64,000 nucleotides of DNA, from NCBI RefSeq assembly GCF_013004065.1, contig NZ_CP053084.1, positions 1,550,001-1,614,000 on the forward strand, read 5' to 3'. A program made the translations under genes and the position numbers. Source of the stretch: Limnobacter sp. SAORIC-580. GTDB taxonomy: Bacteria > Pseudomonadota > Gammaproteobacteria > Burkholderiales > Burkholderiaceae_B. Under the pieces are notes generated by a model. It saw nothing but the letters and a program-made list of their open reading frames with translations. It was not told the origin of the DNA and did no database searches. Below are positions 1-64,000 of this stretch, piece by piece (the first letter of the stretch is position 1; each line of letters begins with the position of its first letter).

Positions 1-260
1 AATTCTCGGGCAACCTGCTCGATTTCTTCAAAGCTGAGCAAGTCTTTGTGCGGCAAGAACTGGTAGTCTTTGTCGAAAATCGACTTGGGCATGCAGTACA
101 CGCAACGAAAGTTGCAGCGATCCGTGACAGAAATGCGCAAGTCGTGAAGCCTGCGATTGAAATGATCTTTTGCGGGTACTTCACTGTTTTGCGGTGCGCT
201 GAAATTCAAGGGAATTACGCGCGAATTGTCCTGGACCAGTTGAATAACTCGGTCTGTCAT
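1..260 (-). CDS. moaA: GTP 3',8-cyclase MoaA, N-terminal part (cut by window edge)
   Basis: This radical-SAM enzyme carries out the first step of molybdenum cofactor synthesis, turning GTP into the cyclic pterin precursor. The first 86 codons are visible, reading leftward from an ATG at 260. They contain the typical segment [19 protein letters not shown] with the CxxxCxxC motif for the radical-SAM 4Fe-4S cluster. The rest lies outside the window. Placement beside a molybdenum-dependent formate dehydrogenase locus fits a supply role. It is divergent from the DUF3305 gene. Confidence 0.93.
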
Positions 261-380
261 CGTTCAATCCCTCGCCCCATGGGGCAAACTCCTATTGTGA
301 TACTTGTGGTGTATCTTCTAATCTAATAACCATGAATTGTGCCCGTACTGGCGGGCACCGGCAACTCACAGAGGTGTTTT

Positions 381-848
381 TTGAGCGCAAAATTTTTGGT
401 GTTGGGTGAACTGGCTTTGAACGTCAAAATCGGGAAGGTGGCACAAAACTCCCCTTGGCAGCCCTTTCGCTGGCAAGTGCTCGAGATGGGGCCAGTGGAT
501 GTTTTCATGCCGCAGGGTGCAGACGAACGGGTTCAAACAGTCAATGTCGAGGTGTATCAAGATCAGTTACAAGGCTATTTCCTGAATCTGGACACGGAGA
601 CGCCTTTCATTTTCTTTGGGGTACGTTACCCGGAAGACAACAAAACCCAAATGCCCTCAGTATTCGAGGCCACTTTCAGTTATGACGAAGCTGCCCGCTG
701 GATGGATTCCAACGAAGAAGTGCAAACCTTGCCCTTGCCGGCACCAGTGGCCAGTTGGCTTGCCGAGCTGGTTCAAGCCAAATATCAACCCGAGCCCAAG
801 CAGCGTAGGCGTCCTCAGTCCTTCATAAAACCTGAAGAGCGTGGTTAA
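381..848 (+). CDS. DUF3305 family protein of formate dehydrogenase locus
   Basis: About 155 residues, with the family-like opening of a beta strand followed by NSPWQPFRWQVLEM. DUF3305 genes normally sit beside DUF3306 and formate dehydrogenase genes in proteobacteria, and their biochemical role is not established. I chose the TTG at 381 because an AGAGG Shine-Dalgarno sequence lies just upstream and the protein then starts MSAKFLVLGELALNVKIG. A GTG at 339 in the same frame would add 14 unlikely residues. The DUF3306 gene follows after 4 nt, suggesting co-transcription. Assignment rests on sequence resemblance and position. Confidence 0.72.
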   Translation: MSAKFLVLGELALNVKIGKVAQNSPWQPFRWQVLEMGPVDVFMPQGADERVQTVNVEVYQDQLQGYFLNLDTETPFIFFGVRYPEDNKTQMPSVFEATFSYDEAARWMDSNEEVQTLPLPAPVASWLAELVQAKYQPEPKQRRRPQSFIKPEERG

Positions 849-852
849 AGCG

Positions 853-1524
853 ATGAGCGAGAATTTTTTAAGCCGATGGTCCAAGCGCAAACTTGAAGTT
901 CGGGCGCGAGAAAAGCAAGCTGAAGACGCCCCGGAATTGCAGCTCAGTGCCCCTTTTCAAGGCAGCGATACCAATCAGGGTAACGCGGTCATTGAACTCG
1001 CTGATTCACAGCCAAAGTCGCAAACTCCTTCTCAGCCCGAACTTCCATTGCCCACTGAAGCAGATCTTCTGGCCGTGAAGCAGGGTGGGGACATCAAGGC
1101 TTTCATGGTGGATAAAGTTTCAACAGAACTGAAAAACAAAGCATTCAAGGCGTTGTTCTCCCGCCCGGAATTCAACGTGATGGATGGTCTGGATATTTAC
1201 ATCGATGATTACAACAAGTTCACGCCGCTGAGTCAGGAAGACATCGGGAAAATGACCCTGTCCAAGCAATTGCTCAGCCGACCAGACCTTGAAATACTGA
1301 AAAAAGCCGACATGGAGGAGGGACTTGAGCGGGTGGCGTCTGTGCTGTCCGGTTCTGATGATTCTGTTCCTGCCGTGTCAGACAAAACAGGTGATATTGA
1401 ACAAACAGCAGCTGAAAATCCGGATGCTCTAGATGATGTTAGGGTTATCCCGGATGGTTTGCAAGGCTCTGATTTTAATAAAGAACTAGAAAAACGATCG
1501 TTCGAAACACCGGGCGAAAAATAA
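853..1524 (+). CDS. DUF3306 family protein of formate dehydrogenase locus
   Basis: About 223 residues starting MSENFLSRWSKRKLEVR, the characteristic opening of DUF3306 proteins (FLSRWSRRK-like). The middle is a charged helical region with PTEADLLAVKQGGDIKAF. The C-terminal tail (about residue 165 on) is acidic and probably disordered. No catalytic or metal-binding motif is visible. The gene lies 4 nt after DUF3305. A dyad and a sigma-54-type promoter separate it from the polyferredoxin gene, so the pair may be transcribed apart from the structural genes. Function unknown; an accessory role in formate dehydrogenase maturation is inferred from context. Confidence 0.72.
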   Translation: MSENFLSRWSKRKLEVRAREKQAEDAPELQLSAPFQGSDTNQGNAVIELADSQPKSQTPSQPELPLPTEADLLAVKQGGDIKAFMVDKVSTELKNKAFKALFSRPEFNVMDGLDIYIDDYNKFTPLSQEDIGKMTLSKQLLSRPDLEILKKADMEEGLERVASVLSGSDDSVPAVSDKTGDIEQTAAENPDALDDVRVIPDGLQGSDFNKELEKRSFETPGEK

Positions 1525-1533
1525 CTAATATTT

Positions 1534-1582
1534 GGTACATTTTGTCTGCGGCTTGTCCAGCTCGATACAGACAAAATGCACC
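1534..1582. promoter_or_regulatory. Long inverted repeat upstream of the sigma-54-type promoter
   Basis: GGTACATTTTGTCTG at 1534-1548 is mirrored by CAGACAAAATGCACC at 1568-1582, 14 of 15 positions pairing, with a 19-nt spacer. There is no T-run after it, so a terminator is less likely. Its centre lies about 125 bp before the expected start site of the promoter at 1656. That is where an enhancer-binding activator of sigma-54 would bind. The role is inferred. Confidence 0.5.
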
Positions 1583-1655
1583 ACCCTTCCTATCTGTGTG
1601 CAAGCGTCCATTTCTAGACTGCTGATTCTAAATAAAAAAATGTTTTGCCTCGCTC

Positions 1656-1671
1656 TGGCACAAGTTTTGCA
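1656..1671 (+). promoter_or_regulatory. Sigma-54 (-24/-12) promoter of the formate dehydrogenase operon
   Basis: TGGCACAAGTTTTGCA matches the RpoN consensus TGGCAC-N5-TTGCA, with GG and GC exactly 10 nt apart. The predicted start is near 1683, 27 nt before the polyferredoxin ATG at 1710. This implies activator-dependent control of the downstream genes to 9617. Confidence 0.78.
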
Positions 1672-1709
1672 ATTAATTGCCAAATAACCAAAATAGAAGT
1701 ATCAATACA

Positions 1710-3824
1710 ATGACCAACTCGGATGTGTTTGTGTGTGGTTGCCAGGGAAGCGGCGAGACGATCGACAAAGCGTTGCAAAACGTGAATGTGGAAGGTATTC
1801 GTTTTGTGTCCGCCCAACGTGCTTGCCGAGATGGTATTGCCACCGTGCTTGATGCAAAAAACAAAACCAGCGGTGCACGTTGTTTCGTCGGTTGCACCCA
1901 AGAGCAAGCCGTATTCGAATCTTTGGTCGATAGTACAACTTCTCAAGCTGTTGAGTTTTTCAACCTGCGTGGTTTGCTCCGGGGTCAGCCTTCGGCTCAA
2001 AACTCTACCGAAGCCGCCGCGACTGTGGCTGCACTGGCTGCTTACGAGACCGACTTTCAGGTTGATCCCGTTCCTGCCGTGTTGTTCAAATCACAAGGCC
2101 GGGTTGCGATTGTGGCGAACAGCGACAAGCAATTGCACCATGCGCAAACTCTGGCCAACAATCTGACCGTCGATTTGCTGGTGTCCGATCCTTCAGGTGT
2201 TGTTTTGCCTGCCAAGCGCGATTTGAACGTGCAGGCATTGCATGTAGACGCTGCAGAGGGTTATTTGGGTGCGTTCACATTGAGCACTCGCAAGACCAAC
2301 CCTGTTGATATGGAAATGTGCACACGATGTGGTGCCTGCGTGGATGCATGTCCGACGCAGTCCATTTCGAAGGAATCTCTGACGATCGACTTGAACAGCT
2401 GCGATCAATCTGGTGCCTGTATCAAGGCTTGCGGTGATTTCAAAGCCATTTCCTTCGCGGACATGAGTGCAGTGACCGCACGGCAGTACGACATGGTGAT
2501 TGACTGCACCATGCCCGGCCTGTTTGCGGACCGCCAGGCACCACTGGGCTATTGGCATGTCGGCGATAGCGACCAGTTGTTGTTGGAAGCGATGCTTGAT
2601 GCGGTGCAAACCGTGGGCGAGTTCGAGAAGCCAAAGTTCTTTGATTACAAGTCAAATATTTGTGCGCACAGTCGTTCAAACAAAGAGGGTTGCAGCAACT
2701 GTATCGATGCCTGTAGCACCAAAGCAATCAAATCTGCAGGCGAGAAAATTGAAGTTAATCCGCACTTGTGTTTGGGTTGTGGTGCTTGCACCACCGTGTG
2801 CCCGACCGGTGCCATTCAGTTTGCGCTGAGCCCGGCTACTGTTCAGGGCCGCTCCATCAAAACAGCATTGAAGGCATTCCGGGCCAATGGCGGCAAGAAA
2901 GCCGAGGTGCTGCTGCACGGCCCAGATCTTGAGCACAATTGGTTGGAGTCGGCCAAGAAAGCTGCGAAGCCTGCCTCTGGCAAATCGGCAGTTTCAGATT
3001 TCAGCTTGTTGCCGATTGAATTGAACCACAGCGCCAGTGTGGGCCCAGATCTTTGGCTGTCTGCCTTGGCTTTCGGTGCCGATCGGGTTACCGTCATGCA
3101 GTCTGCTGTCGAGGCCAGCCATTACGGTGAACCCTTGGCCGCGCAGGTGGGTTGGGTGAATGCCTTGCTTGAGGCCATTGGCCTGCAACACCGGGTTCGC
3201 GTGTTGCACATCGGTCAAACTGACCTGTTGTTTGCTCCCAGCGAGTTGCAAGCCAGTGGTGTTTCTCCGGCCAGCTTTGAATTGTCTTCGAACAAGCGAA
3301 CTCGAATGGAGTTTGCAATTGATCACTTGGTTGAACATGCCCAGGCCAAGTCAAAGTCCGGTTTTTCAGAACCCATTGCTTTGCCATCGGCCGCGCCGTT
3401 CGGTGCCGTGTTGGTGAACAAAGACAAGTGCACCCTGTGCATGAGTTGCACCAGTGCTTGCCCCGCTTCAGCGCTCATCGACAATCCTGAAATGCCCCAA
3501 CTGCGTTTTATTGAGCGCAACTGCGTTCAGTGTGGCTTGTGCGTGGAAACCTGCCCCGAAAACGCCATGCAGCTTGTTCCACAATTGCTGCTTGGGCCCG
3601 CCGCGCGTGAAAAGCGTGTGTTGAATGAGTCGCAACCTTTCCATTGCATCAGTTGTGGCAAGGCTTTCGGTACCAAGCACATGATCGACAACATGTTCGC
3701 CAAATTGAGCGCGCACAGCATGTTCGAGCGCAATGCAAACCGCCTGAAAATGTGTGCAGATTGCCGTGTAACCGACATGTACAGCGCCAAGGATGAAATG
3801 ACAATTTTTGAGGTGAAGAAATGA
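1710..3824 (+). CDS. Polyferredoxin (4Fe-4S dicluster protein) of formate dehydrogenase operon
   Basis: A 704-residue iron-sulfur protein with at least four ferredoxin-type cysteine clusters: CTRCGACVDACP near residue 202, CLGCGACTTVCP near 352, CTLCMSCTSACP near 573 and CVQCGLCVETCP near 604. Further cysteine groups lie near residues 230 and 317. The C-terminus carries CISCGKAFG and CADCRVTDMY, which could bind another metal. Large proteins of this kind are regularly found upstream of betaproteobacterial formate dehydrogenases, and electron transfer to or from the enzyme is the usual inference. The ATG at 1710 is preferred over a TTG at 1677 that overlaps the predicted transcription start. 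The stop overlaps the chaperone start by 4 nt (ATGA). Confidence 0.85.
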   Translation: MTNSDVFVCGCQGSGETIDKALQNVNVEGIRFVSAQRACRDGIATVLDAKNKTSGARCFVGCTQEQAVFESLVDSTTSQAVEFFNLRGLLRGQPSAQNSTEAAATVAALAAYETDFQVDPVPAVLFKSQGRVAIVANSDKQLHHAQTLANNLTVDLLVSDPSGVVLPAKRDLNVQALHVDAAEGYLGAFTLSTRKTNPVDMEMCTRCGACVDACPTQSISKESLTIDLNSCDQSGACIKACGDFKAISFADMSAVTARQYDMVIDCTMPGLFADRQAPLGYWHVGDSDQLLLEAMLDAVQTVGEFEKPKFFDYKSNICAHSRSNKEGCSNCIDACSTKAIKSAGEKIEVNPHLCLGCGACTTVCPTGAIQFALSPATVQGRSIKTALKAFRANGGKKAEVLLHGPDLEHNWLESAKKAAKPASGKSAVSDFSLLPIELNHSASVGPDLWLSALAFGADRVTVMQSAVEASHYGEPLAAQVGWVNALLEAIGLQHRVRVLHIGQTDLLFAPSELQASGVSPASFELSSNKRTRMEFAIDHLVEHAQAKSKSGFSEPIALPSAAPFGAVLVNKDKCTLCMSCTSACPASALIDNPEMPQLRFIERNCVQCGLCVETCPENAMQLVPQLLLGPAAREKRVLNESQPFHCISCGKAFGTKHMIDNMFAKLSAHSMFERNANRLKMCADCRVTDMYSAKDEMTIFEVKK

Positions 3825-4447
3825 TCGCCCCAGCTCAACAAGACGACAACCTGATTGCTGGTGAAGACTGGGCCCGTGCAGATTTCTACGGCCTTCTGTC
3901 CCATCTGTACTCCGGCAATGTAAGCGATGAGTTTTTGGCGAAATTTCGGGAAATTGACCGGGCTAGCCTGGACATCACTACACCTTTGGGGTTTGAGTTT
4001 TCTGAATTGTTACGCGTTGTGGCCTTGTTCGACAGCAAGCAGATCAACCAGGAATTCGTGGATAACTTCATTGGCATAGGCCGCCCTGAAGTCATGTTGT
4101 ATGGCTCGTACTACATGGCTGGTTTCTTGAATGAAAAGCCTTTGGTCTTGCTTCGCGACGACTTGGCCAAGTTTGGCCTTACTCGCGATGAGGCCTTGGT
4201 GGAAACTGAAGACCACATTGCATTTTTATGCGAAGTGATGCGCTACCTGATTCTGGCAGACGATCCGCCTGTGGCCTTCCCCGAGCAGCGCGCTTTTTTT
4301 CATGCGCACCTGGCCAGTTGGTATAACCAAATGGCAGATGACATTGAGGCAGCAGCCAATACCGATTTTTACAAAACTGTGGGTCGTTTGACCCGCGTGT
4401 TCTTTGATGTTGAAACACAGTCTTTCGATTTTGAAAGTGCCGTTTGA
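3821..4447 (+). CDS. TorD-family molybdoenzyme chaperone
   Basis: A 208-residue all-helical protein of the TorD/DmsD type, which binds Tat signal peptides and helps insert molybdenum cofactor before export. The diagnostic segment is ETEDHIAFLCEVMRYLI around residues 129-145, matching the ExxDH motif of the family. YGSYYMAGFLNEKPL near residue 96 fits the conserved ligand-binding part. It overlaps the polyferredoxin stop by 4 nt and precedes the Tat-exported catalytic subunit, so its client is probably FdhA. Confidence 0.85.
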   Translation: MIAPAQQDDNLIAGEDWARADFYGLLSHLYSGNVSDEFLAKFREIDRASLDITTPLGFEFSELLRVVALFDSKQINQEFVDNFIGIGRPEVMLYGSYYMAGFLNEKPLVLLRDDLAKFGLTRDEALVETEDHIAFLCEVMRYLILADDPPVAFPEQRAFFHAHLASWYNQMADDIEAAANTDFYKTVGRLTRVFFDVETQSFDFESAV

Positions 4448-4461
4448 TTGGAGGTGATGAG

Positions 4462-4680
4462 ATGACCAAGAAAATGATAAATCAAGACAAACCCAAACTA
4501 GCAAGACGCCAATTCCTGGTGGGTGCCGGTGCGGGTGTCGCTGCTGCCGGTGCTGCATTGGTGGTAAGCAAACAACCTGAAGTGGCTGAACAAGCTGCTG
4601 CCGTAGGCACTGAGAAGAAATCGAAGGGTTATCAGCTCTCTGAGCATGTGAAAACCTATTACAGAACCTTGCTGGTGTAA
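4462..4680 (+). CDS. Small Tat-signal protein of formate dehydrogenase region
   Basis: A 72-residue protein that is mostly a twin-arginine signal: KLARRQFLVGAGAGVAAAGAAL, split here by its RR at about residues 15-16, followed by a short charged tail ending SEHVKTYYRTLLV. It matches the known family of short Tat targets found in formate dehydrogenase regions, whose function is not settled. The ATG at 4462 has a strong GGAGGT site 6 nt upstream; a TTG at 4444 is less likely. It lies between the chaperone and FdhA genes. Confidence 0.85.
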   Translation: MTKKMINQDKPKLARRQFLVGAGAGVAAAGAALVVSKQPEVAEQAAAVGTEKKSKGYQLSEHVKTYYRTLLV

Positions 4681-4695
4681 TCCGAGGAGACCAGG

Positions 4696-7635
4696 ATGTT
4701 AAAGCGAAGAGACGAAAAGACAGTGGCCAAAGTGATTCCCAATCACAACCACAGCTTGCTCAATAAAATCGGGTCCCGTTTGGGTGCCACCATGGACCGC
4801 CGTGCTTTCCTGAAGCGCTCCGGTATTGGTGTAGGTGCGGGTGCAGTTGCTGGCAGCTTGCCATTTGGCATGGTGCGCAAAGCCGAAGCCGCTGCTGAAG
4901 GTGGGGCCGCAAGCGGTGCAATCGAGATTAAGCGTACGATTTGTTCACATTGCTCAGTGGGTTGCGCCACGGATGCAGTGGTTCAGAATGGCGTGTGGGT
5001 TCGCCAGAACCCTGTGTTCGACAGCCCCATTAACTTGGGCGCACATTGCGCCAAGGGTGCAGCACTGCGTGAACACGGCCATGGTGAACACCGTTTGAAA
5101 TACCCCATGAAATTGGTGAACGGCAAATACGAAAAAATTTCCTGGGATGAAGCCCTGGAAGCCGTCAGCAAAAAAATGATGGAATTGCGTGAGGCCAATG
5201 GTCCCGACTCTCTGTTCTTCATTGGTTCTTCCAAGCACAGCAACGAACAGGCCTACCTGCTGCGCAAATGGGTTTCTCTATGGGGCACCAACAACTGCGA
5301 CCACCAGGCGCGTATTTGCCACTCCACCACGGTGGCCGGTGTGGCGAACACCTGGGGCTATGGTGCAATGACCAACTCCTACAACGACATGCAGAACACC
5401 AAGTGCGCGTTGTATATTGGTTCAAACGCTGCGGAAGCCCACCCGGTTTCCATGATGCACATGCTGCATGCCAAAGAAACTGGCGCGAAGATGATTGTGG
5501 TTGATCCACGTTTCACCCGCACCGCTGCGCGTGCTGATGAATACGTTCGCATTCGTTCAGGTTCAGACATTCCATTCCTGTTTGGTTTGTTGCACCACAT
5601 TTTCAAGAACGGCTGGGAAGACAAAAAGTACATCAATGACCGTGTGTACGGCATGGACCAGATCAAAGCCGATGTGATGGCCAACTGGACACCTGACAAG
5701 GTTGAAGAGGCCTGTGGCGTTGGTGAAGCCCAGATGTACAAAGTGGCTGAAATGATGGCCAAATCCAAGCCGTCGACAATCGTTTGGTGTATGGGTCAAA
5801 CCCAGCACACGATTGGTAATGCCATGGTTCGTGCGTCATGTATCTTGCAACTGGCACTGGGCAACATCGGTATTTCCGGTGGTGGCGCAAACATCTTCCG
5901 CGGTCACTGTAACGTACAGGGTGCGACAGACGTTGGTCCGAATCCAGATTCATTGCCTGGTTACTACGGTGTTGCCGAAGGTTCATGGAAACACTGGTGC
6001 CGCGTGTGGGGTCTGGATTACGAATACGTACAGAGCCGCTACGCAGAAGGCATGATCACCAAGGGCGGCATGACTGTGTCCCGCTGGGTGGATGGTGTGC
6101 TTGAGAACCCTGAACTGATCGACCAGAAAGCGGGTAACCTGCGTGGTTTGTTCTTCTGGGGCCATGCACCTAACTCGCAAACCCGTGGTTTGGACATGAA
6201 AAAAGCCATGGACAAACTAGACCTGTTGGTGATTGTGGATCCCTACCCAACAGCCGCTGCAGCCATGGCCGCCATGCCTGGCGACCCTGCAGGTTTGAAC
6301 CCCAACCGCGAAGTGTACTTGTTGCCAGCAACAACGCAGTTCGAATCTTCAGGTTCCATTACTGCGTCCAACCGCTCCATTCAGTGGCGTGAGAAGGTAA
6401 TTGAGCCTTTGTTTGATAGCCGCAATGACCACATGATCATGTATCAACTGGCCGAAAAGCTTGGTTTCGAAAAAGAGCTCACCAAGAATCTCACCATGGT
6501 GAAAGGCAAGGGCGGCATGATGGAACCAGAAATTGAGTCCATCTTGCGCGAAATCAACAAAGGCACCTGGACCATTGGCTACACCGGCCAAAGCCCAGAG
6601 CGTTTGAAGCTGCACATGAAAAACATGCACACCTTCAACGTGCGCACATTGAAAGCCGAAGGTGGCCCCTGTGACGGCGAATACTTTGGCTTGCCATGGC
6701 CATGTTACGGCACTCCAGAAGCCAAGCACCCAGGTTCACCAAACCTGTACCAGACTGACAAGCACGTGATGGACGGTGGTGGTAACTTCCGCGCCAACTT
6801 CGGTGTGGAAAAAGACGGTGTTAATCTGTTGGCCGAAGACGGCTCCCATTCATTGGGTGCTGAAATCACAACCGGTTACCCAGAATTCACAGCCGACATG
6901 GTCAAACAGTTGGGCTGGTGGGACGACCTGACCGAGGCAGAAAAAGCCGAAGCAGAGGGCAAGAACTGGAAGACCGACCTTTCCGGCGGTATCCAGCGCG
7001 TGGTTATGAAGCACGGTTGCCATCCGTTCGGTAATGCCAAGGCGCGCGCCGTGGTGTGGAACTTCCCGGACCCAGTGCCAAAGCACCGTGAGCCGCTGTA
7101 CTCGACCAAGCCCGATTTGGTGGCCAAGTACCCGACACACGACGACAAGGCCGCTTTCTGGCGCTTGCCGACCCTGTACAAGTCTGTTCAGGAAAAGAAT
7201 GCCGACATTGGCAAGTCTTTCCCGTTGATCATGACTTCGGGCCGTTTGGTGGAATACGAAGGTGGTGGTGAAGAAACACGTTCCAACCCATGGCTGGCTG
7301 AGCTTCAACAGACCATGTTTGTTGAAATTAACCCGGCAGCAGCGAACGACCGTGGTATCAAGCACGGCGACACCGTGCGTGTAACAACCCCAACAGGCGC
7401 GAAAATCGAGGTTCAGGCCCAGGTTACACGCCGAGTGGGACCCGATACGGTCTTCCTGCCATTCCACTTCTCTGGACATTGGGAAGGCAAGGACATGATC
7501 AGCAGTTACCCAGAAGGTTCAGCGCCAATTGTTCGCGGTGAATCCGTGAACACGGCCACAACCTACGGTTATGACGTGGTGACCATGATGCAGGAAACGA
7601 AGACCACCGTTTGCCAGATCGAAAAGCTGGTTTAA
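4696..7635 (+). CDS. fdhA: Formate dehydrogenase catalytic subunit (molybdopterin, Cys type)
   Basis: A 979-residue molybdopterin oxidoreductase that oxidises formate to CO2. A Tat signal (DRRAFLKRSGIGVGAGA) begins near residue 34 after an unusual charged 33-residue extension. The 4Fe-4S ligands are C83, C86, C90 (CSHCSVGC) and C118. The metal ligand is cysteine, C208 in ARICHSTTVAGV, not selenocysteine. GAMTNSYNDMQN follows as in FdnG-type enzymes, and a C-terminal dinucleotide-binding domain starts near residue 855. A GAGGAG site precedes the ATG. The Tat signal, FdhB and cytochrome subunit make this a periplasm-facing respiratory enzyme feeding electrons to the quinone pool. Confidence 0.95.
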   Translation: MLKRRDEKTVAKVIPNHNHSLLNKIGSRLGATMDRRAFLKRSGIGVGAGAVAGSLPFGMVRKAEAAAEGGAASGAIEIKRTICSHCSVGCATDAVVQNGVWVRQNPVFDSPINLGAHCAKGAALREHGHGEHRLKYPMKLVNGKYEKISWDEALEAVSKKMMELREANGPDSLFFIGSSKHSNEQAYLLRKWVSLWGTNNCDHQARICHSTTVAGVANTWGYGAMTNSYNDMQNTKCALYIGSNAAEAHPVSMMHMLHAKETGAKMIVVDPRFTRTAARADEYVRIRSGSDIPFLFGLLHHIFKNGWEDKKYINDRVYGMDQIKADVMANWTPDKVEEACGVGEAQMYKVAEMMAKSKPSTIVWCMGQTQHTIGNAMVRASCILQLALGNIGISGGGANIFRGHCNVQGATDVGPNPDSLPGYYGVAEGSWKHWCRVWGLDYEYVQSRYAEGMITKGGMTVSRWVDGVLENPELIDQKAGNLRGLFFWGHAPNSQTRGLDMKKAMDKLDLLVIVDPYPTAAAAMAAMPGDPAGLNPNREVYLLPATTQFESSGSITASNRSIQWREKVIEPLFDSRNDHMIMYQLAEKLGFEKELTKNLTMVKGKGGMMEPEIESILREINKGTWTIGYTGQSPERLKLHMKNMHTFNVRTLKAEGGPCDGEYFGLPWPCYGTPEAKHPGSPNLYQTDKHVMDGGGNFRANFGVEKDGVNLLAEDGSHSLGAEITTGYPEFTADMVKQLGWWDDLTEAEKAEAEGKNWKTDLSGGIQRVVMKHGCHPFGNAKARAVVWNFPDPVPKHREPLYSTKPDLVAKYPTHDDKAAFWRLPTLYKSVQEKNADIGKSFPLIMTSGRLVEYEGGGEETRSNPWLAELQQTMFVEINPAAANDRGIKHGDTVRVTTPTGAKIEVQAQVTRRVGPDTVFLPFHFSGHWEGKDMISSYPEGSAPIVRGESVNTATTYGYDVVTMMQETKTTVCQIEKLV

Positions 7636-7660
7636 GCACTAATGCAAAGGAGATAAGAAA

Positions 7661-8263
7661 ATGGCACGTATGAAGTTTCTGTGTGATGCCGAGCGTTGCA
7701 TTGAGTGCAATGGCTGCGTCACCGCATGTAAAAACGAGCACGAGGTAGAGTGGGGCATTAACCGCCGCCGCGTGGTAACCATCAACGACGGCGAACCCGG
7801 AGAACGTTCAATTTCCGTGGCTTGTATGCACTGTTCAGACGCGCCTTGCCAGGCCGTTTGTCCCGTAAACTGCTTCTACAAAACCGACGAAGGTGTTGTG
7901 TTGCACGACAAAGACCTGTGCATCGGCTGCGGTTACTGCTTCTACGCCTGCCCGTTCGGCGCACCACAATTCCCTCAGGAAGGTGCGTTTGGTCAGCGCG
8001 GCAAGATGGACAAGTGCACATTCTGTGCCGGTGGTCCAGAAGAGGATGCGTCCGAAGCCGAGTTCGAGAAGTATGGTCGCAACCGTTTGGCCGAAGGCAA
8101 GCTGCCACTGTGCGCCGAAATGTGTTCAACCAAGGCATTGTTGGCGGGTGACGGCGACGTAGTCTCCGACATCTTCCGCAATCGTGTGGTTGTTCGCGGC
8201 AAGGGTGCTGAAGTGTGGGGCTGGAGCTCTGCTTATGGTCAACCTGCCAAGGAGGGCGCGTAA
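7661..8263 (+). CDS. fdhB: Formate dehydrogenase iron-sulfur (beta) subunit
   Basis: A 200-residue ferredoxin-like subunit that passes electrons from FdhA to the cytochrome b subunit. Four cysteine groups are visible: CIECNGCVTACK (residues 13-24), CMHCSDAPCQAVCP (from about 55), CIGCGYCFYACP (from about 87), and CTFC plus CAEMC near the C-terminus, enough for four 4Fe-4S clusters. It has no signal peptide, so it presumably travels with FdhA through Tat. It lies 25 nt after fdhA with a clear AGGAG site. Confidence 0.95.
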   Translation: MARMKFLCDAERCIECNGCVTACKNEHEVEWGINRRRVVTINDGEPGERSISVACMHCSDAPCQAVCPVNCFYKTDEGVVLHDKDLCIGCGYCFYACPFGAPQFPQEGAFGQRGKMDKCTFCAGGPEEDASEAEFEKYGRNRLAEGKLPLCAEMCSTKALLAGDGDVVSDIFRNRVVVRGKGAEVWGWSSAYGQPAKEGA

Positions 8264-8264
8264 T

Positions 8265-8528
8265 ATGGCGCTTCGCGGCAAGTTGATTCTTTCCGGGGCC
8301 TTCGCGGGCCTTATTCTGGTCACTGGCTGCTCACCCCTGGAAGACGCCAACAATGGCAAGGGCTATGCAGGCAAAGCCGATACACCAGCATTTGAAACGG
8401 GCGGCGGTCAGTACACTGCCGGCGGTTTCAAGGCAGGTGACAAGGAAAGCTGGCAAGAAACCCTGAACGTCCGAGCCAAAGCCCAGAACGAGTATGTTCG
8501 TACTGGCGATTCGGCAAAGGCCCAATAA
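8265..8528 (+). CDS. Small predicted lipoprotein inside the formate dehydrogenase operon
   Basis: An 87-residue protein with a lipoprotein signal, LILSGAFAGLILVTGC, with the lipidated cysteine near residue 24. The short mature part is rich in Gly, Ala and Lys (GGGQYTAGGFKAGDKESW). The start is 1 nt after the fdhB stop and is served by a GGAGG inside the end of fdhB. No known domain is visible. Its position between the beta and gamma subunit genes suggests a membrane-anchored accessory of the enzyme, but that is inference. Confidence 0.75.
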   Translation: MALRGKLILSGAFAGLILVTGCSPLEDANNGKGYAGKADTPAFETGGGQYTAGGFKAGDKESWQETLNVRAKAQNEYVRTGDSAKAQ

Positions 8529-8540
8529 GGAGAGTCAATC

Positions 8541-9617
8541 ATGACACATTCAACCATTCGGGCCGCTACAAAGCCAGGCTTGAACAACGCCCTTGTGGCT
8601 TTGTTCATGGCCATGGTTTTTGCCGTGTGCTCTCTGTGGTCGGTGGGGGCTATGGCGCAAGATGCTTCTGAACGCTCACAAGCACAAGTTCAAAAGCAAC
8701 AAACGCAACCCCTCAATAATTCGCCAGTTTGGGAAGGCGTTGCGTCTGGTGAATCATTCACCACCGTGACCAAAGGCCGTGAAACTGGCGTATTGATCAA
8801 CAAAAGCGGTGAAACATGGCGCCAAATGCGCAATGACTGGATTTCCTACTACGGTGGCTGGGCTGTCGCAGTAATTTTCCTGTTGATTGTGGGCGCTCAT
8901 CTGGTGAAAGGCCCTGTAAAGTTGCCCGAACCACGTACCGGCAAGTTGATCGAGCGTTTTACCTCGGCAGAGCGTGTGGCCCACTGGACCATGGCATTTA
9001 GTTTTGTGGCACTGGCGCTTACCGGTTTGTTGTTGATGTTTGGCAAACATGTGCTGGCACCGTGGATGGGCTTAACGCTCAACTCGTGGCTTGCATCGAT
9101 CAGTATTGTGATTCACAACTTCGTGGGTCCGTTGTTTGCTGTCAGCATCATTGTGTTTTTCATCATGTATGTGAAAGACAATCTGCCAGAGAAAAACGAC
9201 ATCGAGTGGCTCAAAAAAGGTGGTGGTTTGTTCGGGCACGCCCCGGCGGGTCGCTTCAATATGGGCGAGAAAATCTGGTTCTGGGGCGGCGTTACGGTGC
9301 TTGGCATTGTGGTGTCTGCAACTGGCCTTATTCTCGATTTCCCGAACTTTGACCAAGACCGCTTGCTGATGCAGCAGTCGCATGTGATCCATGCCAGCGC
9401 TGCGCTGTTGTTCATCATTATGTCCATGGGTCACATCTACATCGGCTCAATTGGTATGGAAGGTGCACTCGAGGCGATGCGTGACGGTTATGTGGATGAA
9501 ACATGGGCGAAGGCTCACCACGATGCCTGGTACGAGGACATCAAGTCTGGCAAAATTTCGCCAGTGCGCTCCAAGGAGGGTGCAACAGCCATGGGTTCTC
9601 AGGTGATGGCGCAGTAG
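8541..9617 (+). CDS. fdhC: Formate dehydrogenase cytochrome b (gamma) subunit
   Basis: A 358-residue membrane subunit that anchors the enzyme and reduces quinone through b hemes. An N-terminal hydrophobic segment ends in a likely signal cleavage site (VGAMAQ, near residue 40). A TM helix (WAVAVIFLLIVGAHLV) comes next. The core of about four TM helices opens with FTSAERVAHWTMAFSF, whose histidine is typical of the formate dehydrogenase gamma family. Further histidines (IHNFVGP, SHVIHASAALLFIIM) are candidate heme ligands. The periplasmic stretch before the first core helix makes it longer than E. coli FdnI (217 aa) but usual for betaproteobacteria. Last gene of the operon; a terminator follows. 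Confidence 0.92.
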   Translation: MTHSTIRAATKPGLNNALVALFMAMVFAVCSLWSVGAMAQDASERSQAQVQKQQTQPLNNSPVWEGVASGESFTTVTKGRETGVLINKSGETWRQMRNDWISYYGGWAVAVIFLLIVGAHLVKGPVKLPEPRTGKLIERFTSAERVAHWTMAFSFVALALTGLLLMFGKHVLAPWMGLTLNSWLASISIVIHNFVGPLFAVSIIVFFIMYVKDNLPEKNDIEWLKKGGGLFGHAPAGRFNMGEKIWFWGGVTVLGIVVSATGLILDFPNFDQDRLLMQQSHVIHASAALLFIIMSMGHIYIGSIGMEGALEAMRDGYVDETWAKAHHDAWYEDIKSGKISPVRSKEGATAMGSQVMAQ

Positions 9618-9661
9618 TTTCAAACGCCGTTTATTCACCTAGGCGCCACTGGCAAATAGGG

Positions 9662-9694
9662 AAAAGCCTGCTCAGAAATGAGTGGGCTTTTTTT
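9662..9694 (+). terminator. Rho-independent terminator after the formate dehydrogenase operon
   Basis: AAAGCCTGCTC (9663-9673) pairs with GAGTGGGCTTT (9680-9690) around a 6-nt loop, with two G-T wobbles, and runs into a tract of seven Ts. Confidence 0.85.
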
Positions 9695-9725
9695 ATGTAT
9701 TTGGTGCATTGATCAGCAATGAATG

Positions 9726-9780
9726 GTGCAACGCACAAACAGCGTGCGCACTAAATATAATCACGCTATCAAATAGTGCG
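9726..9780. promoter_or_regulatory. Possible activator-binding repeats upstream of the lipase promoter
   Basis: Three GTGC-type sites are clustered: GTGCAACGCAC (9726-9736), GTGCGCAC (9744-9751) and GTGCG (9776-9780). CGCACTA (9747-9753) and TAGTGCG (9774-9780) form a perfect 7-bp inverted repeat 20 nt apart. They lie 140-190 bp before the -24/-12 element, the usual distance for an enhancer-binding activator. The role is inferred. Confidence 0.4.
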
Positions 9781-9915
9781 TTAATTTATCCGGAATTAAT
9801 CAGTAAAACCACATTAGCAAATGATGTATTTTTACTGCTATCAACATTCAAAAACTTCCTTGAAAGCATTGTCAGATTGTGATTGCAAAATAATGTGAAT
9901 TAAATTGCATTCACC

Positions 9916-9930
9916 TGGTACGCAACTTGC
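9916..9930 (+). promoter_or_regulatory. Sigma-54 (-24/-12) promoter of the lipase gene
   Basis: TGGTACGCAACTTGC has the invariant GG and GC dinucleotides 10 nt apart and differs from TGGCACG-N4-TTGC at one conserved base. The predicted start is near 9942. Some Pseudomonas lipase genes are known to be RpoN-dependent, which supports the reading. Confidence 0.6.
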
Positions 9931-10049
9931 GGTTTCAGACTTGAGGAGCAGGGCTCTCGACCCACCTTAAAGAAATTTGGCTTTCCGCCCTTTTTTATCC
10001 TATCCCGGATTTTTTAGCCCGGCAGAAAGAATCTGAACAAGGATTTGCA

Positions 10050-11102
10050 ATGAAACCATTCAAGCTGTTTGTAATTTCCTCTTTTCTAGTATTGTCTGCG
10101 TGTGGGTCAGACAATTCCACCAATTCGGAGTCCTCCCGAATCGCTTCCAGTGGCTTTGTCCCAGCTGATAGCCCTTCGCCACCTTTGTTAATTTCCGAGC
10201 AAGAACTTGATGCAGCCATGCAGTGCAGTGAGGGCTTTGGCAGCGATTCCGGACGCGCTGTTTTGCTGGTTCCGGGCGCGACCCAAACAGTTGAAAGCAA
10301 CTTCAGTTGGAATTACATTCCCGCTTTTGATGAAGCAGGCATTCCTTGGTGTGCCGTTGACTTACCCAACAGCAATACTGGCGAGCTTCAAGCATCGTCG
10401 GAATACATCACGCACGCAATTCGCAAGATGTTTCGTACCACCAACACCAAAATTGCAATTGTTGGTTTCAGTCAGGGCGGCGTAATGCCCCGTTGGTCTT
10501 TGAAATTTTTCCCGGACACCCGTGACATGGTTGAAGACATGATTGGCATTGCTGCTGCAAACCACGGTTTGATTGAGACCAGCTTGTTGTGTGCGACGCC
10601 AGTGATCGGTTGTATTACTTCATTCACCCAAATTGCTGTTGCAGCCAAGTGGCTTGATGCTTTAAATGCTGGAGGCGAAACTTTGCCAGGTATCGATTAC
10701 ACGCAGGTCTACACCCGAACCGACGACGTCGCCATTCCGAATTTCGATGAGGAAAATGGCGTGTCAAGCCTGCGTACAGGTGAGGGAAACAAAGTCAATA
10801 TTGCAACCCAAGACGTGTGTCTAACCAACACGGCAGATCATTTTCTGGTGGGTTCTTCCGATGCGGTCGGGTACGCAATTGTGAGTGACGCACTTTCGCA
10901 TCCTGGTGTAGCCAGTCTTGAGCGTCTGAAAGCGCAGGTTCCAGCATTGTGTTTGACACCCTTCATGCCTGGCGTTGACCCCTTGTCATTCCCTATTAAC
11001 TTTGCGACCAAGATGATGAGCACATTTGCACAGTCGGTGGCTTTGCAGCCCAAAAGCACAGAAGAGCCCCCATTGCGTTGTTATGCGGGTGGAATGTGCT
11101 GA
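10050..11102 (+). CDS. CalB-like lipase, predicted lipoprotein
   Basis: A 350-residue alpha/beta hydrolase resembling the Candida antarctica lipase B family. Visible family signatures are VLLVPGATQT near residue 71 (oxyanion region), the nucleophile S141 in VGFSQGGVMPRWSLKFFP, an Asp in YTRTDDVAIPN (D225 or D226), and H264 in NTADHFLVGSSDAVG. The order Ser, Asp, His matches CalB. The signal peptide ends in a lipobox LSAC with C18, and a Ser-rich linker follows, so the enzyme is probably anchored in the outer membrane. It stands alone with no Lif foldase gene nearby. Likely substrate is acylglycerols or other esters. Confidence 0.85.
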   Translation: MKPFKLFVISSFLVLSACGSDNSTNSESSRIASSGFVPADSPSPPLLISEQELDAAMQCSEGFGSDSGRAVLLVPGATQTVESNFSWNYIPAFDEAGIPWCAVDLPNSNTGELQASSEYITHAIRKMFRTTNTKIAIVGFSQGGVMPRWSLKFFPDTRDMVEDMIGIAAANHGLIETSLLCATPVIGCITSFTQIAVAAKWLDALNAGGETLPGIDYTQVYTRTDDVAIPNFDEENGVSSLRTGEGNKVNIATQDVCLTNTADHFLVGSSDAVGYAIVSDALSHPGVASLERLKAQVPALCLTPFMPGVDPLSFPINFATKMMSTFAQSVALQPKSTEEPPLRCYAGGMC

Positions 11103-11118
11103 ACTCAATTTGAATAAG

Positions 11119-11152
11119 AAAAGCCCGGTGACTGGCTTGTCACCGGGCTTTT
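11119..11152. terminator. Bidirectional terminator between lipase and rne
   Basis: AAAAGCCCGGTGAC (11119-11132) pairs perfectly with 11139-11152 around a 6-nt loop and is followed by Ts on the + strand; the mirrored A/T tracts allow it to serve rne too. Confidence 0.9.
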
Positions 11153-11190
11153 TTGTTTCAGCACAGGGATCTGGCTGAGACGATATTGCT

Positions 11191-14169
11191 TTAGTTCGAA
11201 CCTGACCTGAATTCTGGCTTGGTTTCAACCAGTACCAGGTTCTCGCTTGCAATTTGAACAACCGGCTTGCGCGCGCGCGGAACACGTGCGGGTTTTGGTG
11301 TGGACGCCAGGTTGGCTTGAACCACAGACCATTTTTCATGGTCAGTTTCAACCCACAGCATGCCAGCACTGCTCAGCATTTGCTCAAGGCCTTCCTTGTT
11401 CAGCTTGGGTACCGGAGTTGCGAAAGTCGCGGCAACCGGCGCTTCCTGAACCTTGGATTCAACAACTGTTTCAACCGCTACCGGCACAAACGGTGTTGGA
11501 TCTGCAGGAGTTTGGTCTACAAACGCATCAACTGCGATCGCAGCCGCGGCCTGCTCGGTTGTCGGCTCACTTGTCGCTTCATTGGTAGCTTCATGGGCGA
11601 CTTTGGTTTCAGTTTGTGTAAGTTCGAGCTCTTTGGGTTGAGCCACCGCTGCAATCACCGATTGCACAGCCTGAATTTCAGGCGCGCGCGCATTGGATTC
11701 ATCCGGGTTGTTTTCAGTCGAGCCCATTTGTGTTGGCTCGGCTGGCAGTCCCATCTCAGAAACATTCATACCTGTTGCTGCAATGGTGTGCTCCGGGGTT
11801 TCCTCTGAAGACTCTGAAGCGTTCAATTCCGATCCTGCGTTTTCACGCGCACCATCACGATTGCCACCACGACCACGGCGACGACGACGGCGACGTGGCT
11901 CATCGCCACCTGCCTCTTCATCGCTTCCGTACGACATGGTTTCAGCAATCTTGTTGGCCAGTTCTTCGTCTTCTGCTGCGTCTGCAGCCTGGAATGCGTC
12001 TTCCGATTGCATCGCAGCCTGATCCACGGCTGTGCCGGTTTCACCTTCACCTGCACCGCGGCCTCCGCGACCACGACGACGGCGGCGGCGACCACCAGTG
12101 CGCTCGCTTTGTTCGGCAGAGGACTCAGCCGAATCCCCAGCTACAGCCTCTACGGCTGCCAAAGGTTTCACTTCCAAGACCTCGGCGCCTGCTGCGCGTT
12201 CATCGCGTGGTTTGCCTCGGCCACCACGATTCTGTTGACCAGAACGTGTTTGCTGGGCATCAGCGGCCTTCACCTCGTCGCCGCTTGATGTGCTTGTTGC
12301 CTCATCTTCACGACCACGGCCGCCGCGTCGGCGATTTCTTCCACCACGACCATTGCGTTGGTCATTGCGGTCACCTTGTGAGCGGTTTTGCCCGCGGCCT
12401 CCACGGTCGTTGGTTTTCTGCTCGATCACCGCCGCTGGCGCTTCCGCCGTGGTATCTCGTTTGAACCAGCCAATAATTCGCTGAATCAACGAAGGGCCTG
12501 CCGGTGCAGCAGCCGCAACTGCCAATTCAGTTTTGGGCTTGCGTTCCTGGTGGGGCGGTGCGGGCTGGGTTGGAATTACACCCTTGATCACCGCTTCCTG
12601 ACGTTTTACAGCTTCGCCTTCGGTTTTCTTGTCGTAGTAGCTTTGCTCATCTTTGGACGTGGCCAACTCAAAACTTTGGCGCGGGTCTTCCAGACGTTCA
12701 TCGTCATGGCGCAGGCGAGTAATTTCATAGTGGGGTGTTTCCAAATGTTTGTTTGGAATCAGCAGCACATTCACCTTCAAGCGCGCTTCCAGTTTGTAAA
12801 TTTCTGAGCGTTTTTCGTTCAGCAGAAATGTAGCCACATCGACCGGAACCTGCACATGAACGCTGGCTGTGCCTTCTTTCATGGCTTCTTCTTGCAGAAT
12901 ACGAAGCACATGCAAGGCGGTGCTTTCGGTGTCGCGAATTACGCCGGTGCCATTGCAGCGAGGGCAAGTGGTGTGCGAGCCTTCATTCAGGGCAGGGCGG
13001 ATGCGTTGACGGCTTAGTTCCATCAGGCCAAAACGGCTGATTTTGCCCATTTGTACGCGCGCACGGTCAAAATGCAGACTGTCTTTAACCCGGTTTTCCA
13101 CTTCCTTCTGGTTGCTGGCTTTTTCCATGTCGATAAAATCGATCACGATCAGGCCACCCAGGTCGCGCAAGCGTAACTGACGGGCCACTTCTTCAGCGGC
13201 TTCCAGGTTAGTGCGCAAGGCGGTGTCTTCAATGTCGGTGCCGCGTGTAGAGCGGGCCGAGTTTACGTCGATCGACACCAAGGCTTCAGTGTGGTCGATT
13301 ACAATCGCGCCGCCCGAGGGCAGTGGAACCATGCGGCTGTAGGCGGTTTCAATTTGATGTTCAATCTGGAAGCGACTAAACAAGGGAATGTCATCGCGGT
13401 AGCGCTTCACCAAATTCATCATGTCAGGCATCACATGCTGCATGAATTGCTTGGCTTGGTCGTAAATTTCATCGGTATCAATGAGTACTTCACCGATATC
13501 CGGGCTGAAATAATCGCGAATGGCGCGAATAACAAGGCTGCTTTCTTGGTAAATCAGGAATGCGCCATTGGCAGACTTGCCGGCGCCGTCGATCGCAGTC
13601 CACAGTTGCAACAGGTAGTTCAGGTCCCATTGCAGTTCCTCAACTGAACGCCCAATACCCGCTGTACGGGCAATAATGCTCATTCCCTTGGGGTACTCAA
13701 GCTTGTCGAGTGCTTCGCGCAATTCCTGGCGTTCTTCGCCTTCAATGCGGCGTGAAACGCCACCACCACGCGGGTTATTGGGCATCAGCACCAAATAACG
13801 GCCAGCCAGCGAAATGAAGGTGGTCAGGGCAGCGCCCTTGTTACCACGTTCTTCTTTTTCGACCTGAACAAACAGTTCTTGGCCCTCTTTGACGACGTCT
13901 TGAATGCGGGCCTTACCCGCTTCAACGCCTTCTTTGAAATATTGTCGGGAAATTTCCTTGAACGGCAAAAAACCGTGTCGGTCTTCGCCGTAGTTGACGA
14001 AACAGGCTTCAAGACTGGGTTCTACGCGGGTAATAACACCCTTGTAAATATTGCTTTTCCGTTGTTCACGGCCCGCTGTTTCAATGTCAATGTCGATAAG
14101 TTTCTGGCCGTCGACAATTGCGACCCGCAACTCTTCTGAATGAGTTGCGTTAAATAACATGCGCTTCAT
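11191..14169 (-). CDS. rne: Ribonuclease E
   Basis: A 992-residue endoribonuclease that starts mRNA decay and processes stable RNAs. From MKRMLFNATHSEELRVAIVDG the N-terminal catalytic half shows the S1 domain, the DNase I-like active-site aspartates in VSIDVNSARSTRG and LIVIDFIDMEK, and the zinc-link CPRCNGTG that joins dimers. From about residue 560 the protein is low-complexity: several RGG/GRGGRNRRRGGRGR blocks alternate with acidic Ala/Glu-rich stretches, a disordered RNA-binding and degradosome scaffold. The ATG at 14169 has a GGAG site; an upstream in-frame start is not needed. The conserved neighbour rluC is divergent, as in E. coli. Confidence 0.96.
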   Translation of the reverse strand: MKRMLFNATHSEELRVAIVDGQKLIDIDIETAGREQRKSNIYKGVITRVEPSLEACFVNYGEDRHGFLPFKEISRQYFKEGVEAGKARIQDVVKEGQELFVQVEKEERGNKGAALTTFISLAGRYLVLMPNNPRGGGVSRRIEGEERQELREALDKLEYPKGMSIIARTAGIGRSVEELQWDLNYLLQLWTAIDGAGKSANGAFLIYQESSLVIRAIRDYFSPDIGEVLIDTDEIYDQAKQFMQHVMPDMMNLVKRYRDDIPLFSRFQIEHQIETAYSRMVPLPSGGAIVIDHTEALVSIDVNSARSTRGTDIEDTALRTNLEAAEEVARQLRLRDLGGLIVIDFIDMEKASNQKEVENRVKDSLHFDRARVQMGKISRFGLMELSRQRIRPALNEGSHTTCPRCNGTGVIRDTESTALHVLRILQEEAMKEGTASVHVQVPVDVATFLLNEKRSEIYKLEARLKVNVLLIPNKHLETPHYEITRLRHDDERLEDPRQSFELATSKDEQSYYDKKTEGEAVKRQEAVIKGVIPTQPAPPHQERKPKTELAVAAAAPAGPSLIQRIIGWFKRDTTAEAPAAVIEQKTNDRGGRGQNRSQGDRNDQRNGRGGRNRRRGGRGREDEATSTSSGDEVKAADAQQTRSGQQNRGGRGKPRDERAAGAEVLEVKPLAAVEAVAGDSAESSAEQSERTGGRRRRRRGRGGRGAGEGETGTAVDQAAMQSEDAFQAADAAEDEELANKIAETMSYGSDEEAGGDEPRRRRRRRGRGGNRDGARENAGSELNASESSEETPEHTIAATGMNVSEMGLPAEPTQMGSTENNPDESNARAPEIQAVQSVIAAVAQPKELELTQTETKVAHEATNEATSEPTTEQAAAAIAVDAFVDQTPADPTPFVPVAVETVVESKVQEAPVAATFATPVPKLNKEGLEQMLSSAGMLWVETDHEKWSVVQANLASTPKPARVPRARKPVVQIASENLVLVETKPEFRSGSN

Positions 14170-14589
14170 GCACACTCCAATGGCACCGTAGTGCGAAAAG
14201 AGATGCTGAAAAAGCGGAAGGAACAAAGAGATACAAAAACGAATACAACAAAGCGCCGCTCGGCTTTAACCAAGAGCGGCGATTATACTAAGGCATTGAT
14301 ATTTAATAATAAATATTGGTTCAAATTTCACCTGCGTAAGGTGGGCCTGCGTCGTTTTTGTTAGTACCCAGCGCTTCTTGTGCGCGCTGGTGCGTAAAAT
14401 TCTTTGTTTCCAGCTTAAGGCGGGCATTCAGCCGCGCGCCTCTTTTTCAGCCATCATTGCCACCATCCAGGGTAGGCGGCACACCCACTAAATAAAATCG
14501 CGGTGGGGCGTATCCAGAAGTGATTTCGGACGCTTCCCAAGCGATAATCGGATTATATGCTGAACCTGCCCAATTGGTAAAACAAAGAA
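14170..14589. other. rne-rluC divergent intergenic region
   Basis: A 420-nt region without a convincing gene. It holds the putative rne promoter and dyad near 14254-14287. A second inverted repeat has CCAGCGC (14368-14374) pairing with GCGCTGG (14384-14390). A long leader is expected for rne, which in E. coli autoregulates through its 5' untranslated region. Confidence 0.5.
14254..14287 (-). promoter_or_regulatory. rne -10 element with adjacent dyad
   Basis: On the minus strand TATAAT (14287-14282) is followed directly by CGCCGCTC and, after 12 nt, GAGCGGCG (8-bp perfect arms, 14281-14254). If this -10 box is used, transcription would start inside the dyad, which would then act as an operator. 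If transcription starts further upstream, the dyad forms a leader hairpin. The -35 region is weak. Confidence 0.45.
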
Positions 14590-15597
14590 TTGAAAACACA
14601 GGAAAAACCCAATCCCGACAGGGCTGTTTTGCTCGAAATTGACGAAAAACATCAAGACCAGCGATTGGACAACTTTTTGTGCAGCGTATGTAAAGGCGTG
14701 CCCAAAAGCCATGTATTCCGAATTATCAGGTCCGGAGAGGTTCGAATCAATAAAAAGCGTGCCGAAGCAAAAACCAAGCTATGCCTTGGTGATGTGGTAC
14801 GTATTCCTCCTGTTCAAGTTGTTGAAAAACAAACACTTGAATCTCTTTCGTCAAGTAGTGCTGTAAATAAAACGCAACTTTTAAAAGCAGCCGCTGAAAT
14901 CCCCGTGTTGTTTGAAGACGAACATTTGCTGGTGGTCAACAAGCCTTCTGGCATGGCAGTTCATGGTGGGTCGGGTTCAAGCTTCGGATTAATTGAATGT
15001 ATTCGAGCACTTAGGGCTGAAACCCATCAAGATTTGGAGCTTGTTCACCGCATTGACCGTGAAACCTCCGGAATCTTGATTATTTCCAAAAAGCGCAGTG
15101 CTCTCCGAAAGTTACAAGAGCAACTTAGGGCCAGGTCCTGGAAAAAGTACTATAAAACCTTGGTGTTGGGTTCTTGGCCAGAAACACTTAGGCAAGTTGA
15201 TCTTCCGTTGTTGAAAACACAGGCTGGCGAAAAAGAGGCGAGGGTTTTTGTTGATGAAGCTGGTGACAAAGCCTGTACAAAGTTTCAAATAATTCAAACC
15301 TATAAATCATCTTATTCAATATTTACTTTAATTCAAGCTCAAATTCTGACAGGTCGAACTCACCAAATTAGAGTGCATACCAGTGCCAACAAATTTCCAA
15401 TTGCTGGCGATGATCGCTATGGCAATTTTGAAATGAACAAGCAGCTTGCCAGGCAGGGCTTGAAACGCATGTTTTTGCACGCAGCACGCCTGCATCTGGT
15501 TCATCCAGCCACAAATGAAACTATAGTATTGGAGGCGCCATTGGCCCCCGAATTGGACAGTTTTTTAAAATCGTTACAGGCAGTACAAAGCAGATGA
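14590..15597 (+). CDS. rluC: 23S rRNA pseudouridine synthase RluC
   Basis: A 335-residue RluA-family enzyme that isomerises uridines of 23S rRNA. An N-terminal S4 RNA-binding domain (QRLDNFLCSVCKGVPKSHV) is followed by the catalytic motif HRIDRETSGILIISK with its invariant Asp, and by RTHQIRVH near the C-terminus. No ATG is available before the S4 domain, so a TTG at 14590 or the TTG at 14629 must serve. The pairing with rne and the downstream fatty acid cluster matches the RluC location in other proteobacteria. Confidence 0.93.
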   Translation: MKTQEKPNPDRAVLLEIDEKHQDQRLDNFLCSVCKGVPKSHVFRIIRSGEVRINKKRAEAKTKLCLGDVVRIPPVQVVEKQTLESLSSSSAVNKTQLLKAAAEIPVLFEDEHLLVVNKPSGMAVHGGSGSSFGLIECIRALRAETHQDLELVHRIDRETSGILIISKKRSALRKLQEQLRARSWKKYYKTLVLGSWPETLRQVDLPLLKTQAGEKEARVFVDEAGDKACTKFQIIQTYKSSYSIFTLIQAQILTGRTHQIRVHTSANKFPIAGDDRYGNFEMNKQLARQGLKRMFLHAARLHLVHPATNETIVLEAPLAPELDSFLKSLQAVQSR

Positions 15598-16256
15598 CCT
15601 ACAAAATGGTGGTGTTTGACTGGGATGGCACCATACTCGACTCAACCGGTGCTATTACACGCGCCATTCAGCATGCATGCCTCGATGCCGGGTTGCCCGA
15701 CCCTGGTGAAGAAATTGCCTCCTATGTTATTGGGTTGGGCTTGAGCGACGCCTTGCGCCACGCAGCCCCCGGAGCCAGCGAGGCTCAAATTGCCCTGTTG
15801 ATTGAAAGTTACCGCAAGCATTACCTCAGTAAAGATCACGAATTGGAGCTGTTCAGTGGCGCAATACCCCTTTTGAAGCAATTGAATGCGATGGGCGTTA
15901 TTTGCACAGTGGCCACTGGTAAAAGCAGGCAAGGCCTGAACCGTGCCATGGCGAACTCCGACACAGCCCGTTACTTCATGGGCTCGCGTTGTGCTGATGA
16001 ATGCCACAGCAAGCCGCATCCCCAGATGATTCTGGAATTGATGGAAGAGTTTGGTATTGATGCTGCGCATGTCGTGATGATTGGTGACACCACACATGAC
16101 TTGAACATGGCTAATGCGGCTGGTGTGCATGCACTTTCTGTTCAAACTGGCGCGCATCCGCCCAAACTCTTGAACCAGGTGCCCCACTTGCAGTCTTTTC
16201 GTTCAATCAATGAATTGGCCCCGTGGCTAATTCAAACTATTTCAGCCCAGTCATGA
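15594..16256 (+). CDS. HAD-IA family hydrolase (phosphoglycolate phosphatase-like)
   Basis: A 220-residue haloacid dehalogenase superfamily phosphatase. Motif I is VVFDWDGTILDST (nucleophile D9, acid D11), motif II lies in CTVATGKSRQGLN, and motif III/IV is MIGDTTHDLNMANAAG. The cap domain between motifs I and II places it with Gph-like enzymes, but its substrate cannot be read from sequence. It overlaps rluC by 4 nt and the Rieske gene by 4 nt, so the three are surely co-transcribed. Confidence 0.88.
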   Translation: MTYKMVVFDWDGTILDSTGAITRAIQHACLDAGLPDPGEEIASYVIGLGLSDALRHAAPGASEAQIALLIESYRKHYLSKDHELELFSGAIPLLKQLNAMGVICTVATGKSRQGLNRAMANSDTARYFMGSRCADECHSKPHPQMILELMEEFGIDAAHVVMIGDTTHDLNMANAAGVHALSVQTGAHPPKLLNQVPHLQSFRSINELAPWLIQTISAQS

Positions 16257-16636
16257 CTATGCAGCAAATTCAGGTATGCCAATCCGGTGATCTTGAAGAG
16301 GGTGGCACAGGTTACCGCTTCAGGGTGCTGTACAACAGCGAGGAAACCACCGCATTCATCGTGCGGGTTGATAACGAAGTCAGGTGTTTTTTGAATCGAT
16401 GCTCCCATGTGCCCGTTGAGCTTGACTGGAACTATGGAGAGTTTCTTGATGATTCGGGTCGAATTGTAGTCTGTGCCACGCACGGGGCCAGTTATGATGC
16501 CACCGATGGCAGCTGCCTGGGCGGCCCATGCGATGGTAACCCGTTGGTGCGATTGAATATCGAGGAAAAGGACGGTGCAGTGTACTGGACCCCGACCGAA
16601 CTAATTACAGTGCCTTCCGATGGTATTGAGGACTAA
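16253..16636 (+). CDS. Rieske [2Fe-2S] domain protein
   Basis: A 127-residue protein consisting of one Rieske domain. The cluster ligands are in CSHVP (Cys and His) and CATHG (Cys and His), the C-x-H ... C-x2-H pattern. Such small ferredoxin-like proteins are common in betaproteobacteria between a HAD phosphatase and SppA genes, and their redox partner is unknown. The ATG at 16253 overlaps the previous stop; an ATG at 16259 is also possible. Confidence 0.88.
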   Translation: MTMQQIQVCQSGDLEEGGTGYRFRVLYNSEETTAFIVRVDNEVRCFLNRCSHVPVELDWNYGEFLDDSGRIVVCATHGASYDATDGSCLGGPCDGNPLVRLNIEEKDGAVYWTPTELITVPSDGIED

Positions 16637-16638
16637 AG

Positions 16639-17595
16639 ATGAGTGAAGAAAACAATCAATGGGAACGCAAGCTTCTCGAGAAACTTGCCTCTGAGGCACT
16701 GGTTGAGCAACGCAGAAAGCGCCGTTGGGGTATTTTTTTCAAGCTGATTGGTTTGGTGTATGTGGGCATTTTGATTGCTTCTGTTTTGGGGCTCACAACT
16801 ACCCCCAGCCTCGAGGTCAGTCGTCACACGGCTTTGGTCGACCTTGATGGGGTCATTGCCAGCGATAGCCTGGCCAGTGCTGACAGAATCAATTCCAGCC
16901 TTCGCACTGCATTTGAAAGTGAAGGCTCCGTTGGTGTCATTCTTCGCATCAATAGCCCTGGTGGCAGTCCTGTTCAGGCAGGTTTGATCAACGATGAGAT
17001 CAAGCGCCTTCGAGCAAAGTATCCCCAAAAGCCCTTCTATGCAGTGGTAGAGGAGGTGTGCGCCTCGGGTGGGTATTACGTCGCCGCGGCTGCCGATAAA
17101 ATTTATGTCGACAAGGCCAGTTTGGTTGGTTCTATCGGCGTGGTCATGAATGGTTTCGGCTTCACGGGCACTATGGAGAAACTGGGCGTCGAACGCCGCT
17201 TGATCACCGCGGGTGAAAACAAGGGCTTTCTCGATCCCTTCAGTGAAGCAGACCCTTATCAAACTGAATTTGCCAAACAAATGGCAGAGGAAATTCACCA
17301 GCAGTTTATTCAGGTCGTGAAACAAGGGCGAGGCGAAAAACTGGTCCAAAACCCCGAATTGTTCAGTGGTTTGGTCTGGACCGGCGCCAAGAGTGTCGAG
17401 TTGGGCTTGGCCGACGAGCTGGGTTCAATTGACACTGTTGCGCGTGACGTGTTGAAGGCTGAAGATATTTTGGACTACACCGAGCAGGATTCATTTGCGG
17501 AGCGTTTCGCCGAGCGTGTCGGTGTGGTGTTCGGGCAGGGTGTTCGCAGTGTGTTTCCAGAGTTCGGTGCTCGCCAAACCCCTGGTTTTCAATAA
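16639..17595 (+). CDS. sppA: Signal peptide peptidase SppA (S49 family)
   Basis: A 318-residue membrane-bound serine protease that degrades cleaved signal peptides. One TM helix spans about residues 33-52. The nucleophile is S143 in VCASGGYYVAAAADKI and the general base is likely K195 in GENKGFLDP; the 52-residue spacing is the same as in the short Bacillus SppA. INSPGGSP near residue 105 forms the oxyanion part. It is the short, single-domain form rather than the double-length E. coli SppA. It starts 2 nt after the Rieske gene. Confidence 0.92.
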   Translation: MSEENNQWERKLLEKLASEALVEQRRKRRWGIFFKLIGLVYVGILIASVLGLTTTPSLEVSRHTALVDLDGVIASDSLASADRINSSLRTAFESEGSVGVILRINSPGGSPVQAGLINDEIKRLRAKYPQKPFYAVVEEVCASGGYYVAAAADKIYVDKASLVGSIGVVMNGFGFTGTMEKLGVERRLITAGENKGFLDPFSEADPYQTEFAKQMAEEIHQQFIQVVKQGRGEKLVQNPELFSGLVWTGAKSVELGLADELGSIDTVARDVLKAEDILDYTEQDSFAERFAERVGVVFGQGVRSVFPEFGARQTPGFQ

Positions 17596-17612
17596 CCTGA
17601 TTGCTCAGTAGG

Positions 17613-18308
17613 TCAGGCCGATAGCCACAAAAACAGGCAAGGTAACTTGCCTGGAGTTGGCATCCGTTTCTTCCATTGCTCCACAGTTTTGGTGTGAATT
17701 TGCTGCTCGTCGCCTGTCAAATCCCACCCTATGCACAGCAATGTGGAGTCTGAAAGCTGTTTCAAAAGTGCTTCAATCAGTTTCTCGTTCCTGAAAGGCG
17801 TTTCGATCACGATTTGAGTGCATTGCTGAACCTTTGACTCCCGCTCAGTTTGCTTGATCCACGCATCGCGCTGCGCAGGATCTAAGGGAGGGTAACCGTA
17901 AAAGCGGAAATTCTGACCATTCAAGCCACTGCCCATCAAGGCCAATAAAATAGAGCTTGGTCCAACCAAAGGGTGAACAGGGCATTGCAGCCGATGTGCC
18001 AATGCCACAATTTCTGCACCAGGGTCGGCCACGCCGGGGCAGCCAGCGTCACTCATCACTGCGATGGGTTCTCCCGCCTTGCAGCGCTGAACAATATCCT
18101 GGCGTTGCTGTGGGGTCAGTTGCGCAATTTCAAATATTTGAAGATCCCGAATGGCCACTGGCATGTTGAATTGCCCCAGTGCAGCCCTGGCAGGTTTTGC
18201 GTTCTCCACCAGCCAGGTGTTGCATTGTCGCACCAGGGGCAGGTCGGCCTCCAGCACAGGCTGTTTTGGGGTTTTCTGGCTGAGTGGGCTTGGAACCAAA
18301 TAAAGCAT
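17613..18308 (-). CDS. SAM-dependent methyltransferase, RsmI-like (tetrapyrrole methylase fold)
   Basis: A 231-residue protein with the tetrapyrrole methylase fold: start MLYLVPSPL, the SAM-binding loop VMSDAGCPGVADPGAEIV, and LVGPSSILLALMGSGLNGQNF, as in RsmI. It is shorter and more divergent than RsmI (about 280 residues), and a separate true RsmI is expected elsewhere. The target could be rRNA but is unknown. It is transcribed with maf (1-nt gap) on the opposite strand from the sppA and yceD operons. Confidence 0.85.
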   Translation of the reverse strand: MLYLVPSPLSQKTPKQPVLEADLPLVRQCNTWLVENAKPARAALGQFNMPVAIRDLQIFEIAQLTPQQRQDIVQRCKAGEPIAVMSDAGCPGVADPGAEIVALAHRLQCPVHPLVGPSSILLALMGSGLNGQNFRFYGYPPLDPAQRDAWIKQTERESKVQQCTQIVIETPFRNEKLIEALLKQLSDSTLLCIGWDLTGDEQQIHTKTVEQWKKRMPTPGKLPCLFLWLSA

Positions 18309-18309
18309 G

Positions 18310-18891
18310 TCAGGGCAAGATGAGTTCGAATTGTCGAAGTGCGTTTGCCACTTCGATCAGAGGTAGTCCTATCAGGGCAGTTGGGTCGCTCGATTCAATC
18401 CTTTTGAGCAGCGAAATGCCCAATCCCTCACTTTTCGCCGAGCCTGCGCAGTCGTAAGGCTCTTCTGCAATTAAATAGCGTTCAATTTCCGCGGCGTTCA
18501 ACTCCCGAAACTCAACGGAAGTGGGTACCGTAAATTCCACCGTTTGCGAAGTTTCATGGCAACAAATGCAAACCGCGGTGTGAAACACAATTGTTTTTCC
18601 ACTCATGCTGCGTAACTGTGCCCGAGCCCTGTCATGGGTGCCTGGCTTGCTAATCGCCACGCCATCCACGTCTGCCACCTGGTCTGATCCAATGACAATG
18701 GCGGCGGGGTGTTCGGCGGCAACTGCCATGGCTTTTTCCCGGGCCAGGCGCTTGCAGGTGTCCAGCGGGGTTTCATCTGGTTCAGGTGATTCGTCAATTT
18801 GCGGCGATTCGCACCTGAAGTTGATTTGCAGGCGGGTCAGCAACTCGCGGCGGTACTTGGAACTGGAAGCTAGATACAGTGAACGGGTCAT
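18310..18891 (-). CDS. Maf-like nucleotide pyrophosphatase (YceF type)
   Basis: A 193-residue house-cleaning enzyme that hydrolyses modified nucleoside triphosphates; the YceF subgroup prefers 7-methyl-GTP. Visible features are the opening LYLASSSKYRRELLTRL, the catalytic IGSDQVADVDG with its Asp, and the C-terminal EPYDCAGSAKSEGLG. The neighbouring yceD-rpmF-plsX order is the E. coli context of yceF, although here the gene is inverted and divergent from yceD. Confidence 0.9.
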   Translation of the reverse strand: MTRSLYLASSSKYRRELLTRLQINFRCESPQIDESPEPDETPLDTCKRLAREKAMAVAAEHPAAIVIGSDQVADVDGVAISKPGTHDRARAQLRSMSGKTIVFHTAVCICCHETSQTVEFTVPTSVEFRELNAAEIERYLIAEEPYDCAGSAKSEGLGISLLKRIESSDPTALIGLPLIEVANALRQFELILP

Positions 18892-18909
18892 TTGAATAGC
18901 GCGCTGGCT

Positions 18910-18938
18910 TTGACAGATTACGTTAGGCAGAGTATTAT
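18910..18938 (+). promoter_or_regulatory. Sigma-70 promoter of yceD-rpmF-plsX-fab operon
   Basis: TTGACA (18910-18915), a 17-nt spacer and TATTAT (18933-18938) make a near-consensus promoter, with a start expected near 18945, 21 nt before yceD. Confidence 0.8.
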
Positions 18939-18965
18939 CGCGCGTTTCCTGCTTTTCTTATCGGC

Positions 18966-19556
18966 ATGCGCCAAAAAGGCCCATTAAAACAGTTTGATGA
19001 ATTCGACGCGTGGTCGTTTTCTCGCTTGGGTGAAAGCATCCGCAGTGAAGATGTAAAGTTTGATTTCCCAAGATTGGCGAGCGATGAGAACATTCTGGCC
19101 AGTCATGTCGAAAGTTGGGAAGTGTCCGGGCGAATCAACGCCAAGTCTGAAAGCGTTATCCGGTTCAAAGGCCGGTTTACCGCAGAGCTTTCTTGTGTAG
19201 TGTGTGATTCAGGTGTGCAGCACGCCATCGACTTTGATCGTCATTTGATTTTAATGACTTCCGAAGCTCAAGCTGATGGCTACGATGAAGACACACTAGA
19301 TGAAGACACCGACGTTGTTGCATGCCCGGGTGCGATAAACTTGCGAGATTGGCTGGAAGACGAAATTTTGTTGGCATGCCCTATGTTCCCCAAGCATGAT
19401 GCCTGCGCTGAAGAAGCCGGGCGAAGCTGGCGAGAAGAGGGTGCCGATATCGAAGATACTGACGACCATCAGGATGACACTGCTGATGGCCCAACACAGG
19501 AAGTACAGCGTCCTTTTGCCAACCTGAGCGATTTGCTCAAGAAAAGCAAGAAGTAA
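18966..19556 (+). CDS. yceD: YceD family protein (DUF177), 23S rRNA accumulation protein
   Basis: A 196-residue acidic protein of the DUF177/YceD family, which is co-transcribed with rpmF across bacteria and needed for normal 23S rRNA levels. The central fold shows RFKGRFTAELSCVVCDSGV with a CxxC pair. The acidic C-terminal half ends RPFANLSDLLKKSKK, a common ending of the family. It precedes rpmF by 24 nt and follows a strong sigma-70 promoter. Confidence 0.92.
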   Translation: MRQKGPLKQFDEFDAWSFSRLGESIRSEDVKFDFPRLASDENILASHVESWEVSGRINAKSESVIRFKGRFTAELSCVVCDSGVQHAIDFDRHLILMTSEAQADGYDEDTLDEDTDVVACPGAINLRDWLEDEILLACPMFPKHDACAEEAGRSWREEGADIEDTDDHQDDTADGPTQEVQRPFANLSDLLKKSKK

Positions 19557-19580
19557 CACCTTTATACATGGAGCTTTAAA

Positions 19581-19763
19581 ATGGCCGTTCAACAGAACAA
19601 AAAATCACCTTCGAAGCGTGGCATGCACCGCTCACACCAGAACCTGACAGCGCCAACCTTGTCCGCTGATTCTTCTTCCGGTGAAACACACCTGCGTCAC
19701 CACATCAGCCCCAACGGCATGTACCGTGGCAAGAAAGTAGTAAAAACCAAAGCCGACGAGTAA
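19581..19763 (+). CDS. rpmF: 50S ribosomal protein L32
   Basis: A 60-residue basic ribosomal protein, typical length, with [19 protein letters not shown] at the start and [16 protein letters not shown] near the end. It lacks the zinc-binding cysteines found in some L32 forms, as usual in betaproteobacteria. It lies between yceD and plsX as in E. coli. Confidence 0.97.
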
Positions 19764-19828
19764 TTATTTACAAATCAAAAAGGCAACTGCAGTCATGTTG
19801 CCATGAAAACCAAAAGGTCTAAGAACGG

Positions 19829-20911
19829 ATGGTTCGCATAGCGATTGATTGCATGGGTGGAGACCACGGTTTATCGGTCACCATCCCGGCCTGTTTGCGC
19901 TTTCTCAAGCAGCACCCCGATGTTCAGCTAGTGCTCGTCGGAAAGCAGGCTGAAATTGAAGCAGCTTTGGCCAAGAAAAAAGCGTTGGAGCATCCCCAAA
20001 TCACCATTCGTCACGCCAGTGAAGTGGTTGAAATGGACGAGCCGCCAGCGCAAGCCTTGCGCAATAAAAAAGACTCATCCATTCGAGTGTGTGCCAACCT
20101 GGTAAAAGACGGGTTGGCGTCCGCATTCGTCAGTGCAGGTAACACTGGCGCGCTGATGGCCATTTCCCGTTTTGTGCTCAAAACCCTGGATAGCATTGAT
20201 CGGCCCGCAATTGCATCTGCCTTGCCCAATATGAAAGGCAAAGGCACGCTGATGCTCGATCTGGGAGCCAACGTGGATTGCGAACCGGCCCATTTGTTTC
20301 AATTCGCTGTCATGGGCTCGGCCTTCGTGAAAGGCACTGAGGGAATTGAAAAGCCCACAGTGGGTTTGCTGAATATTGGTGAGGAAGTGATCAAGGGCAA
20401 TGATGTGGTCAAAAAGGCCTCGGAATTGTTGCGCGCCAGCGAATTGAACTTCTACGGCAACGTAGAAGGAAACGACATTTACAAAGGCACCACCGACGTA
20501 GTGGTGTGCGACGGTTTTGTGGGCAATGTGGCCCTGAAAACGTCTGAGGGTCTGGCACAAATGCTGGGCGATATAATAAAGACAGAGTTCAAGAGAGGCC
20601 TGTGGCCCAAAGTTGCTGCGGTATTTGCAGCGCCAGTGTTGCTTCGATTCAAAAAAAGGGTGGACCACCGCCGCTACAACGGAGCTGCATTGCTTGGGCT
20701 GAAAGGGATTGTGATCAAAAGCCACGGCTCGGCAGATGCCTATGCCTTCTTCTATGCGATCAAGCGAGCTTACGATGCAGCCAACGGCAATTTGCTGGAC
20801 AGCATCAGACTCACCATGTCGCACTATGTGCCATTGGCCGCCCCAGCGTCCAACAGCACTCCAGAGGCAGCAGCTGCACCAGTCGAGGCAAAACCAGACC
20901 AAGTGATTTAA
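19829..20911 (+). CDS. plsX: Phosphate acyltransferase PlsX
   Basis: A 360-residue enzyme that converts acyl-ACP to acyl-phosphate, the acyl donor for the first step of phospholipid synthesis. The N-terminus [11 protein letters not shown] is diagnostic. [10 protein letters not shown] and [11 protein letters not shown] are further conserved blocks. The C-terminal tail (from about residue 335) is Ala/Pro-rich and variable. The stop codon shares one base with the fabH start. Confidence 0.96.
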
Positions 20912-21888
20912 TGTCTCAATACAGTGCAATCCTTGGCACCGGCGCAAGCCTGCCAAGGCGTGCGGTTTCAAACCAGGAGCTGACTGAGTTTCTTGCCTCA
21001 AGGGGCGTGGAAACCAGCGCAGAATGGATCGAAACGCGCACCGGGATCAAGCAAAGATACCTTTGCGAAGCCGATGAAACCAACTGTCAAATGGCCAGCA
21101 GGGCCGCCTTGCAGGCCCTGAATGCCGCAGGCGTTCTGCCCGATCAAGTGGACTTGATTGTGTTGGCTACCTCAACCCCTGATCAGGTTTTTCCATCAAC
21201 TGCCTGCGCAGTTCAAGCTGAAATCGGTGCCAAAAAAGCCATGGCTTTCGATATTCAGGCCGTGTGCAGTGGCTTCGTGTATGCGTTGACTGTTGCTGAT
21301 TCCATGATCCGTTCCGGGCAGGTAGGTAATGCGCTGGTCATTGGTTCTGAGGTGTTTAGCCGCCTGATGGACTGGAACGACCGCACGACCTGCGTGCTGT
21401 TTGGCGATGGCGCAGGTGCGGTATTCATCCAAGCCAGTGCCGAGCCAGGTATTTTGGGCTGTAAGTTGCACTCCGACGGCACCCTGGGCTGTATTTTGAA
21501 TACCACTGGCCGCATTGATGGCGGGAAGATTGTTGGTGATCCCTTTTTGCGCATGGATGGCCAAGCGGTGTTTCGCCAGGCTGTATCCGTGTTGGGAAGC
21601 AATGCACTGGAGTTGTTTGAAAGCCTTGACTTCAGGCTCGAAGACCTCGATTTCCTGGTGCCACACCAAGCCAATGTGCGAATTTTGCATTCCGTTGCGA
21701 AAAAACTGAAGCTTCCTGAAGAAAGGGTTGTGATCACTGTCGGTATGCACGGCAACACGTCTGCAGCCTCTGTTCCACTGGCTTTGAACCATGCAATCGA
21801 GCAAAAACAGATTAAAAAAGGCGATAACGTGCTCTTACAGGGTGTCGGGGGCGGTTTTACATGGGGCAGCGTGCTCGTTCGCATGTAA
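20911..21888 (+). CDS. fabH: 3-oxoacyl-ACP synthase III FabH
   Basis: A 325-residue condensing enzyme that joins acetyl-CoA and malonyl-ACP to start fatty acid synthesis. The catalytic triad is visible: C119 in DIQAVCSGFVYAL, His in VPHQANVRIL and Asn in HGNTSAASVP. GVGGGFTWGSVLVRM is the usual C-terminus. The ATG overlaps the plsX stop by one base, implying tight translational coupling. Confidence 0.97.
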   Translation: MSQYSAILGTGASLPRRAVSNQELTEFLASRGVETSAEWIETRTGIKQRYLCEADETNCQMASRAALQALNAAGVLPDQVDLIVLATSTPDQVFPSTACAVQAEIGAKKAMAFDIQAVCSGFVYALTVADSMIRSGQVGNALVIGSEVFSRLMDWNDRTTCVLFGDGAGAVFIQASAEPGILGCKLHSDGTLGCILNTTGRIDGGKIVGDPFLRMDGQAVFRQAVSVLGSNALELFESLDFRLEDLDFLVPHQANVRILHSVAKKLKLPEERVVITVGMHGNTSAASVPLALNHAIEQKQIKKGDNVLLQGVGGGFTWGSVLVRM

Positions 21889-21910
21889 AATAGCGCAAAT
21901 TGCAAATTAG

Positions 21911-22870
21911 ATGAATTCCTCGAAAATGACAAAGAAAATCGCCTTCCTGTTTCCAGGGCAGGGTTCGCAATCGGTAGGCATGCTGAACGCCTTCAAAACC
22001 AACAATGCCACAGCAAGCCTTTACACCACGGCAGCGCTCGAGGCAGAGCAGGCTTTGGGGCAAAATCTTGCCGCGTTAATCGAGCAAGGGCCTGCCGAGT
22101 CGCTCAACTTGACCACCAATACACAGCCAGCCATGTTGATGGCCGATGTGCTGGTTTTGCGCGCTTGGCTTGCTGCGGGTGGTGCCATGCCCAGTTTGGT
22201 TGCGGGACACTCCTTGGGTGAATATGCAGCGCTGGTTGCGGCCGGTGTTTTCAGTCTTTCAGAAGGCTTGGGCCTTGTTCGTATCCGGGCTCAGGCCATG
22301 CAAGAGGCCGTTCCTGTGGGGCAAGGCGGCATGGCCGCCATTTTGGGTTTGACTGATGAGCAAGTAAAGCAGGCTTGTCAACAGGCTTGCGCGAATGGTG
22401 AAGTGGCTGAAGCTGTGAATTTCAATGCACCCAGCCAGGTGGTCATCGCAGGCAGTGCCCAAGGCGTGAAAGCAGCTTGCGAGGCTGCCAAGGCACTGGG
22501 TGCCAAGCGTGCCCTTGAGTTGCCCGTCTCTGCGCCATTTCATTCCAGCCTGATGAAGCCCGCCTCTGTAAAATTGGCGGCTGCTTTGGCCAGCACAAAT
22601 TTCAATTCTCCGGCAGTGCCTGTGTACAACAACATTGATGTCGCTGTAGAATCCGATCCCGCGAGAATTCGCGATGCGCTGGTGCGCCAGGCCTATGGCC
22701 CTGTTCGTTGGGTTGAAACCATTCAAGCCATGACTGCTGCGGGCACAATGTTGTTTGTGGAGTGTGGCCCCGGGAAGGTTTTGGCAGGATTGGTGAAGCG
22801 AATCAGCGATGTGCCTGTGGTCAATATTTTTGATCCGGACAGCATTCAAGCGGCGCTTGTCGCCGAATAA
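21911..22870 (+). CDS. fabD: Malonyl-CoA:ACP transacylase FabD
   Basis: A 319-residue enzyme that loads malonyl groups onto acyl carrier protein. It shows FLFPGQGSQSVGM, the nucleophile in GHSLGEYAAL, and the catalytic His in SAPFHSSLM. ATG codons at 21911 and 21926 are both possible; neither has a strong ribosome binding site, and the second gives the more typical start MTKKIAFLFPGQGSQ. It lies between fabH and fabG. Confidence 0.96.
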   Translation: MNSSKMTKKIAFLFPGQGSQSVGMLNAFKTNNATASLYTTAALEAEQALGQNLAALIEQGPAESLNLTTNTQPAMLMADVLVLRAWLAAGGAMPSLVAGHSLGEYAALVAAGVFSLSEGLGLVRIRAQAMQEAVPVGQGGMAAILGLTDEQVKQACQQACANGEVAEAVNFNAPSQVVIAGSAQGVKAACEAAKALGAKRALELPVSAPFHSSLMKPASVKLAAALASTNFNSPAVPVYNNIDVAVESDPARIRDALVRQAYGPVRWVETIQAMTAAGTMLFVECGPGKVLAGLVKRISDVPVVNIFDPDSIQAALVAE

Positions 22871-22883
22871 AGGGATTAACCGA

Positions 22884-23636
22884 ATGACCATGTTTGATTT
22901 GACCGGAAAAGTGGCTTTGGTGACAGGTGCAAGTCGCGGTATAGGCCGGGAAATTGCCATTACCTTGGGCAAAGCAGGCGCCGCTGTAGTTGGCACGGCC
23001 ACATCGGAAGCTGGTGCAGCCGACATCTCGGAAGGTTTGAAAGCAGCTGGCATCAAAGGCTTCGGAGCGGTACTTAATGTGACCGACACGGAAGGTCTTG
23101 AACCCCTGTTTTCAAAAATTGCTGAAGAATTAGGGCCAATGACAATTTTGGTCAATAATGCCGGGATTACCCGTGACCAGTTGTCCATGCGTATGAAAGA
23201 CGAAGATTGGGATGCAGTGATCGCCACGAACCTGACTGCCGTGTTCAAGTTGTCCAAGCTGGCCATGAAACCCATGATGAAGGCACGTACTGGTCGCATG
23301 ATCAACATCACATCCGTGGTGGGTACCAGTGGCAATGCTGGGCAGGCCAATTATGCCGCGGCCAAAGCTGGCGTGGCCGGAATGACAAAAGCGCTTGCGC
23401 GTGAACTTGGAAGCCGCAATATCACGGTAAACTGTGTGGCGCCCGGATTTATCCAAACTGACATGACTGATGCACTGAATGAAACACAGGTGGATCAGTT
23501 GAAGCAACAAATCCCGTTGGGCCGTATGGGGCAGGTAGGCGATATTGCTGCGGCAGTGTTATACCTGGCCAGCGACCAGGCGGGGTATGTAACTGGAACC
23601 ACATTACACGTGAATGGTGGAATGTGGATGGGCTAA
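22884..23636 (+). CDS. fabG: 3-oxoacyl-ACP reductase FabG
   Basis: A 250-residue NADPH-dependent short-chain dehydrogenase performing the first reduction of each elongation cycle. The cofactor motif is TGASRGIGREIA. NNAGITRD, the catalytic Ser in NITSVVG and Tyr/Lys in YAAAKAGV follow. It ends GTTLHVNGGMWMG, typical of FabG. The ATG at 22884 (MTMFDLTGKVALVTGAS) fits the family; the in-frame opening further upstream overlaps fabD and is rejected. Confidence 0.97.
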   Translation: MTMFDLTGKVALVTGASRGIGREIAITLGKAGAAVVGTATSEAGAADISEGLKAAGIKGFGAVLNVTDTEGLEPLFSKIAEELGPMTILVNNAGITRDQLSMRMKDEDWDAVIATNLTAVFKLSKLAMKPMMKARTGRMINITSVVGTSGNAGQANYAAAKAGVAGMTKALARELGSRNITVNCVAPGFIQTDMTDALNETQVDQLKQQIPLGRMGQVGDIAAAVLYLASDQAGYVTGTTLHVNGGMWMG

Positions 23637-23718
23637 TAACAAGGCATTTAGAATATGATCTGTCATATCGCTTTGCTATTCTCACTCGATTTTATTAAAA
23701 ACCCACGGAGGCTCCGTA

Positions 23719-23958
23719 ATGGAAAACATCGAACAGCGCGTTAAAAAGATTGTGGCCGAGCAACTCGGCGTAAAAGAAGAGGAAATCAAGAACGAATCTT
23801 CTTTCGTAGATGATCTGGGCGCTGATTCCTTGGACACAGTGGAACTGGTCATGGCTTTGGAAGAAGAATTTGAAACAGAAATTCCTGACGAAGAAGCTGA
23901 AAAGATCACCACAGTTCAACAAGCGATTGATTACGTTAAGACAAACTCTAAGTCTTAA
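23719..23958 (+). CDS. acpP: Acyl carrier protein
   Basis: A 79-residue acidic carrier with the phosphopantetheine attachment Ser37 in [15 protein letters not shown]. The strong GGAGG lies within a small GGAGGCTCC dyad just before the ATG. The 82-nt gap from fabG, larger than elsewhere in the operon, suggests an extra promoter that would allow the high expression needed for ACP. Confidence 0.98.
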
Positions 23959-24043
23959 TGGCTGAATTTGAAGGGGTGCAGAGGAAGCATTGCTTTCCTC
24001 GGCCCCTGCCTGTTCAAGCAAACATTGGATAAAGGGAGGGCTT

Positions 24044-25282
24044 GTGAGCCGTAGACGTGTTGTTATTACCGGTTTGGGCATCATTAGCCCTGTGGGTAAT
24101 TCTGTTAGCGAGGCTTGGACAAGCCTGACCCAAGGCAAATCTGGCATTTCGACCATTACCCGGTTCGAAACCGAGGCCCTGACGGCAAAAATTGCCGGTG
24201 AAGTGAAGGGCTTCGACGTGGCTGAATACATTCCTGGAAAAGAAGCGGCTCGGATGGATACCTTTATCCATTATGGGTTGGCTGCTGGTATTCAAGCATT
24301 CAAAGATTCAGGTCTTGAAGTGACCGAACAAAATTCCGAACGAATCGGTGTGAGCATTGGCTCGGGCATTGGTGGTTTGCCGATGATTGAAGACACACAC
24401 ACTGACTTGATCAACAAAGGGTATCGCCGTATTTCCCCTTTCTTTGTGCCCGGCAGCATCATCAATATGATTTCCGGCCACATGTCCATTATGTATGGCC
24501 TGAAAGGCCCGAATATCGCCATGGTGACCGCCTGTACAACGGGTACACATTCAATCGGCGAGGCTGCGCGCATTATCGAATACGGTGACGCGGATGTCAT
24601 GATTGCTGGCGGTGCTGAATCAACTGTGTCACCACTGGGCATTGGTGGCTTTGCTGCAATGCGCGCTTTGTCTACCCGCAATGATGACCCCACAGCTGCA
24701 AGTCGCCCTTGGGACAAGGACCGTGATGGGTTTGTTTTAGGCGAAGGCGCAGGTGTGCTCGTACTTGAGGAATTTGAGCATGCCAAAAAGCGTGGTGCAA
24801 AAATTTATGGCGAGGTGGTGGGTTATGGCATGAGTGCCGATGCTAGCCATATGACTGCGCCTTGCGCAGATGGAGACGGTGCAGCGCGTTGCATGAAAGC
24901 CGCTTTGCGCAATGCTGGCATGAATCCCGATGATGTAAATTACGTGAATGCGCACGGCACGTCGACGCCCTTGGGTGATGTGGCAGAAACCATGGCAGTC
25001 AAGCGAGCACTGGGCGATCACGCCTACAAAACTGTGATCAATTCAACCAAAAGCATGACAGGTCATCTGTTGGGTGCTGCGGGCGGTATTGAAGCAGTAT
25101 TTACAGCGTTGGCGGTTCACCACCAGGTTTCTCCACCCACCATCAATTTGATTGAAGCGGGTGAGGGTTGTGACCTCGATTACTGCGCGAACACGGCCCG
25201 TGAGATGAACATCAAACTGGCCTTGTCTAACTCCTTTGGCTTTGGCGGTACCAACGGTACTTTGGCCATTGCACGGGTGTAA
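24044..25282 (+). CDS. fabF: 3-oxoacyl-ACP synthase II FabF
   Basis: A 412-residue elongating condensing enzyme. Catalytic residues sit in [16 protein letters not shown] (Cys), [11 protein letters not shown] (His) and [15 protein letters not shown] (Lys/His), followed by [12 protein letters not shown]. The GTG at 24044 has an AAAGGGAGG site and gives [18 protein letters not shown]; the longer open frame from 23990 lacks one. It ends the fab cluster. Confidence 0.97.
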
Positions 25283-25293
25283 CGGGGCGCTCC

Positions 25294-25692
25294 TTGTCAA
25301 ACACACGGTCGGGCAGCATGTTGAATGAATTTACATTCGCTGCCCGAGTTGTATCTGCCTCGCGCAAATCTGAAAAGCTTGTGTTCAATTTCACCTCCGA
25401 ATGCGATTCAAGCATGCACATAAAATTTGATCCCCGGTTTTTTCTACTTCGCGCAACATCAAATGGCTTGGAGTATTGCCTGGTTTCCTTTTATCGGGCT
25501 TGGGTTTTGCCGTTCGGTATTTTCCTGTTTCCACAACAATCGGTGCTGCTGAAATCCAGGGTTTTGTTCGTGCCTGCTTCCTCCTCGGCTTTTCGGCAGT
25601 TGCGTATTTTGGTGTGTCGGCTGCAGTCACATGAAAATGCGGATAAGCCCTCACTTTCCAGCTATTTTTGGAGGATGAATGTCCTCCGATAA
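25294..25692 (+). CDS. Hypothetical protein between fabF and rpoE
   Basis: A 132-codon open frame filling the fabF-rpoE gap and overlapping the rpoE start by 14 nt. It could start at the TTG at 25294 or the ATG at 25318; neither has a good ribosome binding site. Its last third (SRVLFVPASSSAFRQLRILVCRL) weakly recalls the C-terminal part of YgfX/CptA-like proteins, which occur at this position in some relatives, but the expected membrane helices are not obvious. It could be a degraded remnant. No reliable function. Confidence 0.4.
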   Translation: MSNTRSGSMLNEFTFAARVVSASRKSEKLVFNFTSECDSSMHIKFDPRFFLLRATSNGLEYCLVSFYRAWVLPFGIFLFPQQSVLLKSRVLFVPASSSAFRQLRILVCRLQSHENADKPSLSSYFWRMNVLR

Positions 25693-26281
25693 AGACGATG
25701 ATCTGTTGATCGTTCAGCGTGTTCAGGCTGGTGACAAACTCGCATTCAACTTGTTGGTCAACAAATACCACAGGCGAGTTGCCCGCTTGCTCACGCGCAT
25801 GGTTCGCAATCAGGAAGACATTGAGGACGTGGTGCAGGAAACCTTCATCAAGGCCTACAGGGCAATCGGTAATTTTCGGGGTGACAGCGCGTTTTACACT
25901 TGGATATACCGTATTGCCATCAATACAGCCAAGAATTTGTTGGTGACCCAAGGGCGTCGTCCTTCTACCCTGAAAGAATCAAATGACGGGGACAGTGAAA
26001 CTTTTGAAGACAATGCTGCTCTTAGTAACATTGATACGCCGGAATCGCTCTACCAAACCAAGCAGATCGGTGAAGCGGTCAATGAGGCCATGGCGGCGTT
26101 GCCTGAAGAGTTGCGGTCGGCAATTGTCATGCGCGAGATTGATGGCCTGAGTTACGAAGAGATTGCTGCAGCAATGGATTGCCCAATTGGCACGGTTCGA
26201 TCGCGAATCTTCCGCGCCAGAGAATCTATTGCAGCAAAAATCAAACCTTTGTTGGAACCCAAAGGCAGCAAGCGTTGGTAA
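25679..26281 (+). CDS. rpoE: RNA polymerase sigma factor RpoE (ECF)
   Basis: A 200-residue ECF sigma factor that directs the envelope stress response. Region 2 is visible as YHRRVARLLTRMVRNQED followed by VVQETFIKAYRAI, and region 4 as LSYEEIAAAMDCPIGTVRS. A GGAGG lies 5 nt before the ATG. It is followed by its anti-sigma genes rseA and rseB and the protease mucD, the AlgU-MucABD layout of Pseudomonas. Activity should depend on release from RseA. Confidence 0.95.
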   Translation: MSSDKDDDLLIVQRVQAGDKLAFNLLVNKYHRRVARLLTRMVRNQEDIEDVVQETFIKAYRAIGNFRGDSAFYTWIYRIAINTAKNLLVTQGRRPSTLKESNDGDSETFEDNAALSNIDTPESLYQTKQIGEAVNEAMAALPEELRSAIVMREIDGLSYEEIAAAMDCPIGTVRSRIFRARESIAAKIKPLLEPKGSKRW

Positions 26282-26297
26282 ACCGGTGAGTGTAGAA

Positions 26298-26948
26298 ATG
26301 AACAGAAACGAACAAATTTCCGCGATGTTGGATGGCGAGCTTGATGAGGTTGAGCTTAAATTCCTTCTTGAGGCCATGGGGGCTGAAGAAGCCCAGACCT
26401 GGCAAGGCTATTGCGCGGTGGGCGACTTGATTCGTTCCAGCGAGATGATTGCATTTCACTCTCCGGATTTAGTAGGGCGCATTGCGGCAAGTCTTGAAAG
26501 TGAACCAACAGTGGTCGCGCCGGTGCTAGCTACCCAAATTGGTCGTCAAACTGCGTTGCAACGCTTGTTTGCGGCAGGGCGCTCGCGCCGTTTGTTGGCC
26601 TCGGTGGCTGCGGTGGGGTTTTTCAGCTTTGCATTGAACCAGGCAGTTCCGCCCTTGGACAGCCAGGTTCAAATGGTTCGAACGCAAGCAGTCGAAAACA
26701 CATTTACGGATCAAGAGCTGGCACTTTGGCAAGAGTATTTCATGGCCCATCAGCAAAACAGCATTCGAGGCGGGTTGTCCGGTGTGTCCCCGATTGCCCG
26801 GGTGGAAGCTGATCGCCCGATGCTGGACAATACAGAAACCATCATCGTGAACAATTCTGGCGCTGGTGAATGGATGAATGTGTGGGAACCTTCCCCATAC
26901 AGCACGGACCCCAGCGTTGAGTTCAACTACGTTTCATCCAGCCGCTAA
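26298..26948 (+). CDS. rseA: Anti-sigma factor RseA (MucA-like)
   Basis: A 216-residue single-pass membrane protein. The cytoplasmic anti-sigma domain begins MNRNEQISAMLDGELDEVE, typical of RseA. A TM helix (LLASVAAVGFFSFALNQ) lies near residues 98-115, and the remainder is periplasmic. It should hold RpoE inactive until site-1 and site-2 proteolysis. A GTG at 26286 in frame is an alternative start. Confidence 0.92.
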   Translation: MNRNEQISAMLDGELDEVELKFLLEAMGAEEAQTWQGYCAVGDLIRSSEMIAFHSPDLVGRIAASLESEPTVVAPVLATQIGRQTALQRLFAAGRSRRLLASVAAVGFFSFALNQAVPPLDSQVQMVRTQAVENTFTDQELALWQEYFMAHQQNSIRGGLSGVSPIARVEADRPMLDNTETIIVNNSGAGEWMNVWEPSPYSTDPSVEFNYVSSSR

Positions 26949-26962
26949 ATGACATTGAAACC

Positions 26963-27943
26963 ATGAAGATGTACCGCCCGTTTCACTTTGCCAAACATGT
27001 TGCAACCGGCGTTTTGTTGGCTTCGGTGGCTTTGACCGCTCAGGCAGACCAAAGCCTATGGAGTTTGGTGTGGGCCAGCCATGATCAAGCCAAGTTCTTG
27101 AGCTATTCCGGGTTGTTGATCACCGAGTCTGGCAAACATTCCCAAACCAGCAAGTTGCTGCATCAAGCAACAGCGGGCAGCGAGTTCGAGGTTCTTGAGC
27201 GTTTGGATGGGCAGCCCGCAAAATGGATTCGACACAACGATCAAATTCAGTGTGTGATCCCCGATCGGAAAATGATTTTGACCGAGCGGCGCCACACTTC
27301 GATCGCCTTTCCCCGAGTACTTGCGGGTGCTGACGGCTCCAATTCACTTGAAAAACTGTACACGATCAGCGAAATGCCGGGGCGCCGAGTGGCTGGCCGT
27401 GCAGTCCGGGTGCTGAAGTTGACCCCCAAAGATGATCTGCGTTACGAATACCGTTTGTATGTGGATCGCGAAAACAAGCTTTTAATGCGTTCAGAATTGT
27501 ATTCTCCGCAGGGTGAAGTTCTTGAAAACGTGGGTTTCAAGGAAATATCATTTGAACCGGCATTGATTGAAAACCCCTCTTTGGTCAAAGCGGGACCAGG
27601 TTGGCGAACCAGTAGTACCGAAGTGCGTACACTCACGTCCGATGAATTAAGTTACGATTTGCCAGATCTTGCGTTTGGGTTCAAGAAGGCTGACACGGTT
27701 TGCAGGGTAAAGTCCAAAGACGATCAAATTCACCAAACAGTGTATTCGGATGGTTTGTCGACTTTGTCTGTGTTTATTCAGAAAGTTCAGGCCAATCACT
27801 CCATGCCGCAAGTGCCCATGAGCCACGGCGCAGTGATGTCGAAGTCTGAAACTCAGGGGCAACACCTGGTGACAGTGCTGGGTGAAGTTCCCGAGAAAAC
27901 CTTGGGACTGTTTCTTAAGTCCGTTCGTTGGAAGTCTCAATAA
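26963..27943 (+). CDS. rseB: Sigma-E regulatory protein RseB (MucB)
   Basis: A 326-residue periplasmic protein with an N-terminal signal peptide ending TAQA near residue 28. It has the two-domain MucB/RseB pattern: a LolA-like fold (SYSGLLITESGKHSQ, RRVAGRAVRVLKLTPKD, YRLYVDRENKLLMRSELY) and a C-terminal domain from about residue 215. RseB protects RseA from cleavage and senses lipoprotein or LPS mislocalisation in relatives. It lies 14 nt after rseA. Confidence 0.93.
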   Translation: MKMYRPFHFAKHVATGVLLASVALTAQADQSLWSLVWASHDQAKFLSYSGLLITESGKHSQTSKLLHQATAGSEFEVLERLDGQPAKWIRHNDQIQCVIPDRKMILTERRHTSIAFPRVLAGADGSNSLEKLYTISEMPGRRVAGRAVRVLKLTPKDDLRYEYRLYVDRENKLLMRSELYSPQGEVLENVGFKEISFEPALIENPSLVKAGPGWRTSSTEVRTLTSDELSYDLPDLAFGFKKADTVCRVKSKDDQIHQTVYSDGLSTLSVFIQKVQANHSMPQVPMSHGAVMSKSETQGQHLVTVLGEVPEKTLGLFLKSVRWKSQ

Positions 27944-27958
27944 CAAGGAAATTTTTAA

Positions 27959-29443
27959 ATGAGATCTGAAGTGTTGAATTCCCGAAATTTTGTATGGATG
28001 GCCTTTTTTTTGCTGGCCACCCTGTTTTTTGCAGGTGCAGTGCCAGCCCATGCGCAGACCAACTCGCGCGGCTTGCCTGACTTTTCCGATTTGGTGGACC
28101 GTGTTGGCCCAGCAGTGGTCAACATTCGCACCACTCAAAAAGTAAGCCAGAATCCGCAGGGCTTCCCCGGTTTTCCGGGTATGGATCCCAACGATCCGTT
28201 TTTCGAGTTTTTCCGCAGATTCATGCCGCCCGGCACACCCATGCCAGGACAGCCGGGTCAGCCTGGACAGGCGCCTCGTGGTGGTCAGCAGGCCCCCGAA
28301 CGTGAAGTGCCGAGTGGTGTTGGATCGGGCTTCGTGATTGATTCTGATGGCTATCTTTTGACCAATCATCATGTGGTGGATGGTGCTGAATCAATTATTG
28401 TGACTTTCCCTGACAAGCGTGAATTCAAGGGCAAGGTCATTGGTTCAGACCAGCGGACTGACGTTGCTTTGGTCAAAATTGAAGGCAAAAGCCTGCCATT
28501 CCTGAAAATCGGCAATGTGAACAACACCAAGGTAGGTCAATGGGTCGTTGCGATCGGCTCACCTTTCGGTCTTGAGAACTCAGTAACCGCAGGGATTGTG
28601 AGTGCCAAAGGGCGCGACACGGGCGAGTATTTGCCTTTTATTCAAACGGATGTGGCGGTGAACCCTGGTAATTCTGGCGGTCCGCTGTTGAATCTGGATG
28701 GAGAAGTCATTGGCATCAACTCCCAGATCTACAGCCGCACCGGCGGCTTCATGGGCATTTCCTTCGCCATTCCGATTGACGAAGCCATGCGTGTGGCCAA
28801 GCAATTGCGCGAGAACGGCAAAGTAAGCCGGGGGCGCATTGGTGTGGGCATCGGCGAAGTGGATAAAGATGTAGCCAAGGCTTTGGGACTTGATTCCGCT
28901 GTGGGTGCGCTGGTGGGTTCGGTCGGCAAAGACAGTCCGGCTGACAAAGCCGGTGTGATTGCGGGCGATATTATTTTGCGATTTGATGGCAAGAAAGTGG
29001 AGAAGGCCTCCGACTTGCCGCGTATTGTGGGTGAAACCAAGCCAGGAAGCAAAGTGAACATGGTGTTGTGGCGTAAGGGTGCCGAGAAAACCGTGTCGAT
29101 TACCGTGGCAGAGTTTGAAACCGAGGCGGCAAAACCGGCAGCGGCACCTGCTGAAAAACCAAAGCCTGTTGAGGCCGACAAACTTGGTTTGACTGTGACT
29201 GATCCAACTGCGCAAGAGAAATCTGCCTTGAATCTCACGGGTGGTGTGGTGGTGCGCAATGCGGTGGGTATGGCCGCATCGGCAGGTATCACCGCGGGTG
29301 ATGTCATTTTGCGAGTGGGTCGAACCGACATCACCTCGGCCAAGCAGTTTGCCGACTTGGTGAAGGCGATTCCAAAGGGGCAGGCAGCCCCAATGTTGGT
29401 ACGTCGTGGAGAGAACTCTTTCTTCGTGGTGCTGACACCCTGA
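27959..29443 (+). CDS. mucD: Periplasmic serine protease MucD (DegP/HtrA family)
   Basis: A 494-residue protease-chaperone of the envelope. A signal peptide ends near AHAQ (about residue 31). The catalytic triad is His in NHHVVDGA (near residue 137), Asp in RTDVALVKI (near 166) and Ser in NPGNSGGPLL (near 238). A Gly/Pro/Gln-rich loop (PGQPGQPGQAPRGG) precedes the protease core. Two PDZ domains follow, separated by an Ala/Pro/Lys linker. It is the last gene of the rpoE operon; the gap to lepA contains a terminator. Confidence 0.96.
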   Translation: MRSEVLNSRNFVWMAFFLLATLFFAGAVPAHAQTNSRGLPDFSDLVDRVGPAVVNIRTTQKVSQNPQGFPGFPGMDPNDPFFEFFRRFMPPGTPMPGQPGQPGQAPRGGQQAPEREVPSGVGSGFVIDSDGYLLTNHHVVDGAESIIVTFPDKREFKGKVIGSDQRTDVALVKIEGKSLPFLKIGNVNNTKVGQWVVAIGSPFGLENSVTAGIVSAKGRDTGEYLPFIQTDVAVNPGNSGGPLLNLDGEVIGINSQIYSRTGGFMGISFAIPIDEAMRVAKQLRENGKVSRGRIGVGIGEVDKDVAKALGLDSAVGALVGSVGKDSPADKAGVIAGDIILRFDGKKVEKASDLPRIVGETKPGSKVNMVLWRKGAEKTVSITVAEFETEAAKPAAAPAEKPKPVEADKLGLTVTDPTAQEKSALNLTGGVVVRNAVGMAASAGITAGDVILRVGRTDITSAKQFADLVKAIPKGQAAPMLVRRGENSFFVVLTP

Positions 29444-29534
29444 GCCTTTAGTTCTGAACAACTCGGCAGGCCTCGCGAAATATGCTGTAAAGCAAGGCCT
29501 GATCGGGTAAAATGACACGTTACCGAAATTTTCA

Positions 29535-29557
29535 GGGGGCCAAGCAGCCCCCTTTTT
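29535..29557 (+). terminator. Terminator of the rpoE-mucD operon, abutting lepA
   Basis: GGGGGC (29535-29540), a 6-nt loop, GCCCCC (29547-29552) and five Ts end at 29557. The first possible lepA start codon is only 2 nt further on, so the hairpin occupies the place where a ribosome binding site would be. Confidence 0.7.
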
Positions 29558-29567
29558 AATGATGCAA

Positions 29568-31361
29568 ATGCAGCACATACGCAATTTTTCGATCATCGCC
29601 CACATTGATCACGGGAAATCCACGCTTGCCGACCGCTTGATTCAGAAATGCGGTGGCTTGAGCGACCGGGAAATGGATTCTCAAGTGCTTGATTCGATGG
29701 ACATTGAGCGAGAGCGTGGCATCACGATCAAAGCGCAGACCGCCGCGCTCACCTACAAAGCCAAAGACGGCAACACCTATTTGCTCAATTTGATTGACAC
29801 ACCGGGGCACGTTGATTTTTCTTACGAAGTAAGCCGGTCATTGTCAGCCTGCGAGGGCGCTTTGCTGGTTGTTGATGCCTCGCAGGGCGTAGAGGCCCAA
29901 ACCGTGGCCAATTGCTACACAGCCTTGGATCTGGGTGTTGAAGTATTGCCCGTGTTGAACAAAATTGATTTGCCACAAGCCGACCCTGAAAATGCCAAAT
30001 CCGAAATTGAAGATGTGATTGGCATTGATGCTTCGGAGGCCATTGCCATTTCCGCAAAAACCGGTCTTGGTGTGGACGAGGTACTGGAGCTGATCGTCAA
30101 CAAGGTGCCACCTGCTCGCGGCAGTCGCGATGCACCTTTGCAAGCCTTGATCATCGACAGCTGGTTTGACAACTATGTGGGTGTGGTGATGTTGGTCCGC
30201 GTGATCAACGGTGTGCTCAACCGCAAAGACAAAATCAAGTTGATGGCCACGGGCGACACTTACATTGCGGACGACGTGGGTGTGTTTACGCCCAAGTCGG
30301 TTGCGCGTGAATCGCTGTCTGCTGGCGAAGTGGGGTACATCAACGCGGGTATCAAATTGCTTGAGAGCGCCAAGGTTGGCGACACAGTCACCTTGGCTGG
30401 CAAGCCCGCTGACAAACCCCTGCCTGGTTTCAAGGAAGTGCAGTCGCAGGTGTTTGCAGGTTTGTTCCCTGTGGAATCAAATCAATACGAGGCCTTGCGT
30501 GAGGCTTTGGACAAATTGCGTTTGAACGATGCTGCCCTGAATTACGAGCCCGAGGTGTCTCAGGCTTTGGGTTTTGGTTTCCGTTGCGGTTTCCTTGGCA
30601 TGTTGCACATGGACATTGTGCAGGAGCGCCTGGAACGCGAATTTGACATGGACTTGATTACGACCGCCCCCACGGTGGTATATGAAATCAAGCAGCGCGA
30701 TGGCACCATACTTCGCGTGGACAATCCGTCGAAAATGCCTGATCTGAGCCGGGTCGACGAAATTCGTGAACCGATTGTGATTGTGAATTTGTTGATGCCG
30801 CAAGAGTATGTGGGGTCGGTAATGACGCTGTGCACGGGGCGGCGTGGTACACAAACCAATATGGTTTACCACGGGCGGCAGGTGCGTATTACGTTTGAGA
30901 TGCCCATGGCCGAGATCGTTCTCGACTTTTTCGACAAACTGAAATCGACTTCGCGTGGCTACGCGTCCATGGACTATTCCTTCAAGGAATACAGGCCGGC
31001 AGACATTGTGAAAGTGGACATGTTGATTAACGGTGAGAAAGTGGATGCCTTGTCGATCATGGTTCACCGAAGCAATGCGGTTTACCGTGGCCGTGCAGTG
31101 GCAGGCAAAATGCGGGAAATCATTTCTCGTCAAATGTTTGACGTGGCAATTCAAGCGGCGATCGGCGCCAATATTATTGCCCGTGAAACTGTGAAAGCCT
31201 TGCGTAAAAACGTGTTGGCCAAGTGTTACGGCGGCGATATTTCACGCAAGAAAAAGCTGTTGGAAAAGCAGAAGGCAGGTAAGAAACGCATGAAGCAGGT
31301 CGGTAACGTGGAAATTCCGCAAGAGGCGTTTTTGGCCATTCTCCAAGTGGAAGACAAATAA
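29568..31361 (+). CDS. lepA: Elongation factor 4 (LepA)
   Basis: A 597-residue translational GTPase that acts on stalled or back-translocating ribosomes. G motifs: [14 protein letters not shown] (G1), RGITIKAQ (G2), [12 protein letters not shown] (G3), NKIDLPQA (G4). The LepA-specific C-terminal domain ends [20 protein letters not shown]. ATGs at 29559, 29562 and 29568 are possible; the last gives the family start [17 protein letters not shown]. None has a clear ribosome binding site because a terminator hairpin lies immediately upstream. It is followed by lepB after 2 nt. Confidence 0.96.
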
Positions 31362-31363
31362 CA

Positions 31364-32230
31364 ATGAATTTTTCCCTGATCCTGTTTTTGCTGGTGTTGT
31401 TCACCGGCTTTTTCTATGTGCTTGATGTGTTTGTGTTCAAGCCAAAACGAAAAATGGCAGCAGAGCAAGCCTTGGCTGGTGCGGGGGGCAATGCCAACCT
31501 GAATGGTGATGCCGAAAGGCGAATTCGCCAGCAGTACATGAAGCAGCCCTTGTGGCTGGAATACAGTGCAAGCTTCTTTCCGGTCATTTTGTTTGTGTTT
31601 GTGTTGCGCTCGTTTGTGGTGGAGCCGTTCAAAATTCCATCTGGATCGATGATTCCAACTTTGCTGATTGGCGACCTTATCCTGGTGAACAAATTCACCT
31701 ACGGTATTCGCTTGCCAATCGTCGACAAAAAAATCATTCCAATCAATGATCCTCAGCGTGGCGATGTCATGGTGTTTCGTTACCCGCTTGACCCCTCCCT
31801 TGATTACATCAAGCGCGTGGTGGGCGTGGGTGGTGACGTGGTGGAATATCGAAACAAGAAGCTGTCGATTAATGGTCAGGTACTGCCAGTGAAACAACTG
31901 GACAAGTACTACGACCCCAATAATTTTTCTTATTCACTGCAATTTCAGGAAACCCTGGGCGGTAAAAAACACCTGGTATTGAATGATGAAGATGCGCCGC
32001 CTTACGTGATTGGTGCGCAGTCGTTCAGGAATCGGGACAACTGCAAATACGATGTCACAGGCTTTCGCTGTGTGGTACCGCAGGGGCATTATTTCATGAT
32101 GGGCGACAACCGGGACAACTCAAGCGACAGCCGTATCTGGGGCTTCGTTTCGGATGAGCAAGTGGTTGGCAAGGCATTTTTGGTGTGGATGAACTTCAAT
32201 GACTTTTCCCGAATTGGCTTGTTTCATTAA
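31364..32230 (+). CDS. lepB: Signal peptidase I LepB
   Basis: A 288-residue inner-membrane protease that removes Sec and Tat signal peptides. TM helices lie at residues 4-22 and about 62-80, and the catalytic domain is periplasmic. The nucleophile Ser is in IPSGSMIPTLLIGD (near 91) and the base Lys in LDYIKRVVGVGGD (near 147). MGDNRDNSSDSR is the conserved C-terminal box. The family order lepA-lepB-rnc-era is kept. Confidence 0.96.
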   Translation: MNFSLILFLLVLFTGFFYVLDVFVFKPKRKMAAEQALAGAGGNANLNGDAERRIRQQYMKQPLWLEYSASFFPVILFVFVLRSFVVEPFKIPSGSMIPTLLIGDLILVNKFTYGIRLPIVDKKIIPINDPQRGDVMVFRYPLDPSLDYIKRVVGVGGDVVEYRNKKLSINGQVLPVKQLDKYYDPNNFSYSLQFQETLGGKKHLVLNDEDAPPYVIGAQSFRNRDNCKYDVTGFRCVVPQGHYFMMGDNRDNSSDSRIWGFVSDEQVVGKAFLVWMNFNDFSRIGLFH

Positions 32231-32250
32231 AGCCAGCTTGGAGGTATTGA

Positions 32251-32967
32251 GTGGATAGTTCAAAGTATTCAAGTCTTGAAGCTGCATTGGGGTACTCGTT
32301 CAAAGACCAGGCCTTGCTTCACCTTGCCTTGACACATCGCAGCTACAGCAGCCATCACAACGAGCGTCTGGAATTTCTGGGTGACAGTGTACTGAACTGC
32401 GCGGCTTCCATTTTGTTGTTTGAAACGCATCCCGACATGGATGAGGGCAAAATGTCGCGTGTGCGCTCGCATCTGGTCAAACAAGACTGCTTGGCCATGG
32501 TGGGTCGCAATCTGTTGCTGGATCAATATTTGTTTCTGGGTGCGGGCGAGCTTCGCAGTGCGAAAACCATCAAGGACAGCATTGTTGCCGATGCACTTGA
32601 GGCCCTTTTTGGTGCCATCCTTCTGGATTCAGGCTTTGAGGCAGCACGCGATTGCGTGGTGCGTTTGCTCAAGCCTGTGATGCTTGAAACTCCAATCGAG
32701 TCCATGGGCAAAGACCCCAAAACCCGCCTGCAGGAATTGCTGCAGGGCAAGCGCATGAAACTGCCCATGTACCGTGTGTTGGTAGAGGGTGGAACCTCGG
32801 CCAGTCCCGAGTTTAGTGTGGAATGTGCGGTTGAAGACCTTGAAATTACCAAGGTTGGGCAGGGGCATTCTCGCCGGGTGGCTGAGCAGCACGCCGCGCA
32901 AGCGGTGCTTATCGAATTGCTTGAACGGGAGTATTCTGATCCCAATCAAGCCAGCAGGAGGCAATGA
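32251..32967 (+). CDS. rnc: Ribonuclease III
   Basis: A 238-residue double-strand-specific endoribonuclease that processes rRNA precursors. The signature NERLEFLGDSVLN carries the acidic metal ligands, DALEALFGAILLDSG adds the second acidic site, and a double-stranded RNA binding domain follows from about residue 155 (PKTRLQELLQGKRMKLP ... AEQHAAQAVL). The start is GTG with a GGAGG site. The era start lies 1 nt beyond its stop. Confidence 0.96.
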   Translation: MDSSKYSSLEAALGYSFKDQALLHLALTHRSYSSHHNERLEFLGDSVLNCAASILLFETHPDMDEGKMSRVRSHLVKQDCLAMVGRNLLLDQYLFLGAGELRSAKTIKDSIVADALEALFGAILLDSGFEAARDCVVRLLKPVMLETPIESMGKDPKTRLQELLQGKRMKLPMYRVLVEGGTSASPEFSVECAVEDLEITKVGQGHSRRVAEQHAAQAVLIELLEREYSDPNQASRRQ

Positions 32968-32968
32968 C

Positions 32969-33865
32969 ATGGCCGAATCAAAATGCGGCGTGATTGCCGT
33001 GGTGGGGCGCCCCAATGTGGGCAAGTCCACCCTTATGAATGGAATGATCGGCGAGCATTTGTCGATCACCTCCAGCAAGCCACAAACCACGCGTCACCGG
33101 GTGCTCGGTGTAATGACCGAGACCATCAAAGACGTGCCCACCCAGTTTATTTTTGTGGACACCCCCGGCTTTCAAACCAAGCATTCAAATGCCCTGAATA
33201 AAACCATGAACCGCGCCGTGCTCACTGCGTTGGCTGACGTGAATGTGATTTTGTGGGTGATAGAACAAGGCAAGTTGACCCCGACCGACATGAAAGTGCT
33301 GGAGTTGTGCCCCAAGGGTGTGCCACTGGTGGCGGTGGTGAACAAAGTGGACTTGCTGGAAAAGAAAGCCGAGATGTTGCCTTTTCTTCAAAAGGTAAGT
33401 GGGCAACGTAATTTTGATGCAATTGTGCCGTTGAGTGCGCAGGCCATTAAAAATCTGGATGCGCTAAAAGAAGCAGTGTCAGCCCTGTTGCCCGAGCAAC
33501 CTTTCTTTTACGACGAAGACACCCTGACGGACCGCCCTGAAAAATTTCTTGCCGCAGAGCGTATTCGGGAGAAGCTGTTTCGCTTGGTGGGCGATGAGTT
33601 GCCTTACACCTGCACAGTGGTGATCGATAAATTCGAGATTGAAGAAGGTCGCAGGGTTATTTATGCCTCGATCCTGGTGGATCGCTCTTCCCACAAGGCC
33701 ATGATTATTGGCAAGGGTGGCGAGAAACTGAAACGAATCGGTTCGGAAGCACGCCAGGACATGGAGCGTTTGTTTGGTGGCAGCGTGCATCTTGAAACCT
33801 GGGTGAAAGTGCGCAGTGGTTGGGCGGACAATGCAAGCCTGCTTCAAAGCCTGGGGTATGAATAA
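32969..33865 (+). CDS. era: GTPase Era
   Basis: A 298-residue GTPase that binds 16S rRNA during 30S assembly. G1 GRPNVGKSTLMN, G2 TRHRVLG, G3 DTPGFQ, G4 NKVDLL, then a KH RNA-binding domain with AMIIGKGGEKLKRIG. The ATG at 32969 has a GGAGG inside the end of rnc. The gene overlaps recO by 8 nt. Confidence 0.97.
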   Translation: MAESKCGVIAVVGRPNVGKSTLMNGMIGEHLSITSSKPQTTRHRVLGVMTETIKDVPTQFIFVDTPGFQTKHSNALNKTMNRAVLTALADVNVILWVIEQGKLTPTDMKVLELCPKGVPLVAVVNKVDLLEKKAEMLPFLQKVSGQRNFDAIVPLSAQAIKNLDALKEAVSALLPEQPFFYDEDTLTDRPEKFLAAERIREKLFRLVGDELPYTCTVVIDKFEIEEGRRVIYASILVDRSSHKAMIIGKGGEKLKRIGSEARQDMERLFGGSVHLETWVKVRSGWADNASLLQSLGYE

Positions 33866-34592
33866 CACTCGGTCCAACACTGATTTTGCCTATGTACTGC
33901 ACAGTGTGCCGTACAAGGAAACCAGTTTGATTGTTGAGCTGTTTTGCAAGGAACACGGGCGCCTGCCAGTGGTGGCGAAGGGCGCAAAAAGACCGCATTC
34001 AGGTTTGCGGGCAGTGTTGGTCAGCTTTCAGCCGCTTTCAGTGCGCTTTACTGGCAAGTCGGAAGTAAAAACCCTGATGCAAGCCGAGTGGCTGGGCGGT
34101 TTGATGTCGCCAGATGGCAAAGCATTGTTTGCAGCGTACTATCTGAATGAGCTGCTTATGCGCGGTTTAAGCCGTGAGGACACGCACCCTGATCTGTTTG
34201 AGTTGTATCAGAATACCTTGCTGGGTTTGGCTGGGGGCGATGACATGAATGTGTGTATTCGTCAGTTTGAGGTGGGCTTGCTTCAGTCCCTGGGCTACGG
34301 CTTTGATTGGCAACAAGACAGGGCCGGTGTTGCGATTGATCCCGATCGTCACTACGTGTGGCAAGAGCAGGAAGGCTGGGCTCCCTCAGACGGGGGAAAT
34401 GTAAACAATTCGACGAACAGCAGCGTTGAACAGCTAGTCCAGGGTTTGTGGATTGCTGAAATTCAGAATGGCATTTGGTCAAAGTCTGCTGCAAGTGCCT
34501 TGAAACCAATTACCCGCAAACTGTTGATGACGCACATTGCGCCGAATGGTTTGATGTCTAGAGTCTGGATGGAGCATTTGTTAAGAGCATGA
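33858..34592 (+). CDS. recO: DNA repair protein RecO
   Basis: A 244-residue recombination mediator that helps load RecA in the RecFOR pathway. The N-terminal OB fold shows [26 protein letters not shown] and [23 protein letters not shown]; the helical C-terminal part contains [20 protein letters not shown]. No zinc-finger cysteines are seen. It overlaps era upstream and pdxJ downstream, so the genes are co-transcribed. Confidence 0.94.
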
Positions 34593-35329
34593 TTGAACTC
34601 GGTGTAAACATTGATCACGTGGCCACGATCCGCCAGGCCCGCAGAGGGCACGAGCCCGATCCATTGAGGGCCGCATTGCTGGCGGAAGAGTATGGGGCGG
34701 ACGCCATCACCGTGCATGTTCGCGAGGACAGGCGCCACATGCAGGATGACGATGTACGCCGAATTCGACCTTTGATCAGCACACGCATGAACTTCGAATG
34801 CGCAGTTGTAGAGGAAATGATTCGCCTGGTGGAGGACGTAAAACCTCAGGATGTGTGTTTTGTGCCGGAACGCCGGGAAGAGGTAACCACTGAAGGTGGC
34901 CTGGATGTGATTGGTGGTTTTCACCTGATCGCGCCTGCTGTGGCACGCTTGAAAGACCAGGGAATGCGAATTTCGCTGTTCATTGATCCAGACTTGGATC
35001 AAATCGAGGCTGCTTTGAAATGTGGCGCAGACGCGATTGAGTTGCACACCGGGCGTTATGCCCACGCGCTGGGATCTGCGGTTGAGCTCGAGCTGTCCAG
35101 AATTCGGAAGTCGGCCAATTTCGGTGTGGCCGAAGGGTTGAGGGTAAACGCCGGGCACGGTTTGAACTACGACAATGTGCAGCCTGTGGCCGCGATTGAA
35201 ACCATTTCAGAGTTGAATATTGGGCACAGCATTGTAGCCAATGCGGTGTTCATGGGTTGGGAAGGCGCAATCAAGAAAATGAAAGAGTTGATGATTTCAG
35301 CGAAGTTGGAATCAATTCGGCCACGATAG
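34589..35329 (+). CDS. pdxJ: Pyridoxine 5'-phosphate synthase PdxJ
   Basis: A 246-residue TIM-barrel enzyme that makes pyridoxine phosphate from deoxyxylulose phosphate and aminoacetone phosphate. The opening [19 protein letters not shown] is diagnostic. [30 protein letters not shown] and [12 protein letters not shown] carry active-site residues. It overlaps recO by 4 nt. Confidence 0.97.
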
Positions 35330-35353
35330 GCTAAAAATAGGTTTAATTGCCCC

Positions 35354-35758
35354 ATGATAGACGACATTCTAGGTTTGGGTTGTGACATTCTCGAGGTGGG
35401 TCGTCTCGAGGGTTTGCTGCGCAAAGGCAGGGATGTGTTTATCAAGCGCGTGCTGACACCCGGCGAGATTGATGAATACGAGCGCCGGTCTGACAAATCG
35501 GCAATTCGAGGCACACTGTTTGTTGCAACACGCTATTGCGCCAAGGAGGCCTTTTCAAAGGCCATGGGCACAGGAGTGGGTGCCCAATTTTCGTTTCAGG
35601 ATTTGTCGGTGTTGAACAGCGATTCCGGGGCACCCGTTTTGGTCTATTCCGAACGCCTTGAGAATTGGTTACAGTCCCGCAGGGCTCAGGCAAAAATTTC
35701 CATCAGTGATGAACAGAATTACGTGATGTCAACGGTTATTTTGTATTCAAAACAATAA
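35354..35758 (+). CDS. acpS: Holo-ACP synthase AcpS
   Basis: A 134-residue phosphopantetheinyl transferase that activates acyl carrier protein. The N-terminal Mg-binding Asp is in LGLGCDILEVGRLE and the second motif is RYCAKEAFSKAMGTG with its Glu. It has normal length and sits after pdxJ, as in many proteobacteria. Its substrate AcpP is encoded at 23719. Confidence 0.95.
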   Translation: MIDDILGLGCDILEVGRLEGLLRKGRDVFIKRVLTPGEIDEYERRSDKSAIRGTLFVATRYCAKEAFSKAMGTGVGAQFSFQDLSVLNSDSGAPVLVYSERLENWLQSRRAQAKISISDEQNYVMSTVILYSKQ

Positions 35759-35782
35759 ATTACATTAAGGAATTCATTCAAT

Positions 35783-36805
35783 ATGTTAGGTCCATTCATC
35801 ATTGGTTTGACGGGTTTGACTTTGTCCAAGGAGGACATTGCACGCATTCAAAACCCGGCCGTTGGCGGACTTATTCTTTTCACACGAAACTTTGAAAGCA
35901 AGGCGCAACTGATTGATTTGGTGGAGTCTATCCGTTTAAATGGGGGTTTGAACAAGCCCGTTTTTGTGGATCATGAAGGTGGTCGCGTGCAGCGTTTTCG
36001 GGATGGTTTTACCGCAATTCCCTCGATGCGCCAAATTGGACAACGCGCCGAAACTGATTTTGACGACGCAGTGCTTTTGGCCCGTGAAGCCGGCTTTGTT
36101 ATGGCTGCCGAATTGCGTGCCTGTGGCATAGACATGAGTTTTGCGCCAGTACTTGACCTGGATTGGGGCAATAGCGAAATTATCGGTGACCGCTCGTTTG
36201 GCAAGGACGCCCGAATGGTCTCCCGCCTGTCCTCGGCCTTGATGAATGGCATGGCCCTTGCAGGCATGCAAGCCTGCGGAAAACACTTTCCAGGGCATGG
36301 TTGGGTGAGCTTGGACAGCCATTTGGCTTTGCCTCACGACAATCGCTCATTGAATGAAATTTTGAAGGTGGATGCGCTGCCGTACCAATTGAATTCGACC
36401 TTGAATATGGCCAGTATCATGCCGGCGCATGTGGTGTATTCCGAGGTGGACCCAATGCCGGCCTGTTTTTCCAGCTTCTGGATTCAAGAGGTATTGAGGG
36501 TGAAGTTCAGTTTTGACGGTGCAGTGATCAGCGACGACCTGGACATGGTGGGTGCACACGGTGTGGGGGATATTCGTGCCCGAGCCAGCGCCGCTTTGCA
36601 GGCGGGTTGCGATGCAGTACTTGCTTGCAACAACTTTGAAGACATTGACATTTTGGTAAACAACCCGGTACCCGAAGTTCATGAGCACATGGAAGTGCGA
36701 AATCGCCGATTGAGTCGCTTGCTGTCAGGGCAATCGCTGAATTGGGAAAGCCTGCGTCAAAGTTATATGTATCAGGCGGCCATCGACAGGATTACCAATG
36801 CATGA
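35783..36805 (+). CDS. nagZ: Beta-N-acetylhexosaminidase NagZ
   Basis: A 340-residue GH3 enzyme that removes GlcNAc from anhydromuropeptides during peptidoglycan recycling. Key motifs: DHEGGRVQRFRDGFT, the GH3 loop KHFPGHGWVSLDSHLALP carrying the His/Asp pair, and the catalytic Asp in VISDDLDMVGAHG. It is cytoplasmic, with no signal peptide. It ends the lepA-to-nagZ gene block, before a bidirectional terminator. Confidence 0.95.
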   Translation: MLGPFIIGLTGLTLSKEDIARIQNPAVGGLILFTRNFESKAQLIDLVESIRLNGGLNKPVFVDHEGGRVQRFRDGFTAIPSMRQIGQRAETDFDDAVLLAREAGFVMAAELRACGIDMSFAPVLDLDWGNSEIIGDRSFGKDARMVSRLSSALMNGMALAGMQACGKHFPGHGWVSLDSHLALPHDNRSLNEILKVDALPYQLNSTLNMASIMPAHVVYSEVDPMPACFSSFWIQEVLRVKFSFDGAVISDDLDMVGAHGVGDIRARASAALQAGCDAVLACNNFEDIDILVNNPVPEVHEHMEVRNRRLSRLLSGQSLNWESLRQSYMYQAAIDRITNA

Positions 36806-36852
36806 ATAACTGCATATTGAACCACTGATGCACGAGTGAATTCGGTAAAAAT

Positions 36853-36889
36853 AAAAAAGCCGCCAGCAAATTAACTGGCGGCTTTTTTT
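36853..36889. terminator. Bidirectional terminator between nagZ and the PPIase gene
   Basis: AAAAAAGCCGCCAG (36853-36866) and CTGGCGGCTTTTTT pair around an 8-nt loop, with A and T runs on both sides, serving the convergent genes on each side. Confidence 0.9.
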
Positions 36890-36900
36890 GGATTTATTGC

Positions 36901-37683
36901 TTATTTTACTTTTGCCCCGGACAACAGCTTGCCTTGATATTCTTCCCACTTGTCATTGATCATTTTCTGTTCAAGTTGTGGGCGAATTTCTTCAAGCTTG
37001 GGTGGTGTGGCCTGGCGGGTGTCGGCCAACAGAATAACGTGGTAACCAAACTGGCTTTTCACGGGAGTCTTGGTGTATTCGCCTTTCTTCAGGCTTACCA
37101 TGGCTTGAGAAAACTCGGGTACAAAGCTGTTGGGGTTGGCCCAGTCCAGGTCACCACCATTGGGCGCTGAGCCAGGATCTTTAGACTTGGCTTTTGCGAT
37201 GTCTGCAAACTTTCCGCCTTTGCCCAACTGATCGATAATGGCTTTGGCCTCAGCTTCCTGCTCAACCAGAATGTGGCTGGCTCGGAATTCGCTGCCACCC
37301 ATCATTTTGGCGATTTCTGCGTAAGCTGTTTCAACTTCCTTGTCGGTCAGCTTGGTGTTTTTGTAAAAGTCTTCACGCAGGGCATTGGCCAAAATGGCCT
37401 GGTTCATCATTTGCACCTGGTACTTCACTTCAGGGCTGCTTCCCAAACCTTTTTTAACGGCTTCCTGCTTCATCACTTCCTGATTAATCAGTTCTTGACG
37501 AATAGTAGCGCGCATTTCCGGTGAGGCTGCCTGGCCGCGCTTTTCCTGCTCGGCCATGATGAAATCAACCAAAGCGCTGGGGATGGACTGGCCATTGACC
37601 ACGGCGGCATTTTGGGCGTAAACGGGGTTGCCCAGAACCAATACGGCGGCCAGGCAAGTTGCTTTCAGGGTGGTTTTCAACAT
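36901..37683 (-). CDS. Periplasmic peptidyl-prolyl isomerase (parvulin/PpiC type)
   Basis: A 260-residue protein with a cleavable signal peptide (cut after VYAQ, near residue 24). A SurA_N-like helical domain follows (QELINQEVMKQEAVKKGLG). The parvulin domain spans about residues 130-225: ASHILVEQEAEAKAII, GGDLDWANPNSFVPEF and VKSQFGYHVILL. It likely helps fold outer-membrane or periplasmic proteins, and close relatives occur in many copies in Burkholderiales. It is read toward the terminator shared with nagZ. Confidence 0.9.
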   Translation of the reverse strand: MLKTTLKATCLAAVLVLGNPVYAQNAAVVNGQSIPSALVDFIMAEQEKRGQAASPEMRATIRQELINQEVMKQEAVKKGLGSSPEVKYQVQMMNQAILANALREDFYKNTKLTDKEVETAYAEIAKMMGGSEFRASHILVEQEAEAKAIIDQLGKGGKFADIAKAKSKDPGSAPNGGDLDWANPNSFVPEFSQAMVSLKKGEYTKTPVKSQFGYHVILLADTRQATPPKLEEIRPQLEQKMINDKWEEYQGKLLSGAKVK

Positions 37684-37754
37684 AACAAAATAACCTTGTG
37701 TCTCAGAGAGTTAAAACAATGGGCTTGGCTCGAATCCCGGTGCGCGTCTTCTGT

Positions 37755-38033
37755 TCAGTTCCCTGTGGAGCCTTCAGTGGAGTCCTCAGTGGAATCTATA
37801 GCCAAAGCATGGATTTCTTTTTTCATCCATTCTGCCAAAGCATCATACACGAGACGATGGCGCGCTAATGTTCTTAGCCCATTGAAGCGTGCAGACTTCA
37901 GTTTGACCCGGTAGTGCCGCCCGCCAGACTTTGCACCTTCATGGCCTGCATGCAAATGTGATTCATCAACCACTTCGACTTTGGCATTGAGTGCAGTTTC
38001 AAGACGCTGTTTGATGTCTTCACTGGTGACCAT
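37755..38033 (-). CDS. BolA family protein
   Basis: A 92-residue BolA fold protein: VEVVDESHLHAGHEG carries the conserved His, and the KH-like RFNGLRTLARHRLVYDALAEWM is typical. BolA proteins work with monothiol glutaredoxins in iron-sulfur and redox control. The C-terminal tail DSTEDSTEGSTGN comes from a small DNA repeat of GTGGA-type units and is probably not structured. It is 3 nt downstream of yciB on the same strand. Confidence 0.9.
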   Translation of the reverse strand: MVTSEDIKQRLETALNAKVEVVDESHLHAGHEGAKSGGRHYRVKLKSARFNGLRTLARHRLVYDALAEWMKKEIHALAIDSTEDSTEGSTGN

Positions 38034-38036
38034 GCT

Positions 38037-38672
38037 TTACTTGGCCTCGCTGCTTTGTTCATTGGTTTGCTTCATGTGTTTGGACATGTAAAAACCTTGC
38101 CCGAACACGAATATCAGAGTGGCCCCCAAGGAGCCGAACAATTTGAAGTCTACCCACACATCGGTTGAGAACGAGTAGGCAACCACAATATTCAAAACGG
38201 CCATCACCACAAAAAAGCCTACCCAAGCCCACAATAAATTGACCCAGACCGGGGCGGGAAGATCAACCTGGCCTTTCATCATCAATTCAATAGGATTGCG
38301 CTTGAAGGCGTAGGCGATCAGGAAGCCTGCTGCCATGGCGAGGTAGAGCACAGTTGGCTTCCATTTGATGAAGGTTTCGTTTTGCAAAACCAGTGTGGCG
38401 CCACCAAACACAGCGATCAGGATCAGGCCGATCCATTGCATGTTTTCCACTTTTTTACCGGTGGCTTTTTGGTAAACGATTTGCAGCACCGTGGCCAGAA
38501 TGGCGACTACCGTGGCCAGCAAAATTGGCAATTGCGCAGTTTGCACTTCCGCATTGGAAATGCTGCCCAATATGGGTTCAAGCATGGATTGCGCCTGTTC
38601 AGGGTTGCTGCCAGCCCATTTAAAGCTGACAAAGAACAGAACAATCGGTAGAAAATCGAGTAACAGTTTCAT
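38037..38672 (-). CDS. yciB: Septation protein A / intracellular septation protein YciB
   Basis: A 211-residue inner membrane protein with five to six TM helices. The start MKLLLDFLPIVLFFVSFKWAG and the later GATLVLQNETFIKWKPTVLYLAMA block are hallmarks of YciB/IspZ, which is linked to cell envelope synthesis and septation. It is about 30 residues longer than the E. coli protein. It lies next to bolA on the minus strand. Confidence 0.93.
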   Translation of the reverse strand: MKLLLDFLPIVLFFVSFKWAGSNPEQAQSMLEPILGSISNAEVQTAQLPILLATVVAILATVLQIVYQKATGKKVENMQWIGLILIAVFGGATLVLQNETFIKWKPTVLYLAMAAGFLIAYAFKRNPIELMMKGQVDLPAPVWVNLLWAWVGFFVVMAVLNIVVAYSFSTDVWVDFKLFGSLGATLIFVFGQGFYMSKHMKQTNEQSSEAK

Positions 38673-38703
38673 GTAGTAATTGTAGTTTGGTTATGCCAGG
38701 GCT

Positions 38704-39117
38704 TTACGCCGATGAGTCAGAGGCAAAGGGCTCGAACGCCAAACTGACCGAGTTGATACAGTAGCGCAGGCCCGTTGGTGCTGGTCCATCTTCGAATACA
38801 TGCCCCAAATGCGAATCGCATATCTTACAGGTCACTTCGGTTCGAATCATGCCGTAGCTGCGGTCTACGTGTTCTTCAACATTGTCGGGGTTCAATGGCG
38901 CAAAGTAGCTGGGCCAGCCGCAGCCGGAATCGAACTTGGTGTCGGATGCGAACAAAGCGGTTCCGCAGCAAATGCAACGGTAAATGCCGGGCTCGTGGTG
39001 ATCCCAATACTGCCCGGTGAAAGCACGCTCGGTGCCTTTCTTGCGGGTAACTTCGAAGCTGGTGGGCGTGAGTTCTTCGCGCCACTGGGCCTCTGTTTTA
39101 ACAACTTTTTCAACCAT
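38704..39117 (-). CDS. msrB: Peptide-methionine (R)-S-oxide reductase MsrB
   Basis: A 137-residue enzyme that reduces methionine-R-sulfoxide. The zinc ligands are CICCGTALF and [21 protein letters not shown] is the conserved core, and the catalytic Cys is in [12 protein letters not shown]. The ATG at 39117 has a GGAGA site. An ATG at 39138 overlaps the selO end but has no such site. It follows selO on the same strand; both proteins relate to redox stress. Confidence 0.95.
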
Positions 39118-39134
39118 GATCTTGTCTCCGTAAT

Positions 39135-40703
39135 TCATGACGAACAGCTCAGCACCAATGATTTTGCCCAGTCGGGTGGCTGTGCCGTGTACTCATTTGG
39201 AAGTTGCGCCGCATTGTAGGGGTCAGACAATGCGGTGAACAATCGGTTCACCTCAGCAAACTCGCCTCGTTGGGCCAACTCAATGGCGTTCTGAAGCAGG
39301 TGGTTGCGCAACACGAAGGCAGGGTTGGTCTGATCGAGCTTTTTTTGCCAGGCCAGGATGTCCAGGTTTTGAGGGTTTAACGCCTCTCGCCATTGTTTGA
39401 GCCAAAGTTTTGCGTTGTTCACCTGTGCCTCGTCGCCCAAAGCCAAAGGGAAAAAGGCGCTTTGCTGCCAACTGGCGAAGTTTTCCTCGTGGGTAGCACT
39501 TGGGTTCAGCGCTGAAATTGATCTGAAAAACCGCGTGAAATCGAGTGAATGTTCGTGCATGAATTTCAGTGTGTTCTCAATCAGGCTGTCCACCGCATCG
39601 CCTTGCTCGTTGGGCAGGCCCAGTTTGCGCGCAAATAAAGCGCTGTGTTCGGCGTGAAATACATCGGCAAAGCTGTCCAGCAGGTTTTGAAGAGTTTCTT
39701 TGCTGTCGGGAATCAGTGGGCTTAAAGCTTGAGCCAGTGCGTATAGGTTCCAATGGGCAATTCTGGGCTGGTTGCGATAGCTGTAGCGGCCCTGGTGGTC
39801 GGAATGGTTGCAGATATGGTCAATGTCGAAACCATCGATGAAGCCATAGGGGCCATAATCAATGGTCAAACCCAGAAGGCTCATGTTGTCGGTGTTCATT
39901 ACACCGTGGCAAAAACCCACGGCTTGCCACTGGGCCACCATGCGCGCTGTGCGTGCCACTACTATACTTAACCACTGAAGCAAACCGGCATGGAAACTGG
40001 CTTCGGTATCACCAAGGTCGATTTCAGGATGATGTTGCTCGATGTGCCAGGTCAGCAAGTTTCGTAGCGCCTGGAGCTGGTTGGTGTAGCAAAAAAATTC
40101 CACATGGCCAAAGCGCAAGAAGCTTTCGCTCACACGACATACAATGGCGGCTGTTTCCGTGGTTTCGCGAAACACTGGGTCCGCACTCGCAGTCAGGCTG
40201 AGTGCGCGGGTGGTGGGTATGCCAAGCGCGTGCATGGCTTCTGAGGCAAGATATTCCCGAATAGACGAACGCAACACCGCGCGGCCATCGGCATGGCGGG
40301 AGTAGGGGGTGGGGCCTGCACCTTTGAGCTGCATCTGGCGGTATTGCTTGCCCTTGCGAACCTCTGCAATCAGCAGGGCGCGGCCGTCGCCAAGCTGTGG
40401 CACAAATTGCCCGAACTGGTGCCCGCAATATACGCTGGCTCTGCTTTGATAGCCTGGAAATGGCGTGTTGCCAGAAAGAACATCAATACCCTGTGTGCTG
40501 CCCAATTCTTCAGTATTCAAGCCCACTTCGGTGGCCAAGGCGGTGTTGAGGTGAACCAGGCCAGCCTCTGTACGGAGGGGCGTGGCAGGCACCTCGGCAA
40601 GATAAGGTGTACCCAAACTTGCGTATTCTTGAACCAAAATAGAATCGTGATTATGAAACAAAGGGCGGTCCTGAAGTATAGTTTCGTTAAACAACCCCAC
40701 CAT
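39135..40703 (-). CDS. selO: Protein adenylyltransferase SelO (YdiU)
   Basis: A 522-residue pseudokinase-fold enzyme that transfers AMP to protein side chains and protects against oxidative stress. Family blocks: [21 protein letters not shown], split here by its GHQFG core, [21 protein letters not shown] and [22 protein letters not shown]. The E. coli protein is a selenoprotein or Cys-ended (478 aa); here the last residues are LVLSCSS, with Cys at a similar position. The ATG at 40703 is preferred over longer frames that overlap the divergent ligase gene. Confidence 0.93.
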
Positions 40704-40756
40704 TGTAGTCGGGTAAGGCCGAAGAACAAACGTAATAGCTGGAGGAGAGAGCGCAA

Positions 40757-42394
40757 ATGCAAGGTTTGATGATGAACATGCCCCTGTTGATTTCATCGGT
40801 GATGGAACACGCAGAGCGGCACCACCCACATGTTGAAATTGTGTCACGCCGCACAGAAGGCGATATTCATCGAACTACCTATGGGGAAGTGGCCAAACGC
40901 ACCAAGAAACTGGCCAATACCCTGACGAACCTTGGCGTTCAACAAGGCGAAAATATTGCTACATTGGCTTGGAACGGCTATCGCCATGTTGAAATTTACT
41001 ATGCGGTGTCGGGCATGGGTGCGGTAGTGCACACCTTGAACCCCAGACTGTTCCCTGAGCAACTGGTTTACATCATTAACCACGCGAAAGACACCATGGT
41101 GTTTTTCGACAGCACATTTGCGCCATTGATCAAAGCGATTGCGCCAGCATGCCCAACCGTGAAGCGCTGGGTGCAAATGTGCGACGAAGCTGCAATGCCT
41201 TCTGAGCCGGCAGTGGCTGGCTGCCTGAACTACGAGGCCTTGATCAAAGACGCTGCCGACCACTATGTGTGGCCGCAGCTGGATGAAAATGCAGCCTCGG
41301 GTTTGTGCTACACATCCGGTACTACTGGCAACCCCAAGGGTGCCTTGTACTCACACCGCTCCACCGTACTGCATGCAATGGCGGCCTGCACACCCGATGC
41401 TTTGGGCTTGAGCAGCCGCGATACGATTTTGCCCGTGGTACCCATGTTCCATGTTAACGCTTGGGGCATTCCCTACATTGCGCTGATGACCGGTGCAAAA
41501 ATGGTGATGCCTGGTGGCGCTTTGGATGGTGCTTCCATTTACGAACTGCTGGAAAGCGAGAAGGTGAATTTCTCGGCTGGCGTGCCCACTGTGTGGCTGG
41601 GTTTGTTGAACCATGTGCAACAAAATGGCTTGAAGTTTAATTACTTCAATCGCACTGTAATTGGCGGCTCTGCAGCGCCGGCAGCAATGATTAAAACGCT
41701 GAACAGTTTGGGTGTTGAGGTTATTCATGCCTGGGGCATGACTGAACTTTCGCCCCTGGGCACAGTATGCCGTTTGAAAGCACAGCACCTGGATTTGTCG
41801 CTGGAAGAAAAGCAGAACATCATGCAAAAGCAGGGCACTGCAATTTTCGGGGTGGATATGAAAATTGTCAGTGACGATGGCGAAGAATTGCCTTGGGATG
41901 GCGAGGCTTTCGGCGACTTACTGGTGCGCGGGCATTGGGTGATCGACAGTTACTTCGGCGGTGAAGGTGCAAAGGCGTTTACCACAGACAAGGATGGCAA
42001 GAAATGGTTTGCCACTGGCGACGTGTCCAAGATCAACCGAGAAGGCTTCATGCAGATTACGGATCGCAGTAAAGATGTGATCAAGTCTGGCGGTGAATGG
42101 ATCAGCTCGATTGATTTGGAAAACGTGGCCATGGCGCACCCGGCGGTGCATGAAGCGGCGGTGATTTCTGTTTACCACCCGAAATGGGATGAACGGCCCT
42201 TGCTGGTTGTGGTGCGCAAGCCGGGCGTGGAGGTAAGCAAGCAAGAGTTGCTGGATTTCTATGAAGGCAAAGTTGCCAAATACTGCCTGCCCAACGATGT
42301 GGCGTTTGTGGACGAATTACCGCACACAGCGACTGGTAAAATACAAAAGCTGAAGCTGCGTGAGCAATTCAAAGATTACAAATTACCCAACTAA
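40757..42394 (+). CDS. Long-chain/medium-chain fatty acid-CoA ligase
   Basis: A 545-residue adenylate-forming enzyme that activates carboxylic acids with CoA. The AMP-binding motif is [17 protein letters not shown], split around TSGTTG; the A5 region is [12 protein letters not shown]; the hinge and late motifs are [14 protein letters not shown] and [13 protein letters not shown]. The overall pattern matches AlkK/FadD-like ligases of about 540 residues. A GGAGGAG site precedes the ATG. Substrate chain length is not readable. It is divergent from selO. Confidence 0.92.
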
Positions 42395-42429
42395 GGTTAC
42401 CAACCTAAGGTACCCAACTTGAGATAACC
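42389..42429. repeat. Short imperfect tandem repeat after the CoA ligase gene
   Basis: Three units of 13-14 nt: AACTAAGGTTACC, AACCTAAGGTACCC and AACTTGAGATAACC. The first contains the stop codon of the ligase gene. No function is apparent. Confidence 0.5.
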
Positions 42430-42451
42430 AAACCCAATTTAGAGAAGTTCA

Positions 42452-42754
42452 ATGATCAAGCACATCGTATTTTGGCAGTTGAAAGACGAAGCCCTTGGCA
42501 ACACCAAGGCCCGCAACATGGAGCTGGTGAAGGAAAAGCTGATGGCTTGCGCCAACATCGTACCCGGCATTGTGGACTTTGAAGTGGGTTTGGGCGGTAC
42601 CAGCCTTGAGTGCACGTACGACGTGGTGTTGTACTCGACCTTCGAGAACAAGGCCGCGCTGGATGCCTACGCGGTGCACCCCACGCATGAAGCCATTAAA
42701 AGCTTTATTGGTGAAGTGCGCACGGCACGGCAGTGCATGGATTACGAAGTCTAA
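42452..42754 (+). CDS. Dabb (stress-responsive A/B barrel) family protein
   Basis: A 100-residue protein of the dimeric alpha/beta barrel type: MIKHIVFWQLKDEA, FEVGLGGTSLECTYDVVLYSTFENKAALDAYAVHPTHEAI broken by the conserved HP motif, and a C-terminal beta strand. No catalytic activity can be inferred for bacterial members. It follows the CoA ligase gene by 57 nt and may share its transcript. Confidence 0.88.
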   Translation: MIKHIVFWQLKDEALGNTKARNMELVKEKLMACANIVPGIVDFEVGLGGTSLECTYDVVLYSTFENKAALDAYAVHPTHEAIKSFIGEVRTARQCMDYEV

Positions 42755-42766
42755 AAACAACTTCGA

Positions 42767-43576
42767 CTAAAGCTTGGGCGACAGGGGTATTTCAAACTTC
42801 TGTCGCCCGGCTTCATTTCCGGCAGGGTCAAGCGTAATTTCGGTGAAGTGAATGGTGTGGCTGCGATCGAGCAAAATAACTGCGCTTGAGCGAGTGCCGT
42901 ACAAAGGCGACACAATTTTCACCGCCGACAACATTTTTTCCCATTCATAAGGCACACCCGTGCTGGGCAACTCAGCATCCTCAGCAAGTTTGGTGTTGGC
43001 GAGCAAACCCAACAAGGTCTGTTCAAAAGCAGCCTGTGACCTGTGGGTTGTGCAGTTCGTCTCGATCTCTCTTTGCAGCCCTTTTTTCAGCAAGCGCGAT
43101 TTTGGCCAAGGTGCATTCAAATAACCGTTGGAGAGGCTGTGCAAGCCCGATTGCAATGCGGTGGTGAAATCGAGCCCATTGTTGAGTTTGATGCCCTGGT
43201 TGCTGGTGCAGCGAAGGTTCAGGGTTTGCAGGCTGCCGTGAATCAAATTAAAACCTGCAAACTGAAGTGAGTTTGCTTCATCGGGTGCAGTCCCGGTTTG
43301 AATTGCATCGAGTACCAACTGACCGCGCGAAGGAGCCGTACCGGGCATATTCAATGTGCTGTTTCTGACATTGGTTAGCATTGCAAACTCACCATGGCTA
43401 CCAATTCCAAGCCAGGTGCCACCAGATTGAAGGTCTTTCCCGGCCCAAAGCGAACCATACGAGGTTGGCCAAACTTGCAATGGCGCAGTGGGGCGATTGT
43501 GAAATTCATCCCGGTTGGCCAGGCAAATAAAGGGATAGTCAGGGTGTGCGTGAATTGCGAGCACGGCCAGGCACAT
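42767..43576 (-). CDS. NRDE (TANGO2) family protein
   Basis: A 269-residue protein with the family start MCLAVLAIHAHPDYPFICLANRDEFHNRPT, split here by its NRDE motif, then WAGKDLQSGGTWLGIGSHGEFAMLTNVRN. TANGO2 relatives have been linked to heme trafficking and lipid metabolism; the bacterial role is not settled. The N-terminal Cys2 is a likely catalytic residue, as in Ntn-hydrolase-like proteins. The ATG overlaps the DUF4936 stop. Confidence 0.9.
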   Translation of the reverse strand: MCLAVLAIHAHPDYPFICLANRDEFHNRPTAPLQVWPTSYGSLWAGKDLQSGGTWLGIGSHGEFAMLTNVRNSTLNMPGTAPSRGQLVLDAIQTGTAPDEANSLQFAGFNLIHGSLQTLNLRCTSNQGIKLNNGLDFTTALQSGLHSLSNGYLNAPWPKSRLLKKGLQREIETNCTTHRSQAAFEQTLLGLLANTKLAEDAELPSTGVPYEWEKMLSAVKIVSPLYGTRSSAVILLDRSHTIHFTEITLDPAGNEAGRQKFEIPLSPKL

Positions 43577-43893
43577 TACTCTTTCACCCCACTATCAACC
43601 TCACTGAACAATTCGATATGGCGGCTGGGCAAACTTGGCAAACCAGCAAAACAAGATTTGGCAAGCTGCTCCAGTGTCTCGATGAATGCTGCGTGACAAG
43701 AGGAGTGTTCATGCGCAGGGTGAATCACTTCCATCAAAGTGAAGTAGGGTTTGCCCGCTTCTTCACGTTGAAACAGCTGGCTGTGGCCCAAGCCCTGTTC
43801 TTTTAAACAAGCTGCCATGTGCTTGGCGCATTGCAAACCCAAGGCAATGTCGGCTTTGGGTATGCGGTAGTAAATGAAAAGCTGGCGCGTCAT
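43576..43893 (-). CDS. DUF4936 family protein
   Basis: A 105-residue protein starting MTRQLFIYYRIPKADIALGLQCAKHM. It matches the pattern of DUF4936, small alpha/beta proteins of Burkholderiales with EEAGKPYFTLMEVIHPA in the middle. No function is known. It overlaps ygfZ upstream by 4 nt and the NRDE gene downstream by 1 nt. Confidence 0.75.
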   Translation of the reverse strand: MTRQLFIYYRIPKADIALGLQCAKHMAACLKEQGLGHSQLFQREEAGKPYFTLMEVIHPAHEHSSCHAAFIETLEQLAKSCFAGLPSLPSRHIELFSEVDSGVKE

Positions 43894-44801
43894 TCAAATA
43901 CGCTGCCTTTTTGATGTACATCGTAGGGAGGTGGCTGAACGTTCAACGCAATGGCGCCTGCGTCGTTTTTTACGGTGAAAGTGGCACCGCTTTGCTCGGC
44001 ATCGTCGACTGGCAGTTCAACCAGCAAATACTGCTGACCATTGAAGTTCACCGCAGTGGCTACGGCACCTGCCGGTTCGTTTTCCTTTCCGGCAAGCCAA
44101 ACATCCTGCCCTGCAGTAACGGTTACGGAGCCTGTTGCTGTGGCTTGAAACACGCGCCGCTTCACCTTGCCCAGGTAGTGGCTTCTGGCCACAATTTCCT
44201 GGCCGGGGTAGCAACCCTTGCTAAAACTGACACCACCGACCAAGTCGAAATTAATGGCTTGTGGAATAAACATTTCAACAGTGGGTTGTGACACATAAGC
44301 AATGCCAAGTTGCTGCAAGGCGAATTCAAAATTGTCGTCGCCATTAACCTCTTGCACCTCTTGCTCGGCTTGCACCTTGCTTGCCACAAGCTGAAAACCG
44401 GGTGTTGTGCCGTTTAATACGCGCAGGCTGGCGGTGGCGTTGCCTTGTTCATCCCACTGAACCCGCATGGGCGAGCTTAGCCCCGAACCAGGCAAGAAAG
44501 CGAGTTGATAATCCGCTGTGCAATCGCGTACTTTGCATTTGCTGCGCAATACAAACATGCTCAGGCGCTTAACCAAGGCTGCAATGGTTTCTTTGCGGCA
44601 CACCAAAAACACCTGCTTGCCCTGGCGCAATACGAAAAAGCTACCCAGCAAGCGGCCTTTTGCAGTGCACAGGCCTGCCATGCGCAGCTGGCTTTCAGCC
44701 ATGCCTGCAACGTCGTTGCTGAGTTGTGATTGAAGAAAGGTCACTGCGTCGTCTCCGTCCACGCCAATGACACCCCAACGCGATAAAAACTGTGCAGACA
44801 T
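43890..44801 (-). CDS. ygfZ: Folate-binding protein YgfZ
   Basis: A 303-residue folate-dependent protein that supports repair and assembly of iron-sulfur clusters. The hallmark KGCYPGQEIVARSHYLGK is present near residue 215, with an N-terminal GcvT-like domain. The ATG at 44801 has an AAGGA site and gives MSAQFLSRWGVIGVDGDDAV; the open frame runs 104 codons further upstream but crosses the divergent mltG region. First gene of a three-gene minus-strand operon. Confidence 0.94.
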   Translation of the reverse strand: MSAQFLSRWGVIGVDGDDAVTFLQSQLSNDVAGMAESQLRMAGLCTAKGRLLGSFFVLRQGKQVFLVCRKETIAALVKRLSMFVLRSKCKVRDCTADYQLAFLPGSGLSSPMRVQWDEQGNATASLRVLNGTTPGFQLVASKVQAEQEVQEVNGDDNFEFALQQLGIAYVSQPTVEMFIPQAINFDLVGGVSFSKGCYPGQEIVARSHYLGKVKRRVFQATATGSVTVTAGQDVWLAGKENEPAGAVATAVNFNGQQYLLVELPVDDAEQSGATFTVKNDAGAIALNVQPPPYDVHQKGSVFE

Positions 44802-44942
44802 GCTCAAATCCTTGGTAACAAAAAAACAAACGGTGCCGATAAGCCATGGAAAAACTTTCCCGCTATCATGGACGGCAATCTCCACATTGTAGTGGCTTCT
44901 GGTAAGGTCTCGCCTTCCAACAACCCAAGGTGAAGCAAAGTC

Positions 44943-45986
44943 GTGCGCAAAGGTAAAAAAACAAAGAAAACATCGAAAAAAGCGGTGTTTGGCTGGCAAT
45001 GGTTCAAGCGAATTGTGATCGCCAGTGTTGTCACACTGTCTGCAATTATTGTGGGCGTTTACTTTGTTTTGAACATGCCAATAGATCGCAGTCAGCCCCG
45101 CGTGGATGCGCATGTCAGTTCAGGTTTGGGTGCACGCGCCATTGCCAATGAACTGAACCAGCAGGGCCTGGGTGTAAGCCCCAATCTGTTTGTATTGGCT
45201 GCACGGCTAACCGGTAACGCTGGTCAGCTGAAAGCAGGCCGATATGACCTTCCAGAGGGAATCAGTACCTTGGGTTTGGTGGATTACCTGAGCAAAGGGC
45301 AGGGGGTGTTAAGCAGCGTGGCCCTGGTGGAAGGGCAAACCGCGCGTGCCTTGTTGGCAAAGTTACGCGCACAGCCCGATTTGATTGATGATTTGCCCGG
45401 CATGGACCACCGTGCAATTGCTACAAAATTTGACCTGGAGGGTGCAAGCCTGGAAGGCTGGATTTACCCGGATACCTACAAGTATTCACCTGGCTCAAAG
45501 TTGTCTGAGCTATTGGACAGGGCAGTGCGCCTGCAGCAAGTAGAGCTTGAAAAGGCCTGGGCGCAACGCGATCCCCAAACACCTTTGAAAACGCCTTACG
45601 ACGCTTTGAAAATGGCCTCGATAGTGGAGAAAGAAACTGGCTTGGCCAGCGACCGTGGCAAAGTCGCCAGCGTATTTGTAAACCGATTGCGTGTGGGCAT
45701 GTTGCTGCAAACCGACCCCACAGTAATTTATGGTGTGGGCGAGGCCTTTGATGGCAATTTGACCCGCAAACACCTTCAAACTGACACCCCTTACAACAGC
45801 TATACCCGGGCAGGTTTGCCCCCAACACCCATCTCAAACCCCGGCAAGGCTGCTTTGTACGCAGCGGTAAACCCTGATAAAACGCCTTATTTTTATTTTG
45901 TGGCCAAGGGTGACGGCGGTAGTTATTTCAGCAAGAATCTGAATGAACACAACAATGCTGTACGGAAATACCAACTTGGGCGGTGA
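44943..45986 (+). CDS. mltG: Endolytic transglycosylase MltG (YceG)
   Basis: A 347-residue inner membrane enzyme that cuts nascent glycan strands and sets their length. A Lys-rich cytoplasmic N-terminus is followed by one TM helix (about residues 24-44). A LysM-like region is next, then the catalytic Glu in ASIVEKETGLASDRGKVASVF. The conserved LPPTPISNPGKAALYAAVNP ends the domain. The start is GTG. It precedes tmk and holB as in E. coli. Confidence 0.95.
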   Translation: MRKGKKTKKTSKKAVFGWQWFKRIVIASVVTLSAIIVGVYFVLNMPIDRSQPRVDAHVSSGLGARAIANELNQQGLGVSPNLFVLAARLTGNAGQLKAGRYDLPEGISTLGLVDYLSKGQGVLSSVALVEGQTARALLAKLRAQPDLIDDLPGMDHRAIATKFDLEGASLEGWIYPDTYKYSPGSKLSELLDRAVRLQQVELEKAWAQRDPQTPLKTPYDALKMASIVEKETGLASDRGKVASVFVNRLRVGMLLQTDPTVIYGVGEAFDGNLTRKHLQTDTPYNSYTRAGLPPTPISNPGKAALYAAVNPDKTPYFYFVAKGDGGSYFSKNLNEHNNAVRKYQLGR

Positions 45987-45993
45987 CGGCGAG

Positions 45994-46644
45994 ATGAAAA
46001 AGCAGAAGCAAGGTTACCTGATTAGTTTTGAAGGCGTGGACGGCGCGGGAAAGTCGTCGCACATTGCGCGGGTTAAAGCACGCCTTGAAGAATTGGGTTT
46101 TGAATGCCTGCAAACTCGTGAGCCTGGTGGAACACCCGTGGGTGAGGCCATTCGGGAACTGGTGTTGCACCACGACATGGACGTGAACACCGAGTTGCTG
46201 CTGATGTACGCCGCACGAAGACAACACATGGTTGAAACCATTCAGCCCGCCCTGGAGCGCGGTGTGTGGGTTATTACTGACCGGTTTGAAGACAGTAGTT
46301 TCGCCTACCAGGCCGGGGCGGGCGGTGCCAGTTGGGAAGACTGCCAACAATTGAGCAAGTGGGCCTTGCAGGGGTTCGAGCCCACATTGACCTTTCTGTT
46401 TGATTTACCCATTGCCGTATCGCAAAGCCGCATTCAGGGCAGGGCGGGCGCTAGCGACAAATTTGAAGAAAAACCGACGAGTTATTTTGAAGCAGTGCGC
46501 GCGGGTTTTATCAAACGCTCGCAGTTGAACCCACGCCGAATTCGGCTGATCGACGCCCAGCCTCCTGAAGCGGAAGTGGGTGAAACCGTGTTGGTTGAAC
46601 TCGACAAGTTCATGCGGACCCATTTAAACCTGGGTTTGGCATGA
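45994..46644 (+). CDS. tmk: Thymidylate kinase
   Basis: A 216-residue kinase that makes dTDP from dTMP. The P-loop is FEGVDGAGKSSHI, the DR(Y/F) motif appears as TDRFEDSSFAYQAG, and TREPGGTPVGEAIREL binds the substrate. The LID region (RAGASDKFEE) contains the short-side-chain type seen in E. coli-like enzymes. The ATG at 45994 lies just after the mltG stop; an upstream in-frame ATG at 45943 overlaps mltG. Confidence 0.96.
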   Translation: MKKQKQGYLISFEGVDGAGKSSHIARVKARLEELGFECLQTREPGGTPVGEAIRELVLHHDMDVNTELLLMYAARRQHMVETIQPALERGVWVITDRFEDSSFAYQAGAGGASWEDCQQLSKWALQGFEPTLTFLFDLPIAVSQSRIQGRAGASDKFEEKPTSYFEAVRAGFIKRSQLNPRRIRLIDAQPPEAEVGETVLVELDKFMRTHLNLGLA

Positions 46645-47636
46645 GCACCGCCAGCTGGTTGTTGCGCGCCCAGGCGCAGTTGGGCAGTTTGATGCAAGCC
46701 ACCACGGCGCCGATTTTGGTGCATGGTCACCAGCCCAAAGGGCTTTACGAGTTGGTGGGTCAGCACTTGGCCGAATTGCTTTGCGAGACCCCAGCTGGCA
46801 ACAAGCCTTGCCTGCAATGCCCAGGGTGCCACATGCGTGTGGCGGGCAATCACCCGGATTTGCGCTACTTGATGCCACAAGCCGTTGCGCTTGAACTGGG
46901 TTTCAATGTGGAAGTAAAAACAGGTGTTAAACCCAGTCAGGAGATTCGAATTGATGACGTGCGGGACCTGCAAAACTATTTCAACACCGCATCCAGCCGT
47001 GGCGCTTCCCGCTACGTGGTGGTTTATCCATTTGACAACATGAACGCCAACACGGCCAATGCGCTGCTAAAAACGCTGGAAGAGCCAGCCAATGGTCTTC
47101 GGTTTGTGCTGGTGGGCAGTCGTGTAGACAAACTGCTGCCCACCATTCGTTCGCGTTGCCAGGAATTAACCATGCCCATGCCCGCTATTTCTGAATGCCT
47201 GGCCTGGCTGGAAACGCAAGGTGTGCAGCAGCCAGATGTGGCTTTGGGTGTAGCCATGAACGATCCTTTTGAGGCACTCAGCCTGGCACAAACAGCAGCA
47301 GACCAACTTGATTTGCGCAAGAAGTTTCTGGAGTGGCTTGCCAACCCTGACCAGCACGCCAACCCGCCAGCCGGGCTTGAAAAAGTGGGTTTGCCCACGG
47401 TGCTTGAGCTGGCCATGCGCTTGTGTAGTGACTGTGTTGCACAAGCCCATGGCTTGAAAGCCATCAATTTTCCCTGGTTGTCACCCAAACTCATGTGGGT
47501 GAAATCGATTGGCATTGAGCGTTTCAGCCAGCTTTATCAAAATTTACAGAAAGAATTTCGCTTGGCAAATCATCCTATTAACCCCCGTTTGGCGCTAGAG
47601 TATGTGGGGCAACAGTGGCAAAATTTAACGAAGTAA
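46641..47636 (+). CDS. holB: DNA polymerase III delta-prime subunit HolB
   Basis: A 331-residue clamp-loader subunit. The zinc motif is CLQCPGCHMRVAGNHPDL. The AAA+ core shows VVYPFDNMNANTANALLKTLEEP and the SRC motif in TIRSRCQELTMPMP. The Walker A region (GHQPKG) is degenerate, as usual for delta-prime, which does not hydrolyse ATP. It overlaps tmk by 4 nt. Confidence 0.93.
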   Translation: MSTASWLLRAQAQLGSLMQATTAPILVHGHQPKGLYELVGQHLAELLCETPAGNKPCLQCPGCHMRVAGNHPDLRYLMPQAVALELGFNVEVKTGVKPSQEIRIDDVRDLQNYFNTASSRGASRYVVVYPFDNMNANTANALLKTLEEPANGLRFVLVGSRVDKLLPTIRSRCQELTMPMPAISECLAWLETQGVQQPDVALGVAMNDPFEALSLAQTAADQLDLRKKFLEWLANPDQHANPPAGLEKVGLPTVLELAMRLCSDCVAQAHGLKAINFPWLSPKLMWVKSIGIERFSQLYQNLQKEFRLANHPINPRLALEYVGQQWQNLTK

Positions 47637-47672
47637 TTCATTGAAGAATTCCCTTTCCGGACAGCACACGCC

Positions 47673-48056
47673 ATGACCAGTAACTTGATGAATAACCCGC
47701 GCAGCAACAAGGAAGCCAGCCGCCCATGGATGCTTTCTTTGACCTTGGGTGACAAAAATACGGCAGCCAACCTGTACATGCCTTTCATCAAAGGCGGTGG
47801 TGTGTTCGTGGAAAGTGACAAGGAATACAATTTGGGCGATCCGGTTTTCGTGTTGCTGACTGTGGGTGAGGAAGCCAAAAAGTTTCCCATCAATGGCAAA
47901 GTGGTGTGGATTTGCGGTGCAAATGCGCGTGGTGACAAAGCGCAGGGCATTGGTGTGCAGTTCCCGAAAGACGACAGTGGGGAAGGCGTGCGGGTGGCAA
48001 TTGAGCAAATGATTGGTAAAATGCAAAATTCCATGAAAAAAACAGCAACCTTGTAG
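47673..48056 (+). CDS. pilZ: PilZ domain protein (type IV pilus PilZ-like)
   Basis: A 127-residue protein with FIKGGGVFVESDKEYNLGD and KVVWICGANARGDKAQGIGVQF. It corresponds to PilZ of the holB-pilZ-tatD cluster in Pseudomonas. It lacks the RxxxR motif that most PilZ domains use for cyclic di-GMP, as in true pilus PilZ, so direct nucleotide binding is doubtful. A role in pilus assembly is inferred from orthology and position. Confidence 0.9.
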   Translation: MTSNLMNNPRSNKEASRPWMLSLTLGDKNTAANLYMPFIKGGGVFVESDKEYNLGDPVFVLLTVGEEAKKFPINGKVVWICGANARGDKAQGIGVQFPKDDSGEGVRVAIEQMIGKMQNSMKKTATL

Positions 48057-48841
48057 TGTTTACTGATTCACATTGTCATCTTGATTTTCCCGGTCTGGTC
48101 GAGCAGCTCCCAGACATTCTGAGTCGAATGCAGGCAGCGCAGGTGAGCCGCGCCCTGTGCATTTCTGTTCAACTTGAAGATTTCCCCAATGTGCTGGCGC
48201 TGGCCGAAAACCACGAGCAATTGTGGGCCACCGCAGGCGTGCATCCTGATTACGAAGACATAACCGAACCCACTGTTGAAAAACTGCTGGAACTGGCTGA
48301 TCACCCCAAGGTAATTGGCATTGGCGAAACAGGTCTGGATTACTTTCGCCTGAAAGGCGATTTGCACTGGCAACGTGAACGTTTCAGGGTGCACTTGCGT
48401 GCAGGCAATGTGTGTAAAAAGCCCGTGATCGTGCATACGCGCGCCGCAGGTGATGACACCTTGAAAATTCTTGCTGACGAAAATGTACAAGGTTGTGGTG
48501 GCATTATTCACTGCTTCACCGAATCCCTCGATTTCGCGCGTAAAGCGCTAGATTTGGGCATGTATTTGTCATTTTCGGGCATTGTCAGTTTCAAGAATGC
48601 AGCCGACCTTCGCGAGGTGGCCAAGTTTGCACCTATGGATCGAATCCTGATCGAAACCGATTCGCCTTACCTTGCACCCGTTCCGCACCGTGGCAAAACC
48701 AATGAGCCAAGCTTTGTGCCGCATGTGGCCAAAGTGATTGCGCAAGAAAAGGGTGTTGGGGTGGAAGAAATTGGCATTCAAACATCGGTCAACTTTGATC
48801 GTTTGTTTGGATTTGCACAAACCGGAGTGGCCGCAGTTTGA
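48056..48841 (+). CDS. TatD family metal-dependent hydrolase
   Basis: A 261-residue TIM-barrel hydrolase. Metal ligands appear in FTDSHCHLDFPG, GIGETGLDYF, VIVHTRAAGDD, IIHCFTES and ETDSPYLAPVPHRGK. TatD/YcfH relatives act as 3'-5' DNA exonucleases or deacylases. The GTG start shares one base with the pilZ stop, and position after holB-pilZ fits YcfH. Confidence 0.93.
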   Translation: MFTDSHCHLDFPGLVEQLPDILSRMQAAQVSRALCISVQLEDFPNVLALAENHEQLWATAGVHPDYEDITEPTVEKLLELADHPKVIGIGETGLDYFRLKGDLHWQRERFRVHLRAGNVCKKPVIVHTRAAGDDTLKILADENVQGCGGIIHCFTESLDFARKALDLGMYLSFSGIVSFKNAADLREVAKFAPMDRILIETDSPYLAPVPHRGKTNEPSFVPHVAKVIAQEKGVGVEEIGIQTSVNFDRLFGFAQTGVAAV

Positions 48842-49512
48842 AGCGGCGTGTGTTTGTAAGCAGCCTGCTTTTGTTGGCCATGCCAGCTGTTTCCCTGGCA
48901 GGTGCTTTCGAAGACTTTTTCGTGGCAATCAAGTTTGACGATGAATACCGTTTGAAATCGTTGTTGCTTAGGGGCATGGACCCCAACACAGTGAACGAAC
49001 AAGGCTTTCCAGCCATCGTCTTCGGCATGATGCAAGACTCGCCCAATGCAGTGCGCGTTCTGTTGTCTTCCCGCAAATTGAATCCAGACCAAGCCGATCG
49101 CCGCGGCGAAACCCCACTGATGGTGGCTTGTACACTGAACAAGCCCGAGTGGGTTGCTGCTTTGCTGGAAAAAGGCGCGCAGCAGGGCGGTGATGGTCAG
49201 TGGACGGCGTTGCACAATGCGGCAGCGTCGGGCTCGCTTGAGTCCATTGAATTGTTGGCAAAGTCGGGGGTGAAAATTGATGTGCTGTCCCCGAATGACA
49301 CCACGCCTTTGATGATGGCTGCACGCGAGGGCAGGGAGGCTGCCGCTCGAATGCTCCTGAAGTTGGGAGCCAACCCAGCCTTGAAAAACCAGGCTGGTTA
49401 TAACGCGGCAGGTTATGCCATGAAAGCGAATCGAAAAGAATTGGCTTTCGAAATCATGAAAAAAGAAAGGGCGCTGAGAACAGCGCCCTTGAAGCCTAAC
49501 AAGACGAACTAA
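48838..49512 (+). CDS. Ankyrin-repeat protein, exported
   Basis: A 224-residue protein with a signal peptide (LLLLAMPAVSLAG, cleaved near residue 21) and four to five ankyrin repeats: GFPAIVFGMMQDSPNAVRVLL, split by its core, GETPLMVACTLNKPEWVAALL, WTALHNAAASGSLESIELL, TTPLMMAAREGREAAARMLL and AGYNAAGYAMKANRKELAF. It probably binds a periplasmic partner. The TTG start overlaps the tatD stop (TTGA). Its last codons also encode the terminator of the convergent chemoreceptor gene. Confidence 0.85.
   Translation: MKRRVFVSSLLLLAMPAVSLAGAFEDFFVAIKFDDEYRLKSLLLRGMDPNTVNEQGFPAIVFGMMQDSPNAVRVLLSSRKLNPDQADRRGETPLMVACTLNKPEWVAALLEKGAQQGGDGQWTALHNAAASGSLESIELLAKSGVKIDVLSPNDTTPLMMAAREGREAAARMLLKLGANPALKNQAGYNAAGYAMKANRKELAFEIMKKERALRTAPLKPNKTN
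49459..49490 (-). terminator. Terminator of the chemoreceptor gene, inside the ankyrin gene
   Basis: Read on the minus strand, AAGGGCGCTG (49490-49481), a 4-nt loop and CAGCGCCCTT (49476-49467) are followed by TCTTTTTT. It lies within the ankyrin coding sequence, 68 nt past the chemoreceptor stop. Confidence 0.75.
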
Positions 49513-49557
49513 TGCATTCGCCTGATTGACGGGTGAAAGTGGCTGGTTGGAAATTGC

Positions 49558-51183
49558 CTAAAGGCTTGCCTCAAAATGTTTAACCAAGGTGCGCAAGTCG
49601 CCCGAAGTTGAGGCCAGCTGTTTTGCAGCACTGTCCAAATCGTTAATCGCAGCCACGTTGCTCTCGGTCAGGGCACTCATGCGCTCCATGCTGTTGGCCA
49701 CTTCAAGCGAGGCCTGTGACTGCTGTTCCAGCATGGCTGAAATGTCCTTGGCTGATTGGGCAACACCACGACTGGCCACCTTGATGGCTTGCAGGCTTTC
49801 GCCCGCTTCCAGAATCAAGGTGGTGCCAATATTGACCTCCTCGACAGCCCGGCCCATGGTTTCAAGGCCCTTGTTCGTGCCGCTTTGAACTTCTTGTACT
49901 GTGGCAGAAATTTCCGTGGTCGATTGTCGAGTCATTTCAGCAAGTTTGCGCACTTCGTCGGCCACCACAGCGAATCCGCGGCCTGATTCACCGGCTCTGG
50001 CTGCCTCAATGGCAGCATTCAGTGCCAGCAGGTTGGTTTTCTCGGCAATCTCGGTAATGGTGCGGGTCACGTTGCTGATCTTCACCACAGCGCGGTTCAA
50101 TTCTTCAATGTTCTGTTTTGCATCCTGCACTACCTGTGCCACTTTCTGAGTAGCTTGGGTGGACTTGTCCATGCTCTGTGCGCCTGTGTCCACTACATCC
50201 ATGGCGTTTTTGGCATGCGCCGAACTCTTGCCCGTGGCTTCAGAAATTTCCGAAACAGACACCGAGAGTTCCTCCAGCGCCGAAGCAACACCGTTGATGC
50301 CGTCGGACTGCTGTCTCGAGCGGTTCATTAAGTTAATGGCCAACTGGCTGAGGTGCTCCGCATTGTTTTTTACTTCCGATGAGCTGGAAATGACGTCTGC
50401 AATAATGGCGCGCAGGTTCACTTGCATGCTCTTGAAGGCGGTGTGCACCTTGTTGAATTCGCGTGTGCTGGACTCTGGAATTTCATGCTTGAAATTGCCT
50501 TCTGCCAAGGCGCGCATGGCGTGCAGCATTGAGTTGTTGGTGTGTTCAACACGGCCTTTCAGCCACATCAAACCCAAGGCCGCAGCTACAAATGACGCAG
50601 CAGCGCTGCCATAGCTGAGGGCAGGGATGTTGAACATGGAAAGCAGGGCGATGATTACTGGCAAAAAACCGACGATTGCCAAATCAACAATGAATGGGCG
50701 CCCTTTTGCAGGCTTTGTGAATGGAAAGCTGGCGCTGCCGGCGTTGATTGCCTTGTACAAGGCCTCGGCTTCCCCTTTTTGGGTGTCGCTGGGCTTGGAG
50801 CGCACCGACATATAACCAATTTTTTCCCCGTTTTGCGTCAGCGGCGTGACGTAAGCATCAACCCAATAGTAGCCACCGTCCTTGCAGCGGTTCTTCACCA
50901 GACCTTTCCATGGTTCATCCCGGCGGGCTGTGTCCCAAAGGTCTTTGAATGCGTCGCGAGGCATGTCGGGGTGGCGAACCACGTTGTGAGGCTGACCCAG
51001 CAGCTCTTCAAGTGTAAAACCGGAAATTTCGACAAAGGCAGGGTTGGCGTAGGTAATGCGACCTTTCAAATCTGTTTTGGTCACAATTGGAATTCGGGGG
51101 TCCAGCAGGCGCTCTACAGCGGTTGTAGGGGCGGCCATTCTGGCATTGCGGCCTTTGAGATCGTTTTGGGCTGTTGCTGACAT
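49558..51183 (-). CDS. Methyl-accepting chemotaxis protein with PAS domain (Aer-like)
   Basis: A 541-residue transducer. The N-terminal PAS domain ([47 protein letters not shown]) resembles the FAD-binding PAS of Aer, so redox or energy taxis is likely. Two hydrophobic segments (about residues 165-205) form a membrane hairpin. A HAMP-like region and a long signalling coiled coil follow, with the conserved tip [18 protein letters not shown] and [16 protein letters not shown]. The ATG at 51183 has a GGAA-type site. No che genes lie nearby. Confidence 0.92.
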
Positions 51184-51286
51184 GAAGGTTCCATACCGTA
51201 GGGGTCGATTTACCTTCACATCATACGAACACTGAGGTTTGATGAAGACCCGCAACAAAGGCCCAAATCAACCTCAATTTGGGGGT

Positions 51287-51421
51287 TTACATATTTTGAC
51301 CAACCACAATTACTTTGGATTGAAAGCCCTGGATAATGTCCTGACCAGCAGCAACAGCTTCGATGGGCCAGTCGGGATACACGGCGCAAACCACAAAAGC
51401 GAAGAACATGAATTTGTACAT
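51287..51421 (-). CDS. Possible 44-residue small exported or membrane protein
   Basis: A short frame reading MYKFMFFAFVVCAVYPDWP and continuing to VIVVGQNM before its stop. It has a good GAGG site 8 nt before the ATG and a hydrophobic N-terminus that could be a signal peptide or membrane anchor. It lies on the same strand as the chemoreceptor gene, about 100 nt upstream of it. No family is recognised, and it could be chance. Confidence 0.35.
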   Translation of the reverse strand: MYKFMFFAFVVCAVYPDWPIEAVAAGQDIIQGFQSKVIVVGQNM

Positions 51422-51744
51422 AAGAATAGCCTCAGATAAAAGTGAACCAACCTATGTACTTTTTCGGCGATTACTGACTGGAGAGCATCGCCAGTATTGG
51501 TGGGGGTCACTCTGGGTAACCCTTTTTATGTTTAATCTATTTGTCGCATAATTTGTATTATGTAAACTTTAATATTTTTGCAAGTTCTTCCACAGAAGCA
51601 AAGCGACTGTTCTATTAAAGTTGTAACGATTTTTTGCCTAAATTTGTAAAGTGATGTACTTTTCGCTTAATTTTGTAAAGAAGCATTACTTCTAGGCAAC
51701 ATTCCACACTACTCCAACCGCCAAATCTATGCAAACTTCAGAAA
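51422..51744. other. AT-rich gap with TTTGTAAAG repeats
   Basis: No convincing gene is seen. TTTGTAAAG occurs at 51643-51651 and 51672-51680, and the related TTGTAAC at 51621-51627. A GGCGAT/ATCGCC dyad lies at 51466-51492. This is the 3' flank of the KfrA-like gene and could be one edge of a mobile element. Confidence 0.4.
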
Positions 51745-52779
51745 TCAATCATGAATCTGCTTCATGGTTTTCCTGCGGCTATTTTTTGGATGTGTGATGT
51801 TCTGTTTTGCACTGAGTTGTTCTAGTTGAGCTTTAAGCTGGCCGTTTATCCTGGTTTGTTCTTCATAGCTGATGCGGATCGTTTGAAGATTTGCGGTGGT
51901 CATTTCAAGTTTTGTCTTTGCTGCGCTTAAATCTCGCCTAGATTCTTCAAGCTCCGATGCGAGTTCAAGGAGTTTGTCGTCCCGTTGTCTTAATTCATCC
52001 TCTCGGAGTTTCAGGGCGTTCGTGGCATCCTTGATTGCTTTATTTGCTGCTTGTCGTTCTCTTTCAATCTCCATTAATGCCCGGTTTTCGTGGTCTTTCA
52101 ATCTGGCCAATCCCTGTTCGTGCTCCTGTGACATTCTGTGGCTTTCAGCAATAAAGTCGTGTCTGGCTTTATCTAGTTGTTTTTTCAACTCCTCACACTG
52201 ATCTGTGGCGATTGCGAGTCGGTTCGATTCCAGCGAAAGTTTGGTTTTACCCTCACCAATCTCCTTTTGCATCTCCGATACATGAATGTCTTTCTCAGCG
52301 AGGATTTGCGCCATTTCATCGATGCGAGACTCCAAAGCTTGATTTTTGTTGTCCAGTTGTTCGATCTGCTGAGTGAAACGATTTAATTCCCTTTGGTGCT
52401 GTTCATTTTGTTCACGAGCCGTTGCGGAGCTAATTTGAGAGGCGATTCGCCAAGTCTCCTTTAGCGCTTCTGTGAACGTCGTTTTCAGCGATTCTGGCAT
52501 TTCTGGAATCTCCAGTTCTATTCTGCCCTTCTCTTTTTGCTGTGCTAAAAATTCCTGTATTGCTTTACCTGGCGTTGACATGCTCCCTTTCCTAACCAAC
52601 GCATAGAGTCTGGTTGGTGTCGGCATTATTCCATGTTGATAAAAAAGGATTGCACACGTTTTCTTGTAAATTTCCAGTGTGGACAAGCCTTGGTTCATCA
52701 ATTCAAGGATTAGCTGACGGATTTCATCATCAGAGTTTACATCGTTCATTTGCTTGTACAGAGATTGGCTAAGAGTCAT
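51745..52779 (-). CDS. KfrA-like DNA-binding coiled-coil protein
   Basis: A 344-residue protein. The N-terminal region (residues 15-100: DDEIRQLILELMNQGLSTLEIY, split at LILEL, and PTPTRLYALVRKGSMSTPGKAI) resembles the KfrA N-terminal DNA-binding domain of plasmids and islands. Residues about 110-325 are one long coiled coil rich in Glu, Lys, Arg and Leu. The C-terminal tail is basic (KNSRRKTMKQ). Such proteins often pair with tyrosine recombinases in genomic islands and may repress their own promoter. No clear ribosome binding site precedes the ATG at 52779; an ATG at 52749 is an alternative. Confidence 0.75.
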   Translation of the reverse strand: MTLSQSLYKQMNDVNSDDEIRQLILELMNQGLSTLEIYKKTCAILFYQHGIMPTPTRLYALVRKGSMSTPGKAIQEFLAQQKEKGRIELEIPEMPESLKTTFTEALKETWRIASQISSATAREQNEQHQRELNRFTQQIEQLDNKNQALESRIDEMAQILAEKDIHVSEMQKEIGEGKTKLSLESNRLAIATDQCEELKKQLDKARHDFIAESHRMSQEHEQGLARLKDHENRALMEIERERQAANKAIKDATNALKLREDELRQRDDKLLELASELEESRRDLSAAKTKLEMTTANLQTIRISYEEQTRINGQLKAQLEQLSAKQNITHPKNSRRKTMKQIHD

Positions 52780-52784
52780 ATATT

Positions 52785-52850
52785 ATTACATAATACGTAA
52801 TGTCATTACTAATTTATTGATTATTTTTGACATTACACTTATAATGTCAA
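52785..52850. promoter_or_regulatory. Divergent promoter/operator between KfrA-like gene and recombinase
   Basis: TAATGTCA appears at 52798-52805 and 52842-52849 and inverted at 52828-52835. TTGACATTA (52827-52835) and TAATGTCAA (52842-52850) form a perfect dyad with a 6-nt spacer. ATTACATAATACGTAAT (52785-52801) is a near-palindrome. A recombinase promoter TTGATT (52817-52822), 17 nt, TATAAT (52840-52845) overlaps the second dyad, so binding there would repress it. Confidence 0.6.
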
Positions 52851-52874
52851 TGTATTTGTTCATCCGAGGTTATT

Positions 52875-54056
52875 TTGAGTTTTGAGCTTATTCCCAGTGC
52901 GTTTTCAAAGAATCCAGCATTCCAAATCAGTGCGTTTGATGGTTCTACTGGAGTAAATCGCGCCTCCGGTTCGCGTCAAATCGCTGCAAACCGGGATGTA
53001 GATGCTATTTCTGCATGGCTAATGCAATTTCAAACCTCAAAAAGTACATTTGACAGTTATCGCAAGGAGGCCGAGCGGCTACTGTTGTGGTCCGTTTTGC
53101 AGCTTTCCAAACCACTTTCCTCACTCGTGTATGAAGATCTTCAGGCCTATAGGCAATTCTTGTTAGACCCACAGCCTGTAGACTTTTGGGTGTCTACACC
53201 AGGACGTCGATTTGGGCGCAACGATCCACGGTGGCGTCCCTTTGCTGGGCCTTTGTCAGCAAGTAGTCAAAGGCAGACCTTGGTAATCCTTAATTCGATG
53301 TTTAGTTGGATGGTTGAGTCCGGGTATTTGGTGGGTAACCCGCTTGCTTTGGGCAAGCGCAGATCGTCGAGTTCGCCCAAAACTGTTACACGCTATCTTG
53401 ATCCTATTCTATGGCTTGAGGTGAAGGCTTTTATTCTTGAATTGAGATCAACTGATCTGCCCAGGTACCATCGCTTGAGGTGGTTGTTTTCACTGTTTTA
53501 CCTAGGTGGTTTGCGGATTTCAGAGGTTTCACAGGGTTGTATGGGGGACTTTTATTTCCGAAGAGCCCCAGACGGTAACGATTTGTGGTGGCTAAGGGTT
53601 GTTGGTAAGGGCAATAAAGAGAGACAAATTCCTATTTCAGGAGAGTTTCTTGATGAGTTGTTGCTGTATCGATCTTATGTTCAGGTGTCTGGTCTTCCGA
53701 GTGTAGGGGAGCAAGTTCCGCTGTTTGGTTCAGCCCGTAATTTTCGGATTAGGGTTGGTAGATCTTCCATACATGGGACTGTGACTGATTTGTTTGCAGA
53801 TGTTGCGGCCAAGTTGCGCATGCAAGGAGATATGCACGCTGTACGTCGTGCATCTCAGCTTGAATCGGCTTCAGCCCATTGGCTTCGCCATACCGCTGGC
53901 TCTCACATGGCAAATTCAGGCGTTGATTTGAGAGTGATTCGGGACAATCTGGGGCATGCGTCAATCAGCACAACCTCTATTTATTTGCACACCGACGATG
54001 ATCAGCGTCACGCCGATACTTCAACGGCTCACCGCGTTGCTTGGTCAAATTCATGA
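52875..54056 (+). CDS. Tyrosine recombinase/integrase
   Basis: A 393-residue phage-type integrase. An N-terminal core-binding SAM-like domain spans about residues 40-160. The catalytic set looks complete: R214 (GGLRISEV), K245 (VVGKGNKERQIPI), H335 and R338 (AHWLRHTAG), H361 (NLGHASISTTSIY) and the nucleophile Y370. The TTG start has a GAGG site. It is divergent from the KfrA-like gene and probably integrates the surrounding accessory segment. Confidence 0.92.
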   Translation: MSFELIPSAFSKNPAFQISAFDGSTGVNRASGSRQIAANRDVDAISAWLMQFQTSKSTFDSYRKEAERLLLWSVLQLSKPLSSLVYEDLQAYRQFLLDPQPVDFWVSTPGRRFGRNDPRWRPFAGPLSASSQRQTLVILNSMFSWMVESGYLVGNPLALGKRRSSSSPKTVTRYLDPILWLEVKAFILELRSTDLPRYHRLRWLFSLFYLGGLRISEVSQGCMGDFYFRRAPDGNDLWWLRVVGKGNKERQIPISGEFLDELLLYRSYVQVSGLPSVGEQVPLFGSARNFRIRVGRSSIHGTVTDLFADVAAKLRMQGDMHAVRRASQLESASAHWLRHTAGSHMANSGVDLRVIRDNLGHASISTTSIYLHTDDDQRHADTSTAHRVAWSNS

Positions 54057-54263
54057 CTACGGCAACAACTCTTTGATGTCGCATCCGAGGGTGGCTGCAA
54101 GTTTGTAGGCTTTTTCAAGGGTGATACGCACCTCTCCCCTTTCAATCCTTCCCATATAGCTGCGATCAATTTCTGCTCTCAGTGCCAATTCATCTTGAGA
54201 AAGTCCCCTTAGTTTTCTGGCTGCGCGTACTTTGCTGCCGAATATTTTTGCCACGTCTTGCAT
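54057..54263 (-). CDS. XRE-family HTH regulator
   Basis: A 68-residue protein that is a single Cro/CI-type helix-turn-helix: FGSKVRAARKLRGLSQDELA, AEIDRSYMGRIERGEVRITLEKAYKLAATLG split at its recognition helix. Its size recalls controller (C) proteins of restriction-modification systems. It ends base-to-base against the recombinase stop and is divergent from the helicase operon. Its ribosome binding site lies inside a 7-bp-arm dyad, which suggests autoregulation. Confidence 0.85.
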   Translation of the reverse strand: MQDVAKIFGSKVRAARKLRGLSQDELALRAEIDRSYMGRIERGEVRITLEKAYKLAATLGCDIKELLP

Positions 54264-54265
54264 AG

Positions 54266-54283
54266 TTGCCTCTCTAGAGGCAA
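54266..54283. promoter_or_regulatory. Dyad over the XRE gene ribosome binding site
   Basis: TTGCCTC (54266-54272), 4 nt, GAGGCAA (54277-54283) form a perfect inverted repeat starting 3 nt before the XRE start codon. The GAGG of the XRE ribosome binding site is part of it, so it may be an operator or an RNA hairpin. Confidence 0.5.
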
Positions 54284-54296
54284 GAACTATCCAAAT

Positions 54297-54329
54297 TTGC
54301 GGCTTTAATAGCCACGGATTATAATCCGT
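54297..54329 (+). promoter_or_regulatory. Promoter with 16-bp palindromic operator for the helicase operon
   Basis: ACGGATTATAATCCGT (54314-54329) is a perfect 16-bp palindrome centred on a TATAAT box (54320-54325). TTGCGG at 54297-54302 sits 17 nt upstream as a partial -35. A protein bound to the palindrome would block RNA polymerase; the adjacent XRE protein is the obvious candidate. Confidence 0.6.
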
Positions 54330-54395
54330 TCTTTCTCAAAACCCCCTTTTTTCAGTTGCCAGTAGCCAGGGGGGAAATGACACCGATGGAGCATC

Positions 54396-54980
54396 ATGAC
54401 AAGAAGTCTTTCACCCGAGTTTTATTCAGTTCTGATTGAGGGGAATTTGAACAATTTCACAGTCATGGAATTGAGAGACGCGATCATTCGTGAATGTAAA
54501 GATGAAACAGATATGACCTTGCGTGACTATCACAAACGTGCGTACCGCGTGGTTCTAAGGCTTCTAACCGCAGGTTTGCTTGAAAAAAGCAAAGACATTT
54601 CTGAATTTGCTCGCTACAAGAAAACCCCTCTTTTCGTAGCCTCAGTGTTTAAGCAAAGAGTGACAGTTGATCGAGGGCCCAAACAGCCCAGGCAACCCAA
54701 GCAGCCCACGCAAGTCGAGCATGGGGCCCCCAGTTGGCCGGTCAAAGATCCCTGCATTCGAGACGAATTGGATCAATTGGTAAAAACTTATCAGGTCGAT
54801 TTGCTGTCTTCGATCGGTGAATCCGAGGAGTATCTGCGCTTGCACCAAACCTATCCGCAGCTTAAAGCCAAGCTCGAGCCTCATTACCTTAAGTCCAGGG
54901 ATGTCAGTTCAAAAATACTCGGAAAGATTCGCGCCATTGAAAGCGTGCTTGCTGGCATGCCGAAAGATCCCGTTTCATGA
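54396..54980 (+). CDS. Unknown protein encoded with SF2 helicase
   Basis: A 194-residue protein without a recognised family. The N-terminal 90 residues look helical and may form a winged-helix fold (MELRDAIIRECKDE, YRVVLRLLTAGLLEKSKD). A linker of PKQPRQPKQPTQ follows near residue 95. The C-terminal half is helical (DELDQLVKTYQVDLLSSIGE, LHQTYPQLKAKLEPHYLKSRD, IRAIESVLAGM). It overlaps the helicase start by 4 nt, so the two products probably work together. Confidence 0.7.
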   Translation: MTRSLSPEFYSVLIEGNLNNFTVMELRDAIIRECKDETDMTLRDYHKRAYRVVLRLLTAGLLEKSKDISEFARYKKTPLFVASVFKQRVTVDRGPKQPRQPKQPTQVEHGAPSWPVKDPCIRDELDQLVKTYQVDLLSSIGESEEYLRLHQTYPQLKAKLEPHYLKSRDVSSKILGKIRAIESVLAGMPKDPVS

Positions 54981-56371
54981 AGCTGCGTCGATGGCAATCC
55001 AACTGTCTTACGGGTGCTTTGAACTGGTTCAAAACTCAGTCACATTTCATGTGCTTGGCAACGCCTGGGTCGGGTAAAACCCGGCTATCCGCAGAACTGG
55101 CTAAAAGTCTGCTCCAAGCAAATAAAATCGATTTTGTATTGACCTTTGCACCATCAATTGAAGTTGCACAAAACACCTCAAATACTTTCACCAATGTGCT
55201 TGGACGTCGATTTGACGGGCAAATTGGTGCAATAGGCGGCGCTTACACTTACCAAAGTTTGTTATTCATTCAAGCGGATTTTTGGCAGATATTCGATTCC
55301 CATCGTGTTTTAGTGGTCTTGGATGAGGTTCATCATTGTGCTGGCAGCGATCTTTCAAACTCAAATTCCTGGGGGGAACAGGTTTTGCTGAGAATTCAAA
55401 GTAAAGCCACTTTCAGTATTGCACTTAGTGGTACGCCTTGGCGAAGTGATGACTTGCCAATCGTACTTGCCAAATACACGGATCCTGAAGGCAAGGTTCG
55501 CTGTGATTATGAGTATGGTTTGGCCGAGGCAATCCACGATGGAGTTTGCCGAAATCCAAAGCTGGTCCTCATTGATCACGATCGTATTCTCTTGACGAAT
55601 CAACAAAGCGGAATCCAGTCGTTCGAATCCTTTGCCGAGTTACTGAGCTCGAATGGCATTACCTATGACCAACTCATTCAAAATCCTCAGGCTGTTCATT
55701 TCATGCTGAATCGTGGGTGTCAAAAACTTAAGGAAATTCGCCTTACAAACCCCAATGCGGCTGGTCTTGTTGTGGCTCGATCGGTTGAGCATGCACACGT
55801 TATTGCCGCTGAGCTTTCAAATACATTCGCGCAGTCCGTGAAAGTGGTCACCTACAGAGATCACGATGCTTCGAAAACGATCGATGCATTTAGGTACTCT
55901 AATGAACAATGGATTGTTAGCGTTGGGATGATTAGCGAGGGTACTGATATTCCAAGGTTGCAAGTGTGTTGCCACCTCAGTATTGTCAAAACGGAAATGC
56001 ATTTCCGACAGGTTCTGGGTCGAATATTGCGTATGACCAATGATGTCGATAAAGATGGTTGGATGTTTGTTTTTGCTGAGCCAACTCTAGTCGAATTTGC
56101 AAATGAGCTTCACCATGAAATCCCGGAGTCTCGTGTTGTTCAATTTGATGGTTCTCGTCCACGTATAGGCGCCGAACAGAGGATTGGCAGGACTTTTGAT
56201 GCTTCAACAAAGCTCAACGACTATTCGGAAATTCGCTGCAATGATGATCTGCACCTAACGCTTCAACCAGAGATTTTCGATTCAGAACAAACGAGGTACT
56301 CCCGTACTCGGTTGGAATGGGCTGGTCAGTTTAGAGAGCAGATCATTGCAACATTCAATTCATCATTTTAG
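54977..56371 (+). CDS. Superfamily 2 DEAD/DEAH-type helicase
   Basis: A 464-residue ATPase with a complete two-domain SF2 core: a Q-like start LRRWQSNCLTGAL, Walker A ATPGSGKT (28-35), Walker B LDEVHHC (from 115), motif III SGTPWR, motif V ISEGTDIPRLQ and motif VI FRQVLGRILRM. This resembles the helicase part of type I/III restriction enzymes and of several phage-defence ATPases, but no nuclease or methylase domain is attached. It is translationally coupled to the preceding unknown gene. Confidence 0.88.
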   Translation: MKLRRWQSNCLTGALNWFKTQSHFMCLATPGSGKTRLSAELAKSLLQANKIDFVLTFAPSIEVAQNTSNTFTNVLGRRFDGQIGAIGGAYTYQSLLFIQADFWQIFDSHRVLVVLDEVHHCAGSDLSNSNSWGEQVLLRIQSKATFSIALSGTPWRSDDLPIVLAKYTDPEGKVRCDYEYGLAEAIHDGVCRNPKLVLIDHDRILLTNQQSGIQSFESFAELLSSNGITYDQLIQNPQAVHFMLNRGCQKLKEIRLTNPNAAGLVVARSVEHAHVIAAELSNTFAQSVKVVTYRDHDASKTIDAFRYSNEQWIVSVGMISEGTDIPRLQVCCHLSIVKTEMHFRQVLGRILRMTNDVDKDGWMFVFAEPTLVEFANELHHEIPESRVVQFDGSRPRIGAEQRIGRTFDASTKLNDYSEIRCNDDLHLTLQPEIFDSEQTRYSRTRLEWAGQFREQIIATFNSSF

Positions 56372-56498
56372 GGGTGGTCATGTTTTTTGTGTTGGTGAAA
56401 TCGATACCTCTTTGTGCACCCTCGCCTTCTGTTGATACGTCGATGATCTGTCGGCATGTTATTTTTACGTGAATTTTCCGTTTTGAACGAGGTGTGGA

Positions 56499-57224
56499 TT
56501 GGGCACTGTTGCACGTATAAATGAAGGTGACTGGAGTGACGGTACCTCATTGTGGCGGTATATGGACATCTATGGATTTCTGAGTCTCCTTACCGGACAA
56601 AAACTGAAGTTTACGAATCTTTCTGAATTTGAAGACGGTTTTGAAGGCCGCATGCCCTTTAACAATTCAGCAACTCTGAATATTGACTTTTCCGACGACA
56701 GCAAATGTTTCTCGAGATCTATCGACGAAGTTGTTGCCCTTACGGAAAATCTAGAAAGTATCCGCAAAAGAACATGGGTGACGAGCTGGCAGCAATCTGA
56801 CGATGAGTGCTCCTTGATGTGGCGAGTTTACGGTAGCAGACAAAACGGAGTTGCTTTAAAAACTACTGCTGGTAATTTGATTGCTGCACTTGATCCGACC
56901 AATGACTACATTGTTGGTCCGGTTAAATATATCAATTACATCCTCGATAGAGTCTCCGATGAGCAAAACTTTTTCTTTACGTTTCACAAGCAGCAAGGTT
57001 ACTTCGCTGAGCAGGAATTCCGCATCGCTTTAACCGAATCCCATGAAAGTTTTGATGACAATCCTCAGCTCATTCAGTTTGATTTGAACAAGGCCTTGGA
57101 AAAGATAGTGCTCTCTCCATGGGCAGAGAAATGGCAGTTAGATGCGTTAAAAGAAGTACTGAGATCTTTCATGTTGGATCCCAACCTGATCGGATATTCA
57201 TCGATATTGAGAGTTGGGAAATGA
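56499..57224 (+). CDS. DUF2971 family protein
   Basis: A 241-residue protein with typical DUF2971 features: LWRYMDIYGFLSLLTGQKLKFTNLSEFEDGFEG, split at the LKFTN core, then a TWVTSWQQSDDE segment and SLMWRVYGSRQNGVALKTT. The family is frequent on mobile elements and defence islands and its biochemical role is unknown. The TTG at 56499 with GAGG 6 nt upstream is the best start. It lies 127 nt after the helicase gene on the same strand, so it may belong to that operon or have its own promoter. Confidence 0.8.
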   Translation: MGTVARINEGDWSDGTSLWRYMDIYGFLSLLTGQKLKFTNLSEFEDGFEGRMPFNNSATLNIDFSDDSKCFSRSIDEVVALTENLESIRKRTWVTSWQQSDDECSLMWRVYGSRQNGVALKTTAGNLIAALDPTNDYIVGPVKYINYILDRVSDEQNFFFTFHKQQGYFAEQEFRIALTESHESFDDNPQLIQFDLNKALEKIVLSPWAEKWQLDALKEVLRSFMLDPNLIGYSSILRVGK

Positions 57225-57262
57225 TTTTTAATTGAGGGCTGACTCTCATTGTTGCCCGTAAC

Positions 57263-57450
57263 ATCTCCAGTTCTTTGATTCTAAATCAAGATTCGAATGA
57301 GGGCTCGACAATTGACCCGGTCAAATTGAACCGTTTGTTTGAATCCCTTCTTTCGCGCTGAAGAGGTACGGAGCGACACTGGGAGCAATCACGGGCTAGG
57401 CCTGCCTATTGTGGCAGCCATTGCGAAACTACATGGTGGTGAGCCACAAC
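57263..57450 (+). pseudogene. Histidine kinase C-terminal remnant, frameshifted and cut by IS66 end
   Basis: Two frames together encode the end of a HATPase domain: NEGSTIDPVKLNRLFES in one frame, then FFRAEEVRSDTGSNHGLGLP followed by IVAAIAKLHGGEP in the +1 frame. This is the F-box and G2 box of sensor kinases, closest in style to heavy-metal sensors of the CusS/CzcS kind. A one-base shift lies near 57345. The 5' part is missing, and homology stops exactly where the IS66-type end begins at 57451. Confidence 0.75.
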
Positions 57451-57475
57451 GTAAGCCCCTAGCAAACCCGTCTTG
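57451..57475. repeat. IS66-family terminal repeat (tnpC side)
   Basis: Begins GTAAGCCCCTAGCAAACC and matches the repeat at 59930-59954 at 23 of 25 positions, in the same + strand orientation. It lies just outside the end of the tnpC fragment, as expected of an IS66 right end. Confidence 0.8.
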
Positions 57476-57476
57476 A

Positions 57477-57629
57477 TTAGTTGGCGTGTTTCCAGTTATG
57501 CGGCAGCAGTTCGTTGATCCGACTGTACGGCTGCGTGGACAGTCGGTCCATCACGCCCTTCAAATACTCCAGCGGGTTAGCCCCGCATTCCGCTGAGCTG
57601 TTACCAGACTTGCCTGTAGTACAGGCGAA
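57477..57629 (-). pseudogene. tnpC: IS66 transposase (TnpC) C-terminal fragment
   Basis: About 50 codons on the minus strand ending GANPLEYLKGVMDRLSTQPY and then SRINELLPHNWKHAN before the stop, the usual C-terminus of IS66 TnpC. The frame closes near 57629, where the metal-resistance genes begin. A 15-nt palindrome GCCTGTAGTACAGGC lies at the broken edge. It is a remnant that cannot transpose alone. Confidence 0.8.
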
Positions 57630-57653
57630 TTAACATATCAGACATGAGAGAAT

Positions 57654-58136
57654 CTACTGCGCTGTAGTGATAGCCCTCTGCTTGAAACCCGACAATATCA
57701 ATAAGCCAGCACCAATGACAATCCACACATCGGCCAAATTAAAGGCCGGCCAGTGCCAATGATTGACATAAAAGTCGAGCCAGTCGACCACAGCACCCCG
57801 AACAATTCTGTCGACGAGATTACCCACCGCACCGCCCAAGATCAGGGAATAGGCAGTCGCCTCAATGGGCCTTGGTTTCCGAACAATCAGAACTACCAGA
57901 AATACAGACGCGAAAGCTGCAATGCCGGCAAGAAATAACCTTTGCCAACCTGCCTGATCAGCCAAAAAACTGAACGCGGCACCGGGATTGAGAACATGAA
58001 CCAAATTGAAATTCTCGGCAACTGGCATTGAGTTGTGTAGAGGCAACCAAATTTCAATCACTGCTTTGGATGCCTGGTCCAACACTGCAAATAGCGTTGC
58101 AAAGGCGATCCAGTACCAAGGACGGAGGATCTTCAT
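57654..58136 (-). CDS. lspA: Lipoprotein signal peptidase, metal-resistance-associated copy
   Basis: A 160-residue aspartic peptidase of the inner membrane with four TM helices. Conserved elements: LDQASKAVIE, NPGAAFSFLA, GNLVDRIVRGAVVDWLDFY (first catalytic Asp) and FNLADVWIVIGAGLL (second). Extra lspA copies commonly travel with CadR/PbrR regulators and metal pumps on mobile elements; what they process there is unclear. It overlaps the transporter stop by 4 nt and is in one operon with it. Confidence 0.92.
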   Translation of the reverse strand: MKILRPWYWIAFATLFAVLDQASKAVIEIWLPLHNSMPVAENFNLVHVLNPGAAFSFLADQAGWQRLFLAGIAAFASVFLVVLIVRKPRPIEATAYSLILGGAVGNLVDRIVRGAVVDWLDFYVNHWHWPAFNLADVWIVIGAGLLILSGFKQRAITTAQ

Positions 58137-59185
58137 TTGAGCTGCAGGATGCGACGCGCACCGTTTAAAACGATCACACCAATGATGGTGCCAATAACAA
58201 GGTCCGGGTAAGGAGAAGCAGTAAACATTACCAGGGCACCGGCCACTATAACGCCGAGATTGGCAACCACATCGTTCGCGGAAAATATATAACTCGCTTT
58301 CATATGAACGCCGTCTTCGCGTTTGCCTGATATCAGAAGCAAACAGCTCACGTTAGCAATCAAGGCTATGACGCCCATTCCGATCATCAGGATGGACTCT
58401 GGTTCACTACCATACACAAAGCGCCGGGCAACCTCAGTCAAGGCCCCGACGGCCAAGAGTAGCTGCAACCAGCCCGCGAGATGCGCGGCGCGAGACTTCA
58501 TGCTTGCCGCACGTCCCACAGCATAAAGTGCCAAACCATACACAGCAGCATCGGCGAACATGTCAAGAGAGTCGGCGATCAAGCCAGTCGATTGAGCGAT
58601 TAGGCCCGTCGTCAACTCAATCACAAACATGAAAGCGTTAATACCGAGCAAAAGGCGCAAAGTACGCGCCTGGGCGGCATCATCAATCGCAGCGGTAGAG
58701 GCAGGCGAGGAAGTTGCCTGCTTAGACTCTCGTAAAATAGCTCCAAGCTTAAGCGATTCGAGCTTTTGCAACAACTCATTGGGCGAGCCATTGTGGGTTG
58801 CTTTAACGACCCGGTTGCTTAAATCGAACGACAGCGATTGCACGCCGGGCACATCCTGGACGGCCATTCGAATCAGATTCTCTTCGGAGGCGCAATCCAT
58901 CTTCGGTACGGAAAAGACACTCACCAGCAAGCCTGCCTCAACATTTACGCTCAACGGTTGAGTATCCAGTAAAATTGTACCTAGGTTGAGTGGCTGCAGG
59001 CGTTCCAGCAAGCGATTAGGTTCTCCCTGATGCCGGGCCTTGAGTTCTCGTCGGGACAGATCGAAGTGCAGCGACTCGATATTATCAATACTACTTAATG
59101 CCATGCGAATCAGGTTTTCTTCCGAAGGGCAATCCATCTTCGGTATAGAAAAGGTGCTCTCTTGATGATTGTTTTCAGTGGTCAT
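58133..59185 (-). CDS. Cation diffusion facilitator-type transporter with two N-terminal metal-binding-like repeats
   Basis: A 350-residue protein. Residues about 11-80 and 90-155 are two HMA-like repeats, each with PKMDC(P/A)SEENLIRMA in place of the usual MxCxxC. The membrane part (from about residue 178) shows the CDF sites GLIADSLDMFADA and KASYIFSANDVVANLGVI, with roughly six TM helices. Export of Cd, Zn, Pb or Co is likely given the adjacent CadR-type regulator. The protein ends after the last helix without the cytoplasmic domain typical of many CDFs. Confidence 0.85.
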   Translation of the reverse strand: MTTENNHQESTFSIPKMDCPSEENLIRMALSSIDNIESLHFDLSRRELKARHQGEPNRLLERLQPLNLGTILLDTQPLSVNVEAGLLVSVFSVPKMDCASEENLIRMAVQDVPGVQSLSFDLSNRVVKATHNGSPNELLQKLESLKLGAILRESKQATSSPASTAAIDDAAQARTLRLLLGINAFMFVIELTTGLIAQSTGLIADSLDMFADAAVYGLALYAVGRAASMKSRAAHLAGWLQLLLAVGALTEVARRFVYGSEPESILMIGMGVIALIANVSCLLLISGKREDGVHMKASYIFSANDVVANLGVIVAGALVMFTASPYPDLVIGTIIGVIVLNGARRILQLK

Positions 59186-59213
59186 GTGGCGACTTAAGAA
59201 TTCAGGATATAAC

Positions 59214-59244
59214 GATGCTAAACCCTATAGTTAGTATAAAGTCA
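59214..59244 (-). promoter_or_regulatory. MerR-family-type promoter of the transporter-lspA operon (19-bp spacer)
   Basis: On the minus strand TTGACT (59244-59239) and TAGCAT (59219-59214) are separated by 19 nt containing ACTATAGGGT. The overlong spacer is typical of promoters activated by MerR-family proteins. The divergent cadR-like gene starts 12 nt away. Confidence 0.7.
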
Positions 59245-59255
59245 ATGGAGGCGGG

Positions 59256-59678
59256 ATGAAGATCGGAGATTTAGCAAAAGCCGCCGGTTGCCAGCCCGTA
59301 ACGATCCGCTTTTATGAGCGAAAGGGCCTGTTGGGCAACGCAACAAGAACCGAATCAAACTACAGGGTCTATGGTTTGCAAGCTCTAGAGCGACTGGCTT
59401 TCATTCGCAACTGCCGGGCATTGGGGTTGACATTGCGGGAAATCGCCAGACTCATCGCGATCCAAGACGATGCTGGCACGCCATGTCATGAAGTCAACGA
59501 CTGCTTGGACAAGCACTTAGCTGACGCGCGCCTTCAAATGCAGAAACTGAAATTGCTGGAAAAGGATCTCACTCGGCTGCGTAACCGATGCTTAAATCCC
59601 GGTATGTCAGCCGAATGTGGCGTATTAAGCGAGCTGACAGCAAAAAGTCAGATGGTAGCGCTTCGCACCCGAATTTAA
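59256..59678 (+). CDS. cadR: MerR-family metal regulator, CadR/PbrR type
   Basis: A 140-residue activator. The HTH is MKIGDLAKAAGCQPVTIRFY and a dimerisation helix follows. Cysteines C77 (TPCHEV), C112 (RCLNPG) and C121 (ECGVL) correspond to the metal-binding residues of CadR and PbrR, so Cd or Pb is the likely signal. It is divergent from the transporter-lspA operon and shares a 19-bp-spacer promoter region with it. The GGAGG lies 5 nt before the ATG. Confidence 0.88.
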   Translation: MKIGDLAKAAGCQPVTIRFYERKGLLGNATRTESNYRVYGLQALERLAFIRNCRALGLTLREIARLIAIQDDAGTPCHEVNDCLDKHLADARLQMQKLKLLEKDLTRLRNRCLNPGMSAECGVLSELTAKSQMVALRTRI

Positions 59679-59808
59679 GTGGTGTTTCAGGTCGAGAAAA
59701 CAGGATAAACGCGGTCCATCGCTTGGCCCAAGTTCATTAAAGGCGAAACCACTCCAACAGCGCACTTGCAAACATTTTGCGTCAAACCTTCAAACTAGAT
59801 TTGCGAAT

Positions 59809-59929
59809 ATGAGCCGACTGATCTTCATCATTGAATCCAACCTTGTCTGGTTTGTGATTGGAATTGCATTACTGGGGTTATTGGTCCCAGCATCGGGCCA
59901 GTTTCTGGAGCCCGCAATCGGACTAATGC
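59809..59929 (+). pseudogene. Truncated membrane transporter (symporter-like) N-terminus, cut by IS66 end
   Basis: An ATG-led frame reads MSRLIFIIESNLVWFVIGIA and then LLGLLVPASGQFLEPAIGLM before running into the IS66 terminal repeat at 59930. The pattern resembles the first helix of sodium/bile-acid-type symporters, but the fragment is short and identity is tentative. The rest of the gene is not in the window. Confidence 0.5.
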
Positions 59930-60011
59930 GTAAGCCCCCAGCAAACCCATCTTGTTTTGAGTTGCTAGTTTTTGGTTAACTCTACTCCACTAATTTTTTG
60001 GTGGAGTAGTC

Positions 60012-60398
60012 ATGACTGAGTTGGTTGTTAAACGCGGACGATCCCGACGCACACACAGTGCGCAGTTCAAACAAGAGGCTGTTGATCAGTGCACCAGGCC
60101 AGGCATGTCACTGGCCAATGTGGCCAGGCAGCATGAGTTACACCCCAGTTTGCTGGCACGTTGGGTCAAAGAGCGAACCGAGCCAGCAAGAATGACAATG
60201 TCATCGCAGTCTTCATTGGTGCCCCAGTTTGTTCCTCTGCATGTCGAGTCAGCACAGCGTGCCGAACTGCCGAGATCAACAACGTTGTCGAGCAAGATCG
60301 AAGCCAATATTGATCGCGCAGATCTGCGCATCGCATTCAAAGTCGATCCATCGCAAATGGTTGAACTGGGCCAGGTACTGCGCGAGGTGTTGCGTTGA
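60012..60398 (+). CDS. tnpA: IS66 accessory protein TnpA
   Basis: A 128-residue IS66 Orf1 with a helix-turn-helix of transposase type: RTHSAQFKQEAVDQCTRPGM, followed by SLANVARQHELHPSLLARWV. The C-terminal third contains RIAFKVDPSQMVELGQVLREV. It is intact and overlaps tnpB by 4 nt, but without TnpB and TnpC it cannot drive transposition on its own. Confidence 0.88.
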   Translation: MTELVVKRGRSRRTHSAQFKQEAVDQCTRPGMSLANVARQHELHPSLLARWVKERTEPARMTMSSQSSLVPQFVPLHVESAQRAELPRSTTLSSKIEANIDRADLRIAFKVDPSQMVELGQVLREVLR

Positions 60399-60434
60399 TC
60401 CGTGTGGACGCAATCTGGATGAGCACCGCACCAT
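60395..60434 (+). pseudogene. tnpB: IS66 TnpB stump
   Basis: The TTG start overlapping tnpA gives MIRVDAIWMSTAP, the usual opening of IS66 TnpB. Homology ends at 60434, where the transposon end begins, so the gene is interrupted by insertion. Confidence 0.8.
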
Positions 60435-60472
60435 GGGGGCACCTCAGAAAACGGAAAATAAAGCACGCTAAG
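60435..60472. repeat. 38-bp terminal inverted repeat of a Tn21-type transposon
   Basis: It starts GGGGGCACCTCAGAAAACGG and ends GCACGCTAAG. It follows the Tn21-subgroup end sequence, including the ACGGAAAATAAAGCACGCTAAG-type inner part (60451-60472). The merR stop codon lies within its inner edge, as in Tn21 and Tn501. Confidence 0.9.
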
Positions 60473-60902
60473 GCATAGCTGACCTTGCCAGGCCTGCTTC
60501 GCCCTGTAGTGACGCGATCAACGGGCAGGAAACATTCCCCTTTCGTGCATGGCAGGCGCACACGAGTTCAGACAGCACGGTTTCCATGCGCGCCAAGTCG
60601 GCCATCTTCTCGCGCACGTCCTTGAGCTTGTGTTCGGCCAGGCTGCTGGCCTCCTCGCAGTGGGTGCCATCGTCGAGCCGCAACAGCTCGGCAATCTCGT
60701 CCAGACTGAACCCCAGCCGCTGTGCCGATTTCACGAATTTCACCCGAACCACGTCCGCCTCCCCATAGCGGCGGATGCTGCCGTAAGGCTTGTCCGGTTC
60801 CGGCAACAGGCCCTTGCGCTGATAGAAGCGGATTGTCTCCACGTTGACCCCGGCCGCCTTGGCAAAAACGCCAATGGTCAGGTTTTCCAAATTATTTTCC
60901 AT
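60468..60902 (-). CDS. merR: Mercury resistance regulator MerR
   Basis: A 144-residue activator-repressor of the mer operon. The HTH is [20 protein letters not shown]. The mercury ligands C82, C117 and C126 are all present at the classical positions. It binds the dyad in the divergent promoter and untwists it when Hg(II) is bound. The ATG at 60902 gives the family start [11 protein letters not shown]; the longer open frame overlaps merT. Confidence 0.97.
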
Positions 60903-60907
60903 ATCGC

Positions 60908-60938
60908 TTGACTCCGTACATGAGTACGGAAGTAAGGT
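60908..60938 (+). promoter_or_regulatory. merTPA promoter with MerR operator
   Basis: TTGACT (60908-60913), a 19-nt spacer and TAAGGT (60933-60938). The spacer contains the MerR dyad TCCGTAC-ATGA-GTACGGA (60913-60930), the classical arrangement of Tn21 and Tn501. Confidence 0.93.
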
Positions 60939-60973
60939 TACGCTATCCAATCCAAATTCAAAAGGGCCAACGT

Positions 60974-61324
60974 ATGTCTGAACCACAAAACGGGCGCGGT
61001 GCGCTCTTCGCCGGCGGGCTGGCCGCCATTCTTGCATCGACCTGCTGCCTGGGGCCGCTAGTACTGGTCGGCTTGGGCTTCTCCGGTGCTTGGATCGGCA
61101 ACCTGACGGTGCTGGAACCCTATCGACCGTTGTTCATCGGCGCGGCGCTAGTGGCGCTGTTCTTCGCCTGGAAGCGGATTTACCGGCCCGTGCAGGCATG
61201 CAAGCCAGGTGAGGTCTGCGCGATTCCGCAGGTGCGCGCCACCTACAAGCTGATTTTCTGGATCGTGGCCGTGCTGGTCCTGGTCGCGCTTGGATTTCCC
61301 TATGTCGTTCCATTTTTCTATTAA
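60974..61324 (+). CDS. merT: Mercuric ion transporter MerT
   Basis: A 116-residue inner membrane protein with three TM helices that imports Hg(II). The cysteine pair C24-C25 (STCCLGPLV) in helix 1 and C76 and C82 (CKPGEVC) on the cytoplasmic loop form the relay. Length equals Tn21/Tn501 MerT. The ATG at 60974 starts [10 protein letters not shown]. Confidence 0.97.
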
Positions 61325-61337
61325 CCAGGAGTTCATC

Positions 61338-61616
61338 ATGAAGAAACTGTTTGCCTCCCTTGCCCTTGCCGCCACCTTCGCTGCCCCTGCTTGGGCCGCC
61401 ACACAGACGGTCACCTTGACCGTTCCCGGCATGACCTGCGCAACTTGCCCGATCACCGTGAAGAAGGCACTGAGCAAGGTAGAGGGCGTTAGCAAGATCG
61501 AGGTCGACTACGCAACCAAGCTGGCTGTTGTGACGTTCGACGATGCGAAAACCAGCGTCCAGGCGCTGAGCAAGGCGACGACGGACGTAGGCTACCCGTC
61601 TGAACTGAAGAAATAA
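61338..61616 (+). CDS. merP: Periplasmic mercury-binding protein MerP
   Basis: A 92-residue protein with a signal peptide (cut near AWA, residue 20) and one HMA domain, GMTCATCPITVKKALSKVEG, with Hg ligands C34 and C37. It hands mercury to MerT. An AGGAG site lies upstream, 13 nt after merT. Confidence 0.97.
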   Translation: MKKLFASLALAATFAAPAWAATQTVTLTVPGMTCATCPITVKKALSKVEGVSKIEVDYATKLAVVTFDDAKTSVQALSKATTDVGYPSELKK

Positions 61617-61650
61617 GGCAGCAAATGACGGCAGCGTCGCCAGAACCTAG

Positions 61651-63513
<1,863 letters not shown>

Positions 63514-63548
63514 ACCAGAGACACGAAAACAGCGACAGAGGAGCTTTT

Positions 63549-64000
63549 ATGTTTTGCGACATCAGACTGACAGCACGTTGCGCACGTGCTTCCTTAACAA
63601 TCCTGCTGGCGAGTACTGCAGCATTTGGCTTGTCAAACAATGCGCTGGCGGCTTATGACTTTTCAAAGCTGGGAACAGCGATCGAGACATTGTCGCCGGA
63701 GACCGTCGATGACTGGGAAAAGAAAGCCAAGGCTGGCGATGCCATGGCGCAGAACATCATGGGTCTCGCCTACAAATGCGGCATGGGCGTGAAGCAAGAC
63801 CACGCGGCGTCCATCAAGTGGTTCCACAGGGCGGCCGAGCAGGGTGAAGCTGATGCGCAGTTCAACCTGGGGCGCCTCTACGGAAGCGAAGTCGACGGTA
63901 TGTATAAGAATGGGCGTGCGGCTCCTGCCAACGATGCACAAGCGTTCAAGTGGTATCGCCTCTCTGCCGAGCAAGGGCATACTCAGGCGCAAGTCAGGCT
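63549..64000 (+). CDS. Sel1-like repeat protein, N-terminal part (cut by window edge)
   Basis: The first 150 codons are visible. A signal peptide-like start (LTILLASTAAFGLSNNALA) is followed by Sel1/TPR-type repeats: AGDAMAQNIMGLAYKCGMGV, HAASIKWFHRAAEQGEADAQ, FNLGRLYG, and AFKWYRLSAEQGHTQAQV. Such proteins mediate protein-protein contacts in the periplasm. It lies 35 nt after merA with a GAGGAG site, apparently as part of the mer operon, although it is not a standard mer gene. Confidence 0.85.
   Translation, partial: MFCDIRLTARCARASLTILLASTAAFGLSNNALAAYDFSKLGTAIETLSPETVDDWEKKAKAGDAMAQNIMGLAYKCGMGVKQDHAASIKWFHRAAEQGEADAQFNLGRLYGSEVDGMYKNGRAAPANDAQAFKWYRLSAEQGHTQAQVR

Follow-up and report, generated by a model that had tools for sequence, protein, structure and literature searches.

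A C-protein-like XRE regulator, a VspR-family protein and an SF2 helicase beside an integrase in Limnobacter: a possible arrival-timed module of mobile islands

Introduction

In VSP-1 of Vibrio cholerae, the pair VspR (VC0177)/VC0176 represents an XRE gene divergent from a VspR-family gene, located beside defence genes in an integrase island. One paper describes VspR as regulating CBASS transcription negatively, reports that it binds DNA and represses genes of the island, and states that loss of vspR left CBASS-dependent drug sensitivity unchanged (PMC10653837). In VpaI-7, an I-F3a CAST, a 2025 reporter study shows that VpxR acts as an activator on its own promoter and as a repressor on the divergent promoter of VPA1392; overproduced VpxR lowers the latter about 24-fold, and baseline VpxR represses it as well. 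VpxR works through a box overlapping a TATAAT -10, and VPA1392 is called hypothetical, with the remark that it is not known whether it is part of the CAST (PMC12150760). According to two further papers, CAST Xre proteins of Shewanella cluster with C.Csp231I (PMC12452197), and the C.Csp231I site is CTAAGN5CTTAG (PMC4321490). The CAST passages cited here treat XRE alone, whereas the locus described here is a trio without any CAST gene.

Results

The locus and its integrative element

The window, that is, the whole 64,000-nt stretch of Limnobacter sp. SAORIC-580 DNA that was analyzed, contains at 51745-57224 a KfrA_N gene, an integrase gene, the trio (genes of an XRE regulator, a 194-aa protein and an SF2 helicase) and a DUF2971-like gene (Table 1). 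All gene coordinates of the preliminary description were reproduced when the sequence and its ORFs were re-read, and the recombinase neighbour that it had named is indeed a tyrosine integrase directly upstream. The vspR-like and helicase ORFs share 4 nt (ATGA).

Table 1. Coordinates of genes and promoter elements in the window.
Feature	Position	Strand	Evidence
KfrA_N-domain coiled-coil protein, local integrative element	51745..52779	-	PF11740 2.2e-11
XerC/D-like tyrosine recombinase (integrase), local element	52875..54056	+	PF00589 7.4e-20; TIGR02224 7.5e-28, below its cut-off
XRE regulator, C-protein-like, 68 aa	54057..54263	-	HTH_3 1.4e-15; PADLOC Control_protein 2.9e-14
-35-like TTGCGG	54297..54302	+	read from sequence; 17 nt before TATAAT
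16-bp perfect palindrome ACGGATTATAATCCGT over -10 box, putative operator P1	54314..54329	.	
TATAAT (-10 box), inside palindrome	54320..54325		read from sequence
VspR-family protein, 194 aa	54396..54980	+	profile search; VSP-1-like locus L145; structure model
RadD/XPB-like SF2 helicase, 464 aa	54977..56371	+	ResIII 2.4e-13; Helicase_C 8.5e-7
DUF2971-like gene, 241 aa, TTG start, local cargo	56499..57224	+	PADLOC PDC-S31; phrog_34615

Comparison with sister genomes places the left edge of the local element at about 51535-51617. The integrase has five copies in the genus (92-100% identity, own copy counted), and eight integrases of 49-53% identity from other genera all come from genomes with no VspR-like match. 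The KfrA_N gene also adjoins the integrase in L053-L056, the sister loci, where queries with TnsA, TnsB, TnsC, TniQ and Cas8 labelled zero genes; the window genes at 51745-57224 likewise do not include the TnsABC, TniQ and Cas8/7/6 genes of an I-F3 CAST. The flanks in the own genus resemble metal-resistance genes, mostly as judged by eye (PF00873 in L055).

A VspR-family protein of 194 aa

The 194-residue gene had been described as unrecognised, which did not survive the profile search, the comparison with the VSP-1-like locus L145 and the structure model. The profile headed by the window protein finds L145 at 4.9e-51; this profile also contained distant Vibrio members, so that the link is profile-based rather than pairwise. 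Through L145, whose VspR-like protein is 60% identical to one annotated vspR_2, the window protein is homologous to VspR in a VSP-1 setting, while its own identity to the annotated vspR_2 is only 23% (alignment A2). Relatives of the protein carry the precomputed domains PF27192/PF27213.

The structure model, a step proposed in the preliminary description, yielded a winged helix (residues ~1-90), a disordered segment (91-117) and a helical hairpin (119-186), with pLDDT of 82 and pTM of 0.45. The best Foldseek rows are PadR-type regulators, which have the winged helix and a helical C-terminal part in common with it, but the likeness is limited (best E-value 8e-4, whole-chain TM-scores of ~0.26-0.33), and the approximately 27 low-confidence linker residues set the protein apart from PadR. 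It had no match in PADLOC and none at or below 0.001 in the viral fold library, and the search of solved structures by sequence gave for its family MecI at 0.27 only. A nuclease or effector role was rejected, given the lack of such a family match and the modelled fold. The model predicts a winged-helix protein, which may bind DNA and repress genes like VspR.

The helicase

Walker A Lys34, correctly assigned in the preliminary description, is invariant in 32 aligned helicases, and motifs I, II, III and VI are kept in 109 of 109 helicases longer than 400 aa. RadD is the top match of the structure search (1.8e-17), with XPB and two ATP-dependent restriction enzymes, LlaBIII and SauUSI, also close to this fold. 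The core fold and motifs are common to RadD/XPB SF2 helicases, from which the protein differs by its length of 464 aa and a low-confidence tail (383-442) followed by a short conserved C-terminal motif; against the RadD equivalog of NCBIfam it scores 53.8 bits, the cut-off being 720. Its PADLOC matches are partial only (the best is PbeA, 3e-12), the core pair does not correspond to a known defence system of PADLOC 2.0, and a phage collection contains one distant helicase relative of 30% identity.

The DUF2971-like gene is local cargo

The Pfam DUF2971 match is below its cut-off (20.8 vs 22 bits), whereas PADLOC PDC-S31 (2.6e-14) and phrog_34615 (1.1e-21) are matched; no solved structure was found by sequence below 0.2, and no paper in the literature collection searched combines 'DUF2971' and 'defence'. 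The preliminary description had placed this gene in the operon and in the module. A 127-nt gap precedes it, other genes occupy its slot in L055, and the DUF2971 label occurs at only three of 127 related loci, with the reservation that labels came from single-sequence phmmer and distant forms may escape. We therefore rejected it as a core component and regard it as passenger or local cargo.

Conservation and spread of the trio

Over the 127 related loci, the module consists of XRE, the 194-aa protein and the SF2 helicase; of the three-gene order suggested earlier, the vspR-like/helicase pairing is conserved and the DUF2971 gene is not. In 95 of the 104 loci anchored on VspR, the script places the helicase next to the VspR-like gene; adding L042 by eye makes 96. 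The script found no helicase neighbour in eight loci (L006, L144, L145, L172, L175, L176, L177, L184), and hence the helicase can be dispensable. Distances of the VspR-like protein and the helicase correlate strongly (r = 0.944; the largest of 999 permutations gave 0.201), and XRE distances correlate less with either of them (0.691 and 0.708, respectively).

The module is present in five of 16 own-genus genomes (own genome counted, one locus cut at a contig end) and, by profile search, in 91 of 196 Vibrio genomes. Recombination machinery near the 127 loci is of the CAST/Tn7 (39), INTq (23), GMT (9) and KfrA-integrase (4) types, one locus being in two classes, and 53 stretches have none of these labels; six of the 39 CAST/Tn7 loci lack the helicase (L042 counted as having it). 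In Vibrio, a VspR-like gene occurs nearby at 49 of the 54 places with tniQ, at all 8 strong GmtY places and at 7 of the 10 VSP-1-like Q3 places, and is sparser at L137-like Q3 places (3/20) and weaker GmtY-like places (5/18). The enrichment near known defence genes, which the preliminary description proposed to test, shows at the Vibrio trio loci: at 1e-20, 112 proteins from their neighbourhoods matched 262 PADLOC families and 125 control proteins matched three.

The gene order in L145 is deaminase (avcD), XRE, VspR-like, CapV, DncV, Cap2, Cap3, with the same layout as VSP-1; L145 lacks the helicase present in the window, and the window lacks CBASS. In L183 and L186, which have P1 (see below), the order is tniQ, cas8, two further genes, XRE, VspR-like, helicase, tnsC, tnsB, tnsA. 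Generally, the Xre regulators of I-F3 CASTs (RtaC/RtbC; VpxR in VpaI-7) adjoin a VspR-like gene, in most cases together with a helicase, and VPA1392 is, by gene order, presumably such a VspR-like gene.

The XRE regulator and its putative operator

The 68-aa XRE has an HTH_3 fold and C-protein size, and its best natural PDB matches are C.AhdI (6e-10) and C.BclI (1.3e-6), both outranked in this search by two designed repeat proteins via summed weak repeats. It is similar to the R-M controllers C.AhdI, C.BclI and C.Csp231I in size, fold family and palindromic sites, but differs from them in having no adjoining restriction enzyme or methylase, and a published CAST relative of it represses a divergent gene, which also is unlike R-M controllers. 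None of the six genes at 51745-57224 has an endonuclease-domain match beyond HTH/helicase similarity. XRE may act like a C protein while belonging to no R-M system.

The palindrome was rightly described as perfect over 16 bp and lying over the -10 box; it looks like the operator of XRE and is conserved at related loci, and the proposed XRE control of the operon is likely. A generic promoter scan of 54000-57600 gave no sigma-70-like site under the stricter rule, and TTGCGG at identical spacing appears at many other P1 loci. Allowing up to two mismatches, the window has a single copy of the 14-bp core (100 shuffles gave a mean of 0.01), and the 3.3-Mb genome has one place with an exact match. 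Exact P1 is present in six of 27 genomes, at one place in each and with zero matches elsewhere, so the XRE regulon looks local.

With one mismatch allowed, 34 of the 127 loci have the P1 core CGGATTATAATCCG, which contains TATAAT; in 33 of these loci the XRE is short. Loci with a long XRE have the C.Csp231I-type site P2 (CTTAG-N5-CTAAG or CTAAG-N5-CTTAG), and the long XRE of L059 matches the Csp231I C protein (4.3e-16). The site follows the regulator class, with P1 at 33 of 36 short-XRE loci and P2 at 85 of 88 long-XRE loci; neither site is present at three loci of the short and two of the long class. I-F3 CAST regulators likewise have their site on the -10 box and fall into the short-XRE/P1 or long-XRE/P2 class.

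Ten long-XRE stretches, one of them a duplicate, have tniQ in range, and all 10 carry a further P2 at 10-55 nt from where tniQ is called to start. In L041 the extra P2 falls inside the called tniQ ORF, whose start is probably over-long, and L049, L122 and L147 have further extra P2 sites without explanation. A second P1 within one mismatch is absent from the stretches of all 34 P1 loci and was not found in three I-F3a stretches, and thus P1-class XRE as a general cargo controller is not supported. In the VpaI-7 paper a somewhat different box is reported at the atypical CRISPR array (PMC12150760).

Discussion

We propose, with about an even chance of being right, that the trio is not a stand-alone defence system but a regulatory or establishment module, timed to the arrival of the mobile islands that carry it. 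XRE would bind the palindrome on the -10 box, switching off the vspR-helicase promoter, and would support its own divergent promoter, both as published for a similarly arranged CAST regulator (PMC12150760). A naive recipient would hold no XRE, and arrival would therefore lead to a self-terminating burst of VspR-like protein and helicase. During the burst the VspR-like protein would bind sites on the incoming element and the helicase would serve as an ATP-driven DNA motor, so that the pair would control the element's genes or DNA until establishment, possibly by cargo repression or by aiding integration or repair; the DUF2971 gene would travel as a passenger. Direct support for the VspR-like step comes solely from V. 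cholerae, where VspR acts on the CBASS locus of VSP-1. Against an arrival module stand the unchanged CBASS-dependent drug sensitivity after loss of vspR (PMC10653837), the loci without a helicase and the fact that the module is not universal, being absent from many places; defence-gene-rich neighbours are equally expected of a defence system.

The preliminary description suggested an undescribed defence system; the defence-gene company of related loci fits this suggestion, but the DUF2971 membership and the "unknown" kind of the 194-aa protein were not borne out. Its two-gene form, in which the winged helix recognises invading phage or plasmid DNA and recruits the helicase while XRE keeps the costly pair low, would explain the PADLOC matches of the neighbours, the tight pairing, the intact motor motifs, the patchy spread and the helicase fold, yet we consider it rather unlikely: the 194-aa protein has neither an effector domain nor a PADLOC match, the helicase shows helicase-domain similarity only and is missing from some loci, near-constant presence beside tniQ and at strong GmtY places is unusual for exchangeable cargo, and the VspR paper reports a transcription regulator (PMC10653837). 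The original three-gene form, with DUF2971 added, has hardly any chance and is largely refuted by the locus comparison, since the genes adjoin in the window, in L053 and, with DUF2971 split in two, in L054, but the other 124 loci have no DUF2971 label (by single-sequence phmmer) and RND efflux genes take its slot in L055.

The trio could also assist transposition or integration, with the helicase repairing or remodelling insertion DNA and the VspR-like protein targeting it to element ends. Proximity to four kinds of recombination machinery, the RadD-like fold and the P2 site preceding tniQ fit this explanation, which is nevertheless improbable given the stretches without any of the four machinery labels and the CAST/Tn7 loci without a helicase. 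The VpaCAST and VchCAST constructs used in E. coli reportedly lack the VspR-like/helicase pair. Both CASTs are reported as functional in this host (PMC12150760), which also speaks against an accessory role.

The arrival module may be put in a broader, more tentative and on balance doubtful form: the VspR-like protein and the helicase would work as a single machine whose timing is set by a C-protein switch and which unrelated islands adopted separately to silence or remodel the incoming island's genes, and V. cholerae VspR and the CAST Xre regulators would be fragments of it studied apart. The islands named as adopters are I-F3 CASTs, GMT islands, VSP-type islands, the KfrA-integrase element and plasmids. 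As the VspR-like gene lies near most Vibrio tniQ places, membership of VPA1392 in the CAST is directly testable. This reading would join lines of work that look separate, namely VspR control of CBASS on VSP-1, the CAST Xre regulators and the GMT islands; if it is true, many defence-carrying islands share one switch that times the expression of a newly arrived island.

Gene set of the locus and the VspR-like protein

Gene calls and Pfam searches bore out the gene coordinates of the preliminary description: a KfrA_N gene (-) and a tyrosine integrase (+) are followed by a 68-aa XRE regulator (-), a 194-aa ORF (+), an SF2 helicase (+) and a DUF2971-like gene (+). For the 194-aa ORF, local copies of Pfam, NCBIfam and PADLOC gave nothing up to E = 1 and PHROG gave only weak matches (0.2-0.3); PF27192 and PF27213 are the precomputed Pfam domains given for its relatives in a large protein collection. 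Its model (pLDDT 82, pTM 0.45) joins a winged helix to a two-helix hairpin through a low-confidence linker, and PadR regulators rank best, weakly (8e-4), among solved structures. One plasmid homologue is annotated vspR_2; the family is called VspR-like below. At comparison locus L145 (L, fetched loci; G, genomes) a VspR-like protein 60% identical to this vspR_2 lies in the order 532-aa dCMP-deaminase-domain protein, XRE, VspR-like, CapV, DncV, Cap2, JAB-domain protein; our labels AvcD and Cap3 for this locus are presumptive, in line with gene order and domains. At another locus (L158) the VspR-like gene and CBASS genes are separated by a helicase. The layout of L145 is that of the Vibrio cholerae island VSP-1, consistent with the available parts of two accounts of it (PMC10653837, PMC12409362).

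The helicase core is nearest to RadD (1.8e-17), then to XPB-Bax1, LlaBIII and SauUSI; model confidence is very low at residues 383-442, and the conserved C-terminal motif (see table) could be a docking site.

Features of the window and its genome
Position	Feature	Remark
51535-51617	insertion hotspot behind chemoreceptor gene	sister-genome match stops here
51575-51617	end of match to trio-less genomes	L203, L204, L206, L208
52842	end of match to genome G410	G410 contig end
54266-54283	second inverted repeat TTGCCTCTCTAGAGGCAA	immediately ahead of XRE start; identical in L053 and L054, slightly altered in L055
54314-54329	putative operator P1	contains TATAAT of promoter TTGCGG, 17 nt, TATAAT
56312-56368	helicase C-terminus: short motif around G-x-F-R	conserved in alignment after variable low-confidence stretch
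57228-57442	short blocks matching L053-L055 surroundings	at separated places
57654-63513	after element: lspA; by eye a cation transporter, two MerR-type genes, mer genes including a MerA-like ORF	
G000:C1:2152324-2152545 (L001)	second DUF2971 gene in own genome	above Pfam cut-off; distant from trio

Distribution and pairing of the VspR-like gene and the helicase

A search with the 194-aa protein found 10 plasmid records, nine of which were examined (H3, a second Pseudomonas koreensis plasmid, was left out). All nine have a divergent XRE-type gene beside the homologue, and in eight a helicase gene follows it, cut short in L002 and split in L003; the helicase gene is absent in the ninth (L006). 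The helicase search gave 45 plasmid records, and 13 further ones were examined. Profile searches placed the 194-aa ORF in 13 of the 398 phylum genomes (own included, the other 12 all of the same class), in 5/16 Limnobacter genomes (own included), in none of 84 other relatives' genomes and in 91/196 Vibrio genomes, with up to six relatives per genome.

Mechanical ORF calls in fetched stretches longer than 4 kb yielded, by script, 127 loci with a VspR-like gene, window counted. The helicase adjoins it in 95 of 104 VspR-anchored loci, or 96 of 104 with L042, which the script missed (over-long start); 114/126 had been counted earlier under a stricter distance rule, the window left out. No VspR-like gene was found in two of 25 helicase-anchored stretches (L037 and L065). 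The locus set contains duplicates: the L059 and L163 records share length and gene order, and a single genome contributes the similar copies L130 and L131. Its Vibrio part, 80 stretches and 4 earlier ones, was drawn mostly from the best-scoring down from 132 typed places, counted after removal of second pieces of split matches. Of the three-gene set proposed in the preliminary description, the 194-aa ORF and the helicase recur together elsewhere; a DUF2971 label was given, apart from the window, to L053 and L054 alone.

Helicase motifs I, II, III and VI are kept in 109/109 loci. Distances were compared for 90 non-redundant loci of these 109, all with the three genes and a helicase of more than 400 aa; loci where the helicase was incomplete or no XRE had been called were dropped beforehand. 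The VspR-like and helicase distances correlate with r = 0.944, above the values for XRE (0.691 with the helicase, 0.708 with the VspR-like protein; maximum of 999 permutations, 0.201). Judged from these distances, the VspR-like gene and the helicase are a travelling pair, for which the XRE is swapped more often.

Putative operators

With a short XRE (60-92 aa), P1, CGGATTATAATCCG with at most one mismatch, is located near the VspR-like gene start in 33 of 36 loci; with a long XRE (95-130 aa), P2 (CTTAG-N5-CTAAG or CTAAG-N5-CTTAG) occurs in 85/88. The sole long-XRE locus with P1, L009, has an over-called XRE start (77 aa in the annotation). P2 is also present at three loci without a called XRE, and L045-L048 and L070 have neither. 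The promoter spacing of the window recurs in many P1 loci. The exact P1 core was found in 6 of 27 whole genomes, at a single place in each: five are Limnobacter genomes, which have the trio complete or its left part, and the sixth is G146, with a P1-class trio.

The long XRE of L059 matches the Csp231I C protein (4.3e-16) and the window XRE matches C.AhdI (6e-10). According to the available text of PMC4321490, C.Csp231I binds two 15-bp CTAAGN5CTTAG sites separated by 18 bp; P2 pairs here recur at 34 bp, with a 19-bp gap. Ten long-XRE stretches in which tniQ is within range, one being a duplicate, have another P2 at a distance of 10-55 nt from the tniQ start as called (loci L007, L041, L059, L107, L144, L160, L172, L177 and L184). 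Recurrence of this C.Csp231I-type site suggests that the XRE of long-XRE CRISPR-associated transposons (CASTs) also controls the tniQ-cas operon. Extra P2 sites elsewhere belong to L049, L122 and L147; L064 and L126 have theirs at +133, with gene starts that are probably over-called.

Surroundings of the element in Limnobacter

Five of 16 Limnobacter genomes have the element (KfrA_N, integrase, trio), once cut at a contig end; G410 may hold another, unassembled copy. It directly follows the chemoreceptor gene in the window and L054, and is separated from it by other DNA in L055 (~4 kb) and L056 (~7 kb). The L056 spacer contains a 364-aa gene resembling, by eye, a filamentous-phage Zot protein. 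Downstream of the helicase lies DUF2971 in the window, L053 and L054 (split) and RND efflux genes (PF00873) in L055, and beyond these, by eye, copper- or mercury-resistance-like genes. The short blocks at 57228-57442, which match the L053-L055 surroundings at separated places, are what partial loss of a metal-resistance island beside the element might leave in the window. Eight related integrases in other genera (49-53% identity) belong to genomes without a VspR-like match, and the trio therefore looks like an acquired part of the KfrA_N-integrase element.

Genomic company in Vibrio

Of 54 Vibrio tniQ places, 49 have a VspR-like gene at most 35 kb away (three second pieces of split tniQ removed; places defined by the tniQ gene alone). 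G614, G529:C2 and G503 have none nearby; G505 and G531 carry the two genes on separate contigs. Within 25 kb it accompanies 8/8 strong and 5/18 weaker places of GmtY, the gamma-mobile-trio marker, and, among places of query type Q3 (three second pieces removed), 7/10 VSP-1-like and 3/20 L137-like ones, random places being expected to give about 0.7%. The helicase is present in 33/39 stretches with CAST/Tn7 labels, L042 counted.

The defence role proposed in the preliminary description is a possible alternative reading. Near the related non-CAST Vibrio loci matches to defence-gene families are plentiful: neighbours (112 of 292 proteins, 180-1200 aa, from 44 loci, 42 represented) match 262 PADLOC families at 1e-20, a number of families, not proteins, since a single protein, type I methylases foremost, is often hit by many overlapping models, versus 3 families, via 4, 1 and 1 proteins, in controls (125 of 192 proteins, 20 stretches, genomes of the same set). 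Among the matches listed, the largest single families comprise 6/112 neighbour proteins each, and Pfam also finds ordinary genes, e.g. transporters, among the 112. At the window's own copy the neighbours do not look like defence genes.

We came across no account of the trio in literature, most subscription papers being outside this coverage, on VspR, gamma-mobile-trio and VSP-1 defence islands or on CAST Xre, RtbC/RtaC, Tn7 cargo and VPA1392/VC0176/VC0177, nor in the available parts of PMC10653837, PMC12150760, PMC12452197, PMC11406308, PMC8649781, PMC10293859 and PMC12409362.

Proposed mode of action

In the V. parahaemolyticus CAST VpaI-7, according to the available text of PMC12150760, VpxR acts as activator at its own promoter and as repressor at the divergent promoter of VPA1392 (~24-fold lower on VpxR overproduction) via a box on the -10. 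L183 and L186, with XRE, VspR-like gene, helicase and P1, match VpaI-7 in gene order, so VPA1392 is probably the VspR-like gene, and the window XRE would regulate as VpxR does. For I-F3 elements, under the Xre proteins RtaC/RtbC, the available part of a review describes zygotic induction on entry into a new cell (PMC11406308). Such regulation, together with zygotic induction, would give an arriving element a burst of VspR-like protein and helicase, followed by silencing of both. Two published results speak against a simple view: vspR loss left CBASS-dependent drug sensitivity unchanged (PMC10653837, available part), and the atypical CRISPR array did not respond to baseline VpxR (PMC12150760, available part). 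Under the arrival burst, VspR would control the island's own genes while it lasts, and the helicase would act as the motor.
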